This document shows positions 1-64,000 of a stretch of DNA of 64,000 nt, in pieces. Under the pieces are notes generated by a model. It searched no databases. It was not told where the DNA came from and saw only the letters and a list, made by a program, of their open reading frames with translations. Every line of letters starts with the position of its first letter. Positions within the stretch are counted from its first letter, which is position 1. A program made the translations under genes and the position numbers. Origin of the DNA: Actinomycetospora succinea (GTDB taxonomy: Bacteria; Actinomycetota; Actinomycetes; Mycobacteriales; Pseudonocardiaceae); the NCBI RefSeq assembly GCF_004363095.1, contig NZ_SNYO01000001.1, positions 1,178,001 to 1,242,000 on the forward strand. The letters run 5' to 3'.

Positions 1-85
1 GACGCGCGCGGCCTGCGGCTCCTGCCCGCGTCCGTAGACTGGCGTGCCGAAGTGTCGTGACCGATTTCGCCAGCCGAGGTGACCC

Positions 86-2074
86 GTGACGTTGCTGGAC
101 CGTGTCCGCACCCCCGCGGATCTGCGGGGTCTCGACGCGGACGAGGTCGTGGCCCTCGCCGCGGAGATCCGTGCGTTCCTGGTGGACAAGGTGTGCCGCA
201 CGGGCGGGCACCTGGGGCCGAACCTGGGCGTGGTCGAGCTGACGCTCGCGCTGCACCGGGTGTACGACTCCCCGCGCGACGCCCTGATCTTCGACACGGG
301 CCACCAGAGCTACGTGCACAAGATCCTCACCGGGCGCTCCGGCGACTTCGACGGGCTGCGCCAGGGCGGCGGCCTCTCGGGCTACCCCAGCCGCTCGGAG
401 AGCGAGCACGACCTCGTCGAGAACTCCCACGCCTCGACGGCCCTGTCCTGGGCCGACGGGCTCGCGAAGGCCGACGCGCTGACCGGCCGCGACCGCGCGG
501 TCGTCGCGATCGTCGGCGACGGCGCTCTCACCGGCGGGATGTGCTGGGAGGCGCTCAACAACATCGCGGCCGCGCCCGACCGGCCCGTGGTCATCGTCGT
601 CAACGACAACGGGCGCTCCTACTCGCCGACGATCGGCGGGCTGTCGCGCAAGCTGACCTCGCTGCGCCTGCTGCCGCGCTACGAGCAGGTGCTCGAGCAC
701 GGCAAGCGTGCGGTCCAGCGCATGCCGGTCCTCGGTTCGACGCTGTACTCGGCGCTGCACGCGGCCAAGGCCGGGATGAAGGACGCCCTGAGCCCGCAGC
801 CGCTGTTCGCCGACCTCGGGCTGAAGTACCTCGGCCCCGTCGACGGCCACGACATCGAGGCGATGGAGCACGCGCTGCGGGTCGCCCGCGACTTCGGCGG
901 GCCGGTGGTCGTGCACGCCGTCACCGCCAAGGGCCGCGGGTTCGCGCCCGCCGAGGCCGACGAGGCCGACCTCATGCACTCGCCGGGCCCGCTCGACCCG
1001 GAGACCGGGCAGCCGGTCGGGCCCAAGCCGCGGGACTGGACCACCGTGTTCACCGAGTCGATGCTCGAGCTGGGCCGCGAGCGCTCCGACATCGTCGCGA
1101 TCACCGCGGCGATGGGCGGGCCGACCGGGCTCGCGAAGTTCGGCGAGGCCTACCCCGAGCGCCTGTTCGACGTCGGCATCGCCGAGCAGCACGCGATGAC
1201 CTCGGCGGCCGGGCTCGCCGCCGGCGGGATGCACCCCGTCGTCGCGATCTACTCGACGTTCCTCAACCGCGCGTTCGACCAGCTGCTCATGGACGTCGCG
1301 CTGCACCGCGCGCCGGTGACGATCGCGCTCGACCGCGCCGGGGTCACCGGGAGCGACGGCGCCAGCCACAACGGCATGTGGGACCTGTCGATCCTCGGGA
1401 TCGTGCCGGGCCTGCGGGTGGCGGCCCCGCGCGACGCCGTGACCCTGCGCGACGAGCTGCGCGAGGCCGTCGGCATCGACGACGGCCCCACCGCGCTGCG
1501 CTGGTCCAAGGGCGCCGTGCCCGCCTCGGTGCCCGCGATCCGCAGCCTCGGCCCCGCGAGCGGGCCCGGGCGCGTCGACGTCCTCGCCGAGCCGCAGCGT
1601 CCCTCGCGCGCGGCGCCGCGTCCCACCGCGGTCGACCGGCTGCCCGACGCCGTGCTGCCCGAGGTCCCGGACGTGCTGCTCGTGTGCGTCGGCGGCTTCG
1701 GCGAGCTCGGGGTGCAGGCCGCCGAGCGGCTCACCGCGCAGGGGATCGGCGTCACCGTCGTCGACCCGCGCTGGGTGCAGCCCGTCCCCGAGGCGCTGGC
1801 GACCCTCGCCGGCGAGCACCGTCTCGTGGTCACCGTCGAGGACGGCGGCCGCCACGGCGGCGTCGGCTCGGCGCTCGCCGAGGTGCTCTCGGCCGCCGGC
1901 GTCGACGTCCCCGTGCGGCGCCTCGGCCTCGACCAGCAGTTCCTCGCGCACGCCTCGCGCGGCCAGGTGCTCGCGGCGGCCGGGCTCACCGACGCCGACG
2001 TCGCCCGCCGCATCACCGAGTGGGTCTCGGGCCGCGAGGCGCTGACCGTGCCCGACGCGGATCTCGCACGCTGA
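86..2074 (+). CDS. dxs: 1-deoxy-D-xylulose-5-phosphate synthase
   Basis: Cytosolic thiamine-diphosphate enzyme that condenses pyruvate with glyceraldehyde 3-phosphate in the first step of the MEP isoprenoid pathway. The protein is 662 aa. It shows the DxGHQxYVHK motif near residue 73, the TPP-binding GDGALTGG stretch near 144, and the cofactor-activating Glu at 367 in IAEQHAMT, followed by the C-terminal transketolase domain. It is slightly longer than usual because of a Pro/Ala-rich linker at about residues 490-525, before the last domain. The start is GTG at 86; no earlier in-frame start fits the family better. It stands alone, with a two-component pair 51 bp downstream. The function is secure; other dxs copies may exist elsewhere in the genome. 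Confidence 0.95.
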
Positions 2075-2125
2075 CCTGGGGTTCTTCTCAGCCACCGCTC
2101 AGGTGAGCTGTGGCACCGTGGAGAC

Positions 2126-2797
2126 GTGCGAGTACTGATCGTGGAGGACGAGCAGGCCCTGGCCGACGCGCTGGCGCGCGGCCTGCGTCGCGAGGGGATG
2201 GCCGTCGACGTCGCGTACGACGGCGACGAGGGCAGCGAGAAGGTCGGCGTGACGCGCTACGACGTCGTCGTGCTCGACCGCGACCTGCCGGGTCGCTCCG
2301 GCGACGACCTGTGCGCCGAGATCGTCGGCGGGGTCACCCGCGTCATCATGCTCACGGCGAGCGGCACGCTGCGCGACAAGGTCGAGGGCCTGGCCCTCGG
2401 TGCGGACGACTACCTGCCCAAGCCCTTCGACTTCCCCGAGCTCGTCGCCCGCGTGCGCGCCCTCGGCCGGCGCGCCACGCCCGCCGTGCCGCCGGTGCTG
2501 CGCTCCGCCGACGTCGTGCTCGACCCCGCGAAGCGCACCGTCACCCGCCGCGACACCACGCTCGAGCTCACCCGCAAGGAGTTCGGCGTGCTCGAGGTGC
2601 TCATGGCCGCGGGCGGCGCGGTGGTCAGCTCCGAGGAGCTGCTCGAGCGCGTGTGGGACGAGAACGCCGACCCGTTCACCACCACCGTGCGCGTCACCGT
2701 CATGACGCTGCGCAAGAAGCTGGGCGAGCCGGGGATCATCGACACGGTCGTGGGCTCGGGCTACCGGGTCCCGGCGGGGACGCCCGCCGCGGTCTGA
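2126..2797 (+). CDS. OmpR-family response regulator
   Basis: DNA-binding output half of a two-component system, 223 aa. The receiver domain covers about residues 1-115, with acidic pocket residues E7 and D8, the phospho-acceptor D51 in VLDRDLPG, and the conserved Lys in YLPKPFDF. An OmpR/PhoB winged helix occupies about 125-220, ending in the usual VRVTVMTLRKKLG and GSGYRVP segments. GTG at 2126 opens directly on the receiver beta-strand, so this start is firm. The cognate kinase follows after 67 bp on the same strand. It resembles the small CutR-like regulators of actinomycetes, but the signal and targets cannot be read from the sequence. Confidence 0.93.
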   Translation: MRVLIVEDEQALADALARGLRREGMAVDVAYDGDEGSEKVGVTRYDVVVLDRDLPGRSGDDLCAEIVGGVTRVIMLTASGTLRDKVEGLALGADDYLPKPFDFPELVARVRALGRRATPAVPPVLRSADVVLDPAKRTVTRRDTTLELTRKEFGVLEVLMAAGGAVVSSEELLERVWDENADPFTTTVRVTVMTLRKKLGEPGIIDTVVGSGYRVPAGTPAAV

Positions 2798-2864
2798 TCC
2801 CGCCCTCCGCGGCTCTCCACGGCCCTTCACGGGGTGCTGCGGCGCGCCCCGTAGCGTCACCGCG

Positions 2865-4016
2865 GTGCACACCGGATCGGCAGCGACGCGCCGCGGCCCG
2901 GGGCTGCGCGTCCGGCTGACGATGCTCGCCACCGGGCTCGTCGCCCTGGTCGCGGTGCTGCTCGTGTGGCTCGGCTGGGTCCTGGTCGGCGAGGTCGCGG
3001 CCGGGGTGCCGCAGCTGCCGCCGGACACCCCGGTGATCGTCGACGGGGTGCGCGTGCCCGCCGGGCAGCTCGCCGACGCGCTGACGAAGTCGGCCCGCGT
3101 CGAGGTGCTGCGGCTGGGCTCGGTGGCGTTCGCCATGGTCGTCGTGGCCGCCGCGATCGTGTCCTGGGTGCTCGTGCGGCGTGTCCTGCGCCCGCTGCAC
3201 GACGTCACGGCGACCGCGCGGCGCCTCTCTGCCGAGTCGCTCGACGCGCGCATCGGCGTCACCGGCCCCCGCGACGAGGTCGCCGAGCTGGCCGCCACGT
3301 TCGACGCCATGCTCGACCGGCTGCAGGCGGCCTTCGACGCGCAGCGCCGCTTCGTCGCCAACGCCAGCCACGAGCTGCGCACCCCGCTCGCGGTCCTGCG
3401 CACCGAGGTCGACGTGACGCTCGCCGACCCGGACGCCGACGTCACCGAGCTCCGGCGCATGGGCGAGGTCCTGCGCGACGCCACCCGCCGCGCCGAGGAC
3501 CTCGTCGCCGGCCTGCTGCTGCTCGCCCGCACCGAGGCCGCCGAGTCGGTCGCCGCCGACCCGGTCGACCTCGCCGAGACCGTGCCCGGCGCCCTGGACG
3601 CCGTCCGCGCCGAGGCCCGCGACCGCGGGCTGAGCGTGCGCACCGACCTCGCCAGCGCGGGCGTCGCCGGCGACGCCGCCCTGCTCGGGCGGGTGGCCGG
3701 CAACCTGCTCGAGAACGCGGTGCGCCACAACGTCGAGGGCGGCTGGCTCGCGGTGCGCACCGGCGTCGAGAACGGGCACGCGGTGCTCGCGGTGTCGTCG
3801 TCGGGGCCCGTGGTCGCGCCCGCGATGGTCGCCGAGCTCTTCGAGCCGTTTCGCCGCGGGGCCGGGCGCACCGGCAGCGGCACCGGGCTGGGCCTGTCGA
3901 TCGTGCGCGCCGTCGCCCACGCGCACGGGGGCCGCGCGGTGGCCGAGCCCGTGGAGGGCGGCGGCCTGGCGGTCAGCGTGGTGCTGCCGAGCCGGTCTCA
4001 GCCCGCCGAGCCCTGA
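2865..4016 (+). CDS. Sensor histidine kinase (HAMP type)
   Basis: Membrane sensor kinase, 383 aa, probable partner of the OmpR regulator just upstream. There are two membrane segments (about residues 18-42 and 85-106) with a short extracytoplasmic loop of only about 40 residues between them. A HAMP linker follows, then a HisKA dimerisation helix with the phospho-accepting His at 169 in NASHELRTP. A HATPase_c domain follows, with N-box NLLENAVRHN and a G-rich GTGLGLSIV box. The tiny sensor loop suggests membrane or small-molecule sensing rather than a large ligand domain. Its last 19 bp overlap the 3' end of the converging RNase D gene. Confidence 0.92.
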   Translation: MHTGSAATRRGPGLRVRLTMLATGLVALVAVLLVWLGWVLVGEVAAGVPQLPPDTPVIVDGVRVPAGQLADALTKSARVEVLRLGSVAFAMVVVAAAIVSWVLVRRVLRPLHDVTATARRLSAESLDARIGVTGPRDEVAELAATFDAMLDRLQAAFDAQRRFVANASHELRTPLAVLRTEVDVTLADPDADVTELRRMGEVLRDATRRAEDLVAGLLLLARTEAAESVAADPVDLAETVPGALDAVRAEARDRGLSVRTDLASAGVAGDAALLGRVAGNLLENAVRHNVEGGWLAVRTGVENGHAVLAVSSSGPVVAPAMVAELFEPFRRGAGRTGSGTGLGLSIVRAVAHAHGGRAVAEPVEGGGLAVSVVLPSRSQPAEP

Positions 4017-5428
4017 GCGTCCTTCTCCTCGGGCCGGGCCAGGAGCGCCTCGGCGAGCAGCGGCGCGGTGAGCTCCGCCTGCCAGGGCCGGGCACCGAGC
4101 CCGGTCAGGGTGGCCGCGGTGGTCTCCGCGTCCGGGGTCTCCGGTGGGGGCGCCCAGCACAGGCGGCGCACGACGTCCGGCGTCACGAGGTTCTCCACCG
4201 GCGTGCCGGTGCGCTCCGAGAGCCCGGCGAGCGCGGCCCGGGCCGCCGCGAGGCGCGCGGCGGCGGCCGGGTCCTTGTCGCCCCACCGGTGCGCGGGCGG
4301 CGGGCCGTCGGGCGCCGGGGCGCTCGCCGGCCACCGCGGGCGCGGCAGGGCGCGGGCCCGCTCGATCGCCGACCACCAGCGGTCGGCGAGGCGGCGCTGG
4401 GCGCGGCCCCGGAACACGGGCATGGCGATGAGCTCGTCGCGGCGGGCGGGCTCGCGCAGCGCGGCGTCGACGATCGCGGCGTCCGGCAGGAGCCGCCCGG
4501 GCGCGACGTCGCGGGCGGCGGCGAGCTCGTCGCGCGACTCCCACAGCTCGCGCACCACCGCGAGGGCGGCGGGGCGGCGGACCTTGTGCACGCCCGAGGT
4601 CCGGCGCCACGGCTCGGCGCGCGGCGGCGGGGGAGGAGCGAGGCGCACGGCCTCGAACTCCTGCTCGGCCCAGGCGGTCTTGCCCTGGCGGTCGAGGTCG
4701 GCGGCCACCCGGTCGCGGAGCTCCACGAGGAGCTCGACGTCGAGGGCGGCGTAGGTCAGCCAGTCGGCGGGCAGGGGGCGGCGGGACCAGTCGGCGGCGC
4801 CGTGGCCCTTCTGCAGCCGCACGCCCAGCAGGTGCTCGGTGAGCGGGCCGAGCCCGACGCGCGGGTAGCCGACGAGGCGCCCGGCGAGCTCGGTGTCGAA
4901 CAGGGAGTCCGGGCGCATGCCGACCTCGGCGAGGCACGCCAGGTCCTGGGACGCGGCGTGCAGCACCCACTCGACGCCGCGCAGGGCCTCGCCGAGCTCA
5001 CCGAGGTCGCCGCCGCAGGCGATCGGGTCGACGAGGAAGGTGCCGGCGCCCTCGCGGCGCAGCTGCACCAGATAGGCGCGGGCGGAGTAGCGGTACCCCG
5101 ACGCCCGCTCGGCGTCGACCGCGACCGGCCCGTGACCCGAGCCCAGCGCAGCGGCGGCGTCCGAGAGCGCCGTCCGGTCCGTGACGAGTGGCGGCACTCC
5201 GTCGGCCGGTTCGAGCAGGTCGACGACGTCCGGATCCGCCTGCGGGTCGGGCGGGCCGCTCGGCGCCGGATCCGTGTCTGCCGTCACGAAGGAGACAGTC
5301 TGCCGGTCGTCGCCCGCGTCCGCGGGAGATCCGGCCGAACGCACGGGCGTGTCGCTCGTGCCCGTGCTGGTGTCCGGGGTCGGGTCACGGACCCCGCCGG
5401 CGTCACCGGCGGGGTCCGTGGACCGCAT
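3998..5428 (-). CDS. rnd: Ribonuclease D (DEDDy exonuclease with HRDC domains)
   Basis: 3'-5' exoribonuclease for stable-RNA trimming, 476 aa from the ATG at 5428. The DEDDy catalytic signature is present: D and E in VAVDAERASG, D in HAASQDLACL, and Y with D in YAALDVELL. The rest carries the HRDC-type helical repeats usual in RNase D. The first 80-90 residues are acidic, Pro/Thr/Asp-rich and probably disordered; an internal GTG about 45 codons in could give a shorter form. The gene converges on the kinase gene with a 19-bp overlap and lies next to the WhiI-like regulator, an order I recall from other actinomycetes. Confidence 0.9.
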   Translation of the reverse strand: MRSTDPAGDAGGVRDPTPDTSTGTSDTPVRSAGSPADAGDDRQTVSFVTADTDPAPSGPPDPQADPDVVDLLEPADGVPPLVTDRTALSDAAAALGSGHGPVAVDAERASGYRYSARAYLVQLRREGAGTFLVDPIACGGDLGELGEALRGVEWVLHAASQDLACLAEVGMRPDSLFDTELAGRLVGYPRVGLGPLTEHLLGVRLQKGHGAADWSRRPLPADWLTYAALDVELLVELRDRVAADLDRQGKTAWAEQEFEAVRLAPPPPPRAEPWRRTSGVHKVRRPAALAVVRELWESRDELAAARDVAPGRLLPDAAIVDAALREPARRDELIAMPVFRGRAQRRLADRWWSAIERARALPRPRWPASAPAPDGPPPAHRWGDKDPAAAARLAAARAALAGLSERTGTPVENLVTPDVVRRLCWAPPPETPDAETTAATLTGLGARPWQAELTAPLLAEALLARPEEKDAQGSAG

Positions 5429-5481
5429 GACCGAGGCCGACCGCCCCGCAGCGGCGGTGGTCGACCTGCGTGCCCTCCCGC

Positions 5482-6198
5482 TCAGCGGATGACGCCGGCC
5501 CGCATGGCCAGCGCGACCATCTGCGCACGGTCGCCCGTGCCGAGCTTGCGCCCGATCCGGGACAGGTGGCTCTTGACGGTCAGCGCCGAGAGGCTCAGCG
5601 CGTCGCCGATCTCCTTGTTGGAGCGCCCGTCCGCGACCAGCTGCAGCACCTCGACCTCGCGAGCCGAGAGCTCTCGCGGGGTGTTGTCCGTCGCCGGCAC
5701 GCGGGTGCCCGCCGCGAGCAGGGGAGCGACGGACGGGTCGGCGTACAGGCCGCCCTCGAGGACACGGCGCACGCCGTCGGTGACCACACCGGGCGACGCC
5801 GACTTGAGCAGGTAGGCCTGGGCGCCCGCCTGGAACGCCGCACGGACCGCCGACGGGTCGTCGGAGGCCGCCAGCACCACGACCCGGTTCCAGCCCTGGG
5901 CGCGGAGCTCCGCGATCAGGTCCAGGCCGCTGCCGTCCGGCAGCCCGAGGTCGAGGATCGCGAGATCGCACGGCCCGGAGGCCAGGGCTCGCGTGCGGGC
6001 CTCGGAGATCGAGGCCGCCTCGTGGACGGTGCCCGCGCCCATCGAGGAGAGCCGCTGCGCAATGGCCTCACGCAACAGCGGGTGGTCGTCGACCACCAGC
6101 ACGGTGAACATCTCTTCCCGCGGATGCGGGACCATGGCCGGCGGCAGCAGTCCGCTCGCGACGCCGCGAAGGGCCATGCCTGGGCCCACGGTTGCCAC
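5482..6198 (-). CDS. Orphan NarL/FixJ-type response regulator, WhiI-like
   Basis: Transcription factor of 238 aa with a receiver domain (about residues 31-150) and a LuxR-type HTH (about 175-225, LSAREVEVLQL and TVKSHLSRI). Its acidic pair D37/D38, phospho-acceptor D83 (ILDLGLPDGS) and K132 are present. The conserved switch Thr/Ser is replaced by Ala (VVVLAAS, A110), so phosphorylation-dependent switching is doubtful. There is no kinase gene next to it. The position between DUF3000-hemE and RNase D matches, from memory, the location of the sporulation regulator WhiI in Streptomyces. A strong AGGAGG lies 8 nt before the GTG at 6198, which supports this start over the internal Met30 and leaves a 30-residue N-terminal extension. 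Confidence 0.85.
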   Translation of the reverse strand: MATVGPGMALRGVASGLLPPAMVPHPREEMFTVLVVDDHPLLREAIAQRLSSMGAGTVHEAASISEARTRALASGPCDLAILDLGLPDGSGLDLIAELRAQGWNRVVVLAASDDPSAVRAAFQAGAQAYLLKSASPGVVTDGVRRVLEGGLYADPSVAPLLAAGTRVPATDNTPRELSAREVEVLQLVADGRSNKEIGDALSLSALTVKSHLSRIGRKLGTGDRAQMVALAMRAGVIR

Positions 6199-6644
6199 GT
6201 CGAGTACCTCCTAGAAGTCGGTCTTGCCCCCCGACATTCCGCACCCTGAGCCTCGTCCCAACGACCGCGCCGCCGATCGGACGAAGAAGTGCGTGCGAGA
6301 GAAGATATCCCCCCGGGCGAGTTAACGAGAGCATCAGGGCCAACTTCGCTCGGTGGAGTTTCGCGCGTTACGCGGTCGCGGTCACCCTTTGGAGTGGACA
6401 GACTCCACGAAATCGTCTCGCAGTAACACTCGGTGTAACTGCGACTACGGAGAGTGCCGAGTAGCGCCGACCGTCCCAGGGCGGCTGCAACCAACGACCC
6501 AACGGCGACGCGTGCAGGTCGCAGCGGCACCGGGCTGATCGGACGTCACCCTGTGCATCCCTGTGAATGCACACGATGACCTGGGGATGCCCGGCAGAAC
6601 GCCCCGAAAATTGCGACAGCGATACCGGTGGTACCGGGAGAATG
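6199..6644. other. 446-bp gene-free leader upstream of the WhiI-like regulator
   Basis: No convincing gene on either strand. The stretch separates the end of the DUF3000 gene from the start of the WhiI-like regulator, both on the minus strand, so it must hold the regulator promoter. It is clearly less GC-rich than its surroundings. It contains a 25-bp near-perfect palindrome (6419-6443) and competing inverted repeats: GTGGAGT at 6353-6359 and GGAGT at 6391-6395 can both pair with ACTCCAC/ACTCC at 6402-6408. I could not assign a reliable -10/-35 pair. Confidence 0.6.
6419..6443. promoter_or_regulatory. Candidate operator palindrome
   Basis: Inverted repeat with 11-bp arms, CGCAGTAACAC and GTGTAACTGCG, around a 3-nt centre; 10 of 11 positions pair, with an A:A mismatch at the sixth position. 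It lies about 220 bp upstream of the start of the WhiI-like regulator, in a gene-free stretch. The size and symmetry fit a dimeric repressor site; the binding protein is unknown. Confidence 0.45.
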
Positions 6645-7250
6645 TCAGCCGGAACGCCCGGCGCGACGGGCACCGAGCGTCGTCACGCCCTCCGGCGGAA
6701 GTCCCGCCGCGATGGCGAGGACGCCGGCGAACGCGTCGCCGTGCGTCGTCAGGACCTCCTCGGTCGGCGTCCACGACGCGCGCAGCTCGAGGTCGGTCGC
6801 GTGGGTGGGGCCGCTGATGTCGCCGAAGCGCACCGAGGCGGTCTGGGTGACCGTGCCGCCCAGCGCCGTCCACGCCGCGCCGGAGTCCTCCAGCGCACCC
6901 GTGAGCCACGACCACGCGACCTCGGGGAGCATCGGGTCGCCCGCGTGCTCCGGGTCGAGCTCGGCGCGCACGAACGACACCACGCGCAGCGTGCCGTCCC
7001 AGGCGTCCTGGCCCTCGGGGTCGTGCAGGAGCACGAGGCGCCCGGTGACCACGACCTCGGCGTCGTCGACCTCGCCGGTGCCCGGCGGCAGCGGGGTGGC
7101 CAGCACCTCGGCGCTCCAGGCCGCCGAGTAGGGCGCCAGGCGCTGCGGCGGGCGCATCGTGCGGAGCTCGATCTCCGCGCGGGTCTGCAGCTCGGCGAGG
7201 GAGTCCACCGCGCGCCGGAACGTCTCGGGGTGGGTGGTGGGCGCCGTCAC
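6645..7250 (-). CDS. DUF3000 family protein
   Basis: Soluble protein of 201 aa, conserved in actinobacteria, function unknown. The sequence fits the DUF3000 family, including a MRPPQRLAPYSAAWSAEV segment near residue 32 and a long beta-rich middle part. There is no signal peptide or membrane segment. Start GTG at 7250. It is divergent from hemE with 95 bp between them, the arrangement I recall from other actinomycetes, so the two may share a promoter region. The family assignment is good, but nothing in the sequence points to an activity. Confidence 0.85.
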   Translation of the reverse strand: MTAPTTHPETFRRAVDSLAELQTRAEIELRTMRPPQRLAPYSAAWSAEVLATPLPPGTGEVDDAEVVVTGRLVLLHDPEGQDAWDGTLRVVSFVRAELDPEHAGDPMLPEVAWSWLTGALEDSGAAWTALGGTVTQTASVRFGDISGPTHATDLELRASWTPTEEVLTTHGDAFAGVLAIAAGLPPEGVTTLGARRAGRSG

Positions 7251-7345
7251 CTCGATGACAGTAGGCCGAACGGGTTCGGACGTGTACCTCCCACGCCGGG
7301 CGCGACACGGTCGGACCTGCAGCCCCGTGGGAGGATGGACCCATC

Positions 7346-8431
7346 ATGAGCAGGGCAGGGGTCGTGGACATCGATCAGCACCGCCGCGACCTCCCGGGGT
7401 CGCCCTTCCTCGCCGCGGCGCGGGGCGAACGGCCGTCGCGGCACCCCGTGTGGTTCATGCGCCAGGCCGGGCGCTCGCTGCCCGAGTACCGCGAGGTCCG
7501 GAAGGGCACCGGGATGCTCGAGGCCTGCCTGACCCCGGAGCTCGCCTGCGAGATCACGCTGCAGCCGGTGCGCCGCTACGGCGTCGACGCCGCGATCCTC
7601 TTCTCCGACATCGTCGTGCCGCTCAAGGCCGCCGGCGTCGGGGTGGACATCGTCGCCGGCACCGGGCCCGTGGTGGACGAGCCGGTGCGCTCGGCCGCCG
7701 ACGTCGCCGCGCTGCCGGTGCTCGACGCCGAGGGCGTCGCCCCCGTGGCCGACGCCGTCCGCCTGCTCGTGCGCGAGCTCGGCGAGACCCCGCTCATCGG
7801 CTTCGCCGGCGCCCCGTTCACGCTCGCCTCCTACCTCGTCGAGGGCGGCCCGAGCCGCAACCACGAGCGCACCAAGGCGCTGATGCACGCCGAGCCCGAC
7901 ACCTGGCACGCGCTGTGCTCCGCGCTGGCCGACACCACGCTGACCTTCCTGCGCGCGCAGGTCGAGGCCGGTGTCGACGCCGTCCAGCTCTTCGACTCCT
8001 GGGCCGGCGCGCTCTCCGAGCGCGACTACCGCGAGCTCGTCATGCCCCACTCGGCGCGGGTGCTCGGCGGCCTCGCCGACGCCGGCGTGCCGCGCATCCA
8101 CTTCGGGGTCGGCACCGGGGAGCTGCTCGGCGCGATGGGCGAGGCCGGGGCCGACGTCGTCGGCGTCGACTGGCGGCTGCCGCTCGACGTCGCCGCCCGC
8201 CGGGTCCCGCCGGGCACGGCCCTGCAGGGCAACCTCGACCCGGCACTGCTCTTCGCCGGCCCGGACGTCGTCGCCGGCGAGGTGCGGCGCATCCTCGCCG
8301 AGGGCGCCGCCGCGCCGGGCCACGTCTTCAACCTCGGCCACGGCGTCCTGCCGGAGACCGACCCCGACGCGCTCGCGCGGGTGGTCGACCTCGTGCACGC
8401 GACGGAGCTCCCGGCGCTCCCGGCACCGTGA
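7346..8431 (+). CDS. hemE: Uroporphyrinogen decarboxylase
   Basis: Converts uroporphyrinogen III to coproporphyrinogen III in haem synthesis by removing four carboxyl groups; cytosolic. The protein is 361 aa, the normal length. The family signature [15 protein letters not shown] is near residue 33, with the conserved Asp in [11 protein letters not shown], the [13 protein letters not shown] segment, and [16 protein letters not shown] near the C terminus. ATG at 7346 follows a GGGAGG ribosome site. Its TGA overlaps the GTG of the oxidase gene (GTGA), so hemE and hemY are translationally coupled at the head of a haem cluster. Confidence 0.96.
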
Positions 8432-9876
8432 CCCGCGTCCTCGTCGTCGGCGGCGGGGTGTCCGGGCTCGCCGCGGCCCACCGTCTGCGCACGCTGCTCG
8501 GCCCCGACGCCGAGCTCGTCGTCGTGGAGGCCGCCCGCACGCTCGGCGGCAAGCTCTCCGCCCTCGAGATCGGCGGGCGCCGGGTCGACGTCGGCGCCGA
8601 GGCCTTCCTCGCCCGCCGGCCGGAGGCGGCCGAGCGCATCGCGGAGCTCGGCCTCGGCGACCAGCTCGTGCACCCCGGCCGCGCCGCCTCGTCCCTGCAG
8701 GTCGGGGGGCGCCGTACCGCCCTGCCGCCGCGCACGATGATGGGGGTGCCCGGCGACCCCGACGTCGCCGCCGACGCGCTCTCGCCCGCCGGGCTCGCGG
8801 CGCTGCGCGAGGACCGGCCCGGCCCCTGGGAGCCCGGCGGGGACGTCGCGGTGGGCGCGCTGGTGCGCGAGCGCCTCGGCGACGAGGTCGCCGACCGGCT
8901 CGTCGACCCCCTGCTCGGCGGCGTCTACGCCGGGCACGCCGACGGCCTGGGTCTGCGGGCCACCGTGCCCGCGCTGGCCGCGGCGCTCGACGCCGACCCG
9001 CGCTCGCTGCTCGCCGCCGCCCGGTCCTGCCTGCCCGCCCCACCGGTGGAGGGCGCGCCGCCGCTGCCGGTGTTCGGCACGCTGCGCGGCAGCCTCGCCG
9101 ACCTGCCCGCCACCCTGGCGCTCGCGGCCCGCGCCGAGCTGCGCCTCGGGCGCACGGTCACGGCGCTGTCCCGCACGCCGACGGGCTGGCGCGCCGAGCT
9201 CGGCGAGAACGAACCGATCGATGCCGACGCCGTCGTGCTCGCCGTCCCCGCGCCGGCGCTGCGCCGCCTGCTCGCCGACCACGCCCCCGACGCCGCCCGC
9301 GCCGCCGGCGAGGTCGAGCTCGCGTCCACCGCGCTCGTCGTGCTCGCCCTGCCCGCCGCCGCGGCGGCACCGCTCGCCGGGCGCTCGGGCGTGCTCGTCG
9401 GCGCGGGGGAGCGGCGTCCCGACGGCCTGCCCTGGACGATCAAGGCGGCCACCTTCAGCTCCGAGAAGTGGCCGCACCTCGCTGTGTCCGACCCCGCCCG
9501 CCCCGACCCCGACGACACCGCGGTGCTGCGGCTCTCGATCGGCCGCCACGGCGACGCCGCCTCGCTCGCCGCGCTGCGCCGCGACGACGACGACCTGGTC
9601 AGCGCCGCGCGCAGCGACCTCGCCGCGCTCACCGGGATCGAGGAGGTCCCCGTCGAGAGCGCGGTCGTGCGCTGGCCCGGCGGGCTGCCGCAGTACGGCG
9701 TCGGGCACGTCGAGCGCGTCGCCGCCCTCGAGGCGGGGGTGGCCGCCCTGCCCGGGCTCGCGGTCGCCGGGGCCACGCTGCACGGGGTCGGCGTGCCGGC
9801 CTGCCTGGCCACCGCCGACGCCGCGGCCCGGCGCGTCGCCGACCACCTCGCGAGGTCGGCGCAGCCCCGGGCGTGA
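8428..9876 (+). CDS. hemY: Coproporphyrinogen III / protoporphyrinogen oxidase (HemY/CgoX type)
   Basis: FAD enzyme that oxidises the porphyrinogen ring; in actinobacteria its usual substrate is coproporphyrinogen III. The protein is 482 aa. The FAD dinucleotide-binding motif [15 protein letters not shown] is at residues 5-19, followed by [11 protein letters not shown] and a C-terminal FAD segment ending [22 protein letters not shown]. The gene starts at the GTG at 8428, inside the hemE stop. With hemE upstream and hemQ downstream, this is the coproporphyrin-dependent branch. Ferrochelatase is not in the window. Confidence 0.92.
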
Positions 9877-9895
9877 CGCCCGGCACACTGCTCCC

Positions 9896-11248
9896 ATGAC
9901 CGACCTCGCCGGGGATCTCGGCGCCCACGACGACGAGCAGCGCACCCGGCTCATCGTCGACACGCTCGCCGACGCGTTCGCCGAGCTCATGACCGAGGCG
10001 CCCGCGGCGTTCCGGAACAAGTTCCGCAAGATGGCCGCCGAGCCGTTCGCGTTCTACCGGGGCAGCGCGGCGCTCTACTACGCCGACGTCGCCCGCCTCG
10101 ACGACCCGTGGGTCGACGAGCGGACGCGGCGCGTGTGGATCCAGGGCGACCTGCACGCCGAGAACTTCGGCACCTACCTCGACGGCAACGGCGTGCTCGT
10201 CTTCGACGTCAACGACTTCGACGAGGCGTACGTCGGCCCGTGGACCTGGGACCTGCGCCGGCTGGTCGCGAGCGTCGCCCTGCTCGGCTGGTCCAAGGCG
10301 TTCTCCGACGCCGACATCGACGCCCTGAACGCCGCCTACCTGCGCGGGTACCTCGGCGCCGTGCGCTCGTTCTCCGGCGGCTCGGGGGAGCGGGAGTTCG
10401 CGCTGACCCGGCGGAACACCGAGGGCCCGATCCACCAGGCGCTGCAGCGCTCGCGCGAGAGCAGCCGGCGCGGGCTGCTCGACAGGCTCACCGAGATCGA
10501 GGGCGAGGACCGGGTCTTCCGCGCCGGGCCCGGGGTGCGCCGGCTCGACGACGAGGAGCGCGCCGAGGTCGTCGCCGCCTACGAGGCCTACCTCGACACG
10601 ATCCCGCCGGCCAAGCGCTGGCCCGACCCGGCCTACGGCGTGCACGACGTCGTCGGGCGCAGCGGCTTCGGCATCGGCAGCGCGGGCCTGCCGGCCTACA
10701 ACGTGCTCATCGAGGGCCCGAACGAGGCGCTCGACAACGACATCGTGCTGTCGATGAAGCAGGCGGTGCGCGCCGCGCCGAGCCGGGTGGTCGACGACCC
10801 CGAGGTGGCGGCGGGGTTCCGCCACCACGGCCACCGGACGGCCCTGTCGCGCCGGGCGCTGCAGGCGCACGCCGACAGGCTGCTCGGCTGGACCGAGCTG
10901 CGCGGCGTCGGCTACGTCGTCAGCGAGCTCTCGCCCTACGAGAACGACCTCGACTGGGACGACCTCACCGAGCCCCGCGAGCTGCGCGACGTCCTGCACC
11001 ACCTCGGGCGGGCCACCGCGCGGGCGCACTGCGTCTCCGACGCCGACGCCGAGCAGGGGCTGGTCACCACACAGGTCGAGGACGCGATCCTCGCCGCCGT
11101 CGGCGACCGGGAGGACGCGTTCGTCGACGACCTCGTCGCGTTCGGGCGGGCCTACGCGGGCGTGGTGCGCGACGACCACCGCCGCTTCGTCGAGGCGTTC
11201 CGCGCCGACCGTGTGCCGGGCGTCTCGAGCACGGAGGAGTCGCTGTAG
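9896..11248 (+). CDS. DUF2252 protein, kinase-like fold
   Basis: Protein of 450 aa from the ATG at 9896, family DUF2252, function not established. It carries motifs like those of aminoglycoside/choline kinases: the catalytic-loop-like IQGDLHAENFG near residue 82 and the metal-site-like FDVNDFDEA about 20 residues later, then WDLRRLVAS. A late RATARAH helix is also typical of the family. It sits 19 bp after hemY and 21 bp before hemQ, on the same strand, so it is probably co-transcribed with the haem genes. Whether it acts on a haem precursor or only shares the operon cannot be told from sequence. No membrane segments. Confidence 0.85.
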   Translation: MTDLAGDLGAHDDEQRTRLIVDTLADAFAELMTEAPAAFRNKFRKMAAEPFAFYRGSAALYYADVARLDDPWVDERTRRVWIQGDLHAENFGTYLDGNGVLVFDVNDFDEAYVGPWTWDLRRLVASVALLGWSKAFSDADIDALNAAYLRGYLGAVRSFSGGSGEREFALTRRNTEGPIHQALQRSRESSRRGLLDRLTEIEGEDRVFRAGPGVRRLDDEERAEVVAAYEAYLDTIPPAKRWPDPAYGVHDVVGRSGFGIGSAGLPAYNVLIEGPNEALDNDIVLSMKQAVRAAPSRVVDDPEVAAGFRHHGHRTALSRRALQAHADRLLGWTELRGVGYVVSELSPYENDLDWDDLTEPRELRDVLHHLGRATARAHCVSDADAEQGLVTTQVEDAILAAVGDREDAFVDDLVAFGRAYAGVVRDDHRRFVEAFRADRVPGVSSTEESL

Positions 11249-11269
11249 CCCCGGGAACGCAGTGGCACG

Positions 11270-11971
11270 ATGGACGGCGTGGCCAGGCTGAACTACGACG
11301 AGCTGAACTCGACGATCCGCTACGCCATGTGGTCGGTGTTCCGCACCGACCCGGCGCGCCTGCCCGAGGACCGCGCGGCCCTCGGCGAGGAGGTCGCCGG
11401 CGTGCTCGAGCAGGCCGAGGGCAAGGGCGTCGCGGTCCGCGGGCTCTACGACCTCGCCGGCATGCGCGCCGACGCCGACTGGATGGTCTGGACCCACGCC
11501 CCGGACATCGAGTCGCTGCAGGCCACCTACACGTCGCTGCGGCGCACGGCGCTCGGGCGCGCGTCGACGCCGGTGTGGTCGTCGACGGCGCTGCACCGGC
11601 CCGCGGAGTTCAACAAGAGCCACCTGCCGGCGTTCGTCGCGGGGGAGGAGCCCAAGGGCTACCTCTGCCTCTACCCGTTCGTCCGCTCGCTGGACTGGTA
11701 CCTGCTCCCCGACGAGGAGCGGCGCACCATGCTCGCCGACCACGGCAAGGCCGCCCGGGGCTACGCCGACGTGCGCGCCAACACCGTGCCCGCGTTCGCG
11801 CTCGGCGACTACGAGTGGATCCTCGCCTTCGAGTCCGACCAGCTCGACCGCATCGTCGACCTCATGCGCGACCTGCGGGCCACCGAGGCGCGGCGGCACG
11901 TGCGCGAGGAGATCCCCTTCTTCACGGGCCCGCGCGTCTCACCGGAGCAGCTCGTCACCTCCTTGCCGTAA
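11270..11971 (+). CDS. hemQ: Coproheme decarboxylase (ChdC/HemQ)
   Basis: Peroxide-dependent enzyme that turns coproheme III into haem b, the final step of the coproporphyrin-dependent pathway. The protein is 233 aa and belongs to the chlorite-dismutase superfamily. His118, Tyr135 (in [11 protein letters not shown]) and His158 (in [10 protein letters not shown]) lie at the numbers I recall for the distal base, catalytic Tyr and proximal haem ligand of the Corynebacterium enzyme. Start ATG at 11270. It closes the hemE-hemY-DUF2252-hemQ unit. Function is secure. Confidence 0.95.
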
Positions 11972-12065
11972 CCGCTGCCGTCACGCCCCACCGTCCGCCG
12001 TACCGGACGAGCCGTACATCGATCAAGTAGTCGCTTCACGCAACGCGACATGACATATTCCGTGT

Positions 12066-12380
12066 GTGGCGACCGTCGGCTTCCTGCACGTGGCGGCCGA
12101 GCACGTCCGCGAGGCGCGGCGCCTGCTCGCCGAGCACGCGCCCGGGGTCGTCGACGTCCACCTGGTCGATCGCAACCTGCTGACGCCCGGTCCCGACATC
12201 GCGACCCGCGTGGCCGCCCGGGTGGGCGAGCTGGTCGGGCGTGACGTCGACGCCGTGATCTGCACCTGGCCGTACCTCACCGACCTCGTCGTGCGCGTCG
12301 CCCGCGAGCGCGGCCTCGCCGCCGCGGGCGTCGAGGAGCTCATGGCCCCGGCCGGTGGGGTGCTCGCCCTCAGCCGGTGA
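12066..12380 (+). CDS. Half-length Asp/Glu-racemase-like protein
   Basis: Small protein of 104 aa starting at GTG 12066. The opening VGFLHVAAEHV, the LAEHAPGVVDVHLVDRNLL stretch and the AVICTWPYLTDLV segment with one Cys resemble the first half of small aspartate/glutamate-racemase-like proteins. Those normally run to about 200 residues and use two Cys. Here only the first half and one Cys are present, and the reading frame ends cleanly without sign of a frameshifted remainder. It may be a degenerate remnant or a reduced binding domain. It converges with the PH-domain gene, with 3 bp between stops. Confidence 0.6.
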   Translation: MATVGFLHVAAEHVREARRLLAEHAPGVVDVHLVDRNLLTPGPDIATRVAARVGELVGRDVDAVICTWPYLTDLVVRVARERGLAAAGVEELMAPAGGVLALSR

Positions 12381-12383
12381 ACC

Positions 12384-12806
12384 TCAGTCGATGAGGTGCC
12401 AGGTGATGAGGTCGTGGATCTCCGCGGCCTGCTCCTCGCCGCGGCACGTCACCTCGTAGAAGGTCCTCCCGACCTGGATCGCGACGGTGCGGGAGAAGAT
12501 CGGCTCGTCCTCCGACGAGACGTACGAGACGGTCGTGATGCGGCTGTAGGGCGCGGTGATCAGCGCCGCGCGCCCGCCGGGGAACGCCGTGTCCAGCAGG
12601 ATGACGCGGCGGTTGGTGATGCCGCACAGCGCGATGCCGGCGCTCTCGCTCGAGTAGACGCCGTCGATCTGCTCCTCGGGCATGAGGCAGTCGCGGATGA
12701 CGTCGTACTGGACCGTCTCGTCGAAGCGCGGCAGACGGGCCGAGAGCGGGTGGGGGCGGCGCGGGTGGTGGTCCTGTGCGTTACCGGGTCGGAGCGGGTG
12801 GCCCAT
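12384..12806 (-). CDS. Bacterial PH-domain protein
   Basis: Protein of 140 aa. Residues about 45-135 read as a bacterial pleckstrin-like (bPH) fold: EQIDGVYSSESAGIALCGITNRRVILLDT, then ITTVSYVSSEDEPIF, ending in a helix QAAEIHDLITWHL. A basic, His/Pro-rich tail of about 35 residues precedes it. ATG at 12806 is preceded by AGAGGA at a workable distance, so I prefer it to the farther upstream ATG at 12890. No membrane segment. Such domains often act in envelope or stress contexts, but the role here is unknown. Confidence 0.65.
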   Translation of the reverse strand: MGHPLRPGNAQDHHPRRPHPLSARLPRFDETVQYDVIRDCLMPEEQIDGVYSSESAGIALCGITNRRVILLDTAFPGGRAALITAPYSRITTVSYVSSEDEPIFSRTVAIQVGRTFYEVTCRGEEQAAEIHDLITWHLID

Positions 12807-12973
12807 CGACGGCTTCGTCCTCTCTGCACGCGGTGGCTCGGGCGCGAGGCGGTTGGCCGTCTCCCGACGGTAGTGATCCTGCCGGTCCACGCCCTCCCTC
12901 GGTGGCGTCGGACACCGGTGTCGGCGCCGAAAACCTCGCTGCGGACCCGCTGACTAGGCCGTTCGGAGCAGGA
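12807..12973. promoter_or_regulatory. Promoter gap with 12-bp perfect palindrome (12911-12922)
   Basis: Gene-free 167 bp upstream of the PH-domain gene. It contains GACACCGGTGTC at 12911-12922, a perfect 12-bp palindrome about 105 bp from the PH gene start, a possible repressor site. A 10-bp inverted repeat (GTGATCCTGC at 12872, GCAGGATCAC at 12968) spans the gap, but its wide spacing makes it weak evidence. No promoter hexamers assigned. Confidence 0.3.
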
Positions 12974-13717
12974 TCACGGCTGCGTGCGGTACTCCAGGAG
13001 CAGGTGCTGGCCCCAGCGCGCCATCGACAGCGGCCGGACGGTCTCCGGGTGCGCGTCCACCCACTCCCAGACCGCGCGCAGCTCGGCGTCGTGGTCGAAG
13101 AGGTCGTCGAAGTAGACGAGCGTGCCGGGGCGCAGGTGCTGCTCGAGCCAGTCGAGCACCTCGCGCGTGCTCGAGTAGAGGTCGCAGTCGACGTTGACGA
13201 CCAGCTCGTCGTGCGGGGGCAGCTCCCGGCCCGGCAGCGTGTCGGAGAACCACCCGGGCACGATCTCCACGCGCGGGTCGTCGATCTGCGGGACCCGCCC
13301 GGTGGCGAAGCTGCCGGCCGGGGCGTCGGCGTGCCAGTCGCCGGGCAGGCCGTCGAAGCTGTCGAACCCGATCATGCGGGCGCCGGGGGCGGCGAGGTGC
13401 TCGCTCCACCAGCGCAGGGTCCGGCCCTCGTGCACGCCGAACTCGAGGTAGAGCGGGCGCGGCGAGCGCAGGCGCTCCACGATCTCGCCGAACACGGCGA
13501 ACCGGTCGCCGCGGTTGGGGACGTGCGCCTCCAGGCCGCCGATCCAGCTGCCCTGCTCGAGCGCCCCGAGAACCGTGCGCAGCCCGGTCAGCTGGCGCGG
13601 CGTGAGCTGGCGGCCCGCGGCCACGAGCAGGCGGCGGGGTTGGATCGGGGCGAGGTGGCGGGCGAGGGTCCGCATCACCAGACGGGGACCCTCGCGGGAC
13701 GTCAGCGTCGCAGTCAT
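12974..13717 (-). CDS. Class I SAM-dependent methyltransferase (TylF-like)
   Basis: Protein of 247 aa with a Rossmann methyltransferase core. Motif I-like LYLEFGVHEGRTLRWW is near residue 95, an acidic turn IGFDSFDGLPGDW follows, then VVNVDCDLYSST and LVYFDDLFDH. The FDSFDGLP and DCDLYSST segments are those of TylF/macrocin-O-methyltransferase-like enzymes. The substrate is unknown and there is no biosynthetic cluster beside it. I chose ATG 13717 (MTATLT); an ATG at 13756 would add 13 residues. It lies downstream of msrB on the same strand. Confidence 0.75.
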   Translation of the reverse strand: MTATLTSREGPRLVMRTLARHLAPIQPRRLLVAAGRQLTPRQLTGLRTVLGALEQGSWIGGLEAHVPNRGDRFAVFGEIVERLRSPRPLYLEFGVHEGRTLRWWSEHLAAPGARMIGFDSFDGLPGDWHADAPAGSFATGRVPQIDDPRVEIVPGWFSDTLPGRELPPHDELVVNVDCDLYSSTREVLDWLEQHLRPGTLVYFDDLFDHDAELRAVWEWVDAHPETVRPLSMARWGQHLLLEYRTQP

Positions 13718-13784
13718 CGGCCGGATAGCGTAACGAGCGACCGACGAACGAAACACCCCCGGGGGATGTCCCGGGCTTCGGGTC

Positions 13785-14210
13785 TCAGCCGGCCGGCTCC
13801 AGGTGCAGGCTCACCGAGTTCATGCAGTAGCGCTGGTCGGTGGGCGTGCCGTAGCCCTCGCCGCTGAAGACGTGGCCGAGGTGCGAGTGGCAGGTCGCGC
13901 ACAGGACCTCGACGCGCGTCATGCCCATGGCGCGGTCCTCGCGCAGGATCACGTTGTCGTCGGCGGACGGCGCGTAGAACGACGGCCACCCGCAGTGCGA
14001 GGCGAACTTGGTCTCGGAACGGAAGAGCTCGGCGCCGCAGGCACGGCAGGAGTACACACCCTCGGTGAAGACCTCGTCGTACTCGCCGGTGAACGGGCGC
14101 TCGGTCCCGGCCTGGCGCAGCACCTGGTACTCCTCGGGCGTGAGCTGCTCGCGCCACTCCGCGTCGGACTTGCTGACCTTCGGGGTGCCGATCGAGGCGT
14201 CACTGCTCAT
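13785..14210 (-). CDS. msrB: Peptide-methionine (R)-S-oxide reductase
   Basis: Repairs methionine-R-sulfoxide in proteins using thioredoxin; cytosolic, 141 aa, standard length. Two CxxC zinc pairs are present (YSCRACG and LCATCHS), plus the GWPSFY segment and the catalytic Cys129 in RYCMNS. Most family members read RYCINS, so the Met is a minor variation. Start ATG at 14210. The small membrane-protein gene and ohrR are just beyond its start, which gives the stretch a peroxide-stress flavour. Confidence 0.95.
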   Translation of the reverse strand: MSSDASIGTPKVSKSDAEWREQLTPEEYQVLRQAGTERPFTGEYDEVFTEGVYSCRACGAELFRSETKFASHCGWPSFYAPSADDNVILREDRAMGMTRVEVLCATCHSHLGHVFSGEGYGTPTDQRYCMNSVSLHLEPAG

Positions 14211-14238
14211 GCATCCAGGCTAATACGGCGCGCCACCG

Positions 14239-14586
14239 TCAGAGGGCCGTGCTCAGGACCACCTCGAGCACTTCGAAGATCACGAAGCCGGTGCCCAGGA
14301 GCACCAGCGTGACCAGCACGATCGCCGCGAGGCGACGGGTGCCGTCCGCCCGGTTGGCCGAGTCCGCGAAGTCGCGGACCCCGGCCAGTTGACCCTCCAC
14401 GGTGAACGCGGCCGGCCCGACGTGCTCCATCCGGTCGAGGTGCGCGGCGAAGGCCCGCGCCTCGGGGTCGTCCGGGTCCAGGCCGATGAGGTCGTCGGCG
14501 AAACGCCCGGGCGGGCCCGCGGGCTCGTCGGCCCCCGACCCGGATGTCCCGGAAACGCCCCCACCTGGGCCTTTCGACGCACTCAT
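14239..14586 (-). CDS. Small protein with one C-terminal membrane helix
   Basis: Unrecognised protein of 115 aa. The N-terminal 35 residues are Gly/Ser/Pro-rich; a charged soluble part follows (LIGLDPDDPEARAFAAHL). A single hydrophobic helix near residues 85-110 ends the chain, so it is probably tail-anchored with its N terminus inside. Start ATG at 14586, divergent from ohrR with 48 bp between starts. The shared promoter region with OhrR could make it an OhrR target, but no operator is obvious. Confidence 0.6.
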   Translation of the reverse strand: MSASKGPGGGVSGTSGSGADEPAGPPGRFADDLIGLDPDDPEARAFAAHLDRMEHVGPAAFTVEGQLAGVRDFADSANRADGTRRLAAIVLVTLVLLGTGFVIFEVLEVVLSTAL

Positions 14587-14634
14587 CGCCCCACGGTAAC
14601 CCGCACCACTTCCCGTCGGGCCTACCCTGTCGGC

Positions 14635-15120
14635 ATGAGCACGGACACCTCGGCGACTTCGGCGGCGTGCACGACGCTCGACGCACAGCTGTGCTTCGCG
14701 CTGCACGACGCCTCCCGCGCGATCGCGGCCTCGTACCGGCGCGGGCTCGCTCCGCTCGGGCTCACCTACAGCCAGTACGTCGTGCTGCTCGTGCTCTGGG
14801 AGCACGGCCCGACGACCATGGGGCGGCTGTGCCGCGAGCTGCACCTCGACAGCGGCACCCTCTCCCCGCTGCTGCAGCGCCTCGAGGAGCGCGGCCGGGT
14901 CCTCCGGCGGCGTCGCCCCGAGGACGAGCGCACCGTCGAGGTCACCTGCACCGCCGAGGGTGAGGCGCTGCGCGAGCCGGTGATGGCCGTGCAGCGCCGG
15001 GTGCAGGCCGACACGGGGCTCGAGATCGGCGACCTCTCGCGGCTGCGCGCCGAGCTCCAGGCGCTGGCCGACCGGCTGCGCACCGCGGACGAGACCGGGG
15101 TCACCGGCGGGGACGAGTAG
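14635..15120 (+). CDS. ohrR: OhrR-type MarR regulator (organic hydroperoxide sensor)
   Basis: MarR-family repressor of 161 aa. The N-terminal LDAQLCFALHDASRAI contains the single reactive Cys (C20) that OhrR proteins use to sense organic peroxides. The next segment, LGLTYSQYVVLLVLWE, is also OhrR-like. The winged helix follows with LHLDSGTLSPLLQRLE. The usual partner, an Ohr peroxidase gene, is not adjacent; msrB and a small membrane protein are the divergent neighbours. The polymerase gene starts 9 bp downstream. Start ATG 14635. Confidence 0.88.
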   Translation: MSTDTSATSAACTTLDAQLCFALHDASRAIAASYRRGLAPLGLTYSQYVVLLVLWEHGPTTMGRLCRELHLDSGTLSPLLQRLEERGRVLRRRRPEDERTVEVTCTAEGEALREPVMAVQRRVQADTGLEIGDLSRLRAELQALADRLRTADETGVTGGDE

Positions 15121-15129
15121 ATTGCCGCC

Positions 15130-16164
15130 GTGGCGAAGTCCCCGGCCGAGGAGATCGACGTCGACGGCCTGGCCGTCCGCATCAGCAATCCCGACAAGGT
15201 CTACTTCCCGGACCGCGGGATCACCAAGCGGCAGGTCGTCGAGCACTACGTGGCGGTCCGCGAGCCGCTGCTCGCGGTGCTCTACGAGCGCCCGACGCAC
15301 CTCAAGCGGTTCGTCGACGGGGTGACCGGCGAGTTCTTCTACCAGAAGCGCGTGCCCAAGGGCGCTCCCGAGTGGGTCGACACCGTCGAGGTCCGCTTCC
15401 CCTCCGGCCGGCCCGCCACCGAGATCTGCCCGACGCGCACCGCGGTGCTGCCGTGGGCGGCGAACCTCGGCACCTTCGACTTCCACCCCTGGCCGGTGCG
15501 CCGCGGGCAGGTCGACCAGCCCGACGAGCTGCGCATCGACCTCGACCCGCAGCCGGGCACCGACTTCGCCGACGCGGTGCGTGTCGCGGGGGTGCTGCGC
15601 GAGGTCCTCGACGACGCCGGCCTGCACGGACGTCCGAAGACCTCCGGCGGGCGCGGCATCCACGTGCTGGTGCCGGTGCGCCCGGACTGGGACTTCGTCG
15701 GCGTCCGCCGCGCGGTGATCGCGCTGGCCCGCGAGGTCTGCCGGCGCATCCCCGAGCAGGCCACCGTGGACTGGTGGAAGGAGGAGCGCGGCGAGCGCGT
15801 CTTCCTCGACTACAACCAGGCCGCCCGCGACCGCACGATCGCCTCGGCGTGGTCGGTGCGCGGCACCCCGCGCGCGACGGTGTCGATGCCGCTGCGCTGG
15901 GAGGAGCTGCCCGACGTCGACCCCGACGACTTCGACGTCCTCACCGCCGCCGGCGTCCTGGCCGAGCGCGGCGACGCGCTCGCGGGCCTGCACGACGACC
16001 CCGGCAGCCTCGAGACGGTCCTGGAGTGGGTCGAGCGCGACCAGCGCGACCACGACCTCGGCGACCTGCCCTACCCGCCCGAGTACCCCAAGATGCCGGG
16101 CGAGCCGAAGCGCGTGCAGCCCAGCCGGAGCCGGGCGGACACCACGGGGAAGACGGTCACCTGA
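15130..16164 (+). CDS. Stand-alone LigD-type DNA polymerase/primase domain
   Basis: 344 aa, matching the polymerase domain (PolDom) of bacterial LigD, which fills gaps and adds nucleotides during non-homologous end joining. Signature: metal-binding D137 and D139 in LRIDLDPQPG, SGGRGIHVLVP, and a further Asp in VFLDYNQAARDRTIA. There is no ligase or phosphoesterase domain, and no Ku or ligase gene in the window, so the other NHEJ parts must be elsewhere or absent. GTG start at 15130. An AlkZ-like gene begins 5 bp after its stop, so this looks like a repair operon, perhaps with ohrR. Confidence 0.9.
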   Translation: MAKSPAEEIDVDGLAVRISNPDKVYFPDRGITKRQVVEHYVAVREPLLAVLYERPTHLKRFVDGVTGEFFYQKRVPKGAPEWVDTVEVRFPSGRPATEICPTRTAVLPWAANLGTFDFHPWPVRRGQVDQPDELRIDLDPQPGTDFADAVRVAGVLREVLDDAGLHGRPKTSGGRGIHVLVPVRPDWDFVGVRRAVIALAREVCRRIPEQATVDWWKEERGERVFLDYNQAARDRTIASAWSVRGTPRATVSMPLRWEELPDVDPDDFDVLTAAGVLAERGDALAGLHDDPGSLETVLEWVERDQRDHDLGDLPYPPEYPKMPGEPKRVQPSRSRADTTGKTVT

Positions 16165-16169
16165 CGTCC

Positions 16170-17105
16170 GTGACGCGGGCGGACGTGATCGCGCACCGCC
16201 TGGCCGCCCAGCACCTGGACCGGCGGCTGCCAGCGGCCGCCTGGCGTGCGGCGGTCTCCTCGGGGCTGCAGGACGGCGCGCCGCGCTCCGCGGTGCTGTC
16301 CTTGTACGCGCGGGTCGCCGGGGTGCGCCCGGACGCGTGGGAGGACCCCGCCCTCGCGCAGGTGTGGGGGCCGCGCGGCGCGGTGTGGGTGGTGCCCGCG
16401 GCCGACGCCGACGTCTTCACGCTCGGGCTGATGCCCCACGACGAGCGCCTGCGCGAGGCCGCCGAGCGGGATGCGGACGCCCTCGCCGTCGCGCTGGGCG
16501 CGGCCCGGGTACGCAAGCGGGACGCGCTCGCGGCGGTCGGCGGACGCGTCGACGGGCTGCTGCGGGCCGCCACGACGGGGCGCGTGCGGATCCGCTGGGA
16601 CGGCCGGGACACGCTGGTGTGGGTCGTGCCGGCGCCGTCCACCACGGTCGATGCGGCACGCGCCGAGCTGCTGCGGCGGTTCCTCGCCGTGCTCGGACCC
16701 TCGGACGCGCCCGGGTTCGCGCGGTGGGCGGGCCTGTCACCGGCCGACGCGCAGGCGACGTGGGAGGCGGTGCCCGTCGAGGCGACCGTCCCCGCGGGTC
16801 GGGCCCCGGTGTCCGGCGTGCGCCTGCTCCCACCCGGTGACCTGTTCCTGCAGGCCCCGGACCGCGCGCTGCTGGTGCCCGACGCCGCGCACCGCCGGGC
16901 CGTGTGGCCGCTGGGCGTCGCCCAGCCCGGTGCGCTGCTCGCCGACGGCGAGATCGCCGGCACCTGGCGGCGTCGAGGTCACCGCGTGGAGGTCAGCCCG
17001 TTCGGCGACCTCGCGGAGGGAACCCGGCGGGCCGCCGAGGAGGAGGCCGCCGGGTTCCCGCTCGCGCCGGGGCGCGAGGTCGAGCTGCGCTGGTCGGACC
17101 GCTGA
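16170..17105 (+). CDS. AlkZ-like (HTH_42) DNA glycosylase family protein
   Basis: Protein of 311 aa of the winged-helix HTH_42 family, which includes AlkZ/YcaQ glycosylases that unhook interstrand crosslinks and bulky N-alkyl lesions. Visible features: RADVIAHRLAAQHL at the start, LQDGAPRSAVLSLYAR near residue 30, a middle GRVRIRWDGRDTLVWVVP, FARWAGLSPADAQ, and a C-terminal barrel-like part ending VSPFGDLAEGTR. At the place where AlkZ/YcaQ carry a catalytic QxQ or QxD, this protein reads Q-D-G, so base excision is uncertain. The GTG at 16170 is my start. It is downstream of the LigD-type polymerase, in a likely repair pair. Confidence 0.75.
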   Translation: MTRADVIAHRLAAQHLDRRLPAAAWRAAVSSGLQDGAPRSAVLSLYARVAGVRPDAWEDPALAQVWGPRGAVWVVPAADADVFTLGLMPHDERLREAAERDADALAVALGAARVRKRDALAAVGGRVDGLLRAATTGRVRIRWDGRDTLVWVVPAPSTTVDAARAELLRRFLAVLGPSDAPGFARWAGLSPADAQATWEAVPVEATVPAGRAPVSGVRLLPPGDLFLQAPDRALLVPDAAHRRAVWPLGVAQPGALLADGEIAGTWRRRGHRVEVSPFGDLAEGTRRAAEEEAAGFPLAPGREVELRWSDR

Positions 17106-18098
17106 CTAGATGGCCTCGACCTTCGGCATGATGTCGTTCTTGATCCGCTTGAGGTCGTCGAGCGTCTTCGACACCGGCACGTCGGCGAACGGCGGCCAGA
17201 TCAGCGGCATCGTCATCCCGGCCTCCTTGTAGGCCTTCAGACGGTCGGTGAGCTGCTTCTCGGTGCCGACCAGCAGGTTGGACGGGACGCCGTTGTCGCT
17301 CTGGTCCATCTCCGTGTCGGTGATGACCGTCCAGATCATGCTGCAGATCTCGAGGTCCTTGGAGCGCTTCGGGCTCCCGATCTCCTCGAACTGCTCGTCG
17401 ATGGCCTTCCGCCACTTGCCCAGGCCCTCGGGCGAGTCCTGGATGCCGATCCAGCCGTCGAGGTCGTACTTGGTGATGCGCTTCGCCGAGCGCAGCGGGT
17501 CCTTGAGCCCGCTCATGAAGATCGGCGGACGCGGCTGCTGGAGCGGCTTCGCGCCGAACCCGCACGGCTCGAAGTCGGCGAACTCGCCGTGGTACTCGAA
17601 GTGCTCGTTGGCCCAGACGCCCTGCAGGACCTCGATCGTCTCGCGGACGTGCTTGTGGCGCTTCGGGAAGATGTGCGAGGCGCTCGCGGCGGCGAACTCC
17701 TCGGGCATCCAGCCCGCGCCGAGCCCGACGTTGAGCCGGCCGTTCGACAGGTGGTCGATCGTCGCCAGCTCGGCGGCCAGGACGCCCGGCGCGCGGAACG
17801 GCGTGTCGATGATGCTCTGGCCGATGCGGATCCTCGATGTCCTCGCGGCGAGCCAGGGGAGCAGCGGGTAGCCCTGGAACCACCCGCCCGTGGAGGCGAC
17901 GGGCAGGGCGTTCGGGAGCCCGTCCATCATGCCGAACGAGTACTGCAGCCCCTCGCGGTCCGAGGCTTCCGGCACCACGATGCGGTCGAGGGTCCAGACG
18001 GAGTCGAACTCGAGCTCCTCGGCGAGATCGGTGAGGTCCTCGAGCTCCTTGATCGTCACCTCGGTGCGGAAGTTCGGCAGGTACAGAGCGAGCTTCAT
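17106..18098 (-). CDS. LLM-class F420-dependent oxidoreductase
   Basis: Luciferase-like TIM-barrel enzyme of 330 aa that probably uses coenzyme F420 for a hydride transfer. Typical segments are LEFDSVWTLDRIVVP near residue 30, RIRIGQSIIDTPFRAP, and NGRLNVGLGAGWMPEEF. Start ATG at 18098; the stop abuts the stop of the AlkZ-like gene with no bases between. Codon use is a little less GC-extreme than its neighbours (more AAG, GAC/GAG-rich). The substrate cannot be read from sequence. Another F420-type enzyme is at 25.3 kb. Confidence 0.88.
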   Translation of the reverse strand: MKLALYLPNFRTEVTIKELEDLTDLAEELEFDSVWTLDRIVVPEASDREGLQYSFGMMDGLPNALPVASTGGWFQGYPLLPWLAARTSRIRIGQSIIDTPFRAPGVLAAELATIDHLSNGRLNVGLGAGWMPEEFAAASASHIFPKRHKHVRETIEVLQGVWANEHFEYHGEFADFEPCGFGAKPLQQPRPPIFMSGLKDPLRSAKRITKYDLDGWIGIQDSPEGLGKWRKAIDEQFEEIGSPKRSKDLEICSMIWTVITDTEMDQSDNGVPSNLLVGTEKQLTDRLKAYKEAGMTMPLIWPPFADVPVSKTLDDLKRIKNDIMPKVEAI

Positions 18099-18244
18099 CG
18101 GGGAACGGCCTCCTCGCCGTGCGTGTGGCGGGTCACATCGCGCTGGGAGAACGCTCCCGTACCTGTTGATCAGAAGCAAGCGGGTCGCGCGCAACCAGCC
18201 GCAGGTGATCGCCTGTTCGCGGAGGGGATCGGGAGAATGATCCG

Positions 18245-19036
18245 ATGACGTCCGATCCGGTCCGCGTCCATGGCGACGACGGCCCGCCCGTGCTCCTGCT
18301 GCCGGGCGGAGCCGCGGCGGCCGAGGGGTTCTTCCCGGGGCTCGTCGAGGGGCTCGTCGCCGATCCCGGCTGCCGGGTGATCGTCCACGACCGCCCCGGC
18401 ACCGGGTACTCGTCCGAGCCCGGACGGCTCGCGGACGCCGCCGACCACCTCCACGCCATCGTCGCCGACGTCGCCCTGGGGCCCGTCGTCGCCGTCGGGC
18501 AGAGCCTCGGCGGGGCCGTCGCCACCCTGCTCGCCGCCGCGCACCCCGACGACGTCGCCGGCCTGGTGCTGCTCGACATGACGCCGGTGAACGACGCGGA
18601 GATCAGCGCGCAGGTCGAGCAGCGGGCCGCGACGGTGGCGCGGGCGGCCGCGATCCCGGTGCTCGGTCCGGCGCTGCTGCGCGGGACGCTCGCCCTCACC
18701 GCCCGGAGCATGAAGCGGGGGCTGCGTCCGGACTGCGCCGCGGCGGTCGACGCGACGCTGGACATGGACACCGACCAGCTGGCGCGCTCCGTGGACGGGC
18801 TCACCGAGCTGGCCCGCGGGTGGCGCGACGAGGCGCTCCCGCGCGTGCCGGCCGCGGTGGTCACCGCCGACCGCAAGCCCGGCGCCCCGATCCGCCGAGC
18901 CCACGAGCGCGTGGCCGCCGCCCTCGGGGCACCGGTGCTGACCTGGCCGGGGGCGACCCACAGCGTGCACCTCGACCACCCCGACGAGGTGCTCGCGACC
19001 GTCCGCGACGTCGTCCGGCGGTCGGCCGGGCGCTAG
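18245..19036 (+). CDS. Alpha/beta hydrolase
   Basis: 263 aa. The nucleophile elbow GQSLGG has Ser87; an oxyanion-type [10 protein letters not shown] opens the fold, and a His near 239-242 (THSVHLDHP) completes the triad with a probable Asp around 209. The chain is a compact single domain with no signal peptide. Start ATG 18245. The stop overlaps that of the converging rhodanese gene by 4 bp. The substrate is unknown; esterase, haloperoxidase-like and lactonase activities are all possible. Confidence 0.85.
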
Positions 19037-19356
19037 TCGAGCGCCCCCGGCGTGCCGTCGTCGTGCACGATCGGGCCGCCGGCCTCCGACCAGCCCCGCA
19101 GGCCGCCGTCGAGGCTGACGGCGTCGACGCCGGCCTCGGCGAGCCTCTCCGCCGCGCGCGTGCCGCGACCGCCGCCGCGGCACGTCGTGATCACCGAGCG
19201 CTCCGCGAACTCGGCGGGGTCGAGGTCGCCGAGCGGGCGGTGCACGGCGTCCGGGGCGTGGCCCGCGGCCCACTCGTCGGGCTCGCGGACGTCGACGAGC
19301 ACGGCCTCGCCGGCCTCGAGGCGGCGGCGGGCGTCGGCGGGATCGATCGTGGACAT
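19033..19356 (-). CDS. Single-domain rhodanese
   Basis: Sulfurtransferase fold of 107 aa, the size of GlpE-like proteins. [23 protein letters not shown] is typical, and the catalytic loop is C59-RGGGRG with the cysteine intact, so it is probably active. A later [12 protein letters not shown] closes the domain. Cytosolic. Start ATG 19356. Its stop overlaps that of the hydrolase by 4 bp. The next gene on the same strand, a small barrel protein, is 29 bp upstream, so the two may be co-transcribed. Confidence 0.88.
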
Positions 19357-19385
19357 GGCCCCCAGCGTGGCACCCGCGGGCGGGC

Positions 19386-19685
19386 CTAGCTGCGGCGCTC
19401 CGCGGGCGCGATGAGGTAGTTGTGCACCTCGAGCACGCGTACGTCGGGCGCGGCGATCCCGAGGCGCTCGAGCACCGGCCCGAGGCGCTCGGAGACGAAG
19501 CGCTGGAACGCCTCGGGGGACTCCCAGACGTCGATCCCGCGGAACCCGTCCTCGGTGGGCGTCGCGAAGTGGAACAGGCAGCCGGGCTCCGACGGCCCGC
19601 CCGGCCGGAAGTCCAGCCGCCCGAGCAGGTCGTCGTACACCTCGAGCGACACCCGGTGGAACGTCGTCTCGACTGCGGTCGCCAT
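19386..19685 (-). CDS. Small dimeric alpha/beta-barrel protein (ABM-like)
   Basis: Protein of 99 aa. The beta-alpha-beta-beta pattern, with FRGIDVWESPEAFQRFVSER in the middle and VRVLEVHNYLI at the end, fits the dimeric alpha/beta-barrel superfamily that includes antibiotic-biosynthesis monooxygenases. Catalytic residues are not recognisable, so the function is open. ATG at 19685 is preceded by GGAGGAGG, a strong ribosome site. It probably reads through to the rhodanese gene. Confidence 0.65.
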   Translation of the reverse strand: MATAVETTFHRVSLEVYDDLLGRLDFRPGGPSEPGCLFHFATPTEDGFRGIDVWESPEAFQRFVSERLGPVLERLGIAAPDVRVLEVHNYLIAPAERRS

Positions 19686-19786
19686 CGCGGGCCTCCTCCT
19701 CTGGACAGCTCCGGAGAGGTCAGCATAATGAGACGCCGATCACATCCGTCCGGGGCGAGCGCGCCGGGGACACGAGGGGGCCACCG

Positions 19787-20242
19787 ATGGCCGCATCGGA
19801 CGAGAGCGGGTCGCCGGTCTTCCGGCTGATCTACCAGAGCCACAGCCGCATCCCGAAGAGCGACCGGCCGACGGTCCTCGGCGAGATCTTCAGCACGGCG
19901 CGGTCGCGGAACAAGGGCGCGGACATCACGGGCGCGCTGCTGATCACCGACCACTACTTCGCCCAGGTCCTCGAGGGTCCCCAGGGCACCGTCGAGGAGC
20001 TCTACGGCCGCATCAGCGCCGACCCCCGCCACGAGCGGCTGGCCGTGCTCGACTCCGGCACGGTCGACGAGCGCGCGTTCGGGAAGTGGTCGATGGCCCA
20101 GGTCTCCGCCGCGGGGCACGCCGACATCCCCCTGCACACCGCCAACGGCGAGATCCACCCCGCGGCGCCGAGCCACCTCACCGCGGAACAGAGCAAGGTC
20201 TTCGCGACCATGCGCAACGCGATCGGCGCGGACACGGTCTGA
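19787..20242 (+). CDS. BLUF-domain blue-light receptor
   Basis: 151 aa, a stand-alone BLUF protein that binds FAD and senses blue light. The photocycle residues are in place: Tyr16 (RLIYQSHS), Asn42 (SRNKGADITG), Gln60 (YFAQVLEG), and Trp101 with Met103 (KWSM). A C-terminal tail of about 45 residues ends in a helix and carries no recognisable output domain, so it would signal by protein contact. Start ATG 19787 after GAGGGGG. No partner gene is obvious; a divergent barrel/rhodanese pair lies to the left. Two tandem hairpins follow. Confidence 0.92.
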   Translation: MAASDESGSPVFRLIYQSHSRIPKSDRPTVLGEIFSTARSRNKGADITGALLITDHYFAQVLEGPQGTVEELYGRISADPRHERLAVLDSGTVDERAFGKWSMAQVSAAGHADIPLHTANGEIHPAAPSHLTAEQSKVFATMRNAIGADTV

Positions 20243-20266
20243 GGTCTACCGGCGCGCGCTGGTCCT

Positions 20267-20314
20267 GAGCGAAGGGCACCTTCGCTCGGAGAGGTGGGCG
20301 AGGGGCGCCCCTCG
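20267..20314 (+). terminator. Two tandem hairpins after the BLUF gene
   Basis: Hairpin 1 is a perfect 9-bp stem, GAGCGAAGG and CCTTCGCTC, around GCA (20267-20287). Hairpin 2 is a perfect 16-bp palindrome, CGAGGGGC followed by GCCCCTCG (20299-20314). They sit 24 bp after the BLUF stop. There is no U-tract, as is common in actinomycete terminators. They separate the BLUF and HNH genes. Confidence 0.6.
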
Positions 20315-20386
20315 TCGGGACAGCGCTGACGTTGCTGAGGCGGTCTCAGTGAACGGGCCCGGCGTTGTCGGGGGTCGGGTCTACAT

Positions 20387-20402
20387 TCGAACACATGAGC
20401 GA
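20387..20402 (+). promoter_or_regulatory. LexA (SOS)-box-like site over the HNH start codon
   Basis: TCGAACACATGAGCGA matches the actinobacterial SOS-box pattern TCGAAC-N4-GTTCGA at 10 of 12 positions: the left half is perfect, the right half is GAGCGA. The ATG of the DUF222-HNH gene (20395) lies inside it. I recall that mycobacterial 13E12-type (DUF222-HNH) genes carry LexA boxes at the same place. Confidence 0.5.
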
Positions 20403-21783
20403 ATACGTGGTGGGGGTGGCGGAGCGCGAGGCGCTCGAGTCCGCTCGTGCCGAGATGATCGCTCAGCGCCGCGCCTACTACCGCCGCCTCGAGAGCATCG
20501 CTCGGATCGCCGACCTCGGGACGGCGGCGAACACCGGATATCGATCCGTCGAGTCGCTGATCGCGGATCGGGACAACCTCGACCTCGCCGACGCCAAGCG
20601 GCTGGTGGCCGAGGCGGCGGACCTGTGTGCCCGCTCGTCGCTGCTGGGGGAGCCGCTGCCGGCCCGGCTGCCCTGCACCGGCGCGGCGCTGTCGGCGGGG
20701 CTGATCGACCCGCAGCATGTTAAGATCATCCGGGAGACGATGGCCCACCTCGCGGGCCTCGCGTCCCCGCCGCCGCCGGACGAGCTGGCCGGGGTGGAGA
20801 AGACCCTCGCGGACTACGCGGAGCTGTTGCCGCCGCGCAAGCTGCAGCAGTTGGCGAAGGCGTTCATCGATCGCTACGACCCCGACGGCGCCGCTCCACC
20901 CGACGGTGAGCACTGCCGCGACGAGATGCACCTGCTGCGCCGCAGGGACGGGTCGCTGGTGTTCAAGGGGACGCTGCACGACCCGCTGGACGCCGAAGCC
21001 GCGGTCGAGGTGTTCGGAGTCCTGTCCGAGCGAGCCGGCGCCGACGACGAACGCTCCCTGGAACGCCGTCAAGCCGATGCGTTCAAGGACCTCACCCAGG
21101 ACGCCCGTGGCCCGCGAGGTCTGGCCACCGACGCCCGCAAAGAGCACGTCAACCCTGATCCGGCGGGCGTCGAGGCCGACGCGCCGACAGAGGCGGACGA
21201 CGACGAGGCAGGCGGCGAGGCGCCGTTGGCGTTGATCCCCGAACCTCGCCGTCCCGAGACGGGCAAGACCGGCTGGACCGAACGCCCCGGCCGCGCGCTG
21301 CTCACGGTGACGATCGATCACCGCTGGCTGTGCGAAGCCCTCACGGGCAAGGGCGGCTACGGCACGCTGGACTCCGGCCACCACGTCGACGCCGCCACGG
21401 TCCGCCGGTGGGCCTGCGACGCCGAGATCATCCCCATGATCCTCGGCGCCAAGTCCGAACCCCTCGACGTCGGACGCAGCCAGCGCACCGCCCCCGACGC
21501 CATCCGCCGCGCCCTCAACCACCGCGACGGAGGCTGCGCCTTCCCCGGCTGCACCCGACGACCACGACGCTGCGAAGCCCACCACGTCCGAGAATGGCTG
21601 CAGCACCGCGGCGCGACCGCGCTCGACAACATGTGCCTCTTGTGTCGCCACCACCACCAGCTGCTCCACCACGGGCACTGGACCATCGAGATGATCAACG
21701 GTCGGCCCTGGTTCACCCCGCCCTGGATCATCGACACCGAACGACGACCCCGACCCGGCGGACGACCACGCGTTCCCACCTGA
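20395..21783 (+). CDS. DUF222 / HNH endonuclease (13E12 type)
   Basis: Protein of 462 aa. The long helical DUF222 part covers about the first 290 residues (YRSVESLIADRDNLDLADAKRLV, LPARLPCTGAAL). A charged, low-complexity linker lies near 255-290. The C-terminal HNH motif is complete, with zinc-type cysteines: CAFPGCTRR, CEAHHVREW, then LDNMCLLCRHHHQLLHH. This family is a multicopy, partly mobile group in actinobacteria (13E12 repeats of mycobacteria). ATG at 20395 lies in an SOS-box-like site; a TTG 30 bp upstream is less likely. GC is a bit lower than in neighbours and TTG/AAG codons are more frequent. A second, partial member lies at the window end. Confidence 0.9.
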   Translation: MSEYVVGVAEREALESARAEMIAQRRAYYRRLESIARIADLGTAANTGYRSVESLIADRDNLDLADAKRLVAEAADLCARSSLLGEPLPARLPCTGAALSAGLIDPQHVKIIRETMAHLAGLASPPPPDELAGVEKTLADYAELLPPRKLQQLAKAFIDRYDPDGAAPPDGEHCRDEMHLLRRRDGSLVFKGTLHDPLDAEAAVEVFGVLSERAGADDERSLERRQADAFKDLTQDARGPRGLATDARKEHVNPDPAGVEADAPTEADDDEAGGEAPLALIPEPRRPETGKTGWTERPGRALLTVTIDHRWLCEALTGKGGYGTLDSGHHVDAATVRRWACDAEIIPMILGAKSEPLDVGRSQRTAPDAIRRALNHRDGGCAFPGCTRRPRRCEAHHVREWLQHRGATALDNMCLLCRHHHQLLHHGHWTIEMINGRPWFTPPWIIDTERRPRPGGRPRVPT

Positions 21784-21831
21784 CGGCCGTCGCGCGGTGA
21801 TTGCCCATTGCCCTCCGGCCTCGTGATCGGT

Positions 21832-21836
21832 AGGAG
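21832..21836 (+). promoter_or_regulatory. Ribosome site fixing the acyl-CoA ligase start
   Basis: AGGAG with 7 nt to GTG 21844. This favours GTG 21844 over the earlier in-frame TTG at 21808 and GTG at 21823, which have no comparable site. Confidence 0.6.
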
Positions 21837-21843
21837 CAGCGGG

Positions 21844-23421
21844 GTGGACGATCTCGATCGGTACCTCCCGCCCCTCACCGCGGACGTCGTGCGCGCGCGC
21901 CGTCAGACGATCGGCTCGCTGCTCGCCCGCAGCGCGCTGAAGCACGGCCCGAAGCTCGCGGTCGTGCACCGGGAGACCCGCCGGACGTTCGCCGAGCTCG
22001 ACGCCGACGCCAACCGCGTCGCGAACGCGCTCGCGGCGCGGGGCGTCGTGCGCCACCAGCGCGTCGCGATCTTCTCCCACAACTCGTACGCGTTCGTCGT
22101 CGCGTACTTCGCGCTCGCGCGGCTCGGGGCGATCTCGGTGCCGGTGAACTTCAACTTCGTGGCGTCCGAGGTCCGCTACGTGCTCGAGGACAGCGGCGCG
22201 ACGGCGGTGATCGTCGAGGACGCGCTGGTCGACACCTTCGGGGCCGCGGAGGTCGCCGTCTCGCTCGGCGTGGTCATCGGCCACAGCCCGGGCTGGACGT
22301 CGTTCGACCGGCTGCTCGCCCACGAGGACGCGACCGAGCCGGACGTCGAGATCGGCGACGACGACCCGGTCCAGCTGCTCTACACCAGCGGCACCACGTC
22401 CGCGCCCAAGGGCGCGATCATGACCAACCGCAACCTCATCGCCCAGTACGTCAGCGACATCGTCGACGGCGAGTACCACCGCGACGACGTCGAGCTGCAC
22501 GCGCTGCCGCTCTACCACTGCGCGGCGCTGCACGACTTCCTCACGCCCGACGTCTACCTCGGCGCCACCAGCGTCGTCGTCGACTCCGCCGACCCGGAGA
22601 CGATCCTGCGCACGGTCGAGGCCGAGCGGATCACCAAGATGTTCTGCCCGCCGACCGTGTGGATCCGGCTGCTGCGCTCGCCGGCGTTCGACCGGTACGA
22701 CCTGTCCTCGCTGCGCAAGGGCTACTACGGGGCGGCGATCATGCCGGTCGCCGTGCTCGAGGAGCTCGGCAGCCGGCTGCCCGACATCCGCCTCTTCAAC
22801 TACTACGGCCAGACCGAGCTCGCCCCGAACGCCACCGTCCTGTTCCCCGAGGAGCAGATCACCAAAGCGGGCACCGCCGGGCGCGCGAGCCTCAACGTCG
22901 AGACCCGGCTGCACGACGAGAACGACCGGCCGGTGCCGGTGGGGCAGGTCGGCGAGATCGTGCACCGGACCCCGCACGCGATGCGCGGGTACTGGGGCAA
23001 GCCGGAGGCGACCGCCGAGGTGTTCAAGAACGGCTGGTTCCACAGCGGCGACCTCGGGGTGATGGACGCCGACGGCTACCTCACGATCGTCGACCGCAAG
23101 AAGGACATCATCATCACCGGCGGCGAGAACGTCGCGAGCCGCGAGGTCGAGGACGCGATCTACGCGCACACCGCGGTGAGCGAGGTGGCCGTGTTCGGGG
23201 TGAAGCACCCCGAGTGGATCGAGGCGGTCGCCGCCGCCGTGGTCCTCCGGGACGGCCACACCGCCGAACCGACCGAGATCGTCGCCCACGCCCGCGAGCG
23301 CCTGGCGGGCTTCAAGGCCCCGAAGTACGTGGTCCTCGTCGACGAGCTGCCGAAGAATCCCAGCGGGAAGATCCTCAAGCGCGAGCTGCGGGACACCTAC
23401 GCCGGGCTCGCCGACGGGTGA
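21844..23421 (+). CDS. Acyl-CoA synthetase (AMP-forming)
   Basis: ANL-family enzyme of 525 aa that activates a carboxylic acid to acyl-AMP and then to the CoA thioester. Visible motifs are the AMP-binding P-loop LYTSGTTSAPKGA near residue 177, the NYYGQTELAP motif, the WFHSGDLGVMDADGY hinge region, and the catalytic Lys in NPSGKILKRELR at the C terminus. The length is that of fatty-acid or aromatic acyl-CoA ligases (FadD3/FadD13-like). The substrate is not evident. The stop overlaps the next gene (GTGA), so the membrane protein is coupled to it. Confidence 0.92.
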   Translation: MDDLDRYLPPLTADVVRARRQTIGSLLARSALKHGPKLAVVHRETRRTFAELDADANRVANALAARGVVRHQRVAIFSHNSYAFVVAYFALARLGAISVPVNFNFVASEVRYVLEDSGATAVIVEDALVDTFGAAEVAVSLGVVIGHSPGWTSFDRLLAHEDATEPDVEIGDDDPVQLLYTSGTTSAPKGAIMTNRNLIAQYVSDIVDGEYHRDDVELHALPLYHCAALHDFLTPDVYLGATSVVVDSADPETILRTVEAERITKMFCPPTVWIRLLRSPAFDRYDLSSLRKGYYGAAIMPVAVLEELGSRLPDIRLFNYYGQTELAPNATVLFPEEQITKAGTAGRASLNVETRLHDENDRPVPVGQVGEIVHRTPHAMRGYWGKPEATAEVFKNGWFHSGDLGVMDADGYLTIVDRKKDIIITGGENVASREVEDAIYAHTAVSEVAVFGVKHPEWIEAVAAAVVLRDGHTAEPTEIVAHARERLAGFKAPKYVVLVDELPKNPSGKILKRELRDTYAGLADG

Positions 23422-24488
23422 GCGCCCACCGGGGTCCCGTGCCGCGCGAGGACGCGGCGCGCAGCGTGCGGCTGGTGGCCGTGGGGTTCGGGGTGACGGT
23501 GGTGGTCACGCGCCTCTACCTCGCGCTGACCGGCTATCCGCAGATCGGCGGCGAGGTCTACCACCTCGCGCACGCGCTCTGGGGCGGGCTGCTGCTCCTC
23601 GTCGGCGGGCTGACCGCGCTGGCCTGGAGCAACCGCTGGGTCCCGACGGTCACCGCCGTGTGCGCCGGCGTCGGGTCCGGGCTGTTCGTCGACGAGGTCG
23701 GCAAGTTCATCACCCAGCGCAACGACTACTTCACCCCGCTCGCCGCGCCGATCATCTACGCCGTGTTCCTGGGCGTCCTCGGGCTCGCGCTGCTGGCGGG
23801 CCGCGCCCGGCTCGACCGGCCGCGGGTGCTGGCGTACTCGGTGGCCGTCCGGTCGAAGAGCCTCGCCGACGGCCCGCTGCGTCCCGACGACCGCGCGGCG
23901 CTGCTCCGCGACCTCGACGCGCTCGCCGACCACCCGGCCCGCCCCGACCTCGCCGCCTACGCCGCCGCGCTGCGCCCGGTGGTGGACCAGGCCCCGACCG
24001 ACGTGCCCCGGGACCGCGCCCGCCCGCTGCTCGCCGTGCTCCATCGCGCCGAGTCCGGCCTCGTGCCGCGCTGGGTGCACCGGATCGTGCTGATCGTGGG
24101 GTCGGTGCTGCTCGGACTGCTCTCGCTGGTCGGGCTCGTGGTGCTGCTCGCGCTGTGGAGCAGCGATCCGGACGTGCAGATCGTCCTCGACGACCAGACC
24201 CTCCCGCCCGGCAGCAGGCCGCCGGTGCTCGTCGTCGCGTCGGCGGGGGAGGCGCTCCTCGGGGTGCTCCTGCTCGTGGCGGCGGGCGCGCTGCTCCTGG
24301 GCCGCGACCGCGTCGGCATCCGGCTGTGCCGGGTGGGGCTGCTCGTCGCCCTCGCCGGCGTGAACGTCGCGCTGGGCTACCTCGACGCCGAGCTCGTGGT
24401 GGTCGCCGTCGTCGCGGAGCTCGCCCTGCTGCTGCTCGCCGGCCGGTACCGGACGCGCTTCCTCACCCAGACGACCGAGAGGACCTGA
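23418..24488 (+). CDS. Multi-spanning membrane protein
   Basis: Unrecognised integral membrane protein of 356 aa. Hydrophobic helices are visible at about residues 18-38, 46-70, 74-92, 102-125, then 218-248, 273-297, 303-320 and 325-345, with a soluble loop of about 80 residues (130-215) in the middle. There is a conserved-looking HLAHALWGGLLLLVGG segment. It starts at the GTG inside the acyl-CoA ligase stop, so it is translated with that gene and may handle a lipid product, though this is inference. Its 3' end overlaps the converging gene by 26 bp. Confidence 0.75.
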   Translation: MSAHRGPVPREDAARSVRLVAVGFGVTVVVTRLYLALTGYPQIGGEVYHLAHALWGGLLLLVGGLTALAWSNRWVPTVTAVCAGVGSGLFVDEVGKFITQRNDYFTPLAAPIIYAVFLGVLGLALLAGRARLDRPRVLAYSVAVRSKSLADGPLRPDDRAALLRDLDALADHPARPDLAAYAAALRPVVDQAPTDVPRDRARPLLAVLHRAESGLVPRWVHRIVLIVGSVLLGLLSLVGLVVLLALWSSDPDVQIVLDDQTLPPGSRPPVLVVASAGEALLGVLLLVAAGALLLGRDRVGIRLCRVGLLVALAGVNVALGYLDAELVVVAVVAELALLLLAGRYRTRFLTQTTERT

Positions 24489-25215
24489 GCCGCCGGCCCT
24501 CGTCCTCGGCGTGCGCGAACCGCAGCGTGGTCGCGAGCCACAGCAGCACGTCGTGCAGGCGCAGGCGCGTCGGTGCGGTCCCACTGAGCTCCGCGGCCAC
24601 GGCGGACTCGAGCGCGGCGAACCCGACGTCGTTGACCCGCAGCTCCCGGTGGACGACCGCCTCCACGCCGCTGTCGCCCTCCTCGAGGTGGGGCAGCAGC
24701 GTGCGGCGGGTGGTCCGTGTCAGGTGCGGGACGAGGTCGGGCCGGCGGTGGTGCAGGGCGGCGAGGACGTGCGGGGCGTGGCTGCCGGCGTCCTCGCCGA
24801 TCCCGCGCAGCAGCGCGCCGACCGTGCCGGGCTCGCCGAGCACCGAGAGCTCCTCGTCGGGCAGCTCCCAGAACGGGCGCCCGTCCGCGCGGGCGGCCAG
24901 CGCCTCGACCCGCGGGGCGAGCGCAGCGAGGGCGTCGTGGACGGCGTGCCAGCCGGCCGGGTCGAGGCGACCGTGCAGGCCCTCGCCGATCAGGACGTCG
25001 GCGTCGAGGTTCTCGCCGACCGGCCGCGCGTCGAACCGCGACCACCCGAAGGCGGGCACCTGCGCCCAGCGGCCCTCCGGGATACCGGGGGAGCGGAAGC
25101 GCAGCCAGCGCATCCCGCGGGCGTAGCCGACGACGGCGTCCCGGGCACGGTCCAGCGTCAACGGGTCGGGCCCGACGCTGGGCAGCGCCAGGATGGTCCG
25201 CTCCGTCGTCGCCAC
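24463..25215 (-). CDS. Conserved hypothetical protein, possibly DUF6308
   Basis: Soluble protein of 250 aa from GTG 25215. Segments such as DPLTLDRARDAVVGYARGMRW, VPAFGWSRFDARPVGENLDADVLIGEGLHG and a late LRLHDVLLWLATTLRF look like an actinobacterial family I know as DUF6308, but I am not certain. There are no cofactor or metal motifs. The 3' end overlaps the membrane-protein gene by 26 bp in convergent orientation. Divergent from the Ddn-like gene, with 91 bp between starts. Confidence 0.6.
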   Translation of the reverse strand: MATTERTILALPSVGPDPLTLDRARDAVVGYARGMRWLRFRSPGIPEGRWAQVPAFGWSRFDARPVGENLDADVLIGEGLHGRLDPAGWHAVHDALAALAPRVEALAARADGRPFWELPDEELSVLGEPGTVGALLRGIGEDAGSHAPHVLAALHHRRPDLVPHLTRTTRRTLLPHLEEGDSGVEAVVHRELRVNDVGFAALESAVAAELSGTAPTRLRLHDVLLWLATTLRFAHAEDEGRRLRSSRSSG

Positions 25216-25306
25216 GCCCTCATCGTGCACCGCGAGACGGCCGGGTCCCCGACGAGCGCCGGGACGAGCGCCGGAATGAGCCCGGCGCGCGCCGGGTTCT
25301 CCGGCT

Positions 25307-25738
25307 GTGACCGACGAGAAGGCCGAGCTCAGCCCGACGGACTGGGTACGGGGCCAGACACAGAAGATCCTGGAGACGGGCACCACCGCGGGCATCGAGG
25401 TGAACGGCTCGCCGATCGTGCTCCTCACGCTGCGCGGGGCGAAGACCGGCAAGCTCCGGTACACCCCGGTGATGCGCGTCGAGCACGACGGCAGCTACGC
25501 CGTCGTCGCCTCGAAGGGCGGAGCGCCCGAGAACCCGGTGTGGTTCGAGAACATCCGCGCACATCCCGAGATCTCACTGCAGGACGGCACGGAGACCCGG
25601 GAGTACACGGCGCGCGTCGTGTCCGGCGACGAGCGCGCGCAGTGGTGGGACCGCGCCGTCGCGGCGTTCCCGAACTACGCGGAGTACGCCACCCGCACCG
25701 ACCGCGAGATCCCGGTGTTCGTGCTCGACCCCCGCTGA
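25307..25738 (+). CDS. Deazaflavin (F420)-dependent nitroreductase family (Ddn-like)
   Basis: 143 aa split-barrel enzyme of the F420H2-dependent quinone reductase / Ddn family. Characteristic are [47 protein letters not shown], which spans the F420 phosphate and ring contacts, and a late [17 protein letters not shown]. Probably reduces quinones or activated enones; membrane association is common in the family. GTG start 25307. It converges with the TetR gene, 10 bp between stops, so the TetR is not an obvious upstream regulator. Confidence 0.9.
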
Positions 25739-25748
25739 GGAGTCCGGG

Positions 25749-26486
25749 TCAGGCCGTGTCCTCCCGGCGGGCACGGTCGAAGGTCGCGGCGTCCGGCGGC
25801 GGGCGCCGCGACCACCCGGAGGCCGACCACGACTCGAGCCACGAGCGCTCGGCCAGCGTCGGCAGGAGCGCGAGCCACGTCGTGGTCATGCGCTCCCAGA
25901 GCGAGGGGCCGTCGGGCTGGACCTCGGCGAGGTAGTGGTGCCCGACCACCGTCGAGAGCAGCGTCGAGCTCACCGACATCGGGTCGGTGCTGGCGGTGAC
26001 GAGCCCGGCGGCGCAGGCCTGCCCGAGCAGGACCTCGGTCTCGGAGCGCCAGCCCTCGACCCACTTGTGGCGGTCGGCCTGCATCCCCGGGTCCTCGCGC
26101 ATGACCCGGACGCCGCCCGTGACGATCGGGTCGTGCACGAGCCGGGCGATCTGCGCGTCGTAGACGACGAGCAGCGCGCGCAACGGGTCGAGCCCCCGGG
26201 CCGCGATGCGGGCCCTGATGTCCTCCCACGAGGAGTGCAGCTCGTCGACCACGGCCCAGCCGAGCGCGGACTTGTTCTCGAAGTGGAAGAACAGCGCGCC
26301 CTTCGTGCGCCCGCCGTCCGCGACCACCTGGGACAGGGACGTGAGGTGGTAGCCCTGGTCGGCGAAGCGGCGCGCGGCGGCGAGGAGGAGCTCGCGGCGG
26401 GTCGCGCGCGCCCGCGCCTGCAGGGGCGCGGTGACGGCCCGGTCCGACCAGCGGGGCACCGGGAGGTCGAACCACTCCGGTGCCAT
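25749..26486 (-). CDS. TetR regulator, butyrolactone-receptor (ArpA/ScbR) type
   Basis: 245 aa. The N-terminal HTH reads RRELLLAAARRFADQGYHLTSLSQVV, then TKGALFFHFENKSALGWAV. The TKGALxFHFxxK signature is typical of gamma-butyrolactone receptors of streptomycetes rather than of most TetR proteins. The ligand half has no homology I can name. ATG 26486 leaves an N-terminal arm of about 25 residues. I see no clear ribosome site. It is downstream of the methyltransferase/MFS pair on the same strand. No butyrolactone synthase (AfsA) gene is in the window. Confidence 0.75.
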   Translation of the reverse strand: MAPEWFDLPVPRWSDRAVTAPLQARARATRRELLLAAARRFADQGYHLTSLSQVVADGGRTKGALFFHFENKSALGWAVVDELHSSWEDIRARIAARGLDPLRALLVVYDAQIARLVHDPIVTGGVRVMREDPGMQADRHKWVEGWRSETEVLLGQACAAGLVTASTDPMSVSSTLLSTVVGHHYLAEVQPDGPSLWERMTTTWLALLPTLAERSWLESWSASGWSRRPPPDAATFDRARREDTA

Positions 26487-26560
26487 ACGCCGAGTATGCG
26501 GACCGGCGCCGTCTCCCGTCAGGAAACCTGCCGTCGGTGCGGTGAGCGGCGCGCCGACCG

Positions 26561-27385
26561 TCAGGAGAACCGGGCGATCGCCGCATACCCCCCGGTCGGG
26601 CGCTCGCCGGGGCTCGGCGTGGGCCAGTCGACGATGTCCACGAGGCCGGGCGCGACGAGCTCGCCGTCACCCAGGAGCTCCCGGATCGCGGCCCGCGACC
26701 GCAGCACGACCTCGGTCGCGCTGCCCCGGTAGCCGTCCTGGATGGCGCGCGTCCGCGCCGCCAGCTCCGGGTCGTCGTGGTCGGCGCTGCCGTGGCTCAT
26801 CACGTGCACGCTGCCGGGGCCCAGTGCCGCGCGGTAGCGGGCGAGGATCCCGGGCAGCGCGGCGTCGGGGACGAAGTGCAGGACCGCGACGGTGAGCAGC
26901 GCGACCGGACGGTCGAGGTCGAGCAGGTCGGCCACCCCGGGCGCGGCGAGCACCGCCTCCGGGTCGCGCATGTCGGCGCGGGTGACGCTGACGCCCTCGA
27001 TCCCGTCGATCACCTCGTGGGCGTGGGCGACCGCGACCGGCTCGAAGTCGACGTACGCGACGCGGGCGTCGGGCCGGTGGGCGAGCGCGATCTCGTGGAC
27101 GTTGCCCGCGGTCGGGACGCCGGAGCCGAGGTCGAGGAACTGCGTGATGCCCTGCGCGAGGCACCAGTCGACCGCGCGGCGCAGGTAGTCGCGGTTCGCG
27201 CGGCAGACGTAGGCCATGTCCGGGTTCTGCGTGAGGATCTTCGCGGCCTGCTCGCGGTCGACGGCGAAGTTGCAGGCCCCGCCCAGCAGGTAGTCGTAGA
27301 TGCGGGCGGCGTTGGCGCGGTCGAAGTCGATCCCGGCCTCCAGCGCCTGCTCGGCCTCGCGCCAGGTCCTGCCCGAATCCGTCAC
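26561..27385 (-). CDS. SAM-dependent methyltransferase of the DUF574 / Methyltransf_19 family
   Basis: 274 aa. The family signature is RANAARIYDYLLGGACNFAVDREQA near residue 22, then QFLDLGSGVPTAGNVHEIA (SAM motif I), VAYVDFEPVAVAHA and LLTVAVLHFVPD. These proteins are abundant in actinomycetes; substrates are mostly unknown. GTG start at 27385 lies inside the stop of the MFS exporter (GTGA overlap), so the two are coupled. This suggests methylation linked to export of a metabolite, which is inference. Confidence 0.85.
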   Translation of the reverse strand: MTDSGRTWREAEQALEAGIDFDRANAARIYDYLLGGACNFAVDREQAAKILTQNPDMAYVCRANRDYLRRAVDWCLAQGITQFLDLGSGVPTAGNVHEIALAHRPDARVAYVDFEPVAVAHAHEVIDGIEGVSVTRADMRDPEAVLAAPGVADLLDLDRPVALLTVAVLHFVPDAALPGILARYRAALGPGSVHVMSHGSADHDDPELAARTRAIQDGYRGSATEVVLRSRAAIRELLGDGELVAPGLVDIVDWPTPSPGERPTGGYAAIARFS

Positions 27386-28887
27386 GTCGCCCTCCCCGCC
27401 GCCTCCTGCGTGGGGACGACCTTCTCATCCCGGGCGGCCGGGCGGACCATCACGACGACGAGGATCGCGGCCAGCAGGGCGGCGACGCCGGCGACGGTGA
27501 AGACGGTGTCGAGCCCGGCGGGGAACGCGTCGCCGATGAGGGGCGCGAGGGCCGGGCGCCCGGCGACCACCCCGGGCGTGCCACCCCCGGCCACCGCGGC
27601 GGCGAGCCCGTCGGCGTCGGGAACCCCGGCCGACGTCAGCACGCCGGTGACCCGGCCGGTGAAGATCGTGCCGAGCACGGCGAGCCCGACGGCGAGGCCG
27701 AGCTGGCGGAAGGTGTTGACCGCGGCGCTGCCGACGCCGGCGCGCCACGGCGGCAGCACCGCGAGCGTGGCCGACACGAGGACCGGCGTCGCGAGGCCGA
27801 CCCCGAGACCGGCCACGACGAGAACGGGGACGAGCGCCCACGGTCCCGAGCCGGCGTCGACGACGGTCATGAGCAGCGCGCCGGCGCCGATGAGCGCCAG
27901 GCCGCCGCCGACCGGGCGGGCGGGGGAGCCGCCGTGCAGGAAGCGGCCGGCGAGCGCGGACACCGTGAACGCGGCGAGGCTCAGCGGCAGCGCGACCAGG
28001 CCCGCGCGGATCGGGGTGAGCCCGAGGACCGACTGCAGCCACAGCGACACCAGGGCGAGGTCGGCGAACGCGGCGGCGGAGAGCACCGCGGCCGCGACCA
28101 TCAGCGCGGTGAACGAGCGGTTCGCGAAGAGCGCGAGGTCGAGCATCGGCGCCTCGGTGCGGCGCTCGGCGACCACGAACACCGCCAGGGCGACGGCGGC
28201 GAGCGCCAGCGCGAGGACCGTCGGCGCCGCCGTCCAGCCCCGCTCGCCCGCGGACACGAGGCCCCAGACCAGGGCGCCCGAGGCGAGCGTGAACGTCCCC
28301 GCCCCGACGAGGTCGACACGGCCGACGGCCGCGGAGGATGACTCGGTGACCACGGCGAGGGTGAGCGCGACGGCGACCACGGCGACCGGGAGGTTGACGA
28401 GGAAGATCGCCCGCCAGCCCCAGGCCTCGGTGAGCAGGCCGCCGAGCAGCGGGCCGCACGCGGCGGCGAGCCCGTTGACCGCGCCCCAGATCCCGAACGC
28501 CGTGCCGCGGCGCGGACCGTGGTACGTCGCGGCGATGAGCGCCGCGGTCGTCGCGAACATCGCGGCGCCGCCGAGGCCCTGCGCGACCCGGGCGGCGACG
28601 AGCGCGCCCGCGGACGGCGCGAGCCCGCAAGCCAGCGACGACACCGCGAAGACGCCGAGACCCGCGAGGTAGAGCCGGCGCCGCCCGAAGCGGTCGGCGA
28701 GGGTGCCGGTGACCATGAGCAGCGCAGCCAGGGCGAGCGCGTACCCGTCGATCACCCACTGCAGGGACGAGAACGACGTCTCCAGCGACGTCGCGATGGG
28801 CGGCAGGGCGACGTTCACGATCGTGACGTCGACCAGGAGCATGAAGGTGCCCAGGCAGATCGCCACCAGGGGCCACCAGGGACGCAT
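27382..28887 (-). CDS. MFS exporter, DHA2 (14-helix) family
   Basis: Inner-membrane proton-coupled drug/metabolite exporter of 501 aa with about 14 hydrophobic helices. The first helix pair carries LLVDVTIVNVALPPI (motif D1-like), the loop after helix 2 reads GTLADRFGRRRLYLAG (motif A), and a later WGWRAIFLVNLPV marks helix 6 of the DHA2 group. Start ATG at 28887. It heads an operon with the DUF574 methyltransferase. The divergent Lrp-type regulator lies 109 bp away and is the likeliest controller. Confidence 0.92.
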   Translation of the reverse strand: MRPWWPLVAICLGTFMLLVDVTIVNVALPPIATSLETSFSSLQWVIDGYALALAALLMVTGTLADRFGRRRLYLAGLGVFAVSSLACGLAPSAGALVAARVAQGLGGAAMFATTAALIAATYHGPRRGTAFGIWGAVNGLAAACGPLLGGLLTEAWGWRAIFLVNLPVAVVAVALTLAVVTESSSAAVGRVDLVGAGTFTLASGALVWGLVSAGERGWTAAPTVLALALAAVALAVFVVAERRTEAPMLDLALFANRSFTALMVAAAVLSAAAFADLALVSLWLQSVLGLTPIRAGLVALPLSLAAFTVSALAGRFLHGGSPARPVGGGLALIGAGALLMTVVDAGSGPWALVPVLVVAGLGVGLATPVLVSATLAVLPPWRAGVGSAAVNTFRQLGLAVGLAVLGTIFTGRVTGVLTSAGVPDADGLAAAVAGGGTPGVVAGRPALAPLIGDAFPAGLDTVFTVAGVAALLAAILVVVMVRPAARDEKVVPTQEAAGRAT

Positions 28888-28963
28888 GGTCTCTCCTCGG
28901 GAAGCAGGGACGCTGCGACCATGTTCGACATCGCCTGACGCGTCGCCCGAGCCATGACGCCGT

Positions 28964-28981
28964 TGTCAGCGATCATCGACA
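28964..28981. promoter_or_regulatory. Possible Lrp-type site between exporter and regulator genes
   Basis: Interrupted palindrome TGTC-AGC-GATC-ATC-GACA (18 bp): the outer TGTC/GACA and central GATC are symmetric, the inner triplets are not. It lies in the divergent promoter gap, just before the AAGGAGG ribosome site (28984-28990) of the Lrp gene. Weak evidence. Confidence 0.3.
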
Positions 28982-28996
28982 TCAAGGAGGCCCGGG

Positions 28997-29962
28997 GTGA
29001 CGGAATTCGACGAGACGGACCGCGCCCTTGTGCACGCCCTGCAGATCGACGGGCGCGCGCCGTTCCGCCGCGTCGCCGAGGTCCTCGGGGTCTCCGACCA
29101 GACCGTCGCCCGCCGCTACGCCCGCCTGCGCTCGACCAGGGCGCTGCGCGTCGTCGGCGTCAGCGACCCCACCGTGGTCGGCGACGACCAGTGGCACGTA
29201 CGGCTGCGCTGCGCCCCGGACGCCAGCGTCGAGATCGCCGAGGCGCTGGCCCGCCGCCCGGACACCGCGTGGATCGGGCTGATCTCCGGCGGCACCGAGA
29301 TCGCCTGCTCGCTGCGGGGGCGCGGGGACGACGCCGACGAGATGCTGCTGCACCGCCTGCCGCGCACACCGCGCATCCTCGAGGTCAGCGCCCACGAGGT
29401 GCTGCACGTGTTCTACGGCGGCGCCCGCGAGCCGTTCACCAAGCAGGGCGCGCTGACCGACGACCAGGCAGCGGCCCTGCGCGAGCACCTGCCTGCACCG
29501 GCCCCGCCGCCGCGCCTGGACGACGTCGACCGCCGGCTGCTCGACCTCCTGCGCGTCGACGGCCGCGCGCCGGTCGAGGACATGGCGCGCACGTGCGGGA
29601 CGTCGGCGTCGACGGTCCGGCGCCGCCTGCACGACCTGCGCGCCGGCGGCCTGCTCTACCTCGACGTCGACGTGACGCCCGAGGTCATCGAGCTGCCGCT
29701 GCGCACGATGCTCTGGCTGACGGTCGCCCCGGCCCACCTCGAGGCCGCCGGCCGGGCGCTCGCCGCCCACCCGGAGGTCCCGTTCGCCGCGGCGATCGCG
29801 GGGCGGGCGAACATCTACGCCAGCGTCGCGAGCGCCGACGCCGCCGGGCTCTACCGCTACCTGACCACCCGCGTCGCCGACCTGCCCGGCGTCACGAGCG
29901 TCGAGACCGCGCCGGTGATCCGCACGGTCAAGGCGGCGCGCACGCAGTACCCGGTGCGCTGA
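28997..29962 (+). CDS. Double-length Lrp/AsnC-family regulator
   Basis: 321 aa built as two Lrp modules in one chain. The first HTH is at residues 5-50 (DRALVHALQIDGRAPFRRVAEVLGVSDQTVARR), then an AsnC ligand-binding part. The second HTH is near 178-222 (DRRLLDLLRVDGRAPVEDMARTCGTSASTVRRR), then a second ligand-binding part. Such double proteins occur in actinomycetes and usually respond to small metabolites. GTG 28997 follows AAGGAGG at 6 nt. Divergent from the MFS-methyltransferase operon, its likely target. Confidence 0.88.
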   Translation: MTEFDETDRALVHALQIDGRAPFRRVAEVLGVSDQTVARRYARLRSTRALRVVGVSDPTVVGDDQWHVRLRCAPDASVEIAEALARRPDTAWIGLISGGTEIACSLRGRGDDADEMLLHRLPRTPRILEVSAHEVLHVFYGGAREPFTKQGALTDDQAAALREHLPAPAPPPRLDDVDRRLLDLLRVDGRAPVEDMARTCGTSASTVRRRLHDLRAGGLLYLDVDVTPEVIELPLRTMLWLTVAPAHLEAAGRALAAHPEVPFAAAIAGRANIYASVASADAAGLYRYLTTRVADLPGVTSVETAPVIRTVKAARTQYPVR

Positions 29963-30025
29963 TCACGTCGACGCCTTTAGGGATCGGCCGGCGCGGCCAC
30001 ATGCCGACCCGCTCGAGACGGCTGG

Positions 30026-30727
30026 TCACCTCAGCGCGTCGACGAAGGTCGCGGCCGGGTCCTCGGTGCACACGACGCGGAAGCGGCACGCGTCGTCCCC
30101 CTGCGAGCGCAGCGTCGTGCGCTCGGCACGCAGGCCGCTGACCGCCGGATCGACCGCCCGCATCCAGGTGGCGTCCCACGCGCACATCACCGTCGTCACG
30201 TCGCCGACGCCGCGGCGGGCGAAGAAGTCGTGGAAGAAGCAGCGCTCGACCCGCATCTCGACCGCGTCCGCGTCGGGTCGCTCGACGCGGATGTCGACGG
30301 ACGCGCCGTGGCGCCCGGCTTCGGCGCGGCAGGCGGACTCGATCGCGCCGAGCGGGTCGTCGCGCCGGCCCGGGGCGCCGAACGTGACCTGGAACGGGCG
30401 GCGCAGGACCGACCCGAGGGCCTGGCGCAGGAACAGGACGGTGCGGCGGGCGTCGCCGTCGAAGACGTCGATCAGCGTCTCGTGGGCCGCCAGCACCGTC
30501 GCCGAGAGCGCCAGCATCCCCTCCGCCGGACCGTCGACCGGCAGCCCCGCGTCCTCCTCGCGGATCTCCTCGGCGCGCCGGCGGATCACCGCCAGCACGA
30601 AGGCGCGCCGGTCGGGGAATTCGCGCCGCAGCCAGGCGCCGATGGTGCTCAGCAGGTCGCGGGGCAGGGCCCGGCCCATCGTCCAGCGGCCCTCGAGCTC
30701 CCACAGCGTCGTCCGGGTCTCGTCCAC
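30026..30727 (-). CDS. L-2-amino-thiazoline-4-carboxylate hydrolase family protein
   Basis: 233 aa protein of the ATC-hydrolase family (named for an enzyme of L-cysteine formation from thiazoline). Visible segments are WELEGRWTMGRAL, MRVERCFFHDFFARRGVGDVTTVMCAWDATWM and DDACRFRVV, which contain the family Cys and His residues. GTG at 30727 follows GAGGTGG at about 4 nt. Family members beside redox enzymes often act on other amides or as binding proteins, so the substrate is open. Downstream of the Rieske gene on the same strand, with a hairpin between them. Confidence 0.75.
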   Translation of the reverse strand: MDETRTTLWELEGRWTMGRALPRDLLSTIGAWLRREFPDRRAFVLAVIRRRAEEIREEDAGLPVDGPAEGMLALSATVLAAHETLIDVFDGDARRTVLFLRQALGSVLRRPFQVTFGAPGRRDDPLGAIESACRAEAGRHGASVDIRVERPDADAVEMRVERCFFHDFFARRGVGDVTTVMCAWDATWMRAVDPAVSGLRAERTTLRSQGDDACRFRVVCTEDPAATFVDALR

Positions 30728-30782
30728 GTGACCACCTCGCCCCGTCGGGGGTCGACGATGAACCCGCGCGGGAGCGGCCGGA

Positions 30783-30801
30783 CTCACCCGGCGGGGGTGA
30801 G
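30783..30801 (-). terminator. Hairpin right after the Rieske ferredoxin stop
   Basis: CTCACCC and GGGTGAG, a perfect 7-bp stem with a CGGCG loop, directly beyond the stop codon (minus strand) of the Rieske ferredoxin gene. It could end or attenuate transcription before the ATC-hydrolase gene. Confidence 0.45.
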
Positions 30802-30802
30802 C

Positions 30803-31159
30803 TCAGTGGTACGGCTTGTGCGGGATCGCGGCGTCGTTCGTCTGCTGCTCGAAGTCGACCCAGATCGCGCCGTCCTCGATCTTGCAGGCGTAGGTCGGGA
30901 TCGGATCGACCGCGGGGACGCCCGTGGGCACGCCGGTGTGCAGGTCGAACCGGGAGTTGTGCGCCGGGCAGATCAGGGAGTCGTCCTCCTGGAGGTAGCC
31001 CTCGTTGAGCGGCTGCTGCTGGTGGGTGCACGTGTTGTGCACCGCGACCGCCTCGTCCTCGTAGAGCCGGACGACACAGATCGGCTCGCCACCCATGTGG
31101 CAGAGCATCATGTCGCCCTCCTCGAGCTGGTCGAGGTCGGCAACGGCTTCCCAGGCCAT
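30803..31159 (-). CDS. Rieske [2Fe-2S] ferredoxin
   Basis: 118 aa soluble electron carrier. The cluster ligands are clear: CTHQQQPL (C-x-H) near residue 44 and CPAHNSRFDL (C-x2-H) near 64, with GxP-type turns after. It resembles the ferredoxin component of ring-hydroxylating dioxygenases, but no oxygenase subunit is in the window. ATG 31159 follows GAGAGGAA. The DUF2231-Rieske membrane gene is 21 bp upstream on the same strand, so two Rieske proteins are made together. Confidence 0.92.
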   Translation of the reverse strand: MAWEAVADLDQLEEGDMMLCHMGGEPICVVRLYEDEAVAVHNTCTHQQQPLNEGYLQEDDSLICPAHNSRFDLHTGVPTGVPAVDPIPTYACKIEDGAIWVDFEQQTNDAAIPHKPYH

Positions 31160-31180
31160 GGTGGTGGTTCCTCTCGTGAA

Positions 31181-32107
31181 CTAACCGGACGACCGGCGCG
31201 ACCGGGGTGCCGGCGCGGAGCCGCGCACCTCGATCCAGCCGTTGCGCACGCGCGCGGGAAGAACGGGCTGGGGGTGGTGCGCCGGGCCGCGCACGATGCG
31301 GCCGTCGCGCAGGTCGAACACCGAGTAGTGCAGCGGGCAGGCGACGGTGCAGCCGTCGACCTCGCCGCGGTGCAGCAGGGCGCCGGCGTGGCTGCAGACG
31401 TCGTCGATGGCGTGGACCTCGCCGTCGCGGCGGAACAGCAGCACGTGGCGGCCCTCGACCTCGACGCCGGTGACCGCGCCGTCGGCGAGCTCGTCGTCGG
31501 CGACCGCCTTGACCCAGCGCTGCGGCCCGGTGTTGGTCGCGACCCGGTTGACCATCACCGCGCGGCCCTGGACGAGGTGCCCGCCGATGTAGGCCGCGGC
31601 CACGGTGACGGTGAGGCTCGCGGCGCCGAGGGCGCGGCCGGTGCGGCGGTGACCGGAGAGACGGGCGGCGAGGGAGACGCCCTGCAGGACGGTGCCCGCC
31701 CCGTTGAGCAGGCCGTGGAACAGCCCGACGCGCCGGTCCTCGTTGTCGCTGACGCTCCAGTCGGCGACGCCGGTGGCGGCCGTGGCGGCGGCCGCGGCGA
31801 TCCCGGCGGCGGAGAGCGTCGACGAGGGGTCGAGGCGCGCGCCGTCGGCCGGGACGTCCTGGCCCGCCATGTCGAGCAGCAGCGTCGCCGACCAGAACCC
31901 GATCGGGAGGTCGGACAGCGCAGGGTGCAGCGAGTGCCCCAGCCAGCGTCCGCCGTGCATCAGCTCGACGACGGGGTTGGCGCGGAACCGGTCGTAGACG
32001 GGGGCGACGGCCGCGGTCGCCTGGTCGTTCAGGCGCTGCAGCCACGGCCACCGGGTGATCTCCGCGACGGCGCGCTGGTGCCACGCCGTCGCTCCGGAGT
32101 CCGCCAT
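31181..32107 (-). CDS. DUF2231 membrane domain fused to a Rieske domain
   Basis: 308 aa. The first 180 residues are a DUF2231-like membrane part: LGHSLHPALSDLPIGFWSATLLLDM near residue 57 with His residues in the helix region, then three to four more hydrophobic helices. The C-terminal 100 residues are a Rieske [2Fe-2S] domain with VCSHAGALL (C-x-H) and CPLHYSVFDL (C-x2-H). So an iron-sulfur domain is tethered to a small membrane unit, probably as an electron-transfer device. Start ATG 32107. Divergent from the IclR gene. Confidence 0.85.
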   Translation of the reverse strand: MADSGATAWHQRAVAEITRWPWLQRLNDQATAAVAPVYDRFRANPVVELMHGGRWLGHSLHPALSDLPIGFWSATLLLDMAGQDVPADGARLDPSSTLSAAGIAAAAATAATGVADWSVSDNEDRRVGLFHGLLNGAGTVLQGVSLAARLSGHRRTGRALGAASLTVTVAAAYIGGHLVQGRAVMVNRVATNTGPQRWVKAVADDELADGAVTGVEVEGRHVLLFRRDGEVHAIDDVCSHAGALLHRGEVDGCTVACPLHYSVFDLRDGRIVRGPAHHPQPVLPARVRNGWIEVRGSAPAPRSRRSSG

Positions 32108-32187
32108 CCGTGCTCCCCTCCGTCCGTCCCGCGTGGAGGAGCCTGGCACCTCGTTGTGATCTCCGCCATATCCGTCGTGGACGAGAG

Positions 32188-32964
32188 GTGTCCCAGATCG
32201 GCACACTCGCGACGGTGGCGCGATCGTCGTCGGGGGAGTCCGTCCTCGAACGCGTCGTGCGCGTCCTCGAGGCGTTCACGCCGTCCGACCGGGCGCTGAC
32301 GGTCGGGGAGCTGTCGCGGCGGGCGGGGCTGCCGGCGGCGACCGGCTCGCGAATGGTGGCCGACATGGTCGAGCACGGGCTGCTCGCCCGGGACGCCGAC
32401 CGGCGCGTGCGGGTCGGCACCCGGCTCTGGGAGCTCGCGTCGCGGGCGTCGCCGACGCTCTCGCTGCGCGAGCTCGCCATGCCGGTGCTCGAGGAGCTGC
32501 ACGGCCACGTCGGCCACCACGTCCAGCTCGGGGTGCTCGACGGCGAGCAGGTGCTGTTCGTCGAGCGCCTGTCGGCCGACCAGGCGGTCATCAACTACAC
32601 GCGCATCGCCGCGCGCCTGCCCCTGCACGCGTCGTCGTCGGGCGAGGTCCTGCTGGCCCACGCCCCCGCCGACCTGCAGGAACAGGTGCTCGCGGGACCG
32701 CTGGCGCGGTTCACCCCGTTCACGATCACCGACCCGGCCGTGCTGCGCCGCCGGCTCGCCGACATCCGGCGCGACGGCTTCGTCGTGTGCTGCGGCTTCC
32801 TGCACCCCGAGGCGACGGGCATCGCGGTGCCGGTGCGCGACGAGCACCGGCAGGTCGCCGCCGCCGTCTCGGTGATCGTCCCCAACGACGAGCGCGCCCG
32901 GGACCACATCGCGCCGCTCGCCGCGGCGGCCCGGCGGATCGAGCAACGGCTGAGCGCCCCCTGA
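32188..32964 (+). CDS. IclR-family regulator
   Basis: 258 aa. Winged HTH at about residues 15-75 (SVLERVVRVLEAF, LTVGELSRRAGLPAATGSRMVADMV). The IclR effector domain follows, with HVGHHVQLGVLDGEQVLFVERL, LPLHASSSGEVLLAH and the TGIAVPVRDEHRQVAAAVSV region. GTG 32188 is my start; GTG 32215 is an alternative nine codons later. It precedes the reductase and P450 genes on the same strand and is divergent from the Rieske cluster, so it probably controls both. An inverted repeat follows its stop codon. Confidence 0.88.
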   Translation: MSQIGTLATVARSSSGESVLERVVRVLEAFTPSDRALTVGELSRRAGLPAATGSRMVADMVEHGLLARDADRRVRVGTRLWELASRASPTLSLRELAMPVLEELHGHVGHHVQLGVLDGEQVLFVERLSADQAVINYTRIAARLPLHASSSGEVLLAHAPADLQEQVLAGPLARFTPFTITDPAVLRRRLADIRRDGFVVCCGFLHPEATGIAVPVRDEHRQVAAAVSVIVPNDERARDHIAPLAAAARRIEQRLSAP

Positions 32965-32971
32965 CGGCCTG

Positions 32972-32984
32972 CCCATTGAATGGG
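32972..32984. promoter_or_regulatory. Perfect inverted repeat before the reductase gene
   Basis: CCCATT-G-AATGGG, 6-bp perfect arms with one central base, 5 bp after the IclR stop and 44 bp before the reductase ATG. Size and place fit an IclR operator for the reductase-P450 pair. Confidence 0.45.
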
Positions 32985-33028
32985 ATCGCCGTTCCGGGTC
33001 CTGCCGGCCGCGCCGCATCCTCCCCGGC

Positions 33029-33964
33029 ATGGACCGGCTCGTCGTGCAGGGAAAGACGCAGGTGGCGGAGGGCGTCGTCGCGCTGGTGCTCGCGCGCCCC
33101 GACGGCGGGCGCCTGCCCGACTGGGCGCCCGGCGCCCACGTCGACCTGACCCTCGCGTCCGGCGCCACCCGCCAGTACTCGCTGTGCGGCGACCGGTGGG
33201 ACGCGCACACCTACCGCGTCGCGGTGCTGCGCGAGCCCGACGGCCGCGGCGGCTCGGCGTACGTGCACGACGAGCTGGCCGTCGGCGACACCGTCGGGTT
33301 CGGCGGGCCGCGCAACCACTTCGCGCTCGTGCCGTCGACGCGCTACCTGTTCGTCGCGGGCGGCATCGGGATCACGCCGCTGCTGCCGATGGTGCACCAG
33401 GCCGACCTCGTCGGCGCGGACTGGGCGCTGCTCTACGGCGGGCGCTCGCGGGGCACGATGGCCTTCGCCGACGAGCTCGCGCGCCATGGCGACCGGGTCA
33501 CCGTGCACCCCCAGGACGAGGGCGGGCTGCTGCCGCTCGCGGCGTTCGTCGCCGGTGCCGACGAGGGGACCGTCGTCTACTGCTGCGGCCCGGCGCCCCT
33601 GCTGGCGGCGATCGAGGACGCCACGGCGCACCGGCCCCGCCACCTGCTGCGCACCGAGCGCTTCGTCGCCGCCGACCTCGGCGCCCCGGTGCGCGACGAG
33701 CCGTTCGTCCTCGAGCTCGCCCGCTCCGGCGCCACCGTCACCGTCGGCCCGGAGCTCTCGGTGCTCGAGGCGGCCCGGCGGGCGGGGGCCACCGCGCTGT
33801 CCTCGTGCGAGCAGGGCACGTGCGGCACGTGCGAGACGCCGGTGCTCGCCGGCGTGCCCGACCACCGCGACTCGATCCTCGCCGACCACGAGCGCGCCGC
33901 CGGGGACTGCCTGTTCCCCTGCGTCTCGCGCTCGTGCACCGACCGCCTCGTGCTGGACCTGTAG
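33029..33964 (+). CDS. VanB/phthalate-type oxygenase reductase
   Basis: 311 aa NAD(P)H:acceptor reductase with three domains in the order flavin, NAD, [2Fe-2S]. The flavin motif is RQYSLCGD near residue 48, the NAD motif is VAGGIGITPLLPM near 110 with a late YCCGPAPLL, and the plant-type ferredoxin cluster is SSCEQGTCGTCETP near 265 with its last Cys in CLFPC. It should pass electrons one by one to the P450 encoded 9 bp downstream. This pair is like the split form of P450-PFOR fusions (CYP116 type). Start ATG 33029. Confidence 0.92.
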   Translation: MDRLVVQGKTQVAEGVVALVLARPDGGRLPDWAPGAHVDLTLASGATRQYSLCGDRWDAHTYRVAVLREPDGRGGSAYVHDELAVGDTVGFGGPRNHFALVPSTRYLFVAGGIGITPLLPMVHQADLVGADWALLYGGRSRGTMAFADELARHGDRVTVHPQDEGGLLPLAAFVAGADEGTVVYCCGPAPLLAAIEDATAHRPRHLLRTERFVAADLGAPVRDEPFVLELARSGATVTVGPELSVLEAARRAGATALSSCEQGTCGTCETPVLAGVPDHRDSILADHERAAGDCLFPCVSRSCTDRLVLDL

Positions 33965-33973
33965 GAGCCCGCG

Positions 33974-35191
33974 ATGACCACCACTCTCGACGCGGTCCCG
34001 ACCCTCGACGTCGACCCGTTCTCCCACGAGACCCTCGAGGACCCGCTGCCGATGCAGGCGGCGCTGCGCGACGCCGGGCCGGTCGTGTACCTCCCGCGCT
34101 ACGACCTCTACGCCGTCGCCCGCTACGAGGAGGTCCGCGCGGCGCTCGTCGACTGGCAGCGGTTCCCGTCGAGCGCCGGGGTCGGGATGTCGAACTTCAA
34201 GCACGAGACGCCCTGGCGACCGCCGAGCCTGCTGCTCGAGGCCGACCCGCCGCACCACGACGCGCCGCGCGCCGTGCTCTCGGCGATCCTCGGCCCGCGG
34301 GCACTGCGCCGGCTGACGGACCGCTGGTTCGCCGACGCCGAGGACCTCGTCGCGGGGCTGCTGGACGGTCGGGGTGACGTCGTCGAGCTCGACGGGATGA
34401 CCGCGCTCGCCGAGGCGTTCCCGCTGCGCGTCTTCCCCGACGCCGTCGGGCTGCCGGCCGAGGGACGCGAGCACCTGCTGCCCTACGGCGACCACGCCTT
34501 CAACGCCTTCGGCCCGTCGAACGACCTCGTGGCCAAGGGCGCGCCGCGGGTCGGCGAGCTCTCGGCGTGGGTGGCGTCGCAGTGCGCGCGCGAGGTGCTC
34601 TCCGACGACGGGTTCGGCGCGGCGATCTGGGCGGCGTCGGACCGGGGCGACATCACCCCGGCGCAGGCCCCGCTGATCGTGCGCTCGCTGCTGACCGCGG
34701 GCGTCGACACGACCGTGCACGGCCTCGGTGCCGTCCTGCACGGCCTCGCGACCCACCCCGACGCGTGGGCGACGCTGCGGGCGCGCCCCGAGCGGGCGCG
34801 CGTCGCGTTCGACGAGGCGGTGCGCTGGCAGAGCCCGGTGCAGACGTTCTTCCGCACCGCCGAGGGCGAGGTCCCGATCGGCGGCACGGTGGTGCCCGCC
34901 GACCACAAGATCCTGATGTTCCTCGGCGCCGCCAACCGCGACCCCCGGCACTGGCACGACCCCGACCGCTTCGACCTCGACCGCGACCCCTCGGGCCACG
35001 TGGGCTACGGGATGGGCCTGCACCAGTGCGTCGGCCAGCACGTCGCGCGCCTCGAGGGCGCGGCCCTGCTGACCGCGCTGGCCCGGCGGGTGGAGCGGAT
35101 CGAACCCGCCGCCGCGCCGACGAGGCACCACAACAACACGATGCGCGCCTTCGCCGCCCTGCCGCTGCGGCTCACCCCGGCACGCGCGTGA
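33974..35191 (+). CDS. Cytochrome P450
   Basis: Haem monooxygenase of 405 aa. The oxygen-activating I-helix segment is TAGVDTTVHG near residue 243, the ExxR motif is FDEAVRW near 278, and the haem-ligand loop is GYGMGLHQCVGQ with Cys352. The LHQCVGQHVARLEG stretch recalls CYP199/CYP255-like aromatic O-demethylases, so a methoxy- or alkyl-aromatic substrate is a reasonable guess. The reductase is 9 bp upstream. The 3' end overlaps the converging CocE-type hydrolase gene by 20 bp. Confidence 0.92.
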   Translation: MTTTLDAVPTLDVDPFSHETLEDPLPMQAALRDAGPVVYLPRYDLYAVARYEEVRAALVDWQRFPSSAGVGMSNFKHETPWRPPSLLLEADPPHHDAPRAVLSAILGPRALRRLTDRWFADAEDLVAGLLDGRGDVVELDGMTALAEAFPLRVFPDAVGLPAEGREHLLPYGDHAFNAFGPSNDLVAKGAPRVGELSAWVASQCAREVLSDDGFGAAIWAASDRGDITPAQAPLIVRSLLTAGVDTTVHGLGAVLHGLATHPDAWATLRARPERARVAFDEAVRWQSPVQTFFRTAEGEVPIGGTVVPADHKILMFLGAANRDPRHWHDPDRFDLDRDPSGHVGYGMGLHQCVGQHVARLEGAALLTALARRVERIEPAAAPTRHHNNTMRAFAALPLRLTPARA

Positions 35192-36932
35192 CCTCGATCC
35201 AGCTCTCGCCGCCGAAGTGCACCGTGTTGCGGCACAGGTACGGCGGGACGGGCAGGTCGAACTGCACGTAGCCCTGGCCCGGGTCCTTGCGCAGCAGGTC
35301 CGTGCGGCTCCCGAGGTCGAGGCGCAGGCGCTCGCCGGGGCGCAGCACGACCGGGAACGGGGTGAGGCTGAAACGCAGCACCACCGGCTCGCCGGGGACG
35401 AGGGGCTCGCGGTGCCCGGAGTCGATCGCGATCTCGGTCGCGGTGCTGCGCGCCTCGTCCTCGGTGCGGGCGACCGGACGGATCGCGCCCATCGAGAGCT
35501 GGTGGAGCGCGCCGTCGGTGTCGACGCGGGTCAGACGGGCGAGGACGTAGGAGTCGATCTCGTTGGCGCTGAAGGTCAGGCGTGCGGTGACGGGGCCGGC
35601 GAGGTGCAGCTCCTCGGTGACCGGCAGCTCGAAGGTCAGCAGCTGGTTCGCCAGCTCGTCGAGCCCGCCGAGCACCGGCACACCGCGCGGCACCGCGGCC
35701 CAGGAGCTCGCGCCGGCCGCGGCGGCCCCGGTCGTCAGCCGGTGGGTCTCGTGGTCCGCACCCGCCGACTCGAGACCGAGGCGCACGACCTCGCCGTCCG
35801 GCGGCGGGAAGTCGGCGGCGGCCGCGAAAGCGCCGTCCCCCTCGACCCAGTACCGCACGGGCGGCTGGTCGGCGTAGCCGTTGTCGACGCCGTGCAGGAC
35901 GTGGTCGAAGAACGCCAGCGCCTCGCCCTGCCAGGCGTACACGGGCAGGTCGTACTCGGGCGGCCCGAGGATCAGCCACCTCCGGTCGGCCGGCGTGCCC
36001 GCGTGCTCGAACAGGTCGTAGGCACCGAACTGGTGCAGGTTGAGGTAGCCGAGGTTCTGCACGACGGCGAACGGGACCTCGATCCCGCCGAGCACCGGTG
36101 ACGGGCCCTCCGGGATCGTCGACTGCGCGCGGGTCTTCTCGTCGAACATCCAGTGCGCGTAGATCGCGCGGACGAACTCGTCGGGGGTCGCCGCCATGAA
36201 CTTCTCGAACATCGTGCTCACGTTGCGGTGGACCAGCTTCTCGAGCAGCGGGTGCAGCGCGCCGTTGGTGAGGTGGCTGATCAGGGCGCGGCGGTCCGGG
36301 GTGAGGCGGGCGTCGTAGCGCGCGTCGGTGAAGTTCGCGCCCATCCACAGCGAGAAGAAGAAGCTGCCGGGCACGCCGCCGAACTGGACGAGGTGGCGGA
36401 AGTAGTCGGTGCAGACCTCGTTGGCGAAGAACGCCCGGAGCGCCGGCGGCCTGCGGGCGGCGACCTGGAGCTGGGTCATGCCGTAGTACGACGTGCCGAA
36501 GAGCACGACCTCGCCGGTGCACCAGGGCTGCTCGGCGGCCCAGGCGATGACCGCCTCGTGGTCGTCGACGTCCTGGTCGGCGAAGAACATCACCTGCTCG
36601 CCGGTGGAGCGGCCCATGCCCCGGCGCTCGACGATCACCGAGCAGTAGCCGCGGTCGGTGAACACCGGCGGCGACCCGATCTCGTTGGAGCCGGTCGGGA
36701 TGCCCGCGGTGTGCGTCTCGGTGCTGTAGGCGGCGAACGAGACGACGGCGGGGTACCGGCCCGGCGTCGCGGGCGTGTAGACGTCGGCGTGCAGGGTCGC
36801 GCCGCCGCTGACGGGGATCCGCTGGTCGGCGAGGACGCGGTTCCCGAGCCCCTCGGCGGCCAGGGCCCGGGGCGTCCACCCCGCGTACTGGCGTCCGGCG
36901 GTCGAGCCCTTCAGCGGGATGCGCGGGGACAT
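35172..36932 (-). CDS. CocE/NonD-family (S15) hydrolase
   Basis: 586 aa serine hydrolase. The core is alpha/beta with nucleophile Ser148 in FGTSYYG. YCSVIVERRGMGRSTGEQ near residue 100 is typical of the family. The C-terminal jelly-roll domain (about 430-586) carries LRLDLGSRTD. Members cleave esters or amides (cocaine esterase, X-Pro peptidase, nonactate hydrolase); the substrate is not given by the sequence. ATG 36932 overlaps the 3' end of the TetR gene by 22 bp, so it is coupled to its regulator. No signal peptide. Confidence 0.9.
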   Translation of the reverse strand: MSPRIPLKGSTAGRQYAGWTPRALAAEGLGNRVLADQRIPVSGGATLHADVYTPATPGRYPAVVSFAAYSTETHTAGIPTGSNEIGSPPVFTDRGYCSVIVERRGMGRSTGEQVMFFADQDVDDHEAVIAWAAEQPWCTGEVVLFGTSYYGMTQLQVAARRPPALRAFFANEVCTDYFRHLVQFGGVPGSFFFSLWMGANFTDARYDARLTPDRRALISHLTNGALHPLLEKLVHRNVSTMFEKFMAATPDEFVRAIYAHWMFDEKTRAQSTIPEGPSPVLGGIEVPFAVVQNLGYLNLHQFGAYDLFEHAGTPADRRWLILGPPEYDLPVYAWQGEALAFFDHVLHGVDNGYADQPPVRYWVEGDGAFAAAADFPPPDGEVVRLGLESAGADHETHRLTTGAAAAGASSWAAVPRGVPVLGGLDELANQLLTFELPVTEELHLAGPVTARLTFSANEIDSYVLARLTRVDTDGALHQLSMGAIRPVARTEDEARSTATEIAIDSGHREPLVPGEPVVLRFSLTPFPVVLRPGERLRLDLGSRTDLLRKDPGQGYVQFDLPVPPYLCRNTVHFGGESWIEVTRVPG

Positions 36933-37483
36933 GGTGCCTCTCGGGAGTGGTCGGACATGCCGGTCAGCAGCGTGGTGAGCACGGCCTCGGCGCGGGGGCG
37001 GAACTGCTCGCCGCCCTGGGCGAGCGCGAGGACGGCGACGCCGGTGGAGGTGGTCTGCAGGGCGTCGAGCGCGGTCGGGGTGACCGGGACGCCGAACGCC
37101 GTGAGCAGGGCGGCGCCGAGCGGGGCGATGCCGCGGCCCAGCTGGGCCATGCTCGCGCGGACGGCGTCGTCGAGCTCGGCGCTCTGGGTGAGCGCGAGCA
37201 GCACGCGGGTCTGCTCGGGGGCGACGAGGACGTCGAGCAGGGCCGCGAGCTTCCCCTCGGCCCCCTCGGCGTCGCCGACCGGGGCGAGCGCGGCGATGCG
37301 CTGCTGCACCGCCTCGTGCGCCACGGCGGCGAGCAGGTCGTCGCGGGTCGGGAAGTAGTAGGTCAGGTGGCTCTGGCGCAGGCCCGCCCGTCGGGCCACC
37401 CGCGGCTGGGTGAACGCGCCGAGCCCGCCCTCCCGGACGACGTCCAGGGCGGCGCGCACGATCTCGCCGCGCCGGTCCGCCAT
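36911..37483 (-). CDS. TetR-family repressor
   Basis: 190 aa. HTH at about residues 5-50 (RGEIVRAALDVVREGGLGAFTQPRVARRAGLRQSHLTYYFPTRDDLL). The C-terminal half is a normal ligand-binding bundle. Start ATG 37483. Its gene overlaps the start of the CocE/NonD hydrolase by 22 bp, and a perfect inverted repeat lies 15 bp upstream, so it probably represses itself and the hydrolase. The inducer is likely the hydrolase substrate or a product, which is inference. Confidence 0.88.
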   Translation of the reverse strand: MADRRGEIVRAALDVVREGGLGAFTQPRVARRAGLRQSHLTYYFPTRDDLLAAVAHEAVQQRIAALAPVGDAEGAEGKLAALLDVLVAPEQTRVLLALTQSAELDDAVRASMAQLGRGIAPLGAALLTAFGVPVTPTALDALQTTSTGVAVLALAQGGEQFRPRAEAVLTTLLTGMSDHSREAPCPRASR

Positions 37484-37498
37484 GTCCCGCCTCCCTGG

Positions 37499-37514
37499 TT
37501 GGTAGTCCTACCAA
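37499..37514. promoter_or_regulatory. TetR operator: perfect 7-bp inverted repeat
   Basis: TTGGTAG-TC-CTACCAA, a 16-bp site with perfect arms, 15 bp upstream of the TetR start codon. The place and size are typical of an autoregulatory TetR site. Confidence 0.7.
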
Positions 37515-37559
37515 ACTCCTGGTCGGGCGAGAAGTCAACGACGACCGCGTCCCGGAGCG

Positions 37560-38267
37560 TCAGTCGGCGGGCCGCCCCAGCAGCGGGCGCACCAGGGCCC
37601 GGATGGCGGGGGAGGGGGCCAGGCCGAGCTCGGCGCGCAGCAGCGTCCGGAAGCTCTCGTACTGGTTGAGGGCCTCGGCGCTGTTGCCCTCGGCGAGGTG
37701 GACCTCGATGACGCGGCGGTGGGCGCTCTCGCGCAGCGGCTCCTGGGCCACCGCCTCCAGGCCGGCGCGCAGCGCGTCGGTGTAGCGCCCCTGCTCGCAG
37801 GCGCGGGCACACCGGTCCTCCAGTGCGTGCAGGCGCAGCTGGCGGTGGCGCTCCCGCTCGACGAGGACCCACTCGTCGCACCAGCCGGGCAGCAGCTCGC
37901 CGTCGGCCATCGGGGTGACGGGGGTCGTGTCGGAGGCGTCGGGGTCGTCGAGCGCGTAGAGGTCGACCGCTGTGCCCCGGTGCAGCGACACCGTCGTCGC
38001 GTCGGCCTCGACCAGCGCGGTCCGGTGGGCCGTGGGCACCTTCCACAGGGTCGAGCGCAGGCGGGTCAGGGCCTGGCTGTCGGTGACCTCGGGCCACAGC
38101 GTGCCGGCGAGCTGGTGGCGTCGGACCGGGCGCCGGGCCAGCGCGAGGAACGCGAGGACCCGCTCGGCGGTCGGCGTCAGGCGGACGTCGTCGTCACCGA
38201 CCCGGCACGCGAAGCGCCCCACGAGGAAGAGCTGCGCCAGCGACGGCGCAGGGAGATCGGTCGTCAT
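37560..38267 (-). CDS. BTAD-domain (SARP/AfsR-like) regulator
   Basis: 235 aa. The N-terminal winged helix (about 10-95) reads VRLTPTAERVLAFLALARRPVRRHQLAGTLWP and ALTRLRSTLWKV; the C-terminal BTAD domain (100-235) reads RYTDALRAGLEAVAQEPLRESAHRRVIEVHLAEGNSAEALNQYESFRTLL. It is the small SARP layout without NTPase or TPR parts. SARPs activate pathway genes, often for secondary metabolism; here no such cluster lies next to it. It is upstream of the TetR-hydrolase unit on the same strand, 45 bp before the operator. Start ATG 38267. Confidence 0.88.
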   Translation of the reverse strand: MTTDLPAPSLAQLFLVGRFACRVGDDDVRLTPTAERVLAFLALARRPVRRHQLAGTLWPEVTDSQALTRLRSTLWKVPTAHRTALVEADATTVSLHRGTAVDLYALDDPDASDTTPVTPMADGELLPGWCDEWVLVERERHRQLRLHALEDRCARACEQGRYTDALRAGLEAVAQEPLRESAHRRVIEVHLAEGNSAEALNQYESFRTLLRAELGLAPSPAIRALVRPLLGRPAD

Positions 38268-38544
38268 CGCCGCCGTTCCCGCCGGGCGCGCGCCCGGCTG
38301 ATCGCGTCAGGGGAGGTCCCGCGGGGGGACCGAGGCGGCGCGCTCGTCGGATTCAACGCGCTCGGCCCGCCGTGAGGGCGGCGGACGGAGCGGGGGTGCC
38401 CACCGATGACGCGATCGAGACGTCGTCGGGGACGCCGATGGAGACGGTGCCGGGGACGGCGGTGGGGACGGCGGTGGGGACGGCGCGGGGACGGGGGTCT
38501 CACAGGCTGCACGGACCGCACCGCGAATCCCCGAAAGGAACACC
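38268..38544. repeat. 277-bp gap with imperfect 12-nt direct repeats (38428-38497)
   Basis: Gene-free divergent region between the BTAD and Mn-catalase genes. At 38428-38497 the sequence has 12-nt periodicity, with copies GGGGACGGCGGT at 38452 and 38464 and variants at 38428, 38440 and 38476. It may hold both promoters. The AAAGGAA before GTG 38545 is the Mn-catalase ribosome site. No reliable gene found. Confidence 0.5.
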
Positions 38545-39498
38545 GTGTTCTTCCACGTGCAGCGCATGCTCAACGAGATCGTCCCGGACGAGCCGGACCC
38601 GGCGGCCGCCAACGCCCTGCAGGAGGGGCTGGGCGGTCAGTTCGGCGAGATGCGCACGATGATGCAGTACCTCTTCCAGAGCTTCAATTTCCGCGGCCCG
38701 ACGGCCAAACCGTTCCGTGACCTGCTCTACGGCGTCGGGACCGAGGAGATCGGCCACGTCGAGCTGATCGCGTCGACGATCGCGCAGCTGGTCGACGGCT
38801 CGCCCCGCTACCAGGGCAACCCGACCTCGCTGGACGAGCCCGGTGCAGGCGGGGAGACCCCGCTGTCGCTGGCGCTGTCCGGCGGCAACATCCACCACTG
38901 GCTCGTCGGCGCCCAGGGCGCGCTGCCCGTCGACGCGCAGGGCGACCCGTGGACCGGCAAGTACGTCTACGACAGCGGCAACCTCCCGCTGAACCTGCTC
39001 TACAACCTCATGCTCGAGTCGACCGGCCGCCTGCAGAAGTGCCGGCTCTACGAGATGACCGCCAACAAGACCGCGCGGTCGACGATCGCGTACCTCATCG
39101 TGCGGGACCAGGCGCACGAGAACGCCTACGCCAAGGCGCTGGAGGCCCTCGGCGTCGAGTGGAACAAGCTGCTGCCGATCCCGAAGACGAACGCCGAGCG
39201 CTTCCCCGAGGTGGCGACGCTGCTCGAGCAGGGGCTGCAGAGCAAGCAGTACACCTTCAGCCTCGACCAGCTGTCCGAGGCCGGCCGCGTCTTCCAGGGT
39301 GAGTCGCCCTCGAAGGACGGGACGACGCTGTCCACCGAGCAGGCGCCCGTGGGCGTCCCGTTCCCGGGGATCGCCGTCGAGCGTCCCGAGGAGTTCGGCC
39401 CCGGCCTCGACCCGGAGCTGATGGAGCTCGTGCAGGCCACGGCCGAGATGGAGATGCGCGAGACCGCGGCGCCGCTGTGGGGCCCCGCCGGGAGCTGA
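38545..39498 (+). CDS. Manganese catalase
   Basis: Di-manganese (non-haem) catalase that breaks down hydrogen peroxide; 317 aa. The metal ligands can be placed by spacing: Glu35 (GQFGEM), Glu68 and His71 (TEEIGHVE), Glu158 (LMLESTGR) and His191 (RDQAHENAY), the same intervals as in characterised enzymes. The last 50 residues are an acidic, Glu/Pro-rich tail. GTG 38545 follows AAAGGAA. The Nramp metal transporter is 72 bp downstream, past a hairpin, which makes functional sense as a Mn supply. Confidence 0.94.
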   Translation: MFFHVQRMLNEIVPDEPDPAAANALQEGLGGQFGEMRTMMQYLFQSFNFRGPTAKPFRDLLYGVGTEEIGHVELIASTIAQLVDGSPRYQGNPTSLDEPGAGGETPLSLALSGGNIHHWLVGAQGALPVDAQGDPWTGKYVYDSGNLPLNLLYNLMLESTGRLQKCRLYEMTANKTARSTIAYLIVRDQAHENAYAKALEALGVEWNKLLPIPKTNAERFPEVATLLEQGLQSKQYTFSLDQLSEAGRVFQGESPSKDGTTLSTEQAPVGVPFPGIAVERPEEFGPGLDPELMELVQATAEMEMRETAAPLWGPAGS

Positions 39499-39506
39499 GC
39501 CGGCTC

Positions 39507-39537
39507 GCCCCGCGGGTGTCGCCGACTCCCGCGGGGC
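39507..39537 (+). terminator. Hairpin between Mn-catalase and transporter genes
   Basis: GCCCCGCGGG and CCCGCGGGGC, a perfect 10-bp stem with an 11-nt loop, 8 bp after the Mn-catalase stop. No U-tract. It may terminate or damp transcription into the transporter gene. Confidence 0.6.
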
Positions 39538-39570
39538 CGCCGTCCCGTCCCGCCCGCCGGAGGAGCATCC

Positions 39571-40830
39571 GTGACGATCGCCGCCCACCACGACACCGCC
39601 CCCGGACCGTCGGCTCCGTCCCCTCGGCCCGGCCGCGTCCGCCGGCTGCTCCCGCTGCTCGGCCCCGCCGTCGTCGCCGCCACCGCCTACGTCGACCCCG
39701 GCAACTTCGCGACCAACACCGTCGCCGGCGCGTCCCACGGCGCGCTGCTGCTCTGGGTGATCGTCGCCGCCAACCTCATGGCCGTCCTGGTCCAGTACCT
39801 GACCGCCAAGCTCGGCCTCGCGACCGGCCGCAACCTCCCCGAGCTGTGCCGCGAGCACTATCCGCGCCCGGTGACCCGGGGGCTGTGGGTGCAGGCCGAG
39901 GCCGTCGCGATCGCCACCGACCTCGCCGAGGTCGTCGGCGGCGCGATCGCCCTGAACCTCCTGTTCGGCGTCCCGCTGCTCGCCGGCGGGCTCGCCGTCG
40001 GCGTCGTCGCCTGCGCGCTGCTCGCGGTGCAGCAGCGCCGTCCGCGCCGCTTCGAGCTGCTCGTGGTCGCCCTGTTCGGCGGCATCCTCGTGTGCCTCCT
40101 GACGACGCTGGGGCAGACGTCGCCGGACCCGGCCGTCGTGGCGGGCGGGCTCGTGCCGGGTCTCGCCGGCACCGACAGCCTGCTGCTCGCCACCGGCATC
40201 CTCGGCGCCACCGTGATGCCGCACGTCATCTACCTGCACTCCGACCTCACCCGCGACGCCCGCCTCCGGGCCGGGAGCACGACCGCGGCGCTGCGCGGCC
40301 AGCGCTGGGACCTGGGGCTCGGCATGGGCACGGCCGGCCTGCTCAACGCCGTCATGCTCGTCGTGGCGGCGACGGTGTTCTTCCGCCCGGGCGTGGCCGC
40401 CCCCGAGGACCTCGAGGGCGTGCACGCCGGGCTCGGCGCCCTGGCCGGGCCGCTCGCCGCGACGGCGTTCGCGGTCGCCCTGCTGCTCTCGGGGCTCGTC
40501 TCGTCGGGCGTCGGCACCTACGCAGGCCAGGTGATCATGTCGGGCTTCCTGCGCCGCCGGGTCCCGCTGTGGGTGCGCCGGGGCGTGACCCTCGCCCCCG
40601 CCCTCCTGCTGCTCGGACTGGGCGCCGACCCGACCGTGGTGCTGCTGATCTCCCAGGTCGTGCTGTCGTTCGGCATCCCGTTCGCGCTGGTCCCGGTGCT
40701 CGAGCTCGGCCGGCGCCGGGACCTCATGGGCGGGCTCGTGACCCGGCCCGCGGTGACCGCGGTGGCGGGCGTCCTCGCGGCCCTCGTCATCGGGGTCAAC
40801 GGCTACCTCGTCGTCGCGGTGCTCTCGTGA
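39571..40830 (+). CDS. mntH: Nramp divalent-metal transporter
   Basis: Inner-membrane proton-coupled Mn/Fe importer of 419 aa with about 11 helices. The ion-binding DPGN is at residues 42-45 in helix 1 (AYVDPGNFATN), and the helix-6 metal site is ATVMPHVIY with the Met that selects transition metals over calcium. It starts at GTG 39571. It follows Mn-catalase and probably supplies that enzyme with Mn. The TGA overlaps a small gene (GTGA). Confidence 0.93.
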   Translation: MTIAAHHDTAPGPSAPSPRPGRVRRLLPLLGPAVVAATAYVDPGNFATNTVAGASHGALLLWVIVAANLMAVLVQYLTAKLGLATGRNLPELCREHYPRPVTRGLWVQAEAVAIATDLAEVVGGAIALNLLFGVPLLAGGLAVGVVACALLAVQQRRPRRFELLVVALFGGILVCLLTTLGQTSPDPAVVAGGLVPGLAGTDSLLLATGILGATVMPHVIYLHSDLTRDARLRAGSTTAALRGQRWDLGLGMGTAGLLNAVMLVVAATVFFRPGVAAPEDLEGVHAGLGALAGPLAATAFAVALLLSGLVSSGVGTYAGQVIMSGFLRRRVPLWVRRGVTLAPALLLLGLGADPTVVLLISQVVLSFGIPFALVPVLELGRRRDLMGGLVTRPAVTAVAGVLAALVIGVNGYLVVAVLS

Positions 40831-41036
40831 CGGCCGGGCGCGAGGGGGCGGTGCTGCTCCTGTCCGCGTGGCTCGACGGCGGGGCGCTGCGGGTGCGGCT
40901 CACCGCGTCGGACGACCTCGGCGGCCCGACCCACCCGGTCGGCGTCGCGGGCGACGTGGACGGCGCGTGCGAGCTCGTGCGGCGCTGGCTGCAGGACGTC
41001 GTGGACGCGGACGAGACCCTCCGACGGGACGGGTGA
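40827..41036 (+). CDS. Small hypothetical protein coupled to mntH
   Basis: 69 aa, from the GTG in the mntH stop overlap. It looks like a compact beta-beta-beta-alpha unit (AVLLLSAWLDGGALRVRLTASD, then a helix CELVRRWLQDVV). No known domain recognised. The overlap with mntH and normal codon use are the reasons to keep it; no function can be assigned. Confidence 0.5.
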   Translation: MTAGREGAVLLLSAWLDGGALRVRLTASDDLGGPTHPVGVAGDVDGACELVRRWLQDVVDADETLRRDG

Positions 41037-41187
41037 GACGAGGACCACACGGGTGTGGTCCGGCGTCTGCGTCCCTGCACGGGGCGGGTCGTGACGGCCG
41101 GAGAGCGCCCCGACACCCCGGGTGATGCCCGACGCCGCTTCGGGCCCCGGGCAGGATGGGTACGGATCCGTCATGAGCGGTACGCCG

Positions 41188-41194
41188 AAGGAGG
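41188..41194 (+). promoter_or_regulatory. Ribosome site fixing the PASTA-protein start
   Basis: AAGGAGG with 5 nt to ATG 41200, the strongest site in the area. It rules out the earlier in-frame ATGs at 41122 and 41173. Confidence 0.7.
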
Positions 41195-41199
41195 CGACG

Positions 41200-41592
41200 A
41201 TGGACACCGAGACGAAGGGGACGACCGAGGACATGGCCCAGGACACGGCCCAGACGGCCACGGACCTGCCCGAGGGAATGACCACCGTGCCCGAGCTCGT
41301 GGGCCTGCCGGCCGCCGAGGCGCACGACCGCGCCCTGGACGCCGGGGTGCTCGCCGTCGGCCGCAACGCGGTCCACACGGGCGCCGGCCGGGGGCACGTC
41401 GAGGACCAGGAGCCGTCGGCCGGGCAGAAGCTCGAGCGCGGCACCGAGGTGGGCATCTGGATCCAGGGCGGGGCCGCACGCACGCCGACCGGCCCGGACC
41501 CCGAGGACGGCCCGGACGGGTCCGGTGGGGGCGGCGGCGTCAAGCCCGAGCCGAGCCCCGTGGGCCCCGCGGGCGGCGGCTTCAACGGCTGA
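41200..41592 (+). CDS. Lone PASTA-domain protein
   Basis: 130 aa. After an acidic/Thr-rich start of about 30 residues comes one PASTA domain (about 28-92): VPELVGLPAAEAHDRALDAGV, then EDQEPSAGQKLERGTEVGIWI. The C-terminal 40 residues are Gly/Pro-rich. There is no signal peptide, membrane helix or kinase domain, unlike the usual PASTA Ser/Thr kinases and PBPs that sense peptidoglycan. It may be a cytosolic or non-classically exported decoy, which is speculation. The start is fixed by AAGGAGG. Confidence 0.8.
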   Translation: MDTETKGTTEDMAQDTAQTATDLPEGMTTVPELVGLPAAEAHDRALDAGVLAVGRNAVHTGAGRGHVEDQEPSAGQKLERGTEVGIWIQGGAARTPTGPDPEDGPDGSGGGGGVKPEPSPVGPAGGGFNG

Positions 41593-41682
41593 GCCCCAGC
41601 CGGTCCGGTGCCGGGCGGCCGCGCGGTGTGATCCGCGTCGGTCCGCCTGGCGCCGGACGGGAAAGCAGTTGACGATTCAATC

Positions 41683-41928
41683 GTGTACCACCACGTCTCG
41701 CTGCACTACGTCGGGCGCCCCGCGCTCGGCGCCTTCGTGAGCCCCGAGGACCTCGAGCGGATCCGCGCCCTGCGCGCCGCCGGGCAGCCGGGGACGGTCT
41801 CGGTGCTCGACTCCCGCGCCCGCCGCATCGTGGTCCACCCCGAGCGCCTCGTCGTCGACCCGCAGGTCCTCGGCTACGGTGCGGATCCGCTGGGCGACCA
41901 CCGCCGGAGCACCGCCGGGGTCGCCTGA
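41683..41928 (+). CDS. Small hypothetical protein
   Basis: 81 aa from GTG 41683: YHHVSLHYVGRPALGAF and a middle SVLDSRARRIVVHPERLVV. No recognisable domain. The frame has normal third-position GC and sits in an otherwise empty gap of about 360 bp before the hydrolase, which supports it. It may be real; the antisense frame is poorer. Confidence 0.45.
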   Translation: MYHHVSLHYVGRPALGAFVSPEDLERIRALRAAGQPGTVSVLDSRARRIVVHPERLVVDPQVLGYGADPLGDHRRSTAGVA

Positions 41929-41950
41929 GGTCCGGCTCCGGAGGGCGCCC

Positions 41951-43078
41951 GTGCACGCTGATCAGGTGCTCGCGGGCATCGCCCCGCTCGTCGACGACGG
42001 AGTCGTGCCCGGCGCGATCGTCGGCGTCCGCCACGCCGGCGCGACCAGCCTCGCCGCCGTCGGCGCCACCGAGCCCGGCGGCGACGTCGCGCTGCGCCCC
42101 GACGCCGTGGTCCGCATCAGCTCCAACACCAAGCCGCTGGTCGCAGCCCTCGCGCTCTGCCTCGTCGCGGACGGGCTGCTGGCGCTCGACGAGCCCGTCG
42201 ACCGGCTGCTCCCCGAGCTCGCCGACCGCCGGGTGCTGACGCGCCTCGACGGCACGGACACGGTCCCCGCGGCGCGCCCGATCACCGTCGAGGACCTGCT
42301 CACCATGCGGACGGGCTTCGGCTTCGTCGTCGACGAGGGGCCGTGCCCGACGTTCGACCGCGCGCTGGCGCTCGGGCTCGGCTTCGGGCCGCCCGATCCG
42401 CACGGTCTCCCCGGACCCGACGAGTGGCTCGCGCGGTTCGCGGAGCTGCCCCTGCTCGACCCGCCCGGCGCGGCGTGGCGCTACGAGCTCTCGTTCGCGG
42501 TGCTCGGCGTGCTGCTCGCGCGCGCCGCGGGGTGCGGGCTCGGTGAGGTCCTCACGGCGCGCATCCTCGCCCCGCTCGGCATGGAGGGCACCGGCTTCGT
42601 CGCCGACCCCGCGCGCCTCGTCCCGGCGTTCGCCCGCGGTGACGACGGCGGCCTCGGCCACTTCGACGGCGTGGCCGACAGCCGCTGGCTCGCGCCGCCG
42701 GCGTTCCCCGACGCCCGCGGCGGGCTCGTCGGGACCGCCGAGGACCTGCTGCGCTTCGCCGGGATGCTCCTCGACGGCGGCGGCGGGATCCTCGACGCCG
42801 CGGCCGTCGCGGCCATGACCACCGACCGGCTCACCCCGGCCCAGCGCGGCGCACCGGGCGCGGCGCCGTTCCTCGACGGCGGCGGGTGGGGGCTCGGCGT
42901 CGGCGTGGTGGCGAGTCCCGCCGGGCCGCGCTACGGGTGGGCGGGCGGTCTGGGGACGCTCTGGTACTCGTGGCCCGAGCACGACCTCGCCGCGATGCTG
43001 GTGACCCAGGTCGTGCCGCCGACGGGGCCGGTGTTCGCGGCCTTCACGCGGACGATCGAGGACGCGCTCGTCGGCTGA
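41951..43078 (+). CDS. Beta-lactamase-family serine hydrolase (class C-like)
   Basis: 375 aa penicillin-binding-like fold. The active SxxK is SSNTK near residue 58, followed by a helix LVAALALCLVADGLLALDEPVDRLLPEL. The usual YxN is YELS at the expected place, and the GWAGG segment corresponds to the third motif area. Members are esterases, DD-peptidases or amidases more often than true lactamases. There is no signal peptide, so it is probably cytosolic. Start GTG 41951, converging with the proline-rich membrane gene. Confidence 0.88.
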   Translation: MHADQVLAGIAPLVDDGVVPGAIVGVRHAGATSLAAVGATEPGGDVALRPDAVVRISSNTKPLVAALALCLVADGLLALDEPVDRLLPELADRRVLTRLDGTDTVPAARPITVEDLLTMRTGFGFVVDEGPCPTFDRALALGLGFGPPDPHGLPGPDEWLARFAELPLLDPPGAAWRYELSFAVLGVLLARAAGCGLGEVLTARILAPLGMEGTGFVADPARLVPAFARGDDGGLGHFDGVADSRWLAPPAFPDARGGLVGTAEDLLRFAGMLLDGGGGILDAAAVAAMTTDRLTPAQRGAPGAAPFLDGGGWGLGVGVVASPAGPRYGWAGGLGTLWYSWPEHDLAAMLVTQVVPPTGPVFAAFTRTIEDALVG

Positions 43079-43087
43079 GGGCCCTGT

Positions 43088-43978
43088 TCAGTGCGCCATC
43101 GCCGGCACGGGGTTGCGCCACGGCACCGGGTCGGGACGCGCCGGGCGCCAGCCCCAGGGGCCGGAGCCGCGCCGGGTGGCGCGCCGCGTGCCGTCGCCGC
43201 CGTCGCGCGGGACGGGGGAGGGGCGCCGCGGGGCCGCCGGGGCCGCCGGAGCGGCGGGGGCTGCCGGGGCTGCCGGAACCTCGGGGACGACGGGATCGAG
43301 TTCGGTCACGGGGTCGAGGGGCACGGGATCGGCCTCCAGGAGGGGCTCGGGGTCGGGGGCGACCGCGACGGCCGGCAGCGGCTCGCGCCACGCGGTGCCG
43401 GGGCGGGGGAAGGGGGCGTAGGTGGTGCCGGGCACCGGGGGCCCGGGGACGCTGCGCAGCGCGGGGGCGTCCTCGAGGGCGGGGCCGGCCGACGCGGCGG
43501 GCGCCGTGGCCCGCAGCGGGACCGTGCGCCGGACCTCGCGCCGGCCGCCGGGGACGACTCCCGGGTCCGAGCGGTTGCTCAGCCGCCGCCGGGTCTCGGC
43601 CGCGGTCGGCGCGACCATGCCGTCCCACGTCGCGGTGGTGAGGAAGACCAGCCCGTTGGCGAGCCCGAGCACGAGGAGCCCGAGGCCCAGGAGGCCGCCG
43701 GGGCCGATGAGCTCGTCGGGGGTGGTGCGCCGCTGGAGCGCGCCGCCGTACGGGAGCGGCGCGGCCGGGGCGGCCTCGGCGGCGCCCGGGACGAGGAGCT
43801 CGCCGACCGTGCGCCGCGGGTCCGGCTCGGCGACCGCGGTCTCGAGCAGGACGAGGAAGGACCCGGCGAACAGCCCGGTGAGGACCACGGACACCAGCAC
43901 CCGGGCAGCACGATGGACGCCGCGCTGGACGCCCCGGGCAGCACGCGACGACGCGTCGAGTGGCGCGGCGTACGACAT
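43088..43978 (-). CDS. Membrane protein with a proline-rich tail
   Basis: 296 aa, unrecognised. Two hydrophobic helices are visible (about residues 25-50 and 92-116), separated by a loop with EPDPRRTVGELLVPG. The following 170 residues are rich in Pro, Arg and Ala, with a (AAP)-repeat near residue 245 and many Arg in the last 40. It probably has its basic tail inside. ATG at 43978 follows GGGGGA. No partner gene suggests a role. Confidence 0.65.
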   Translation of the reverse strand: MSYAAPLDASSRAARGVQRGVHRAARVLVSVVLTGLFAGSFLVLLETAVAEPDPRRTVGELLVPGAAEAAPAAPLPYGGALQRRTTPDELIGPGGLLGLGLLVLGLANGLVFLTTATWDGMVAPTAAETRRRLSNRSDPGVVPGGRREVRRTVPLRATAPAASAGPALEDAPALRSVPGPPVPGTTYAPFPRPGTAWREPLPAVAVAPDPEPLLEADPVPLDPVTELDPVVPEVPAAPAAPAAPAAPAAPRRPSPVPRDGGDGTRRATRRGSGPWGWRPARPDPVPWRNPVPAMAH

Positions 43979-44105
43979 GGTCCCCCCGGGCGAGCGGTGT
44001 TGATCGTGGTCTACCCCCTCGGAGACCGCTCGCGAATCCCCCGACCGTCGGTAATCCCCGAAGGTGTGCGGCGTGTCGCCTGGACACGGCGGGGGAGGGT
44101 CACGA

Positions 44106-44768
44106 TCAGGGCGCGCCCAGCAGCCCCCGGCACGCATCCAGTCCCTGAACCGCGAGCGTCCACTCCGGACGCCGCCAGTCGTCGGGCGTGAGCCGGCTGC
44201 GCAGCAGCAGCGCCGGGCGGCCACGGCGGACGTGGCGCTCGACGCCGTCGGGGGAGTAGCCGAGCCGGTCGGAGACGCGCCGCGAGGCGGAGTTGTCGGC
44301 GAACGCGCTGGTCCGCGCCGCGCGGGCGCCGAGGTGGTCGAAGGCGAGCGCGACGACCGCGTGGCGCATCTCCGTGCCGAGCCCGCGGCCCTGCGCCGCC
44401 CGGGTGAGCCACGACCCGCTGCGCACCTCGCCCAGCACGCCGAAGTCGGTCGCCGCGAGCGTCTGCATCCCGAGCACCCGGCCGCCCTCGCGGACGAGGA
44501 AGTTGACAGTCCACCGCGTGGGCCCGAGGTCGGCGCGGCAGCCCCAGGCGTACTGCATGACCCCGCGCGCGAAGCCCGGGTCGCCGGCGCCGTCGGTCCA
44601 GGGCTCGAGGAACGGCATCTGGTCGGCGGGGTGGACGCCGTCGAGGGCCCGGTCGGCGAGCGCCGCGAGGCCGACGTCGTCGTCGGGACGCAGCTCGAGC
44701 CGCGGGGTGCGCAGCACGAGCCCGGCCAGCGGCCAGTGCCGCAGCGGGTCGGCGGGATCGGGGGCCAT
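44106..44768 (-). CDS. GNAT acetyltransferase (RimJ/RimL type)
   Basis: 220 aa N-acetyltransferase. The opening LVLRTPRLELRPDDDVGLAALAD, the middle GSWLTRAAQGRGLGTEMRHAV (acetyl-CoA pyrophosphate loop) and SASRRVSDRLGY near residue 172 place it in the RimJ/RimL-like group. The substrate may be a protein N terminus, amine or antibiotic; unknown. Start ATG 44768. Divergent from the Ter-associated fusion gene. Confidence 0.85.
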   Translation of the reverse strand: MAPDPADPLRHWPLAGLVLRTPRLELRPDDDVGLAALADRALDGVHPADQMPFLEPWTDGAGDPGFARGVMQYAWGCRADLGPTRWTVNFLVREGGRVLGMQTLAATDFGVLGEVRSGSWLTRAAQGRGLGTEMRHAVVALAFDHLGARAARTSAFADNSASRRVSDRLGYSPDGVERHVRRGRPALLLRSRLTPDDWRRPEWTLAVQGLDACRGLLGAP

Positions 44769-44839
44769 CCACGCTCATCCTGGTCGCTCTCGCCGCGGAC
44801 GGTGGTGCTCCGTTCGCGCGTCTGGCATCAAGGACACCC

Positions 44840-47191
44840 GTGGGTGACGCGAGCTGGCCCGGCGAGGTCGTCCACGACGCCCTCGGTCTCGCGCTCGGCC
44901 CCGACGAGGAGGCCGTGCCGGCGCGCGACGTCGTCGGGCTGGCGCTGCGCCGCAACCCGCGGCGCGCGCACCTCCCGGTCGCCCGCCTCCTGGGCAAGCA
45001 CCTCCCGGTCGCGCCGGCGCGGGTCCGGTCGGCGGCCGAGGCGCTCGCCGACCGCGTGCGCCGCGGGCTGCCGGAGCACGGCGCGGCGCCCGTCGTCGTC
45101 GGGTTCGCCGAGAACGCCACGGCGCTCGCGCACCTCGTCGCCGACGCCCTCGACGCCGAGCACGTCGTCCACACCACCCGCCGGGTCGTCGCCGGCGCCG
45201 CGGTCCTCGCGGCCTTCGACGAGGCGCACAGCCACGCCCCGCGCCACGTCCTCGTCCCCGACGACCCGGGCGGCTGGACCCCCGACCGCCCCCTCGTCCT
45301 CGTCGACGACGAGCTCTCCACCGGCCGGACCGTCGCGGCCACCGTGCGCCGGCTGCACCGCCGCCTGCCGCGGTGCCGCTACGTCGTCGCGACGCTGGCC
45401 GACCTGCGGGGTCCCGACGACGACGCGATCCCGCGCCTCGCCCGCGAGCTCGGGGTCCGGGTGGACGTCGTCGCCGTCGCCCGGGCCGCCCTGACCGCTC
45501 CCGCCGACGTCCTCGAGCGCGCCGCGCGGATCCTTGCCGCCGAGCCGGACACGACCGCGCGGCCGTCGCCCGGCCCTCCGGTCACCGCGGTCTCCCTGTC
45601 CCTCGGGGGCGCCGCCGAGGGCGCGCGGCACGGGCTCGACCGCGCCGGGCGGGCCGCGCTCGGGACGGCGGTCCCGGGCGCGGCCGAGGTGCTGGCCGGC
45701 GCGCTCGGTCCGCGGCCCGGCCGGGTGCTCGTGCTGGGCTGCGAGGAGCTGCACTACCTGCCGGTCCGCCTCGCCGAGGCCCTCGCCGGGCGCGGGCACG
45801 ACGTCGAGATCGGGGCGACGAGCCGCTCGCCGCTGGTGGCGCGCGACGTCCCGGGCTACCCCGTCCGGTCCGCGCTCGCGTACGCGGCGCACGACCACGC
45901 GCTCGGGCACGCGCCGGAGCGCTTCGTCTACGGGGTCGGGGCGGGCCGCTACGACACGGTCGTCGTGGTCGTCGACGCCGCCGCGCGGACCCCGGCGCTG
46001 CGCGGTCCCGACGGTCTGCTCCCGCGCCTCGCCGCCGTCGCCGGGCGCGTCGTGGAGGCCGTGGTGCCGTGCCGTCCGCCGCGGCCCGCAGCCGGCCCCG
46101 TCGTGGCCACGCGCCGGGGCCCGGGGTTCGGCACCTTCGCCCGCGACGAGGTGGGCTGGCTGCTCAGCGACCTCGCGGGCCACGCGCTCGAGACCCCGAC
46201 CGCCGCGCGGGAGGACGCGATCGCGGCCGGGACCTCCTACGCGGCGACGCTGCCCGTCGAGCCGGCGCCGAGCCCGGCGTACGCGCGGGTGGTGGCGCGG
46301 GCGCTCGACCGCTCCGCCGCGCCGGTGGCGGCGGCGGTGGGTGTGCTCGCCGACCGGGTGCTCGCCCGTCGTGGCCGGGGCGCCGTGCTGGTGTCGCTCG
46401 CGCGGGCGGGGACACCGGTGGGGGTGCTGGTCCGACGGTGGGCGGCGCGCGTCCGGGGGGTCGCGCTGCCGCACTACGCGATGAGCGTGGTCCGCGGCCG
46501 GGGGCTGGACCGCGCCGCGCTGGACGCCCTCGTCGCCGCCCACGACCCCGCCTCCCTGGTCCTGCTGGACGGGTGGACGGGCGCGGGCGGGATCGCCGAC
46601 GAGGTCCGCGCCGACCTCGCCCGCTACGCCGCGGAGACCGGCGCCGTCGTCGACCCGACCGTCGCCGTGCTCGCCGACCCCGCGCACCGCAGCGCGCTCT
46701 ACGGCACCCGCGACGACCTCCTCGTGCCGCAGGCCTGCCTCAACGCCACGGTCTCCGGGCTCGTGTCGCGCACCGTCGCCCGCGCCGATCTCCTCGGCCC
46801 GGGGGCCTACGACGGCGCCAAGTTCTACGCGGAGAACGCGGCGGGCGACCGGACGGCGGCGTTCCTCGACGTGGTCAGCTCCCGGTTCGCTCCGTGTGCG
46901 CCGGCCCCGCCGGCCACCCCGCCCGACCATCGCGGCGCCCGCTACCTGGCGGCCCTCCGGGGCGACGGGGAGGCGGATCCCCGGCGGCTGCGGGGCGGGG
47001 TCGGCGAGACGCTGCGGGTGCTCCTGCGCCGCGACCCCGAGGCGGTGCTCCTCGCGCCCAATGCCGGGCCGGACCTCGACCCGGTGCGCCGGCTCTGCGC
47101 CGAGCGGGGCGTGGCGATCCGGCCGCTCCCGGCGTCCGCGGGCGGGATCGCCTCGCCGTACCGCTGCGTCGGGGTGCTCCGGACGCGATGA
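44840..47191 (+). CDS. PRTase-TRSP-StiP fusion of the Ter stress module
   Basis: 783 aa with several domains in one chain. Residues about 20-240 are a phosphoribosyltransferase-like domain with the PRPP-binding loop VDDELSTGRT near 154. Residues about 250-420 match the TRSP-type domain that follows it in Ter operons (VLVLGCEELHYLPVRLAEAL). From about 428 the StiP-type domain begins (GFGTFARDEVGWLLSDLAGHAL, later ALPHYAMSVVRGRGLD and LLDGWTGAGGI, itself PRTase-like). These parts are commonly separate genes. They were proposed (Aravind group) to make a nucleoside-like metabolite. GTG 44840. The HAD gene overlaps its stop (ATGA). No TerD, ATP-grasp or aldolase gene is adjacent. Confidence 0.82.
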   Translation: MGDASWPGEVVHDALGLALGPDEEAVPARDVVGLALRRNPRRAHLPVARLLGKHLPVAPARVRSAAEALADRVRRGLPEHGAAPVVVGFAENATALAHLVADALDAEHVVHTTRRVVAGAAVLAAFDEAHSHAPRHVLVPDDPGGWTPDRPLVLVDDELSTGRTVAATVRRLHRRLPRCRYVVATLADLRGPDDDAIPRLARELGVRVDVVAVARAALTAPADVLERAARILAAEPDTTARPSPGPPVTAVSLSLGGAAEGARHGLDRAGRAALGTAVPGAAEVLAGALGPRPGRVLVLGCEELHYLPVRLAEALAGRGHDVEIGATSRSPLVARDVPGYPVRSALAYAAHDHALGHAPERFVYGVGAGRYDTVVVVVDAAARTPALRGPDGLLPRLAAVAGRVVEAVVPCRPPRPAAGPVVATRRGPGFGTFARDEVGWLLSDLAGHALETPTAAREDAIAAGTSYAATLPVEPAPSPAYARVVARALDRSAAPVAAAVGVLADRVLARRGRGAVLVSLARAGTPVGVLVRRWAARVRGVALPHYAMSVVRGRGLDRAALDALVAAHDPASLVLLDGWTGAGGIADEVRADLARYAAETGAVVDPTVAVLADPAHRSALYGTRDDLLVPQACLNATVSGLVSRTVARADLLGPGAYDGAKFYAENAAGDRTAAFLDVVSSRFAPCAPAPPATPPDHRGARYLAALRGDGEADPRRLRGGVGETLRVLLRRDPEAVLLAPNAGPDLDPVRRLCAERGVAIRPLPASAGGIASPYRCVGVLRTR

Positions 47192-47934
47192 TCCTTGTGG
47201 CCGCCGATCTCGACCGGACCCTGGTGCACTCGGCACGGGCCGCCGGGCCGGTGCCCGAGGGGACCCTGTGCCTCGAGCGGCGCGGCGACGTCCCCACCGC
47301 GATGCTGACCCGCCGCACCGCCGCCGACCTGGCGGCGCTCGACCACCGCGCGGTCTGGGTCCCGGCGACGACCCGCTCGGTCGCCGAGTACGAGCGCCTC
47401 GACCTGCCCCGCCGGCTCGGCGTCGCGCCCCGGTTCGCGGTGTGCGCGAACGGCGGGGTGCTGCTGGTGGACGGGGTGCGCGATCCCGCCTGGTCGAGCG
47501 AGGTCTCCCGGAGGCTGGCGTCGGCGGCCTCCCAAGCCGAGGTCGCCCGGCGTCTCGGCGCGGCCCGCGAGGTCGACGGGTGCTTCTTCCTGGCGCGGGA
47601 GGCCGAGGAGGGGCTGGCGGCGTGGTGCGCGGAGCGGGGCTGGCGGGTGGACGCGTATCGGGACAAGGTCCACGTCCTGCCGGCGGCGCTGACGAAGAGC
47701 GCCGCGGTCGCCGAGGTCCGGCGCCGCACCGGGACGACGCACCTCCTGGCCGCCGGCGACTCGCCGCTCGACGCCGACCTGCTCGCCGCCGCGGACGCCG
47801 GGATCCAGCCGGTCGACGGGCGCCTGTACGCGTCGGGCTGGCGCGCGGACCACGTGGCGGTCACCAGCGGCCGTGGCCTCGCCGCCGGGGAGGAGATCGC
47901 CGCGTGGCTGGTGAGGGGCCTGCGGCCCACGTGA
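47188..47934 (+). CDS. HAD-family phosphatase of the Ter-type module
   Basis: 248 aa. The HAD motif I is AADLDRTLV with Asp7 and Asp9; a conserved Thr/Ser is at TAMLTRRT; the Lys is in VLPAALTKSAAV; and motif IV is LAAGDSPLDADLL. It starts at the ATG in the stop of the fusion gene, so the pair is one translational unit. In the proposed Ter pathway this phosphatase acts after the PRTase steps. It ends inside a long stem-loop. Confidence 0.85.
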   Translation: MILVAADLDRTLVHSARAAGPVPEGTLCLERRGDVPTAMLTRRTAADLAALDHRAVWVPATTRSVAEYERLDLPRRLGVAPRFAVCANGGVLLVDGVRDPAWSSEVSRRLASAASQAEVARRLGAAREVDGCFFLAREAEEGLAAWCAERGWRVDAYRDKVHVLPAALTKSAAVAEVRRRTGTTHLLAAGDSPLDADLLAAADAGIQPVDGRLYASGWRADHVAVTSGRGLAAGEEIAAWLVRGLRPT

Positions 47935-47974
47935 GGGGAATGGGTGGCCAGGACGACCCATTCCACTCACGTGG
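47927..47974. terminator. Bidirectional terminator between convergent genes
   Basis: Arms of 19 bp (47927-47945 and 47956-47974) pair at 18 of 19 positions around a 10-nt loop; each arm starts CCACGTGAG or its complement. It covers the stop of the HAD gene and ends 2 bp from the stop of the DUF427 gene, so it can serve both strands. Confidence 0.8.
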
Positions 47975-47976
47975 CC

Positions 47977-48645
47977 TCAGGCCATGTGCGTCCGCGGGCG
48001 CTCCTGCCGCACCCCGTCGACGACGACGTCCACGCGCTCGTCGTAGAACGCGACGAGCCCGGCGATGCGCGCGACGGCGGCCGCGGGGTGGTCGTAGGAC
48101 CAGGCGAGGTCGTCGTACCGGCCCGCCGGGGTGCGCACCGACCAGTACCGGCTGGTCACGCCCTTGTACGGGCACGCCGTCACGGTCGCCGACGGCTCGA
48201 GCAGCGAGGCGTCGACGGCCGTCGGGTCGAGGTACGCGCGCGTGGGCAGGCCGGTCTCGAAGAGCAGGACCGGGGCGTCGGACTCCGCGAGCACGACCCC
48301 GTCGAGCTCCACCCGCACCCGGCGCCGCGAGCGCAGCGCGTCGACGCGGACGTAGGGGCTGCGCGGGTGGACGCGGACCTCCTCGTCCTCCTCGAACCAG
48401 GCGTCGAACGCGGTCCAGGTCAGGGCGAGCGACCCGTCGTCGTGCCGGCGGTGGCCGGGGTCGGCGGCGAGGGCGTCGGGGTCGACGTCGTCCGCCGGGA
48501 TCAGCCAGCGCGGGTACCAGGGGTGCTCCCACAGGTAGCGCGCGCCGGTGGTGTCGACGACGATCCGTCCGCCGAGCCGGGCGCGCACCCGGCGCGGGCA
48601 GGGCTCGACGTGGCCGACGGGGACGGCGGGGCCGGGGAAGGTCAT
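47977..48645 (-). CDS. DUF427 protein
   Basis: 222 aa with a two-part DUF427 layout: an N-terminal barrel (ARLGGRIVVDTTGARYLWEHPWYPRWLIP) and a C-terminal one with VTACPYKGVTSRYWSV and a Tyr/Asp-rich turn. Function of the family is unknown; a role in small-molecule modification is often guessed. Its start overlaps the hydratase stop (ATGA), so it is the third gene of the GT-hydratase-DUF427 unit. Confidence 0.85.
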   Translation of the reverse strand: MTFPGPAVPVGHVEPCPRRVRARLGGRIVVDTTGARYLWEHPWYPRWLIPADDVDPDALAADPGHRRHDDGSLALTWTAFDAWFEEDEEVRVHPRSPYVRVDALRSRRRVRVELDGVVLAESDAPVLLFETGLPTRAYLDPTAVDASLLEPSATVTACPYKGVTSRYWSVRTPAGRYDDLAWSYDHPAAAVARIAGLVAFYDERVDVVVDGVRQERPRTHMA

Positions 48646-49343
48646 CGGCGCACCTCGATGCTCGTCGTGGGGAAGCGGGCCTCGACGACGCTGCCGGGCG
48701 GCAGCTCGGTCGCCCGGGTGAGCCCGCCGGTGATCACCAGGTCGCCCGCGCGGAGCGCCGCGCCGTGGGCGGCGAGCTCGTCGCGCAGCCAGTCGAGGGC
48801 GCGGTGCGGGTGGCCCATGGCGGCGTCGCCGGTGCCGGTCGCCTCGAGGACGCCGTCACGGAACAGCTCGACGGTCAGCGCGGCGAGGTCCCCGTCGAGC
48901 GGGTCGCCGACGAGGACCCCGGCGGCCGAGGACCCGTCGGCGGTGTTGGTGGCGAGCGTGAAGCGGTAGTCGCGCCACACCGAGTCGACGACCTCGAGCA
49001 CCGCCCGCGCCCCGGCGGGCCGCCCGTCGGCGTCGACCACGATCCCGATCTCGGGCTCCACGCGGGGCTGGACGAGCGACGCCGGCACCGCGGCACCCGG
49101 CGCGACGACCATCGTGTCGAGCAGCGGGCCGAGGTTGGGGGAGTCGACGCCCATCTGCGCGCGCATCACCGCCGACGTGTAGCCGAGCTTCCACCCGATC
49201 CGCCGCGCGCCGCGGGCCTCCCGACGAGCCGTGAGGGCGCGCTGGACGGCGTAGGGGTCCTGGAGATCCGCAGGTGCGTCCAGCACCTGCCCCGCACCGT
49301 GCGCCCCGTCGATCCACGCCGCCCAGGCGTCCGCCGACGTCAC
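48642..49343 (-). CDS. 2-keto-4-pentenoate hydratase family enzyme (FAH-like)
   Basis: 233 aa. Metal-dependent hydratase or decarboxylase of the FAH-like fold; the metal-binding region is VEPEIGIVVDADGRP near residue 105, with GWKLGYTS near 49 and a late ALRAGDLVITGG. Usually acts in aromatic meta-cleavage pathways, but here it is between a glycosyltransferase and DUF427. GTG 49343 overlaps the glycosyltransferase stop (GTGA). A shared aromatic or keto-acid metabolite is possible, as inference. Confidence 0.85.
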   Translation of the reverse strand: MTSADAWAAWIDGAHGAGQVLDAPADLQDPYAVQRALTARREARGARRIGWKLGYTSAVMRAQMGVDSPNLGPLLDTMVVAPGAAVPASLVQPRVEPEIGIVVDADGRPAGARAVLEVVDSVWRDYRFTLATNTADGSSAAGVLVGDPLDGDLAALTVELFRDGVLEATGTGDAAMGHPHRALDWLRDELAAHGAALRAGDLVITGGLTRATELPPGSVVEARFPTTSIEVRR

Positions 49344-50518
49344 GGGCCCACCAGGGCGGCCAGGTCGTCCGCCGCGGCCGCGACGGGCGGCAGCGCCAGC
49401 ATCGCGCGCTGGGCGCGGCGCACCTCGGCGCGCACGCCGGGGTCGGCGAGCACCGCGGAGCAGGTCGCGGTGACGTCGGCGGGCCCCATCCGGCGTCCCA
49501 GGCCGAGCGCGCCGACGCGGTCGGCGTTGGCCTCCTGGTCGCCGAACTGGGGCAGCACGACCATCGGGGTGCCGGTGCGGACGGCCTCGCGGATGCTGTT
49601 GTAGCCGCCGTGGGTGACCAGCAGGTCCGCGCACGACAGGAGCAGCGGCTGCGGCACCCAGTCCAGGACGTGCACGTGGTCCGCGGGCGGCGGACCGTCG
49701 GCCACGGGGAGCCCGCCGGTCGCGACGACCGCCTCGCAGTCCAGATCGGCGAGCCCGTCGACGAGCGCGCGCAGCGCCCCGGACGGGTCGACCGGGGGCC
49801 CGTCACCGTCGCGGCCCGCCATCATCGGCAGCGCCGTCCCGATCGCCGCGAGCACCAGCGGGCGCCCCGCCGGCAGCTCCCCGATCCAGGCGGGCAGCAC
49901 GTCGCCGCGCGCCACCTCGTCGTCCTGGCGGTAGGACCACGCCGGCGCGACCCCCTCGGCCGCGAACGACCAATTCGGCGGCAGGCAGTCGAGGCGGCCG
50001 TGACGGTGCAGGTCCTTGCCGGTGACGGCGAGGCCCAGCTCGGCGCTGCGGGCGCGCAGGGCGTCGTCGACGAGGTCGGGGCCCATCCGCTGGCCACCGC
50101 CGGACGGGGCCGCGACGTGCGGGATCCCGCGCTCCTCGGCGAGGAGCAGCCCGGCGAGCTCGGTGCCGTCGCGCAGGACGAGGTCGGGCGCGAAGCGCCC
50201 GGCGACCGGCCGCAGCGCCCGCACGGCGTCGCTGACGTGGGGGCCGGCGAACAGCAGCGGCATGACCGTGTCCATGTCCGGCGGGCCCGTGAGCCCGGCC
50301 AGCGCCGGGCGCAGCGTCGCGACGGCCGCGCTCATCGGCGGCATGACCGTGGCGACCTCGAGACCGGCGGCGGTGAACACGCCGCTGAGCTCCTCGGGGC
50401 ACGCGACCACCACCTCGTGCCCCGCCGCGGCGCACGCGCGGGCGAACGGCAGGACGGCCCGGGCGTGCGAGGGCGATCCGGTGACGGTGGCGAGGATCCG
50501 GGGTGCGGCCACGATCAC
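49340..50518 (-). CDS. GT1-type glycosyltransferase (macrolide-GT like)
   Basis: 392 aa, GT-B fold. The N-terminal half starts ILATVTGSPSHARAVLPFARACAAAGHEV; the C-terminal donor site is VHVLDWVPQPLLLSCADLLVTHGGYNSIREAV near residue 305, then LPQFGDQEANADRV. This is the MGT / EryCIII-like group that glycosylates small hydrophobic molecules with NDP-sugars. Start ATG 50518. It leads the three-gene coupled unit with the hydratase and DUF427, 19 bp after the histidine phosphatase gene. Confidence 0.88.
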   Translation of the reverse strand: MIVAAPRILATVTGSPSHARAVLPFARACAAAGHEVVVACPEELSGVFTAAGLEVATVMPPMSAAVATLRPALAGLTGPPDMDTVMPLLFAGPHVSDAVRALRPVAGRFAPDLVLRDGTELAGLLLAEERGIPHVAAPSGGGQRMGPDLVDDALRARSAELGLAVTGKDLHRHGRLDCLPPNWSFAAEGVAPAWSYRQDDEVARGDVLPAWIGELPAGRPLVLAAIGTALPMMAGRDGDGPPVDPSGALRALVDGLADLDCEAVVATGGLPVADGPPPADHVHVLDWVPQPLLLSCADLLVTHGGYNSIREAVRTGTPMVVLPQFGDQEANADRVGALGLGRRMGPADVTATCSAVLADPGVRAEVRRAQRAMLALPPVAAAADDLAALVGP

Positions 50519-50537
50519 CGACGCTAGGCGCGCCCGG

Positions 50538-51143
50538 TCAGCAGGGCACGTTGAGCGCGACGAGCGCCGCCGGCCCGTGCGCCGCCGGCCGGACCACCGT
50601 GCGCGCGGCGCCCTCGAGACGCGGGAGGACCGCGCGGTAGTGGTCGAGCGGGATGCCGAGCAGGTGGCAGAGCAGCAGCCGGAGCAGGGTCTGGTGGGCG
50701 ACGACCAGGACCCGGCCGTCGGGGTGCGCCGCGAGCGCCTCGGTGATCACCGGCAGCACGCGCTCAACGGCGTCGGGACCCGTCTCGCCGCCGGGCAGGG
50801 GCGAGCTCGCCGGCTTGGCGAGGAACGCGTCGAGCGCCTCCGGGAACAGCGCCGTCATCTCCTCGCGGGTGTGCCCGTCGCCCGCGCCGAAGTCGACCTC
50901 GACGAGCCGGGGGTCGGTGCGCAGGGGCAGCCCGGCGGCCTCGGCGGCGGGCGTCGCGGTGTGGACGGCGCGCTGCAGCGGCGAGCTGATCACCGCGTCG
51001 AGCCCGGCGCCGGCGGCCCAGCGCGCGAGCGCCGCGGCCTGCCGGTGCCCGCCCGGGGCGAGCTCGACGTCGGAGCGTCCGGCGTAGCGGTTCTCGGCGT
51101 GCCAGCGCGTCTCGCCGTGGCGCGCCAGGACCAGGTCGGTCAC
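50538..51143 (-). CDS. Histidine phosphatase-family protein
   Basis: 201 aa phosphoglycerate-mutase-like phosphatase. The catalytic RHG lies in LVLARHGETRWHAENRYAGRSD near residue 8, with SSPLQRAVHTA and the late VLVVAHQTLLRLLLCHLLG carrying the second His. GTG 51143 overlaps the FGGY kinase stop; an ATG at 51155 is a longer option. It probably dephosphorylates a sugar phosphate from this gene set. Confidence 0.88.
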   Translation of the reverse strand: MTDLVLARHGETRWHAENRYAGRSDVELAPGGHRQAAALARWAAGAGLDAVISSPLQRAVHTATPAAEAAGLPLRTDPRLVEVDFGAGDGHTREEMTALFPEALDAFLAKPASSPLPGGETGPDAVERVLPVITEALAAHPDGRVLVVAHQTLLRLLLCHLLGIPLDHYRAVLPRLEGAARTVVRPAAHGPAALVALNVPC

Positions 51144-52645
51144 GGCGCCCACCATCCCCGATCGACCAGCGCGGCCCGGAACCGGGCGTACCGGCGCTCG
51201 AGCGCGGTGTCCGGATCCACGCTGTCCGGGCGCGGCGCGATCTCCTCGGCGGTGTGCACCATCGCGGCGGCCGCGGCCACGAGGTCGGGTTCCCCGCCGG
51301 CCGCCTCCACGCCGGCGCGCGCGAGCAGGGCGGCGCCGAGGGCGGGGTCGTCGTGGCGGGGGCGGCGCAGCGCGACGCCGAGGACGTCGGCGCGGCGCTG
51401 GTTCCACCACGGGTTGCGGGTGGCGCCGCCGGTGATCGTGCGCGGGCCCGAGACGTCGGCGCCGAGGGCCGCGACGTGCTCGAAGCACAGGCGCTCGACG
51501 AACGCGACGCCCTCGGCGAGCGCGGCGAAGGCCTCCCGCTCGCCGCACGCCGGCACGAGCTCGGCCAGCGGGCGCGGGGCGTCACCGTCGAGCCAGAACC
51601 CCTCCGCGTCGGGCACGGTGAACGGGAAGCGCTCACCGCGCCCGGCCAGCGGGTAGACGACCGGGAGCTCGCCCGGCGGGTCCTCCTGCAGCGACGCGGT
51701 CAGCGCGTCGAACCGGCCCGGGTCCAGGAGCGAGCCGAGCACCCTGGCCCCGGTGCTCGACGCCCCGCCCGGCAGCCACCACCCCGCCTGCGGGCCGCGG
51801 TGGCAGTAGACCGCGCCCGACGGGTCGCGCAGGAGCTCGGCGGCGACGCCCTTGAGCACCAGCGTCGTCCCGAGCACCGCGTTCCACGCCCCGGGCGCCA
51901 CCGCGCCGGCGCCGAACTGCGCCGCGCACCCGTCGGTCGTGCCCGCCACCACCGGGGTCCCGGGGCACAGCCCGCTCTCCACGGCCGCCCGCGGGCCGAG
52001 CCCCCCGAGCGGGGTGCCCGGGGCGACGACCGGGGGCAGCCGGTCGGGGTCGAGCCCGAGCCCGACGAGGACCTCGCCGGGCCAGCGGCCCTCGACGGCG
52101 TCGTACCCGGTCTTCAGCGCGTTCGCGGCGTCCGTGGCGACGGCCGCGCCGACCAGGGCGCCGGTGACGACGTCGACCTGGTGGCGGACGTGGCCGGTGG
52201 GGTGGTCGGCGAGCATCGCCAGCACGGTCGGCAGCGCCCACGTCGTGCCGATGCGGTGCCCGAGCCGGTCCCACGTCGCCGCCCCGGCCTCCTGGGCGCG
52301 CTCCGCGTACGCCCCGCCTCGGTCGTCGTCGTACATCACCCCGGGGCCGAGGAACGCCGCCTCCGGTCCGGGGCCGTCGGCGAGGACGACCGTCCCCGAC
52401 GTGGCGTCGACGGCGATCCCGGCGACGGCGGTGGGGTCGACGTGACCCGCGATCTCGCCGAGGACCGTGACGGCCGCCTCGACCCAGGTCCGCGGGTCCT
52501 GCTCGTGGCGGCCCCCGCGCCGGGTACTCGTCAACGGCCGGGCGGCCGACGCCCGGACGGTGCCGGTGTCGTCGGCCGCGAGACCGCGGACGCCCGAGGT
52601 GCCGAGGTCGACGCCGATCCAGAGACGGTGACGCACCCCCGTCAC
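51140..52645 (-). CDS. FGGY carbohydrate kinase (xylulokinase-like)
   Basis: 501 aa two-lobed sugar kinase. The first lobe opens with WIGVDLGTSGVRGLAAD and VAGIAVDATSGTVVL; the second contains PVVAGTTDGCAAQFGAG, then TLVLKG and the ITGGATRNPWWNQRRADVLG adenine site. The substrate could be a ketopentose or polyol. Its start overlaps the transporter stop (GTGA), so transporter, kinase and phosphatase are one coupled chain. Confidence 0.9.
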   Translation of the reverse strand: MTGVRHRLWIGVDLGTSGVRGLAADDTGTVRASAARPLTSTRRGGRHEQDPRTWVEAAVTVLGEIAGHVDPTAVAGIAVDATSGTVVLADGPGPEAAFLGPGVMYDDDRGGAYAERAQEAGAATWDRLGHRIGTTWALPTVLAMLADHPTGHVRHQVDVVTGALVGAAVATDAANALKTGYDAVEGRWPGEVLVGLGLDPDRLPPVVAPGTPLGGLGPRAAVESGLCPGTPVVAGTTDGCAAQFGAGAVAPGAWNAVLGTTLVLKGVAAELLRDPSGAVYCHRGPQAGWWLPGGASSTGARVLGSLLDPGRFDALTASLQEDPPGELPVVYPLAGRGERFPFTVPDAEGFWLDGDAPRPLAELVPACGEREAFAALAEGVAFVERLCFEHVAALGADVSGPRTITGGATRNPWWNQRRADVLGVALRRPRHDDPALGAALLARAGVEAAGGEPDLVAAAAAMVHTAEEIAPRPDSVDPDTALERRYARFRAALVDRGWWAP

Positions 52646-53985
52646 GCTGCCCGCGTGGCGCCCGCCGGTCGAGGGGCCCCGGCCGCACGCCGGACCTCGC
52701 CGGGGTCGATGTCCGAGCGGATCGTCAGCGCGAGGCCGGCGACGAGCAGGTACATGACGCAGTAGGCGATCGCGACCCCGCCGCCCCCGAAGAGCGGGAA
52801 CAGCGCGGTGACGGTCAGCGGGCCGAGCAGGGCGGCCCCGCCGGCGCCGGTGTTGAGGATCGCCAGCGCGGCGCCCTTGTCCTTCGCCGCGACCATCGAG
52901 GGCATGAGCGCCGAGAGCGGCACGAAGCCCGCGAGCACGATGCCGTAGACGGCGCCGAGCACGGCGGTGACCAGCAGGTTCCCCGCCGCGACGCTGCCGA
53001 AGTACCAGAGCGGCGTGGCGACGGCGCAGCCCAGGCAGCCGAACACCGAGACGGTGCGCCGCCAGCCGAAGTAGTCGCCGAAGACGCCGAAGAACAGGTT
53101 GGCGCCGATGTTCGCGGCGTAGGCGACGGTCTGGACGATCGCGACCTGCTCGGTGGTGAGGAAGCCGCCGCCCGGTGCCGCGGGCCCGAACGTGAACGGG
53201 AACATCGCGAAGAAGCCGTACTGGGGCGCGGTGTTGACCAGGCGCACGAAGAAGCCGGAGATCGTGCGCTTGTCACGCCAGAGGATGTCGACGCCCTCGA
53301 GCAGGCGCCGCGGGCTGCGGGGGTTCGCGACGGTCTCGTCGGCGATGGGCTCGAGGCCCGACGGGTGGGTCACCGCGAAGCAGCCGATCACCGAGCCGAT
53401 CGTCACGAGCACCAGCGAGAGCACGAGCGTGCCGTAGAGGCTGATCCCGAGCGGGCCGACGGCGATCGCCGCGACGGCGGCGCCGAGCGTGGGCAGGCCG
53501 CCGGTGAAGGCGAACCAGAACCAGCCGGCGGCGGAGCCGCGCATCCGGGGCGCGGCGAGGGTCTGGATCCACACGAGGAACGCGAACGCGAACAGCGGGT
53601 AGGCGAGGCCGCGGATCGCGTAGATCGTCGCGATCAGCCCGAGGCTCTGCGAGGGCAGGGCGACCGCCAGGAAGAGGATCTCGAAGACGATCCAGATCGC
53701 GGCGCCGAGCCACATGACCCGCCGCGGTCCCCAGATCGCCGAGAGCGTCCCCGAGAACCAGGACGCGATCAGCACGGCGACCCCGTAGAGCGTGACCGTG
53801 TAGAAGGACGCCTGGGCTCCCGAGAGCCCGCCGCCGTCGGGTTGCTGGAGATAGTCGGTGAGGTAGCTGACCTCGACGCCGTCGCCGATCATGAAGATCA
53901 GCACGCCGACGAAGCCCCAGCGCAGCGGATGGGGGATGCCCCAGCGCTCGACGCCCGTCGGCCGGTCCCCGCTCGTCACGTCCAT
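52642..53985 (-). CDS. MFS transporter, polyol permease type (RbtT/DalT-like)
   Basis: 447 aa inner-membrane importer with about 12 helices. Characteristic are IPHPLRWGFVGVLIFMIGDGVEVSYLTDYL at the start and GYFGFF-like APQYGFFAMFPFTFG in the middle, as in ribitol and arabitol permeases. I chose ATG 53985, preceded by GGGAGG, over an ATG 33 bp upstream. First gene of the left operon; the repeat at 54031-54044 lies 45 bp upstream, and the DeoR gene is the next one. Confidence 0.9.
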   Translation of the reverse strand: MDVTSGDRPTGVERWGIPHPLRWGFVGVLIFMIGDGVEVSYLTDYLQQPDGGGLSGAQASFYTVTLYGVAVLIASWFSGTLSAIWGPRRVMWLGAAIWIVFEILFLAVALPSQSLGLIATIYAIRGLAYPLFAFAFLVWIQTLAAPRMRGSAAGWFWFAFTGGLPTLGAAVAAIAVGPLGISLYGTLVLSLVLVTIGSVIGCFAVTHPSGLEPIADETVANPRSPRRLLEGVDILWRDKRTISGFFVRLVNTAPQYGFFAMFPFTFGPAAPGGGFLTTEQVAIVQTVAYAANIGANLFFGVFGDYFGWRRTVSVFGCLGCAVATPLWYFGSVAAGNLLVTAVLGAVYGIVLAGFVPLSALMPSMVAAKDKGAALAILNTGAGGAALLGPLTVTALFPLFGGGGVAIAYCVMYLLVAGLALTIRSDIDPGEVRRAAGAPRPAGATRAA

Positions 53986-54030
53986 GTGGTCCTCCCACGA
54001 GTGTGTGGCCGACCACATGTAACAGAGACG

Positions 54031-54044
54031 ATGTTAAGTTCACA
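54031..54044. promoter_or_regulatory. DeoR site, copy 1 (left operon promoter)
   Basis: ATGTTAAGTTCACA, 12 of 14 bases identical to copy 2 at 54964. It lies in the 71-bp gap between the DeoR gene and the MFS transporter, where the promoter of the left operon must be. A half-similar TGTAACA lies 14 bp to the left. Confidence 0.6.
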
Positions 54045-54056
54045 AGCGACAGAACG

Positions 54057-54857
54057 TCAGCCGTCGAGCTCCGCGACCGTCACCGCCGTGTGCTCCCGCA
54101 TCTCCGAGAGCACGGCCGGGCTGATCCGGTCGTCGACGACCACGGCGTCGAAGGCGTCGGTGGGGCGCAGCTGGTGCAGGGCGCGCCGGGGGCTCTTGCT
54201 CGAGTCCATGAGCAGCACCGAGCGGGCCGCGGCGTCGAGCATCGCCCGCTTCACCACCACGACCTCCTGCTCCTGGTGGTAGGTCATCGAGCCCGTCATC
54301 GACGACGTGGAGACCACCGCGAGGTCGACGGCCATCGCCGCGATGGACTCGGTGCAGGCGATCCCGTTGAACGAGTCGTGGGTGCGCGAGTAGTCGCCGC
54401 CGAGGGCGATGAGCCGGACCTCGGGCATCGTCTTGAGCACGTCGATCGTCGGCAGGTAGTTGGTGACGACGGTCAGCGGCCCGACCTCGTCCAGCAGCTG
54501 GGCCACGGCGAGCGCGCTGGTCGAGTCGTCGAGCATGATCGACGAACCGGGCTCGACGTGCTCGAGGGCGGCCCGGGCGATCGCGGCCTTCTCGCGGAGC
54601 CGGGCCGAGCGGCGGTAGTCCGAGTGCGACTCGAACACCGACGTCGGCTGGGCCGAGACCCCGCCCCGGTACTTGCGCACGAGGCCGCGCCGGGCGAGCT
54701 CGTCGACGTCCCGGTGCACGGTCATGAGGCTGACGCCGGTGAGCTCCACCAGCTCCGCGGAGCTCGCCGACCCCCGGGCGAGCACGTGCTCGACGATCCG
54801 GTCCTGGCGCGTGCTCCGCGACCGCCCGCCGGCGACGCCTTTCTCCTGCTCACTCAC
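54057..54857 (-). CDS. DeoR/GlpR-family sugar repressor
   Basis: 266 aa from GTG 54857. HTH near residues 18-65 (RQDRIVEHVLARGSASSAELVELTGVSLMTVHRDVDELARRGLV), then the sugar-phosphate domain with SSIMLDDSTSALAVAQLL, LTVVTNYLPTIDVL, VRLIALGGDYSRTHDSFNG and a late ARSVLLMDSSKSPR. The inducer is a phosphorylated sugar. It sits between two divergent operons and is on the strand of the left one. Both flanking promoters have the same 14-bp motif. Confidence 0.9.
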   Translation of the reverse strand: MSEQEKGVAGGRSRSTRQDRIVEHVLARGSASSAELVELTGVSLMTVHRDVDELARRGLVRKYRGGVSAQPTSVFESHSDYRRSARLREKAAIARAALEHVEPGSSIMLDDSTSALAVAQLLDEVGPLTVVTNYLPTIDVLKTMPEVRLIALGGDYSRTHDSFNGIACTESIAAMAVDLAVVSTSSMTGSMTYHQEQEVVVVKRAMLDAAARSVLLMDSSKSPRRALHQLRPTDAFDAVVVDDRISPAVLSEMREHTAVTVAELDG

Positions 54858-54963
54858 GCCCCCAGCATCCCGATCCCGGGGGCCCGCCGGCGGCGACGCG
54901 CCCGATCGGCGGCGTCGTCGAGATGACGATCTGCTGTGAGGCCCTTCACTGGTCACATCTCGA

Positions 54964-54977
54964 ATGTTAACTTCGCA
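54964..54977. promoter_or_regulatory. DeoR site, copy 2 (right operon/DeoR promoter)
   Basis: ATGTTAACTTCGCA, 12 of 14 identical to copy 1, 22 bp before the start of the HAD gene and on the DeoR side of the gap. It can control the right operon and DeoR itself. GGGAGGAG (54986-54993) follows, the ribosome site that fixes ATG 55000. Confidence 0.6.
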
Positions 54978-54999
54978 TGGTCGATGGGAGGAGCACCCG

Positions 55000-55698
55000 A
55001 TGGACATCGAGCTGCGGGCGGTCGTCTTCGACCTGGACGGCGTGCTGCTGGAGAGCGAGCACCTCTGGGAGGAGATGTGGGTCCGCTACGCCGAGCGCTT
55101 CGCGGTGCGCTGGACCCCCGAGGACACCGCGCACGTACAGGGCATGAGCGCGCCGGAGTGGTCGGCCTACCTCGCCGAGCGGTCCGGGAGCGGGGAGAGC
55201 GCCGAGGCCTGCGAGCGCGCCGTCGTCGACGACATGGTCGCCGCGCTCGAGTCCGGGCGGATGGAGCCCTACCCGGGCGCGGTCGCCATGGTCCGCGACG
55301 CCGCCGAGAAGGTGCCGGTCGGGCTCGCGACCTCGGCGCCGCGACGGCTCGTCGACGCCGTCCTCGCCCGGAACGACCTCACCGCCTCGTTCACCGCGAC
55401 GGTGTCGAGCGCCGAGGTCGCGCGCGGCAAGCCGAGCCCCGACGTCTACGTGGAGGCCGCGGCGCGCCTCGGCGTCGACCCGGGCCACTGCGTCGGCGTC
55501 GAGGACTCGAGCAACGGCCTGCGCGCCGCGCACGCCGCGGGGCTGACCGTCGTCGCCGTGCCCAACCCCACCTATCCGCCGAAGAGCGACGCCCTCGCGC
55601 TGGCCACCACGGTCGTCGACGGCGTCGCGGGTGCGCGGGAGGCCGTGCTCGGCCTGCTCGACACGCACTCCGCCACGGCCCCGGGAGCCACCCGATGA
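55000..55698 (+). CDS. HAD phosphatase / phosphomutase-like
   Basis: 232 aa. HAD subfamily I as in beta-phosphoglucomutase: DxD motif VVFDLDGVLLESEHLW near residue 8, cap domain, GLATSAPRR (Ser/Thr motif), Lys in VARGKPSPDVYVEAA, and GVEDSSNGLRAAHAAG. Probably removes phosphate from a side product or acts on an intermediate of the tetrose pathway. The ATG is fixed by GGGAGGAG. The stop overlaps the kinase start (ATGA). Confidence 0.88.
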   Translation: MDIELRAVVFDLDGVLLESEHLWEEMWVRYAERFAVRWTPEDTAHVQGMSAPEWSAYLAERSGSGESAEACERAVVDDMVAALESGRMEPYPGAVAMVRDAAEKVPVGLATSAPRRLVDAVLARNDLTASFTATVSSAEVARGKPSPDVYVEAAARLGVDPGHCVGVEDSSNGLRAAHAAGLTVVAVPNPTYPPKSDALALATTVVDGVAGAREAVLGLLDTHSATAPGATR

Positions 55699-57476
55699 CC
55701 ACCATCCCGTCCCCACGCCCCACCACCCTCACCGATCCCGCGACGTTCAAGACGCGCTGGGTGGACGGCCTCGTCGCCGCCTACGGGCGCACGGTCCGGC
55801 GCGCGCCCGACGCCCACGGCGTGATCGCCCGCCACGCCCCGACCGCCGGCAAGGTCGCGGTCGTCATCGGCGGCGGGTGCGGCCACTACCCGGCGTTCGC
55901 CGGCCTCGTCGGTCCCGGGTTCGCCGACGCCGCCGTGGTCGGCGACGTCTTCACGAGCCCGAGCGCCGAGCAGGTCTACCGGACGGCCGCGGCCGTCGAC
56001 GGCGGCGCCGGGGTGCTGTTCAGCTACGGCAACTACGCCGGCGACGTCATGCACTTCGGGCTCGCCGCGAGCCGGCTCGCCGCCGAGGGCATCGACTCGC
56101 GCACCGTCATCGTCACCGACGACGTCGCGAGCGCGACGACGGTGGCCGACCGGCGCGGGGTCGCCGGTGACTTCGTCGTCTTCAAGGTCGCCGGCGCGGC
56201 CGCCGCCCGCGGCGAGGACCTCGCGACCGTGGCCGAGCTCGCCGAGCACGCCAACGCGCGGACCCGCACGTTCGGCGTCGCGTTCGACGGCTGCACGCTC
56301 CCGGGCCAGACCGAGCCCCTCTTCACCGTCGACCAGGGGGCCGTGGAGCTGGGCCTGGGCATCCACGGGGAGCCGGGGATGCGCAGCGCCGAGGCGATGG
56401 ACGCCCACGAGCTCGCCGACGTGCTGGTCGACCAGCTGCTGCCCGAGCTGCCCGCCGGCGGCGACGGGCGGGTCGCGGTGATCCTCAACGGGCTCGGCTC
56501 GACCGCCTACGAGGACCTGTTCGTCACCTACTCCCGCGTGCACGCCCGCCTGCTCGACGCGGGCCTGACGCCGCACCGGCCCGAGGTCGGCGAGCTCGTG
56601 ACCTCGATGGACATGGCCGGGCTCTCGCTGACCCTCGTGCCGCTCGACGACACCCTCGCCGAGCTCTACGACGCCCCCTGCGAGACGCCGGCGTTCCAGC
56701 TCTCCGCCGGCGGGACTCTCGCGGGACGCGCCCCCGACACCGTCCCCGAGGCCGAGCGCCGCAGCCCCTCGGTGGCCCCGGACCTCGCCGACACCGACCC
56801 GGCCGCCGGTGGCGTCGCCGCCGCCGCGCTCACCGCGGCGCTCGGGGCGGTCACCGACGCCGAGGACGAGCTCGGCCGGCTCGACGCCGTCGCGGCCGAC
56901 GGCGACCACGGCCAGGGCATCGTGCGCGGGATGCGCGCCGCGGTGGCGGCCGCCCGCACCAGGGGGGGCGGCACCGACTCCCCGGCCGACGTCGGCACCG
57001 CCCTGCTCGCCGCGGGGACGGCGCTGGCCGACGCCGCCGGGGGTGCCTCGGGGGCGCTGTTCGGCCTGCTGCTCACCGAGACCGGGCGCCGTCTGCACCC
57101 CGCCGACGCGATCGACACCGCCGCGCTCGCCGCCGCGTTCGGGTCGGCCCAGGACGCGGTGACCGAGCTCGGCGGGGCCCGCCCCGGCGACAAGACCATG
57201 GTCGACGCGCTCGACGCCGCCGTCGGCGCCCTGCGCGCCGCCGCGGACCGGTCGGCGGAGGTCCCCGCCGCCTGGCGCGAGGCCGCCGACGCCGCGGACG
57301 AGGCCGCCCGGGCCACCGCCGACCTCACCCCGTCGGTGGGGCGCGCCGCCCGTCTCGGCGACCGCGGGCGCGGCAGTCCCGACCCCGGGGCGACCTCGCT
57401 GGCCCTGATGCTCGACGCGGCCGCGGCCGTGATCACCGAACGCTGTGGTTCCGAACTCCGGGGAGGCACCCGATGA
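55695..57476 (+). CDS. DhaK-DhaL kinase, probable erythrulose kinase
   Basis: 593 aa ATP-dependent ketose kinase with DhaK (about 1-335) and DhaL (about 385-593) in one chain. DhaK has GGGCGHYPAFAGLVG near residue 55, where dihydroxyacetone kinases read GGGSGHEPAHAG, and GIHGEPG near 218, the area of the substrate-binding His. DhaL has the nucleotide site DGDHGQGIVRGM and a GGASGALFG loop. I recall the GHYPAFAG variant from mycobacterial erythrulose kinases (DerK/LerK). The RpiB-like isomerase starts in its stop codon, as expected for erythrulose-P to erythrose-4-P. Confidence 0.85.
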   Translation: MTTIPSPRPTTLTDPATFKTRWVDGLVAAYGRTVRRAPDAHGVIARHAPTAGKVAVVIGGGCGHYPAFAGLVGPGFADAAVVGDVFTSPSAEQVYRTAAAVDGGAGVLFSYGNYAGDVMHFGLAASRLAAEGIDSRTVIVTDDVASATTVADRRGVAGDFVVFKVAGAAAARGEDLATVAELAEHANARTRTFGVAFDGCTLPGQTEPLFTVDQGAVELGLGIHGEPGMRSAEAMDAHELADVLVDQLLPELPAGGDGRVAVILNGLGSTAYEDLFVTYSRVHARLLDAGLTPHRPEVGELVTSMDMAGLSLTLVPLDDTLAELYDAPCETPAFQLSAGGTLAGRAPDTVPEAERRSPSVAPDLADTDPAAGGVAAAALTAALGAVTDAEDELGRLDAVAADGDHGQGIVRGMRAAVAAARTRGGGTDSPADVGTALLAAGTALADAAGGASGALFGLLLTETGRRLHPADAIDTAALAAAFGSAQDAVTELGGARPGDKTMVDALDAAVGALRAAADRSAEVPAAWREAADAADEAARATADLTPSVGRAARLGDRGRGSPDPGATSLALMLDAAAAVITERCGSELRGGTR

Positions 57477-57952
57477 CCGGGATGCGCATCGCCGTCGCCG
57501 CCGACAACGCCGGCGTCGCGCTGAAGAACACGCTCGCCGACCAGCTGCGCGCCGACGAGCGCGTCAGCGACGTCACCGACTTCGGCGTGCCCGACGAGTC
57601 CGACGACCGCGCCTACCCCTTGCTCGGGCTCGCCGCCGCGCAGGCCGTCGCCGACGGCGAGGCCGACCGTGCCGTGCTCGTCTGCGGCACCGGGATCGGG
57701 ATGGCGATCTCGGCGAACAAGGTCGAGGGGATCCGCGCGACGGTCGCCCACGACAGCTACTCCGCCGAGCGCTCGGTGCGCTCCAACGACTGCCAGGTGC
57801 TCTGCCTCGGCGGCCGGGTCATCGGGCCGGAGCTGGCCAAGAAGATCGTGGGGGAGTGGCTGGGCTACTCGTTCGACCCGTCGTCGGCGAGTGCCGAGAA
57901 GGTCGCCCACATCACGGAGTTCGAGCAGGCCGCTCCGGGGGGTGTCGGCTGA
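57473..57952 (+). CDS. RpiB/LacA-family isomerase, probable tetrose-phosphate isomerase
   Basis: 159 aa. The core is VLVCGTGIGMAISANKVEGIRA with catalytic Cys71; VAHDSYSAERSVRSNDCQVLCLGGRVIG follows. The N-terminal motif is DNAG (residue 11) in place of the DHAG of ribose-5-P isomerases, a change also seen, as I recall, in tetrose-P isomerases (EryI/DerI). With the kinase upstream it likely makes erythrose 4-phosphate. Coupled on both sides (ATGA, then TGATG). Confidence 0.85.
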   Translation: MTGMRIAVAADNAGVALKNTLADQLRADERVSDVTDFGVPDESDDRAYPLLGLAAAQAVADGEADRAVLVCGTGIGMAISANKVEGIRATVAHDSYSAERSVRSNDCQVLCLGGRVIGPELAKKIVGEWLGYSFDPSSASAEKVAHITEFEQAAPGGVG

Positions 57953-59022
57953 TGCGCGTCCTCGCCGCCGGCGACCACTTCGTCGCCCCCGACCTGTTCG
58001 AGACCGCGCTGCGCGCGGAGCCGGGCCTGCCCGGCGACCTCGAGACCGTCCACCTGACCAGCGGCTGGCCCTCCGAGCCGTTCGGGCCCGTCGGCTCCGG
58101 CGACTCCGTCGTCGACGAGGCCTCGGGCACCGAGGAGGAGCTCGTCGAGGCCCTCGCGGGCGTCCGGGTCTGCCTGACCCAGATGGCGCCGTTCACCGCC
58201 CGGGTCTTCGACGCCTGCCCCGAGCTCGAGATGGTCGCGGTGTGCCGCGGCGGGCCGGTCAACGTCGACCTCGACGCGGCCGACCGCGCGGGCGTGGCCG
58301 TGGCCCAGGCGCCGGGGCGCAACGCCGCCGCGGCCGCCGAGTACGCGGTCGCCATGATCCTCGCGGCCGCCCGCCACGTCCCGTACGCCGACGCCGAGCT
58401 GCGCGACGGCCGCTGGCGCGGCGACCTCTACGCCTACGACCGCGCCGGGCTGGAGCTCGCCGGGACCGTCGCCGGGCTCGTCGGCTACGGCGCCATCGGA
58501 CGGATCGTGGCCCGGGTGCTGCGGGCCTTCGGCGCCGAGGTGCTCGTCGCCGACCCCTACACCGACGCCGCCACCGCGGCGGCCGACGGCGTCCGGCTCG
58601 TCGCGCTCGACGAGCTGCTGCGCGCGAGCAGCGTCGTCAGCCTGCACGCGCGGCTGAGCGAGGAGACACGCGGGCTGATCGGCGAGCGCGAGCTCGGGCT
58701 CCTGCCGCACGGGGCCGTGCTGGTCAACACCGCGCGCGGCGGCCTGCTCGACCACGCGCCGCTGCCCGAGGCCCTGCGCTCGGGCCGGCTCGGAGCGCTG
58801 GCCGTCGACGTTTACGACGTCGAGCCGCCGCCGGAGGACTGGCCGCTGCGCGGCCTGCCGAACGTCGTGGCCACCCCGCACCTCGCGGGCGCCACCCGCC
58901 AGACCGCCCACCGCGCCGCCGCGATCGCGGCCGGCGAGGCCGGTCGCCACCTGCGCGGGGAGCCGCTGGCCCACCCCGCCAACGCGGCCGCGCGCCGCGC
59001 CACCGAGGAGGTCGTCTCATGA
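57952..59022 (+). CDS. D-2-hydroxyacid / phosphoglycerate dehydrogenase-like enzyme
   Basis: 356 aa. NAD-binding loop GLVGYGAIGRIVARVLRAFGAEV near residue 180, catalytic Arg in VNTARGGLLDH, Glu near AVDVYDVEPPPEDWPL and His in ATPHLAGATRQTAHR. It resembles SerA-like enzymes without the ACT domain. Between the isomerase and the second FGGY kinase it may reduce or oxidise a tetronate-like acid, as in erythronate/threonate pathways; this is inference. Start ATG 57952. Confidence 0.88.
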   Translation: MRVLAAGDHFVAPDLFETALRAEPGLPGDLETVHLTSGWPSEPFGPVGSGDSVVDEASGTEEELVEALAGVRVCLTQMAPFTARVFDACPELEMVAVCRGGPVNVDLDAADRAGVAVAQAPGRNAAAAAEYAVAMILAAARHVPYADAELRDGRWRGDLYAYDRAGLELAGTVAGLVGYGAIGRIVARVLRAFGAEVLVADPYTDAATAAADGVRLVALDELLRASSVVSLHARLSEETRGLIGERELGLLPHGAVLVNTARGGLLDHAPLPEALRSGRLGALAVDVYDVEPPPEDWPLRGLPNVVATPHLAGATRQTAHRAAAIAAGEAGRHLRGEPLAHPANAAARRATEEVVS

Positions 59023-60524
59023 TCGTCGGAGTGGACGTCGGGACGTCGATGACCAAGGCCGATGCCTACGACGAGGACGGCCGCAAGCTCGCGAGCGCCG
59101 AGCGCGCGTCGCGGCTCGAGCAGTACCCGGACGGGCGCGTCGAGCAGGACCTCGAGGACGTGGTCGCGTCGGTCGCCGACGTCGTGCGCCGCGTCGTCGC
59201 CGAGGCCGACCGCCCGGTCCGCGCGCTCGCGCTGACGGGGCAGGGCGACGGGCTCTGGCTGCGCGACGCCGACGGGTTCGCCGTACGCCCGCCGATCTCG
59301 TGGCTCGACGACCGCGGGGCCGACATCGTGCGCGGCTGGCAGGACGACGGCACCGTCGACGAGGTCTACCGGCGCACCGGGGTCGGGCTGTTCCCCGGCT
59401 GCCACGCGCCGCTGCTCGTCGCGCTGGGCCGTGACGAGCCGGAGTCGCTCGAGCGCGCGGCCGTGGCCGGCTACTGCGTCGACGCGCTGGTCCAGCGCCT
59501 CACCGGCGTCGTCACCGTCGACGCGTCCGACGCCTCGCTGCCGTTCCTCGACGTCGCCGCGCGCCGGTACGACGACGCCGCGATCGCGGCCTGCGGGCTG
59601 ACCGACCGCCGGCACCTGCTCGCCGAGCCCGCCCCGCCGGGCACCGTGCTCGCGCTCGACCGCCGCGGCGCGGAGATCACCGGGCTGCCGGAGGGCACGC
59701 CCGTGACCGGCGGCCCCTTCGACCTGCCCGCCTGCGCCGTGGGTGCCGGGCTCTCGGCCCCGGGCGACGGGCTGCTGATCGTCGGCACCACCCTGGCCTG
59801 CGAGGTCTTCACCGACACCGTCGAGCCCGACGCGCGGCCCGAGGCCGCCGGGATGTGGTTGTGCACCCCCGAGCCCGGCCGGTGGCTGCGGGCGATGCCG
59901 GCGATGGTCGGCACCGCCGGGCTCGACTGGCTGCTCGAGTTCATGGGCGTCGGCATCGACGCGCTCGGCGAGCTGCTGGACGGGACGGTGCCCGGTGCGG
60001 GCGGGGTGTCGGCGCTGCCGTTCCTGGCGGCGTCGGGGGAGCGGGCGCCGTTCGTCGACACCCGGGCCCGCGGCCAGATCGAGGGCATCACGCTCTCGAC
60101 GGGCCGGGGCGACGTGGTGCGCGCCGTCTGCGAGGGCATCGCCTACACCGCGCGGCACTGCTTCGAGCGGGCCGCGTCGTCGGCCGGCGTCGAGGGCCGG
60201 CTGGTGGCCTGCGGCGGCGGCGCGCGCTCGGGGCCGTGGGCGCAGATCTTCGCCGACGTGCTGGACCGGCCGCTGACCGTGCCCGACGACCCGGGCCTCG
60301 GGACGCGCGGCGCCGCCGTCACCGCCGCCCGCGCGCTCGGCGACGACCTCGACCCCGGCACCTGGGCGGCGCCGTCGCGGACGATCGAGCCGTGCCCCCA
60401 GGCGCGCGTGGCCTACGCCGACGGCTACCTGCGCTACCGCGCCCACGTCGACACCGCCCGGGACTTCTGGGCGCGCCAGGCGCAGGGCTTCCGGCGGGAC
60501 GACGCCGTGCTGGCGTCGGCCTAG
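59019..60524 (+). CDS. FGGY carbohydrate kinase (polyol/xylulose type)
   Basis: 501 aa. First-lobe motifs are IVGVDVGTSMTKADAYD and LALTGQGDGLWL; a middle VTGGPFDLPACAVGAGL is like FGGY kinases; the second lobe has RLVACGGGARSGPWAQIFADVLDRPLTVPDD. The substrate may be erythritol or another polyol. It is the last gene of the right operon (ATGA overlap with the dehydrogenase). The SDR gene converges on it with 6 bp between. Confidence 0.88.
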   Translation: MIVGVDVGTSMTKADAYDEDGRKLASAERASRLEQYPDGRVEQDLEDVVASVADVVRRVVAEADRPVRALALTGQGDGLWLRDADGFAVRPPISWLDDRGADIVRGWQDDGTVDEVYRRTGVGLFPGCHAPLLVALGRDEPESLERAAVAGYCVDALVQRLTGVVTVDASDASLPFLDVAARRYDDAAIAACGLTDRRHLLAEPAPPGTVLALDRRGAEITGLPEGTPVTGGPFDLPACAVGAGLSAPGDGLLIVGTTLACEVFTDTVEPDARPEAAGMWLCTPEPGRWLRAMPAMVGTAGLDWLLEFMGVGIDALGELLDGTVPGAGGVSALPFLAASGERAPFVDTRARGQIEGITLSTGRGDVVRAVCEGIAYTARHCFERAASSAGVEGRLVACGGGARSGPWAQIFADVLDRPLTVPDDPGLGTRGAAVTAARALGDDLDPGTWAAPSRTIEPCPQARVAYADGYLRYRAHVDTARDFWARQAQGFRRDDAVLASA

Positions 60525-60530
60525 CGTTTC

Positions 60531-61238
60531 TCACCACGGGATCGGGCGGCCGTCGCGCGTGAACGTGCCGGTCGGGCCGTCGGGCGGGAGGTCGACGGCC
60601 CACAGGATGCTGTCGACGCCCTCGTCGAGCGGGCGCCCGCCCGGGCCGCCCATGTCGGTGGCGACCCAGCCGGGGCAGACGGCGTTGACGAGCACCCCGC
60701 GGCGGCGCAGGTCGGCGGCGAGCTTGACGGTGAGCATGTCGAGCGCCGCCTTGCTCACGGCGTAGGCCGGAGTGCCGCCCGCGCCGTCGGTCTCGCCGAA
60801 CGACCCCGAGCCGCTGGAGACGTTGACGACGCGAGCGCCGCGTCGGAGCAGGTCTTGGCAGGCCACCGTCGTGCGCCAGGCGCCGAGGGTGTTCACCGCG
60901 AGGGCCTCCTCGGCGATCGCCAGGTCGGCGCCGATGGCGGTCTGGAAGGTGTCGTAGTGGACCGCGGCGTTGTTGACGAGGATCTCCAGGCCGCCGTGGT
61001 GCTCGCGGACCCAGGCGGCGAGGCCGTCGACCGAGTCCTGGCGGGTGACGTCGAGCTCGTGGACGTGGACGTTGCCGAGGCCCTCGGCGGCTTCCCTGCC
61101 CTTCTCGACGTCGCGGGCGCCGAGCACGACGGGGTGCCCGCGCTCCGCGAGGCGGCGGAGGACGCCGAGGCCCAGGCCCCGGTTCGCGCCGGTGACGACG
61201 GCGAGGCCGGGGCCCTGGGGTGCGTCCACGGGGAGCAT
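60531..61238 (-). CDS. Short-chain dehydrogenase/reductase
   Basis: 235 aa, classical SDR. NADP loop TGANRGLG near residue 16, NNAA near 86, catalytic Ser in VVNVSSGSGSF and YxxxK in YAVSKAALD, then VCPGWVATDMGG. It resembles carbonyl reductases. Start ATG 61238. It could supply the ketose from a polyol for the kinases, but the opposite strand and the lack of the DeoR motif argue for a separate role. Confidence 0.88.
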   Translation of the reverse strand: MLPVDAPQGPGLAVVTGANRGLGLGVLRRLAERGHPVVLGARDVEKGREAAEGLGNVHVHELDVTRQDSVDGLAAWVREHHGGLEILVNNAAVHYDTFQTAIGADLAIAEEALAVNTLGAWRTTVACQDLLRRGARVVNVSSGSGSFGETDGAGGTPAYAVSKAALDMLTVKLAADLRRRGVLVNAVCPGWVATDMGGPGGRPLDEGVDSILWAVDLPPDGPTGTFTRDGRPIPW

Positions 61239-61299
61239 CGTCCCCCACAGGGGCCATGAAGATCGGTTGCCCGTGGCCGACCGTGGGAAGCTCACCCGC

Positions 61300-61860
61300 G
61301 TGAGCGCGCCCGGGCGGGAGCCCGGCCTCGACGACGAGGCCGATCGCTGGCTGGTGGGCATGGCCCGCGCCGGCGACAGCGGCGCCTACGAGGAACTGGT
61401 GCGCCGGCACCGCGACCGGATCTACCGGATCGCGCTGCGCATGCTCGGCAGCCCCGCCGACGCGGACGACGTCGCCCAGGAGGTCGTCATCCAGCTCTGG
61501 ACGGCGATGTCGGGCTTCGCGGGCACGTCGGCGTTCACGACCTGGCTGTACCGGATCGTCGTCAACCGCTGCCTGAACCACCGCCGCGGCCAGCGCCCCC
61601 ACGCCGAGCTCGCCGACGCCGACCACCCGCCGGTCGCGGGGCCGGAGAGCCGGGTGCTCGCGGGGGAGGAGCTGCAGGCGGGCCTGCGCGCGATCAGCGG
61701 GCTGCCCGAGGATCAGCGGGTGTCCCTGGTGCTCGTGCAGCTCGAGGGTCTGTCGTACCGCGAGGCGGCGGTGGTCACCAAGACCAGCGAGGCCACCGTG
61801 CGGGGGCGGCTCGCCCGGGCCCGCGCCACCCTGATGTCCGAGATGAAGGACTGGACATGA
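61300..61860 (+). CDS. ECF sigma factor
   Basis: 186 aa extracytoplasmic-function sigma factor. Region 2 is at about residues 22-90 (LVRRHRDRIYRIALRMLG, DADDVAQEVVIQLW); region 4 is near 130-180 (LPEDQRVSLVLVQLEGLSYREAAVVTKTSEATVRGRLARAR). GTG 61300 is my start; GTG 61273 is an alternative. The partner anti-sigma-like gene overlaps by ATGA. Divergent from the SDR gene, 61 bp between starts. Confidence 0.9.
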   Translation: MSAPGREPGLDDEADRWLVGMARAGDSGAYEELVRRHRDRIYRIALRMLGSPADADDVAQEVVIQLWTAMSGFAGTSAFTTWLYRIVVNRCLNHRRGQRPHAELADADHPPVAGPESRVLAGEELQAGLRAISGLPEDQRVSLVLVQLEGLSYREAAVVTKTSEATVRGRLARARATLMSEMKDWT

Positions 61861-62450
61861 CCTCCACCGACGCCCGGCTGCCCTGCGGGCGCGACACCGA
61901 CGCGCTCGTCGCGCAGGTCGCGGACGGTGCGGCCGAGCCCCGGGACGACCACCAGCGCGACTGCCCCTACTGCCAGGCCGCGCTCGCCGAGTTCGACCGG
62001 CTGTGGGCGCCGGTCCGGGCGGTCGCCGACCACCGCCCGCGCGCGCCCGAGGGCATCCTGGACGAGGCGCTGCGCCGGATCCGCGGGGTGGCCGCCGACC
62101 CGGAGTTCGGCACGATCTCCGACGTCCGCGGGCGCACGAGGATCAGCGCGCACGCGGTCGAGTCGCTGGCCCGGCACCTCGCGTCGCAGGTCCCGGGCGT
62201 GCGGGTCGCGCTGAGCAGGCTCGTCGCCGCCGGCGGCGGGCCGGAGACGAGCCTGATGGGCGGGCCCGAGGTGACGGCGGGGGTCGCGGGGTCGTCGACG
62301 GTCGTGTCGATCACGCTCGCTGCTGACCTCGGGGAGAACCTCGTCGCGCTCGGCGACCGCATCCGCGCGGTCGTCGCCGACGGCATCCGCGCGTCGACGG
62401 GACTGGAACCGGTGGCGGTGCTCGTGCACGTCGACGACGTGCTGATGTAG
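61857..62450 (+). CDS. Zinc anti-sigma domain fused to an Asp23/Gls24 domain
   Basis: 197 aa. Residues 32-39 carry HxxxCxxC (H32, C36, C39 in DDHQRDCPYCQ), the zinc anti-sigma (ZAS) motif. From about 85 the sequence reads as Asp23/Gls24: TRISAHAVESLARHLASQVPGV, then VSITLAADLGENLVALGDRIRAVVADGIRASTGLEP. No membrane helix. So an anti-sigma head is joined to an envelope-stress domain. It starts in the sigma stop codon (ATGA), the arrangement of a sigma/anti-sigma pair. Confidence 0.8.
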   Translation: MTSTDARLPCGRDTDALVAQVADGAAEPRDDHQRDCPYCQAALAEFDRLWAPVRAVADHRPRAPEGILDEALRRIRGVAADPEFGTISDVRGRTRISAHAVESLARHLASQVPGVRVALSRLVAAGGGPETSLMGGPEVTAGVAGSSTVVSITLAADLGENLVALGDRIRAVVADGIRASTGLEPVAVLVHVDDVLM

Positions 62451-62509
62451 CCGCTCGTCGGTCGCGCGCGCGAGTGGCGGGGCTGCGGCTCGGGGACGCG
62501 GGACGGCGT

Positions 62510-64000
62510 TCAGAAGGGCGCCGGATCGGGGTCGGGCGTGGGGCTCGGTGAGTCGTCGCGGCGGCGTCGGAGGCTGACGCGTTGGGCGTCGGTGCGGGTG
62601 GCGGTGCGGTCGGGTCGGCGTGTACGCGGGCGGCGGGGCCGGAGCGCGGTCACGAGGTCGTCGTGCTCGGCGTGGTCGGTGTCCGTCTCGGGGTCGTCGT
62701 GGTGCTGTTCGTGGGCGGGGAGCGGGCGTGGCGTGGCAGTGGGTCGGGGTTCCGGGAGGGGTTCGAGGATGCGGCGGGGTCGGGTGTCGTAGCGGGCGCC
62801 GGCGCGGGTGGTGATGTGGAAGCGGCCGGGTTCGGGTTGCTCGATCCGCCAGCCGGCGTCGTGTTTGGCGCGGTGGTGGTGGCGGCACAGGGCGCCGAGG
62901 TTGCGGCTCAGCGACGGCCCGCCGTGGGCGTGGTCGAGGGTGTGGTCGAGGTCGGTGCTGTGGGCGGGGCGTCCGCAGGCGGGGGCGATGCAGGTGCCGT
63001 CGCGGGCGCGGACCCAGCGGTCGATCTCGGCGCTGGGCCGGCGGTGCCGGGCGTCGGCGGGGTGGATGTGGTCGTCGGGGCCGCGCGGCGGCCCGTTCCT
63101 GGTGCGCGCGGCGAGTCCGGGTAGGCGGGCCTGGAGTTCGCGCAGCAGCGACGCCCATCCGGGGTGGTCGTTCGGGTGGAGGGCGGCGAGCAGCGTCGTC
63201 GGGACCTGGAGTTCGACGATGGCTGGTCCTGCCCGCCCCCGCCGCTGGTGGCGGCGGGGGCCGGGTGGTCGCCCGATCCCGGACGGCGGCTCGGCGCGGT
63301 CGATGTGGCCGGCGGGTCGGCGGCGGGCGAGCAGGAGGTGTTCGAGGCGGCCGTCGGGGTCGGTGAGCACGACGCGCCATTCGCCGTGGCGGTAGCGCTC
63401 GAGCAGATTGCGCGCGGTGCGGGCGATGACGGTCCCCCAGCCCGGTAGCTGAGCGGGGAGGTCGTCGAGCCCGAGCGCGGTGCTCAGCCGCAACCGGACC
63501 TCCACTGTCCCGTCCCGCACCCCGGAACGAGGCGCGATCTCGGTCCCCGTGTCGCGATCGCCGGGGTCGTCGCCGCCGTCGGGCTCCTCGGGATGCGGCA
63601 CGACACCGGGACCGGAGTCGTCGCAGGCTTCGTCCTCGCGGGACCCGTCATCGCCGGGCTCGTCATCGTTCGGGCCGTCGCTCGGGCCGCCGTCCTCGGG
63701 TCCGTCGTCGTTGGGTCCGTCGTCGTTGGGTCCATCGTCGTCGGGTCCGTCGTCGGGTCCGTCGTCGGGTCCGTCGTCGGGTCCGTCGTCGGGTCCGTCG
63801 TCGGGTCCGTCGTCGGGTCCGTCGTCGGGTCCGTCGTTGGGTCCGTCGTCGGGGCCGTCGTCCTCCGAGCCGTCGTCGGTGTCGTCTGGTCCGAGTTCGG
63901 TGGCGAGCAGGTCGAGCAGGGCGTCGTCGTCGAGCCCGACCGCGGTGCCGTCGAACAACGCCATGTACACGTGCGCCCGCAGCGTGCCGATCTTCACCGG
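62510..64000 (-). CDS. Partial DUF222 / HNH endonuclease with a repeat region
   Basis: The 5' end lies beyond the window; about 496 codons remain. The first part visible (KIGTLRAHVYMALFDGT, DDALLDLLATEL) is the end of the DUF222 region. A long acidic stretch of (DDGP)n follows, then VEVRLRLSTALGLDDLPAQL. The HNH motif is CIAPACGRPAHSTDLDHTLDHAHGG, then LSRNLGALCRHHHRAKHDAGW. The GTG at 63997 is probably internal. Same family as the gene at 20.4 kb, but different in linker. Confidence 0.85.
   Translation of the reverse strand, partial: PVKIGTLRAHVYMALFDGTAVGLDDDALLDLLATELGPDDTDDGSEDDGPDDGPNDGPDDGPDDGPDDGPDDGPDDGPDDGPDDGPDDDGPNDDGPNDDGPEDGGPSDGPNDDEPGDDGSREDEACDDSGPGVVPHPEEPDGGDDPGDRDTGTEIAPRSGVRDGTVEVRLRLSTALGLDDLPAQLPGWGTVIARTARNLLERYRHGEWRVVLTDPDGRLEHLLLARRRPAGHIDRAEPPSGIGRPPGPRRHQRRGRAGPAIVELQVPTTLLAALHPNDHPGWASLLRELQARLPGLAARTRNGPPRGPDDHIHPADARHRRPSAEIDRWVRARDGTCIAPACGRPAHSTDLDHTLDHAHGGPSLSRNLGALCRHHHRAKHDAGWRIEQPEPGRFHITTRAGARYDTRPRRILEPLPEPRPTATPRPLPAHEQHHDDPETDTDHAEHDDLVTALRPRRPRTRRPDRTATRTDAQRVSLRRRRDDSPSPTPDPDPAPF
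63698..63862. repeat. In-frame 12-bp tandem repeat (VNTR)
   Basis: Three 15-bp units (63698-63742) and then ten 12-bp units of GGGTCCGTCGTC (63743-63862), seven of them consecutive and perfect. On the coding (minus) strand each unit encodes Asp-Asp-Gly-Pro. It lies in the linker of the HNH gene. Confidence 0.9.

Follow-up and report, generated by a model that had tools for sequence, protein, structure and literature searches.

A fused PRTase_2-TRSP-StiP-PELOTA_1 protein and its HAD phosphatase in Actinomycetospora, a candidate Ter-independent form of the Ter biosynthetic module

The finding at this locus of Actinomycetospora succinea is the loss of partner genes and not the fusion of domains. 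A 783-residue protein and the HAD phosphatase encoded beside it resemble the "biosynthetic module" of Ter clusters, and TerD, DUF475 and a Ter-type HpcH were not detected with them in this genus. We put the probability that the pair is a Ter-independent, reduced form of that module at about one half. The module goes back to Anantharaman, Iyer and Aravind (2012), as relayed in passages of PMC7824862, PMC8115787 and PMC5571608, and the relevant passages of PMC7824862 and PMC8115787 treat the product of its genes as a prediction. Among the literature matches listed, no paper identified this product, and none dealt with a TerD-free module, a PRTase-StiP fusion or Actinomycetospora.

Architecture of the gene pair

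The window, i.e. the whole 64-kb stretch of DNA that was analysed, carries the fused gene on the forward strand (44840..47191). The gene has a GTG start codon with the likely ribosome-binding site AAGGA (44830..44834, forward) 5 nt upstream, and its GC fractions at codon positions 1, 2 and 3 (0.86, 0.58 and 0.97) have the pattern of a coding frame. The original prediction of a 783-residue PRTase, TRSP and StiP fusion agrees with the open reading frame and with three Pfam domains far above their cut-offs: PRTase_2 (PF15609; residues 32-216, 44933..45487; 187.9 bits against 28.8, E = 2e-55), TRSP (PF12500; residues 260-387, 45617..46000; 94.1 bits against 25, E = 8e-27) and StiP (PF11202; residues 431-679, 46130..46876; 263.4 bits against 28.7, E = 2e-78), all on the forward strand. 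The expected order of the three was correct, but a C-terminal PELOTA_1 domain of the L7Ae-like RNA-binding type (residues 713-781, 46976..47182, forward; E = 2e-11) had been overlooked. The predicted coupling to a HAD phosphatase also stands: the start codon of this 248-residue HAD-IIB protein (47188..47934, forward) lies within the stop codon of the fused gene (ATGA), and its catalytic residues are intact, with D7, D9, T61, K170, G190, D191 and D195 (the DxD, Thr, Lys and GD..D elements) invariant in 13 aligned sequences. By Pfam and neighbourhood comparison, the module is bordered on the left by a divergent GNAT acetyltransferase gene (44106..44768, reverse) and on the right by a convergent DUF427 gene (47977..48645, reverse). 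Each adjoins the pair in 6 of the 8 other Actinomycetospora loci.

Modelled with AlphaFold2 (pLDDT 80), the PRTase-TRSP part resembles adenine and xanthine phosphoribosyltransferases. The PRPP-loop motif DDELSTG (residues 156-162; 45305..45325, forward) has both acidic residues and the T-G pair, and D156, D157, E158, T161 and G162 each show a conservation of 97% or more across 69 rows. For StiP we have a weak model (mean pLDDT 60, with the loop under 60); it aligns with phosphoribosyltransferases in VIA-align, PyrR being the best match, and Foldseek on the same model ranked L7Ae chains first. A profile-profile comparison gave no relation between StiP and PRTase_2-TRSP, and a sequence search of the PDB with StiP-PELOTA returned L7Ae-type chains matching the PELOTA part and no phosphoribosyltransferase. 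As modelled, StiP looks like a second phosphoribosyltransferase-like fold and not a cysteine protease. The Pfam name of PF11202 would make the fused protein a regulated protease, and StiP column 617 is indeed a cysteine in 59 of 63 other sources. This explanation is nevertheless barely credible: no cysteine is invariant in an alignment of 20 sequences, column 617 is not a cysteine in any of 8 Actinomycetospora copies, and the weak model aligns with a different class of enzyme. PF11202 formerly went under the name PRTase_1 in Pfam. A 2017 paper lists a PRTase_1 domain beside PELOTA_1.

An ordinary fusion with missing partners

The joining of the PRTase and StiP parts is in itself unremarkable in actinobacteria. 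Of 47 other actinobacterial genomes in which the fusion state was read (out of the 91 other genomes of the class with StiP above cut-off), 33 have both parts in a single open frame, including 25 of 25 genomes of one large genus; on the gene tree the state switched between fused and separate no fewer than five times. The fusion, being frequent and recurrent, is thereby ruled out as the novelty of this locus or as a special feature of it. The statement in the original prediction that known Ter operons have these domains as separate genes is contradicted as well; even in a separate-gene locus (L107), Pfam places PRTase_2 with TRSP in one protein and StiP with PELOTA_1 in another. We also rejected the idea that the fusion compensates for lost partners. 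Fusion does not track partner loss, because two other genera of the family, g139 and g140, in which no TerD, DUF475 or Ter-type HpcH was found, still have separate genes, and many fused genomes keep the partners: in 12 fused loci outside Actinomycetospora (stretches of 11-20 kb), HpcH was present in 11 and a TerD-family match in all 12.

The absence of TerD, HpcH and ATP-grasp genes nearby, as originally claimed, was confirmed: a tblastn search of the window at E ≤ 1e-5, with reference proteins of Ter clusters as queries, returned none of these and no DUF475. The claim of a reduced module without TerD holds on a wider scale. TerD has no match anywhere in the window's genome (23 contigs, 97% complete), and neither TerD nor DUF475 (the TerC-like membrane protein of actinobacterial Ter clusters) was detected in any of 18 Actinomycetospora genomes, nine with StiP (96-99% complete) and nine without, or in a 99%-complete g139 genome. 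For HpcH, the Ter profile scored at best 38.7 bits in the window's genome as against 542-564 bits in nine g142 genomes; there was no Ter-type match at E ≤ 1e-30 in that genome, its CitE-like genes match the profile weakly and over short stretches, and the same search in Actinomycetospora gave weak generic matches only. (L042, whose range contained a stop, was not used in the HpcH alignment.) Elsewhere TerD was present in 36 of 36 StiP genomes searched genome-wide, out of 91. HpcH was present in 76 of 80, the window's genome being among the four without it; these 80 comprise 78 of the 91 other StiP genomes of the class plus G000 and G438, and the 13 omitted all belong to family f21. The lack of an ATP-grasp match nearby, on the other hand, is not a special loss, since of 19 actinobacterial stretches (L041-L059, 9-20 kb) just one matched the Ter ATP-grasp reference.

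That the partners are present and were overlooked, through an incomplete assembly or because TerD and HpcH had diverged beyond the reach of the searches, we regard as very unlikely. The assembly is indeed in 23 contigs, and C-C_Bond_Lyase (34.4 bits) and ATPgrasp_Ter (32.7 bits) have matches just above their cut-offs in it. However, such matches also occur in control genomes (4 of 14 for the lyase and 12 of 14 for ATP-grasp), the Enterobacter Ter protein scores 132.9 bits with ATPgrasp_Ter, the non-detection of TerD and DUF475 is repeated throughout the genus and in g139, and the same searches detect TerD in 9 of 9, HpcH in 9 of 9 and DUF475 in 7 of 9 g142 genomes.

Lineage and changed residues

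No StiP match was found in 9 of 18 Actinomycetospora genomes (three of these nine assemblies are 59-84% complete), and the pair is therefore dispensable. This would suit the view that the pair is left over from a lost Ter cluster, is decaying and now has no function, as would one frame-broken copy (G591, excluded from the residue comparison and the trees), a long Actinomycetospora stem branch and the replacement of the lysine and the cysteine in StiP. Still, we think a remnant unlikely: 8 of 9 copies are open along the full fusion, all domains and pairs tested gave dN/dS values of 0.14-0.42, neither PRTase_2 nor HAD has lost its catalytic residues, flanking genes are common to the window and 7 of the 8 other loci of the genus, and PRTase, StiP and HAD are kept together in g139 and g140 too.

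The Actinomycetospora StiP domains form a divergent branch and score 260-285 bits, against 316-355 elsewhere in the family. In a two-part tree the three partner-free genera, among which only Actinomycetospora is fused, form one clade (95/93). The partner-free state thus probably arose once, before the split of these genera, and the fusion in Actinomycetospora is probably later than the partner loss. The joint clade depends on an Actinomycetospora stem that is long (1.18 changes per column) and biased in letter composition, and a quick tree of StiP only, which also includes L049, L056 and rows from Rhizobium and phage that are absent from the two-part tree, does not join the three genera and places g140 (assemblies 87% complete) among partner-bearing lineages (with supports of 88 and 92, neither of them starred). 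L113 was excluded from the trees. Since the StiP-only tree lacks the joint clade, our confidence in a Ter-independent module was lowered.

Within StiP, the RAGTP motif (residues 522-526; 46403..46417, forward) is conserved, with R522, A523, G524 and P526 present in 97% or more of 71 rows. Position 582 in the loop DGWTGAGG (residues 577-584; 46568..46591, forward) is a lysine in all 63 other sources and A, S, T or G in all 8 Actinomycetospora copies, with alanine in the window. The comparison covered 63 distinct other sources, and sequences covering less than 60% of a domain were omitted (PRTase 2, TRSP 3, PELOTA 3). For HAD, 5 of 63 were omitted on the same ground, including all four proteobacterial and phage HADs, and against the 58 actinobacterial HADs the Actinomycetospora proteins are altered at cap positions 155-162 and 207-212. 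As g139 and g140 lack the partners and keep the lysine, its loss is not a simple consequence of losing HpcH or TerD.

Possible functions and relation to known systems

A Ter-independent module would bring together, in one polypeptide, two phosphoribosyltransferase-like domains, TRSP and an L7Ae-like RNA-binding domain, with an overlapping HAD gene. PRTase_2 would move a phosphoribosyl group from PRPP onto a base or another nucleophile and HAD would remove the 5'-phosphate, or act on a related sugar phosphate, so that a ribosylated small molecule might be made with neither an HpcH step nor a TerD receptor. StiP, with its loop lysine lost, may more likely be a nucleotide- or RNA-binding regulator than a catalyst of the ancestral reaction.

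A compact Ter pathway would make the same nucleoside-like product, with another cellular aldolase in place of HpcH and the intermediate channelled by the fusion; we think this rather unlikely. The four domains, their order and the HAD family are those of Ter-linked loci, and PRTase_2 and HAD retain their catalytic residues. In a Rhizobium plasmid record PRTase and StiP genes and a HAD-like gene adjoin one another, with no TerD in the record and no HpcH or ATP-grasp match in a 17-kb stretch, and a 234,900-bp viral contig has PRTase, HAD and StiP with TerD and no HpcH match in 17 kb. Scans of viral sequences gave relatives on two contigs only. Yet HpcH is rarely absent elsewhere, the CitE-like genes of the genome match its profile only weakly, and StiP K582 and C617 and both HAD cap segments are changed in Actinomycetospora. 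These StiP and HAD residues are otherwise near-invariant, and their change points at least as strongly to altered chemistry as to a compact Ter pathway.

A further and improbable reading, drawn by analogy with PyrR, is an RNA-linked ribosylation system in which the PRTase_2 product is trimmed by HAD, and a non-catalytic StiP-PELOTA part senses a nucleotide and binds a kink-turn-like RNA. If so, RNA-level control inside one polypeptide would replace the TerD-family receptors. PyrR, an RNA-binding phosphoribosyltransferase regulator, gives the best structural matches of the weak StiP model and the sole, weak PDB sequence matches of the PRTase_2-TRSP profile (E = 0.001-0.006), but its identity to StiP is 12-16% over the aligned part, and it is not known to have a separate L7Ae-like domain.

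We rejected a defence-system or phage family: PADLOC gave no match for either the fused protein or HAD, and in PHROGs the fused protein had none and HAD a single weak one, which is unnamed. The Ter biosynthetic module is like the window's locus in having PRTase_2-TRSP, StiP-PELOTA_1 and HAD adjacent and co-directional; it differs in TerD, DUF475 and Ter-type HpcH, which genome and genus searches did not find in Actinomycetospora, in the joining of all four domains in the window and in the altered StiP lysine and cysteine and HAD-cap parts. Fusions of genus g28 of family f21, which we take for Streptomyces (e.g. L041, 820 residues), have the same Pfam order in one polypeptide and an adjoining HAD gene, but in 4 of 4 loci read (L041, L042, L123, L124) HpcH adjoins and TerD and DUF475 lie in the stretch, and the StiP lysine is kept. 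The modules of g139 and g140 (L107, L108, L109) share the family, the partner-free state and the two-part clade with Actinomycetospora, and differ in their separate PRTase and StiP genes and in their lysine.

The Actinomycetospora pair separates synthesis from sensing. As two enzyme genes of a stress-response system that are kept where the rest was not found, it offers a natural test of their stand-alone role in some soil bacteria, and a two-gene system open to purification and assay. Routes into the chemistry come from the phosphoribosyltransferase-like fold suggested by the "StiP" model and from HAD. The window's HAD is linked to the solved "Trehalose phosphatase" 6d3v/6d3w/6cj0 by a profile match, in which the profile also includes rows from Enterobacter and Rhizobium that are closer, and its putative link to trehalose-6-phosphate phosphatase is one of homology to 6d3v. 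The Ter HAD of Pseudomonas aeruginosa plasmids, which is near-identical to these solved structures, belongs to a Ter cluster that also contains ATP-grasp, HpcH and TerD genes, and has 27% identity to the window's HAD, with the same catalytic residues.

The gene pair and the frequency of its fusion

The fused gene (44840-47191, plus strand) encodes 783 amino acids. A Pfam profile search bore out the originally predicted PRTase/TRSP/StiP fusion and its domain order, with PRTase_2 (residues 32-216), TRSP (260-387), StiP (431-679) and, in addition, PELOTA_1 (713-781), all above the Pfam cut-offs. The GC content by codon position (0.86/0.58/0.97) is consistent with a coding frame, and AAGGA is located 5 nt upstream of the GTG start. 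The start codon of the coupled HAD phosphatase gene (47188-47934, plus strand) overlaps the fused gene's stop codon. Its product gave no Pfam match at E<=0.01, and its NCBIfam matches, to HAD-IIB families, were weak and each below the cut-off; the catalytic residues are invariant across 13 aligned relatives. As the pair is flanked by a GNAT gene in divergent and a DUF427 gene in convergent orientation, the unit consists of two genes.

The fusion itself, which had been presented as a distinctive trait, is ordinary. When the reading frames of the PRTase and StiP parts were compared in 47 actinobacterial genomes, the window's own excluded, both parts lay in one stop-free open frame in 33, comprising 25/25 in genus g28 (family f21), which we take to be Streptomyces, and 8/22 elsewhere. 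The g28 example L041 has, by Pfam, the same four domains in identical order. HpcH was present in 11 and a TerD-family match in all of the 12 fused loci outside Actinomycetospora with stretches read, and the stretch of the single locus without HpcH (L049) starts at a contig edge. Actinomycetospora is a member of Pseudonocardiaceae, and in this family the genes are separate in the genera g142 (9/9), g139 (1/1) and g140 (2/2); the StiP-bearing copies of Actinomycetospora comprise eight fused and one frame-broken. On the gene trees the state has changed at least five times.

Close relatives are found in Actinomycetospora lutea, chibensis, cinnamomea and callitridis. The family search detected StiP in 9 of 18 genomes of the genus, and three of the nine lacking it are only 59-84% complete. 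Within the fetched stretches, seven of the eight other StiP-bearing loci have one or more flanking genes in common with the window (GNAT in six, DUF427 in six) and one, L110, has none. Either an assembly error or a genuine loss could explain the frame break within the fused gene of G591 (L080 / L115:888-3232). Across four pairs the complete fused gene gave dN/dS values (NG86) of 0.23-0.38, with individual domains ranging over 0.14-0.42; for the HAD, three pairs gave 0.24-0.41. These values are rough, since third-position GC is near saturation, and do not suggest decay.

Loss of the Ter partners

The original prediction that Ter partners are missing holds for TerD, and for the CitE-like HpcH in so far as matches are weak at best. 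Genome-level searches found no TerD in the window's own genome, in the 18 Actinomycetospora genomes (0/18) or in g139 and g140 (0/3); it is present in 9/9 g142 genomes and, outside the family, in 36/36 StiP-bearing genomes of f20, f34 and f15, the groups covered there. In g142, all nine genomes matched the Ter-type HpcH profile A5 with 542-564 bits; in the own genome its best score was 38.7 bits, the rest of the genus and g140 gave only weak matches, and g139 gave none. At E<=1e-30 this HpcH was detected in 76 of 80 StiP-bearing genomes, the exceptions being the window's own, that of g139, G069 (PRTase part at a contig edge) and G308 (an assembly of 1,200 contigs). DUF475 is likewise undetected (0/18 and 0/3) and occurs in 7/9 g142 genomes. 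The predicted absence of ATP-grasp is uninformative, because the family matches 13/14 control genomes and the Enterobacter Ter ATP-grasp matches just 1/19 actinobacterial stretches. The reduction, with TerD, Ter-type HpcH and DUF475 not found, is real.

A single loss of these partners is likely, but not certain. In the careful tree of both parts Actinomycetospora, g139 and g140 group together (10 rows, 95/93), giving one change from complete to reduced, and a quick two-part tree gave the same split (support 96). HAD position 162 (window 47671-47673) points the same way, being H in 8/8 Actinomycetospora and Y in 55 of 58 other actinobacterial HADs, where the three exceptions, also with H, are those of g139 and g140; the change at this position accompanies the missing partners. 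Against this, the quick StiP-only tree places g140 among lineages that have the partners (supports 88 and 92, neither starred), and the Actinomycetospora stem in the two-part tree is long (1.18) and biased in letter make-up. Among the three reduced genera the fusion occurs in Actinomycetospora only, and would postdate the partner loss.

Residue changes in Actinomycetospora

The eight Actinomycetospora copies were compared with 58-63 distinct other sources, the number varying by domain. Actinomycetospora retains the catalytic residues of the HAD and, in PRTase_2, the PRPP loop. In the StiP loop D-G-W-T-G-K-G the lysine found in 63/63 others is replaced by A, S, T or G in 8/8, and a cysteine present in 59/63 others is missing from 8/8. 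The lysine is retained in g139 and g140, indicating a loss confined to Actinomycetospora that is not a simple result of losing HpcH and TerD. HAD positions within 155-162 and 207-212 that are near-invariant in 58 actinobacterial HADs are also changed; proteobacterial and phage HADs deviate there as well, and these positions are therefore not universal.

Comparison with known Ter systems

Reduced forms also occur on a plasmid and on a viral contig. A Rhizobium phaseoli plasmid (L084:6714-9970) has adjoining PRTase, StiP and HAD-like genes; its 17-kb stretch matched neither HpcH nor ATP-grasp, and a search of the plasmid record found no TerD. A 234,900-bp viral contig (L088:3025-9071) carries vWA-like, DUF475-like, TerD, PRTase, HAD and StiP-PELOTA genes, with no HpcH or ATP-grasp match in its 17-kb stretch. 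On a 65-kb contig classed as viral (L085:3798-15331) there is an apparently near-complete Ter cluster, with ATP-grasp-like, PRTase, HAD, StiP, HpcH-like and TerD/TerB/TerC-like genes, named mostly by eye. A 346-aa protein adjoining HpcH in L082 (7735-8775) has no Pfam match, and relatives at 36-46% identity in L044-L047, L057, L058 and L126.

The HAD profile A3 matched 6d3v/6cj0 ('Trehalose phosphatase') at E 3e-48, aided by closer Enterobacter and Rhizobium rows; the window HAD alone gave E 1.4e-5, and the Ter-cluster HAD of a Pseudomonas aeruginosa plasmid (L127:6064-6822) a full-length match at E 2e-159. In a 2019 paper (PMC6838324, citing Cross 2018, FASEB J) an 'extra-chromosomal TPP from P. 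aeruginosa' was assayed, which we infer to be the 6d3v protein. The assay and this presumed identity suggest that a Ter-module HAD is active on a sugar phosphate in vitro. Among the literature matches listed, none tied a Ter-module HAD to a solved trehalose phosphatase.

The original prediction of a compact, TerD-free pathway to the proposed nucleoside-like product stands as regards TerD. Because StiP and the HAD cap have both changed, an altered product or an altered StiP role (regulatory, nucleotide- or RNA-binding) seems somewhat more likely than a shorter way to an unchanged product. According to a review (PMC7824862), the PRTases and HAD phosphoesterases in the biosynthetic part of Ter systems produce a signal that is a nucleoside or nucleotide derivative, and TerB and TerD may be its sensors; compared with such systems, the Actinomycetospora pair would have retained the synthesis and lost the receptor.
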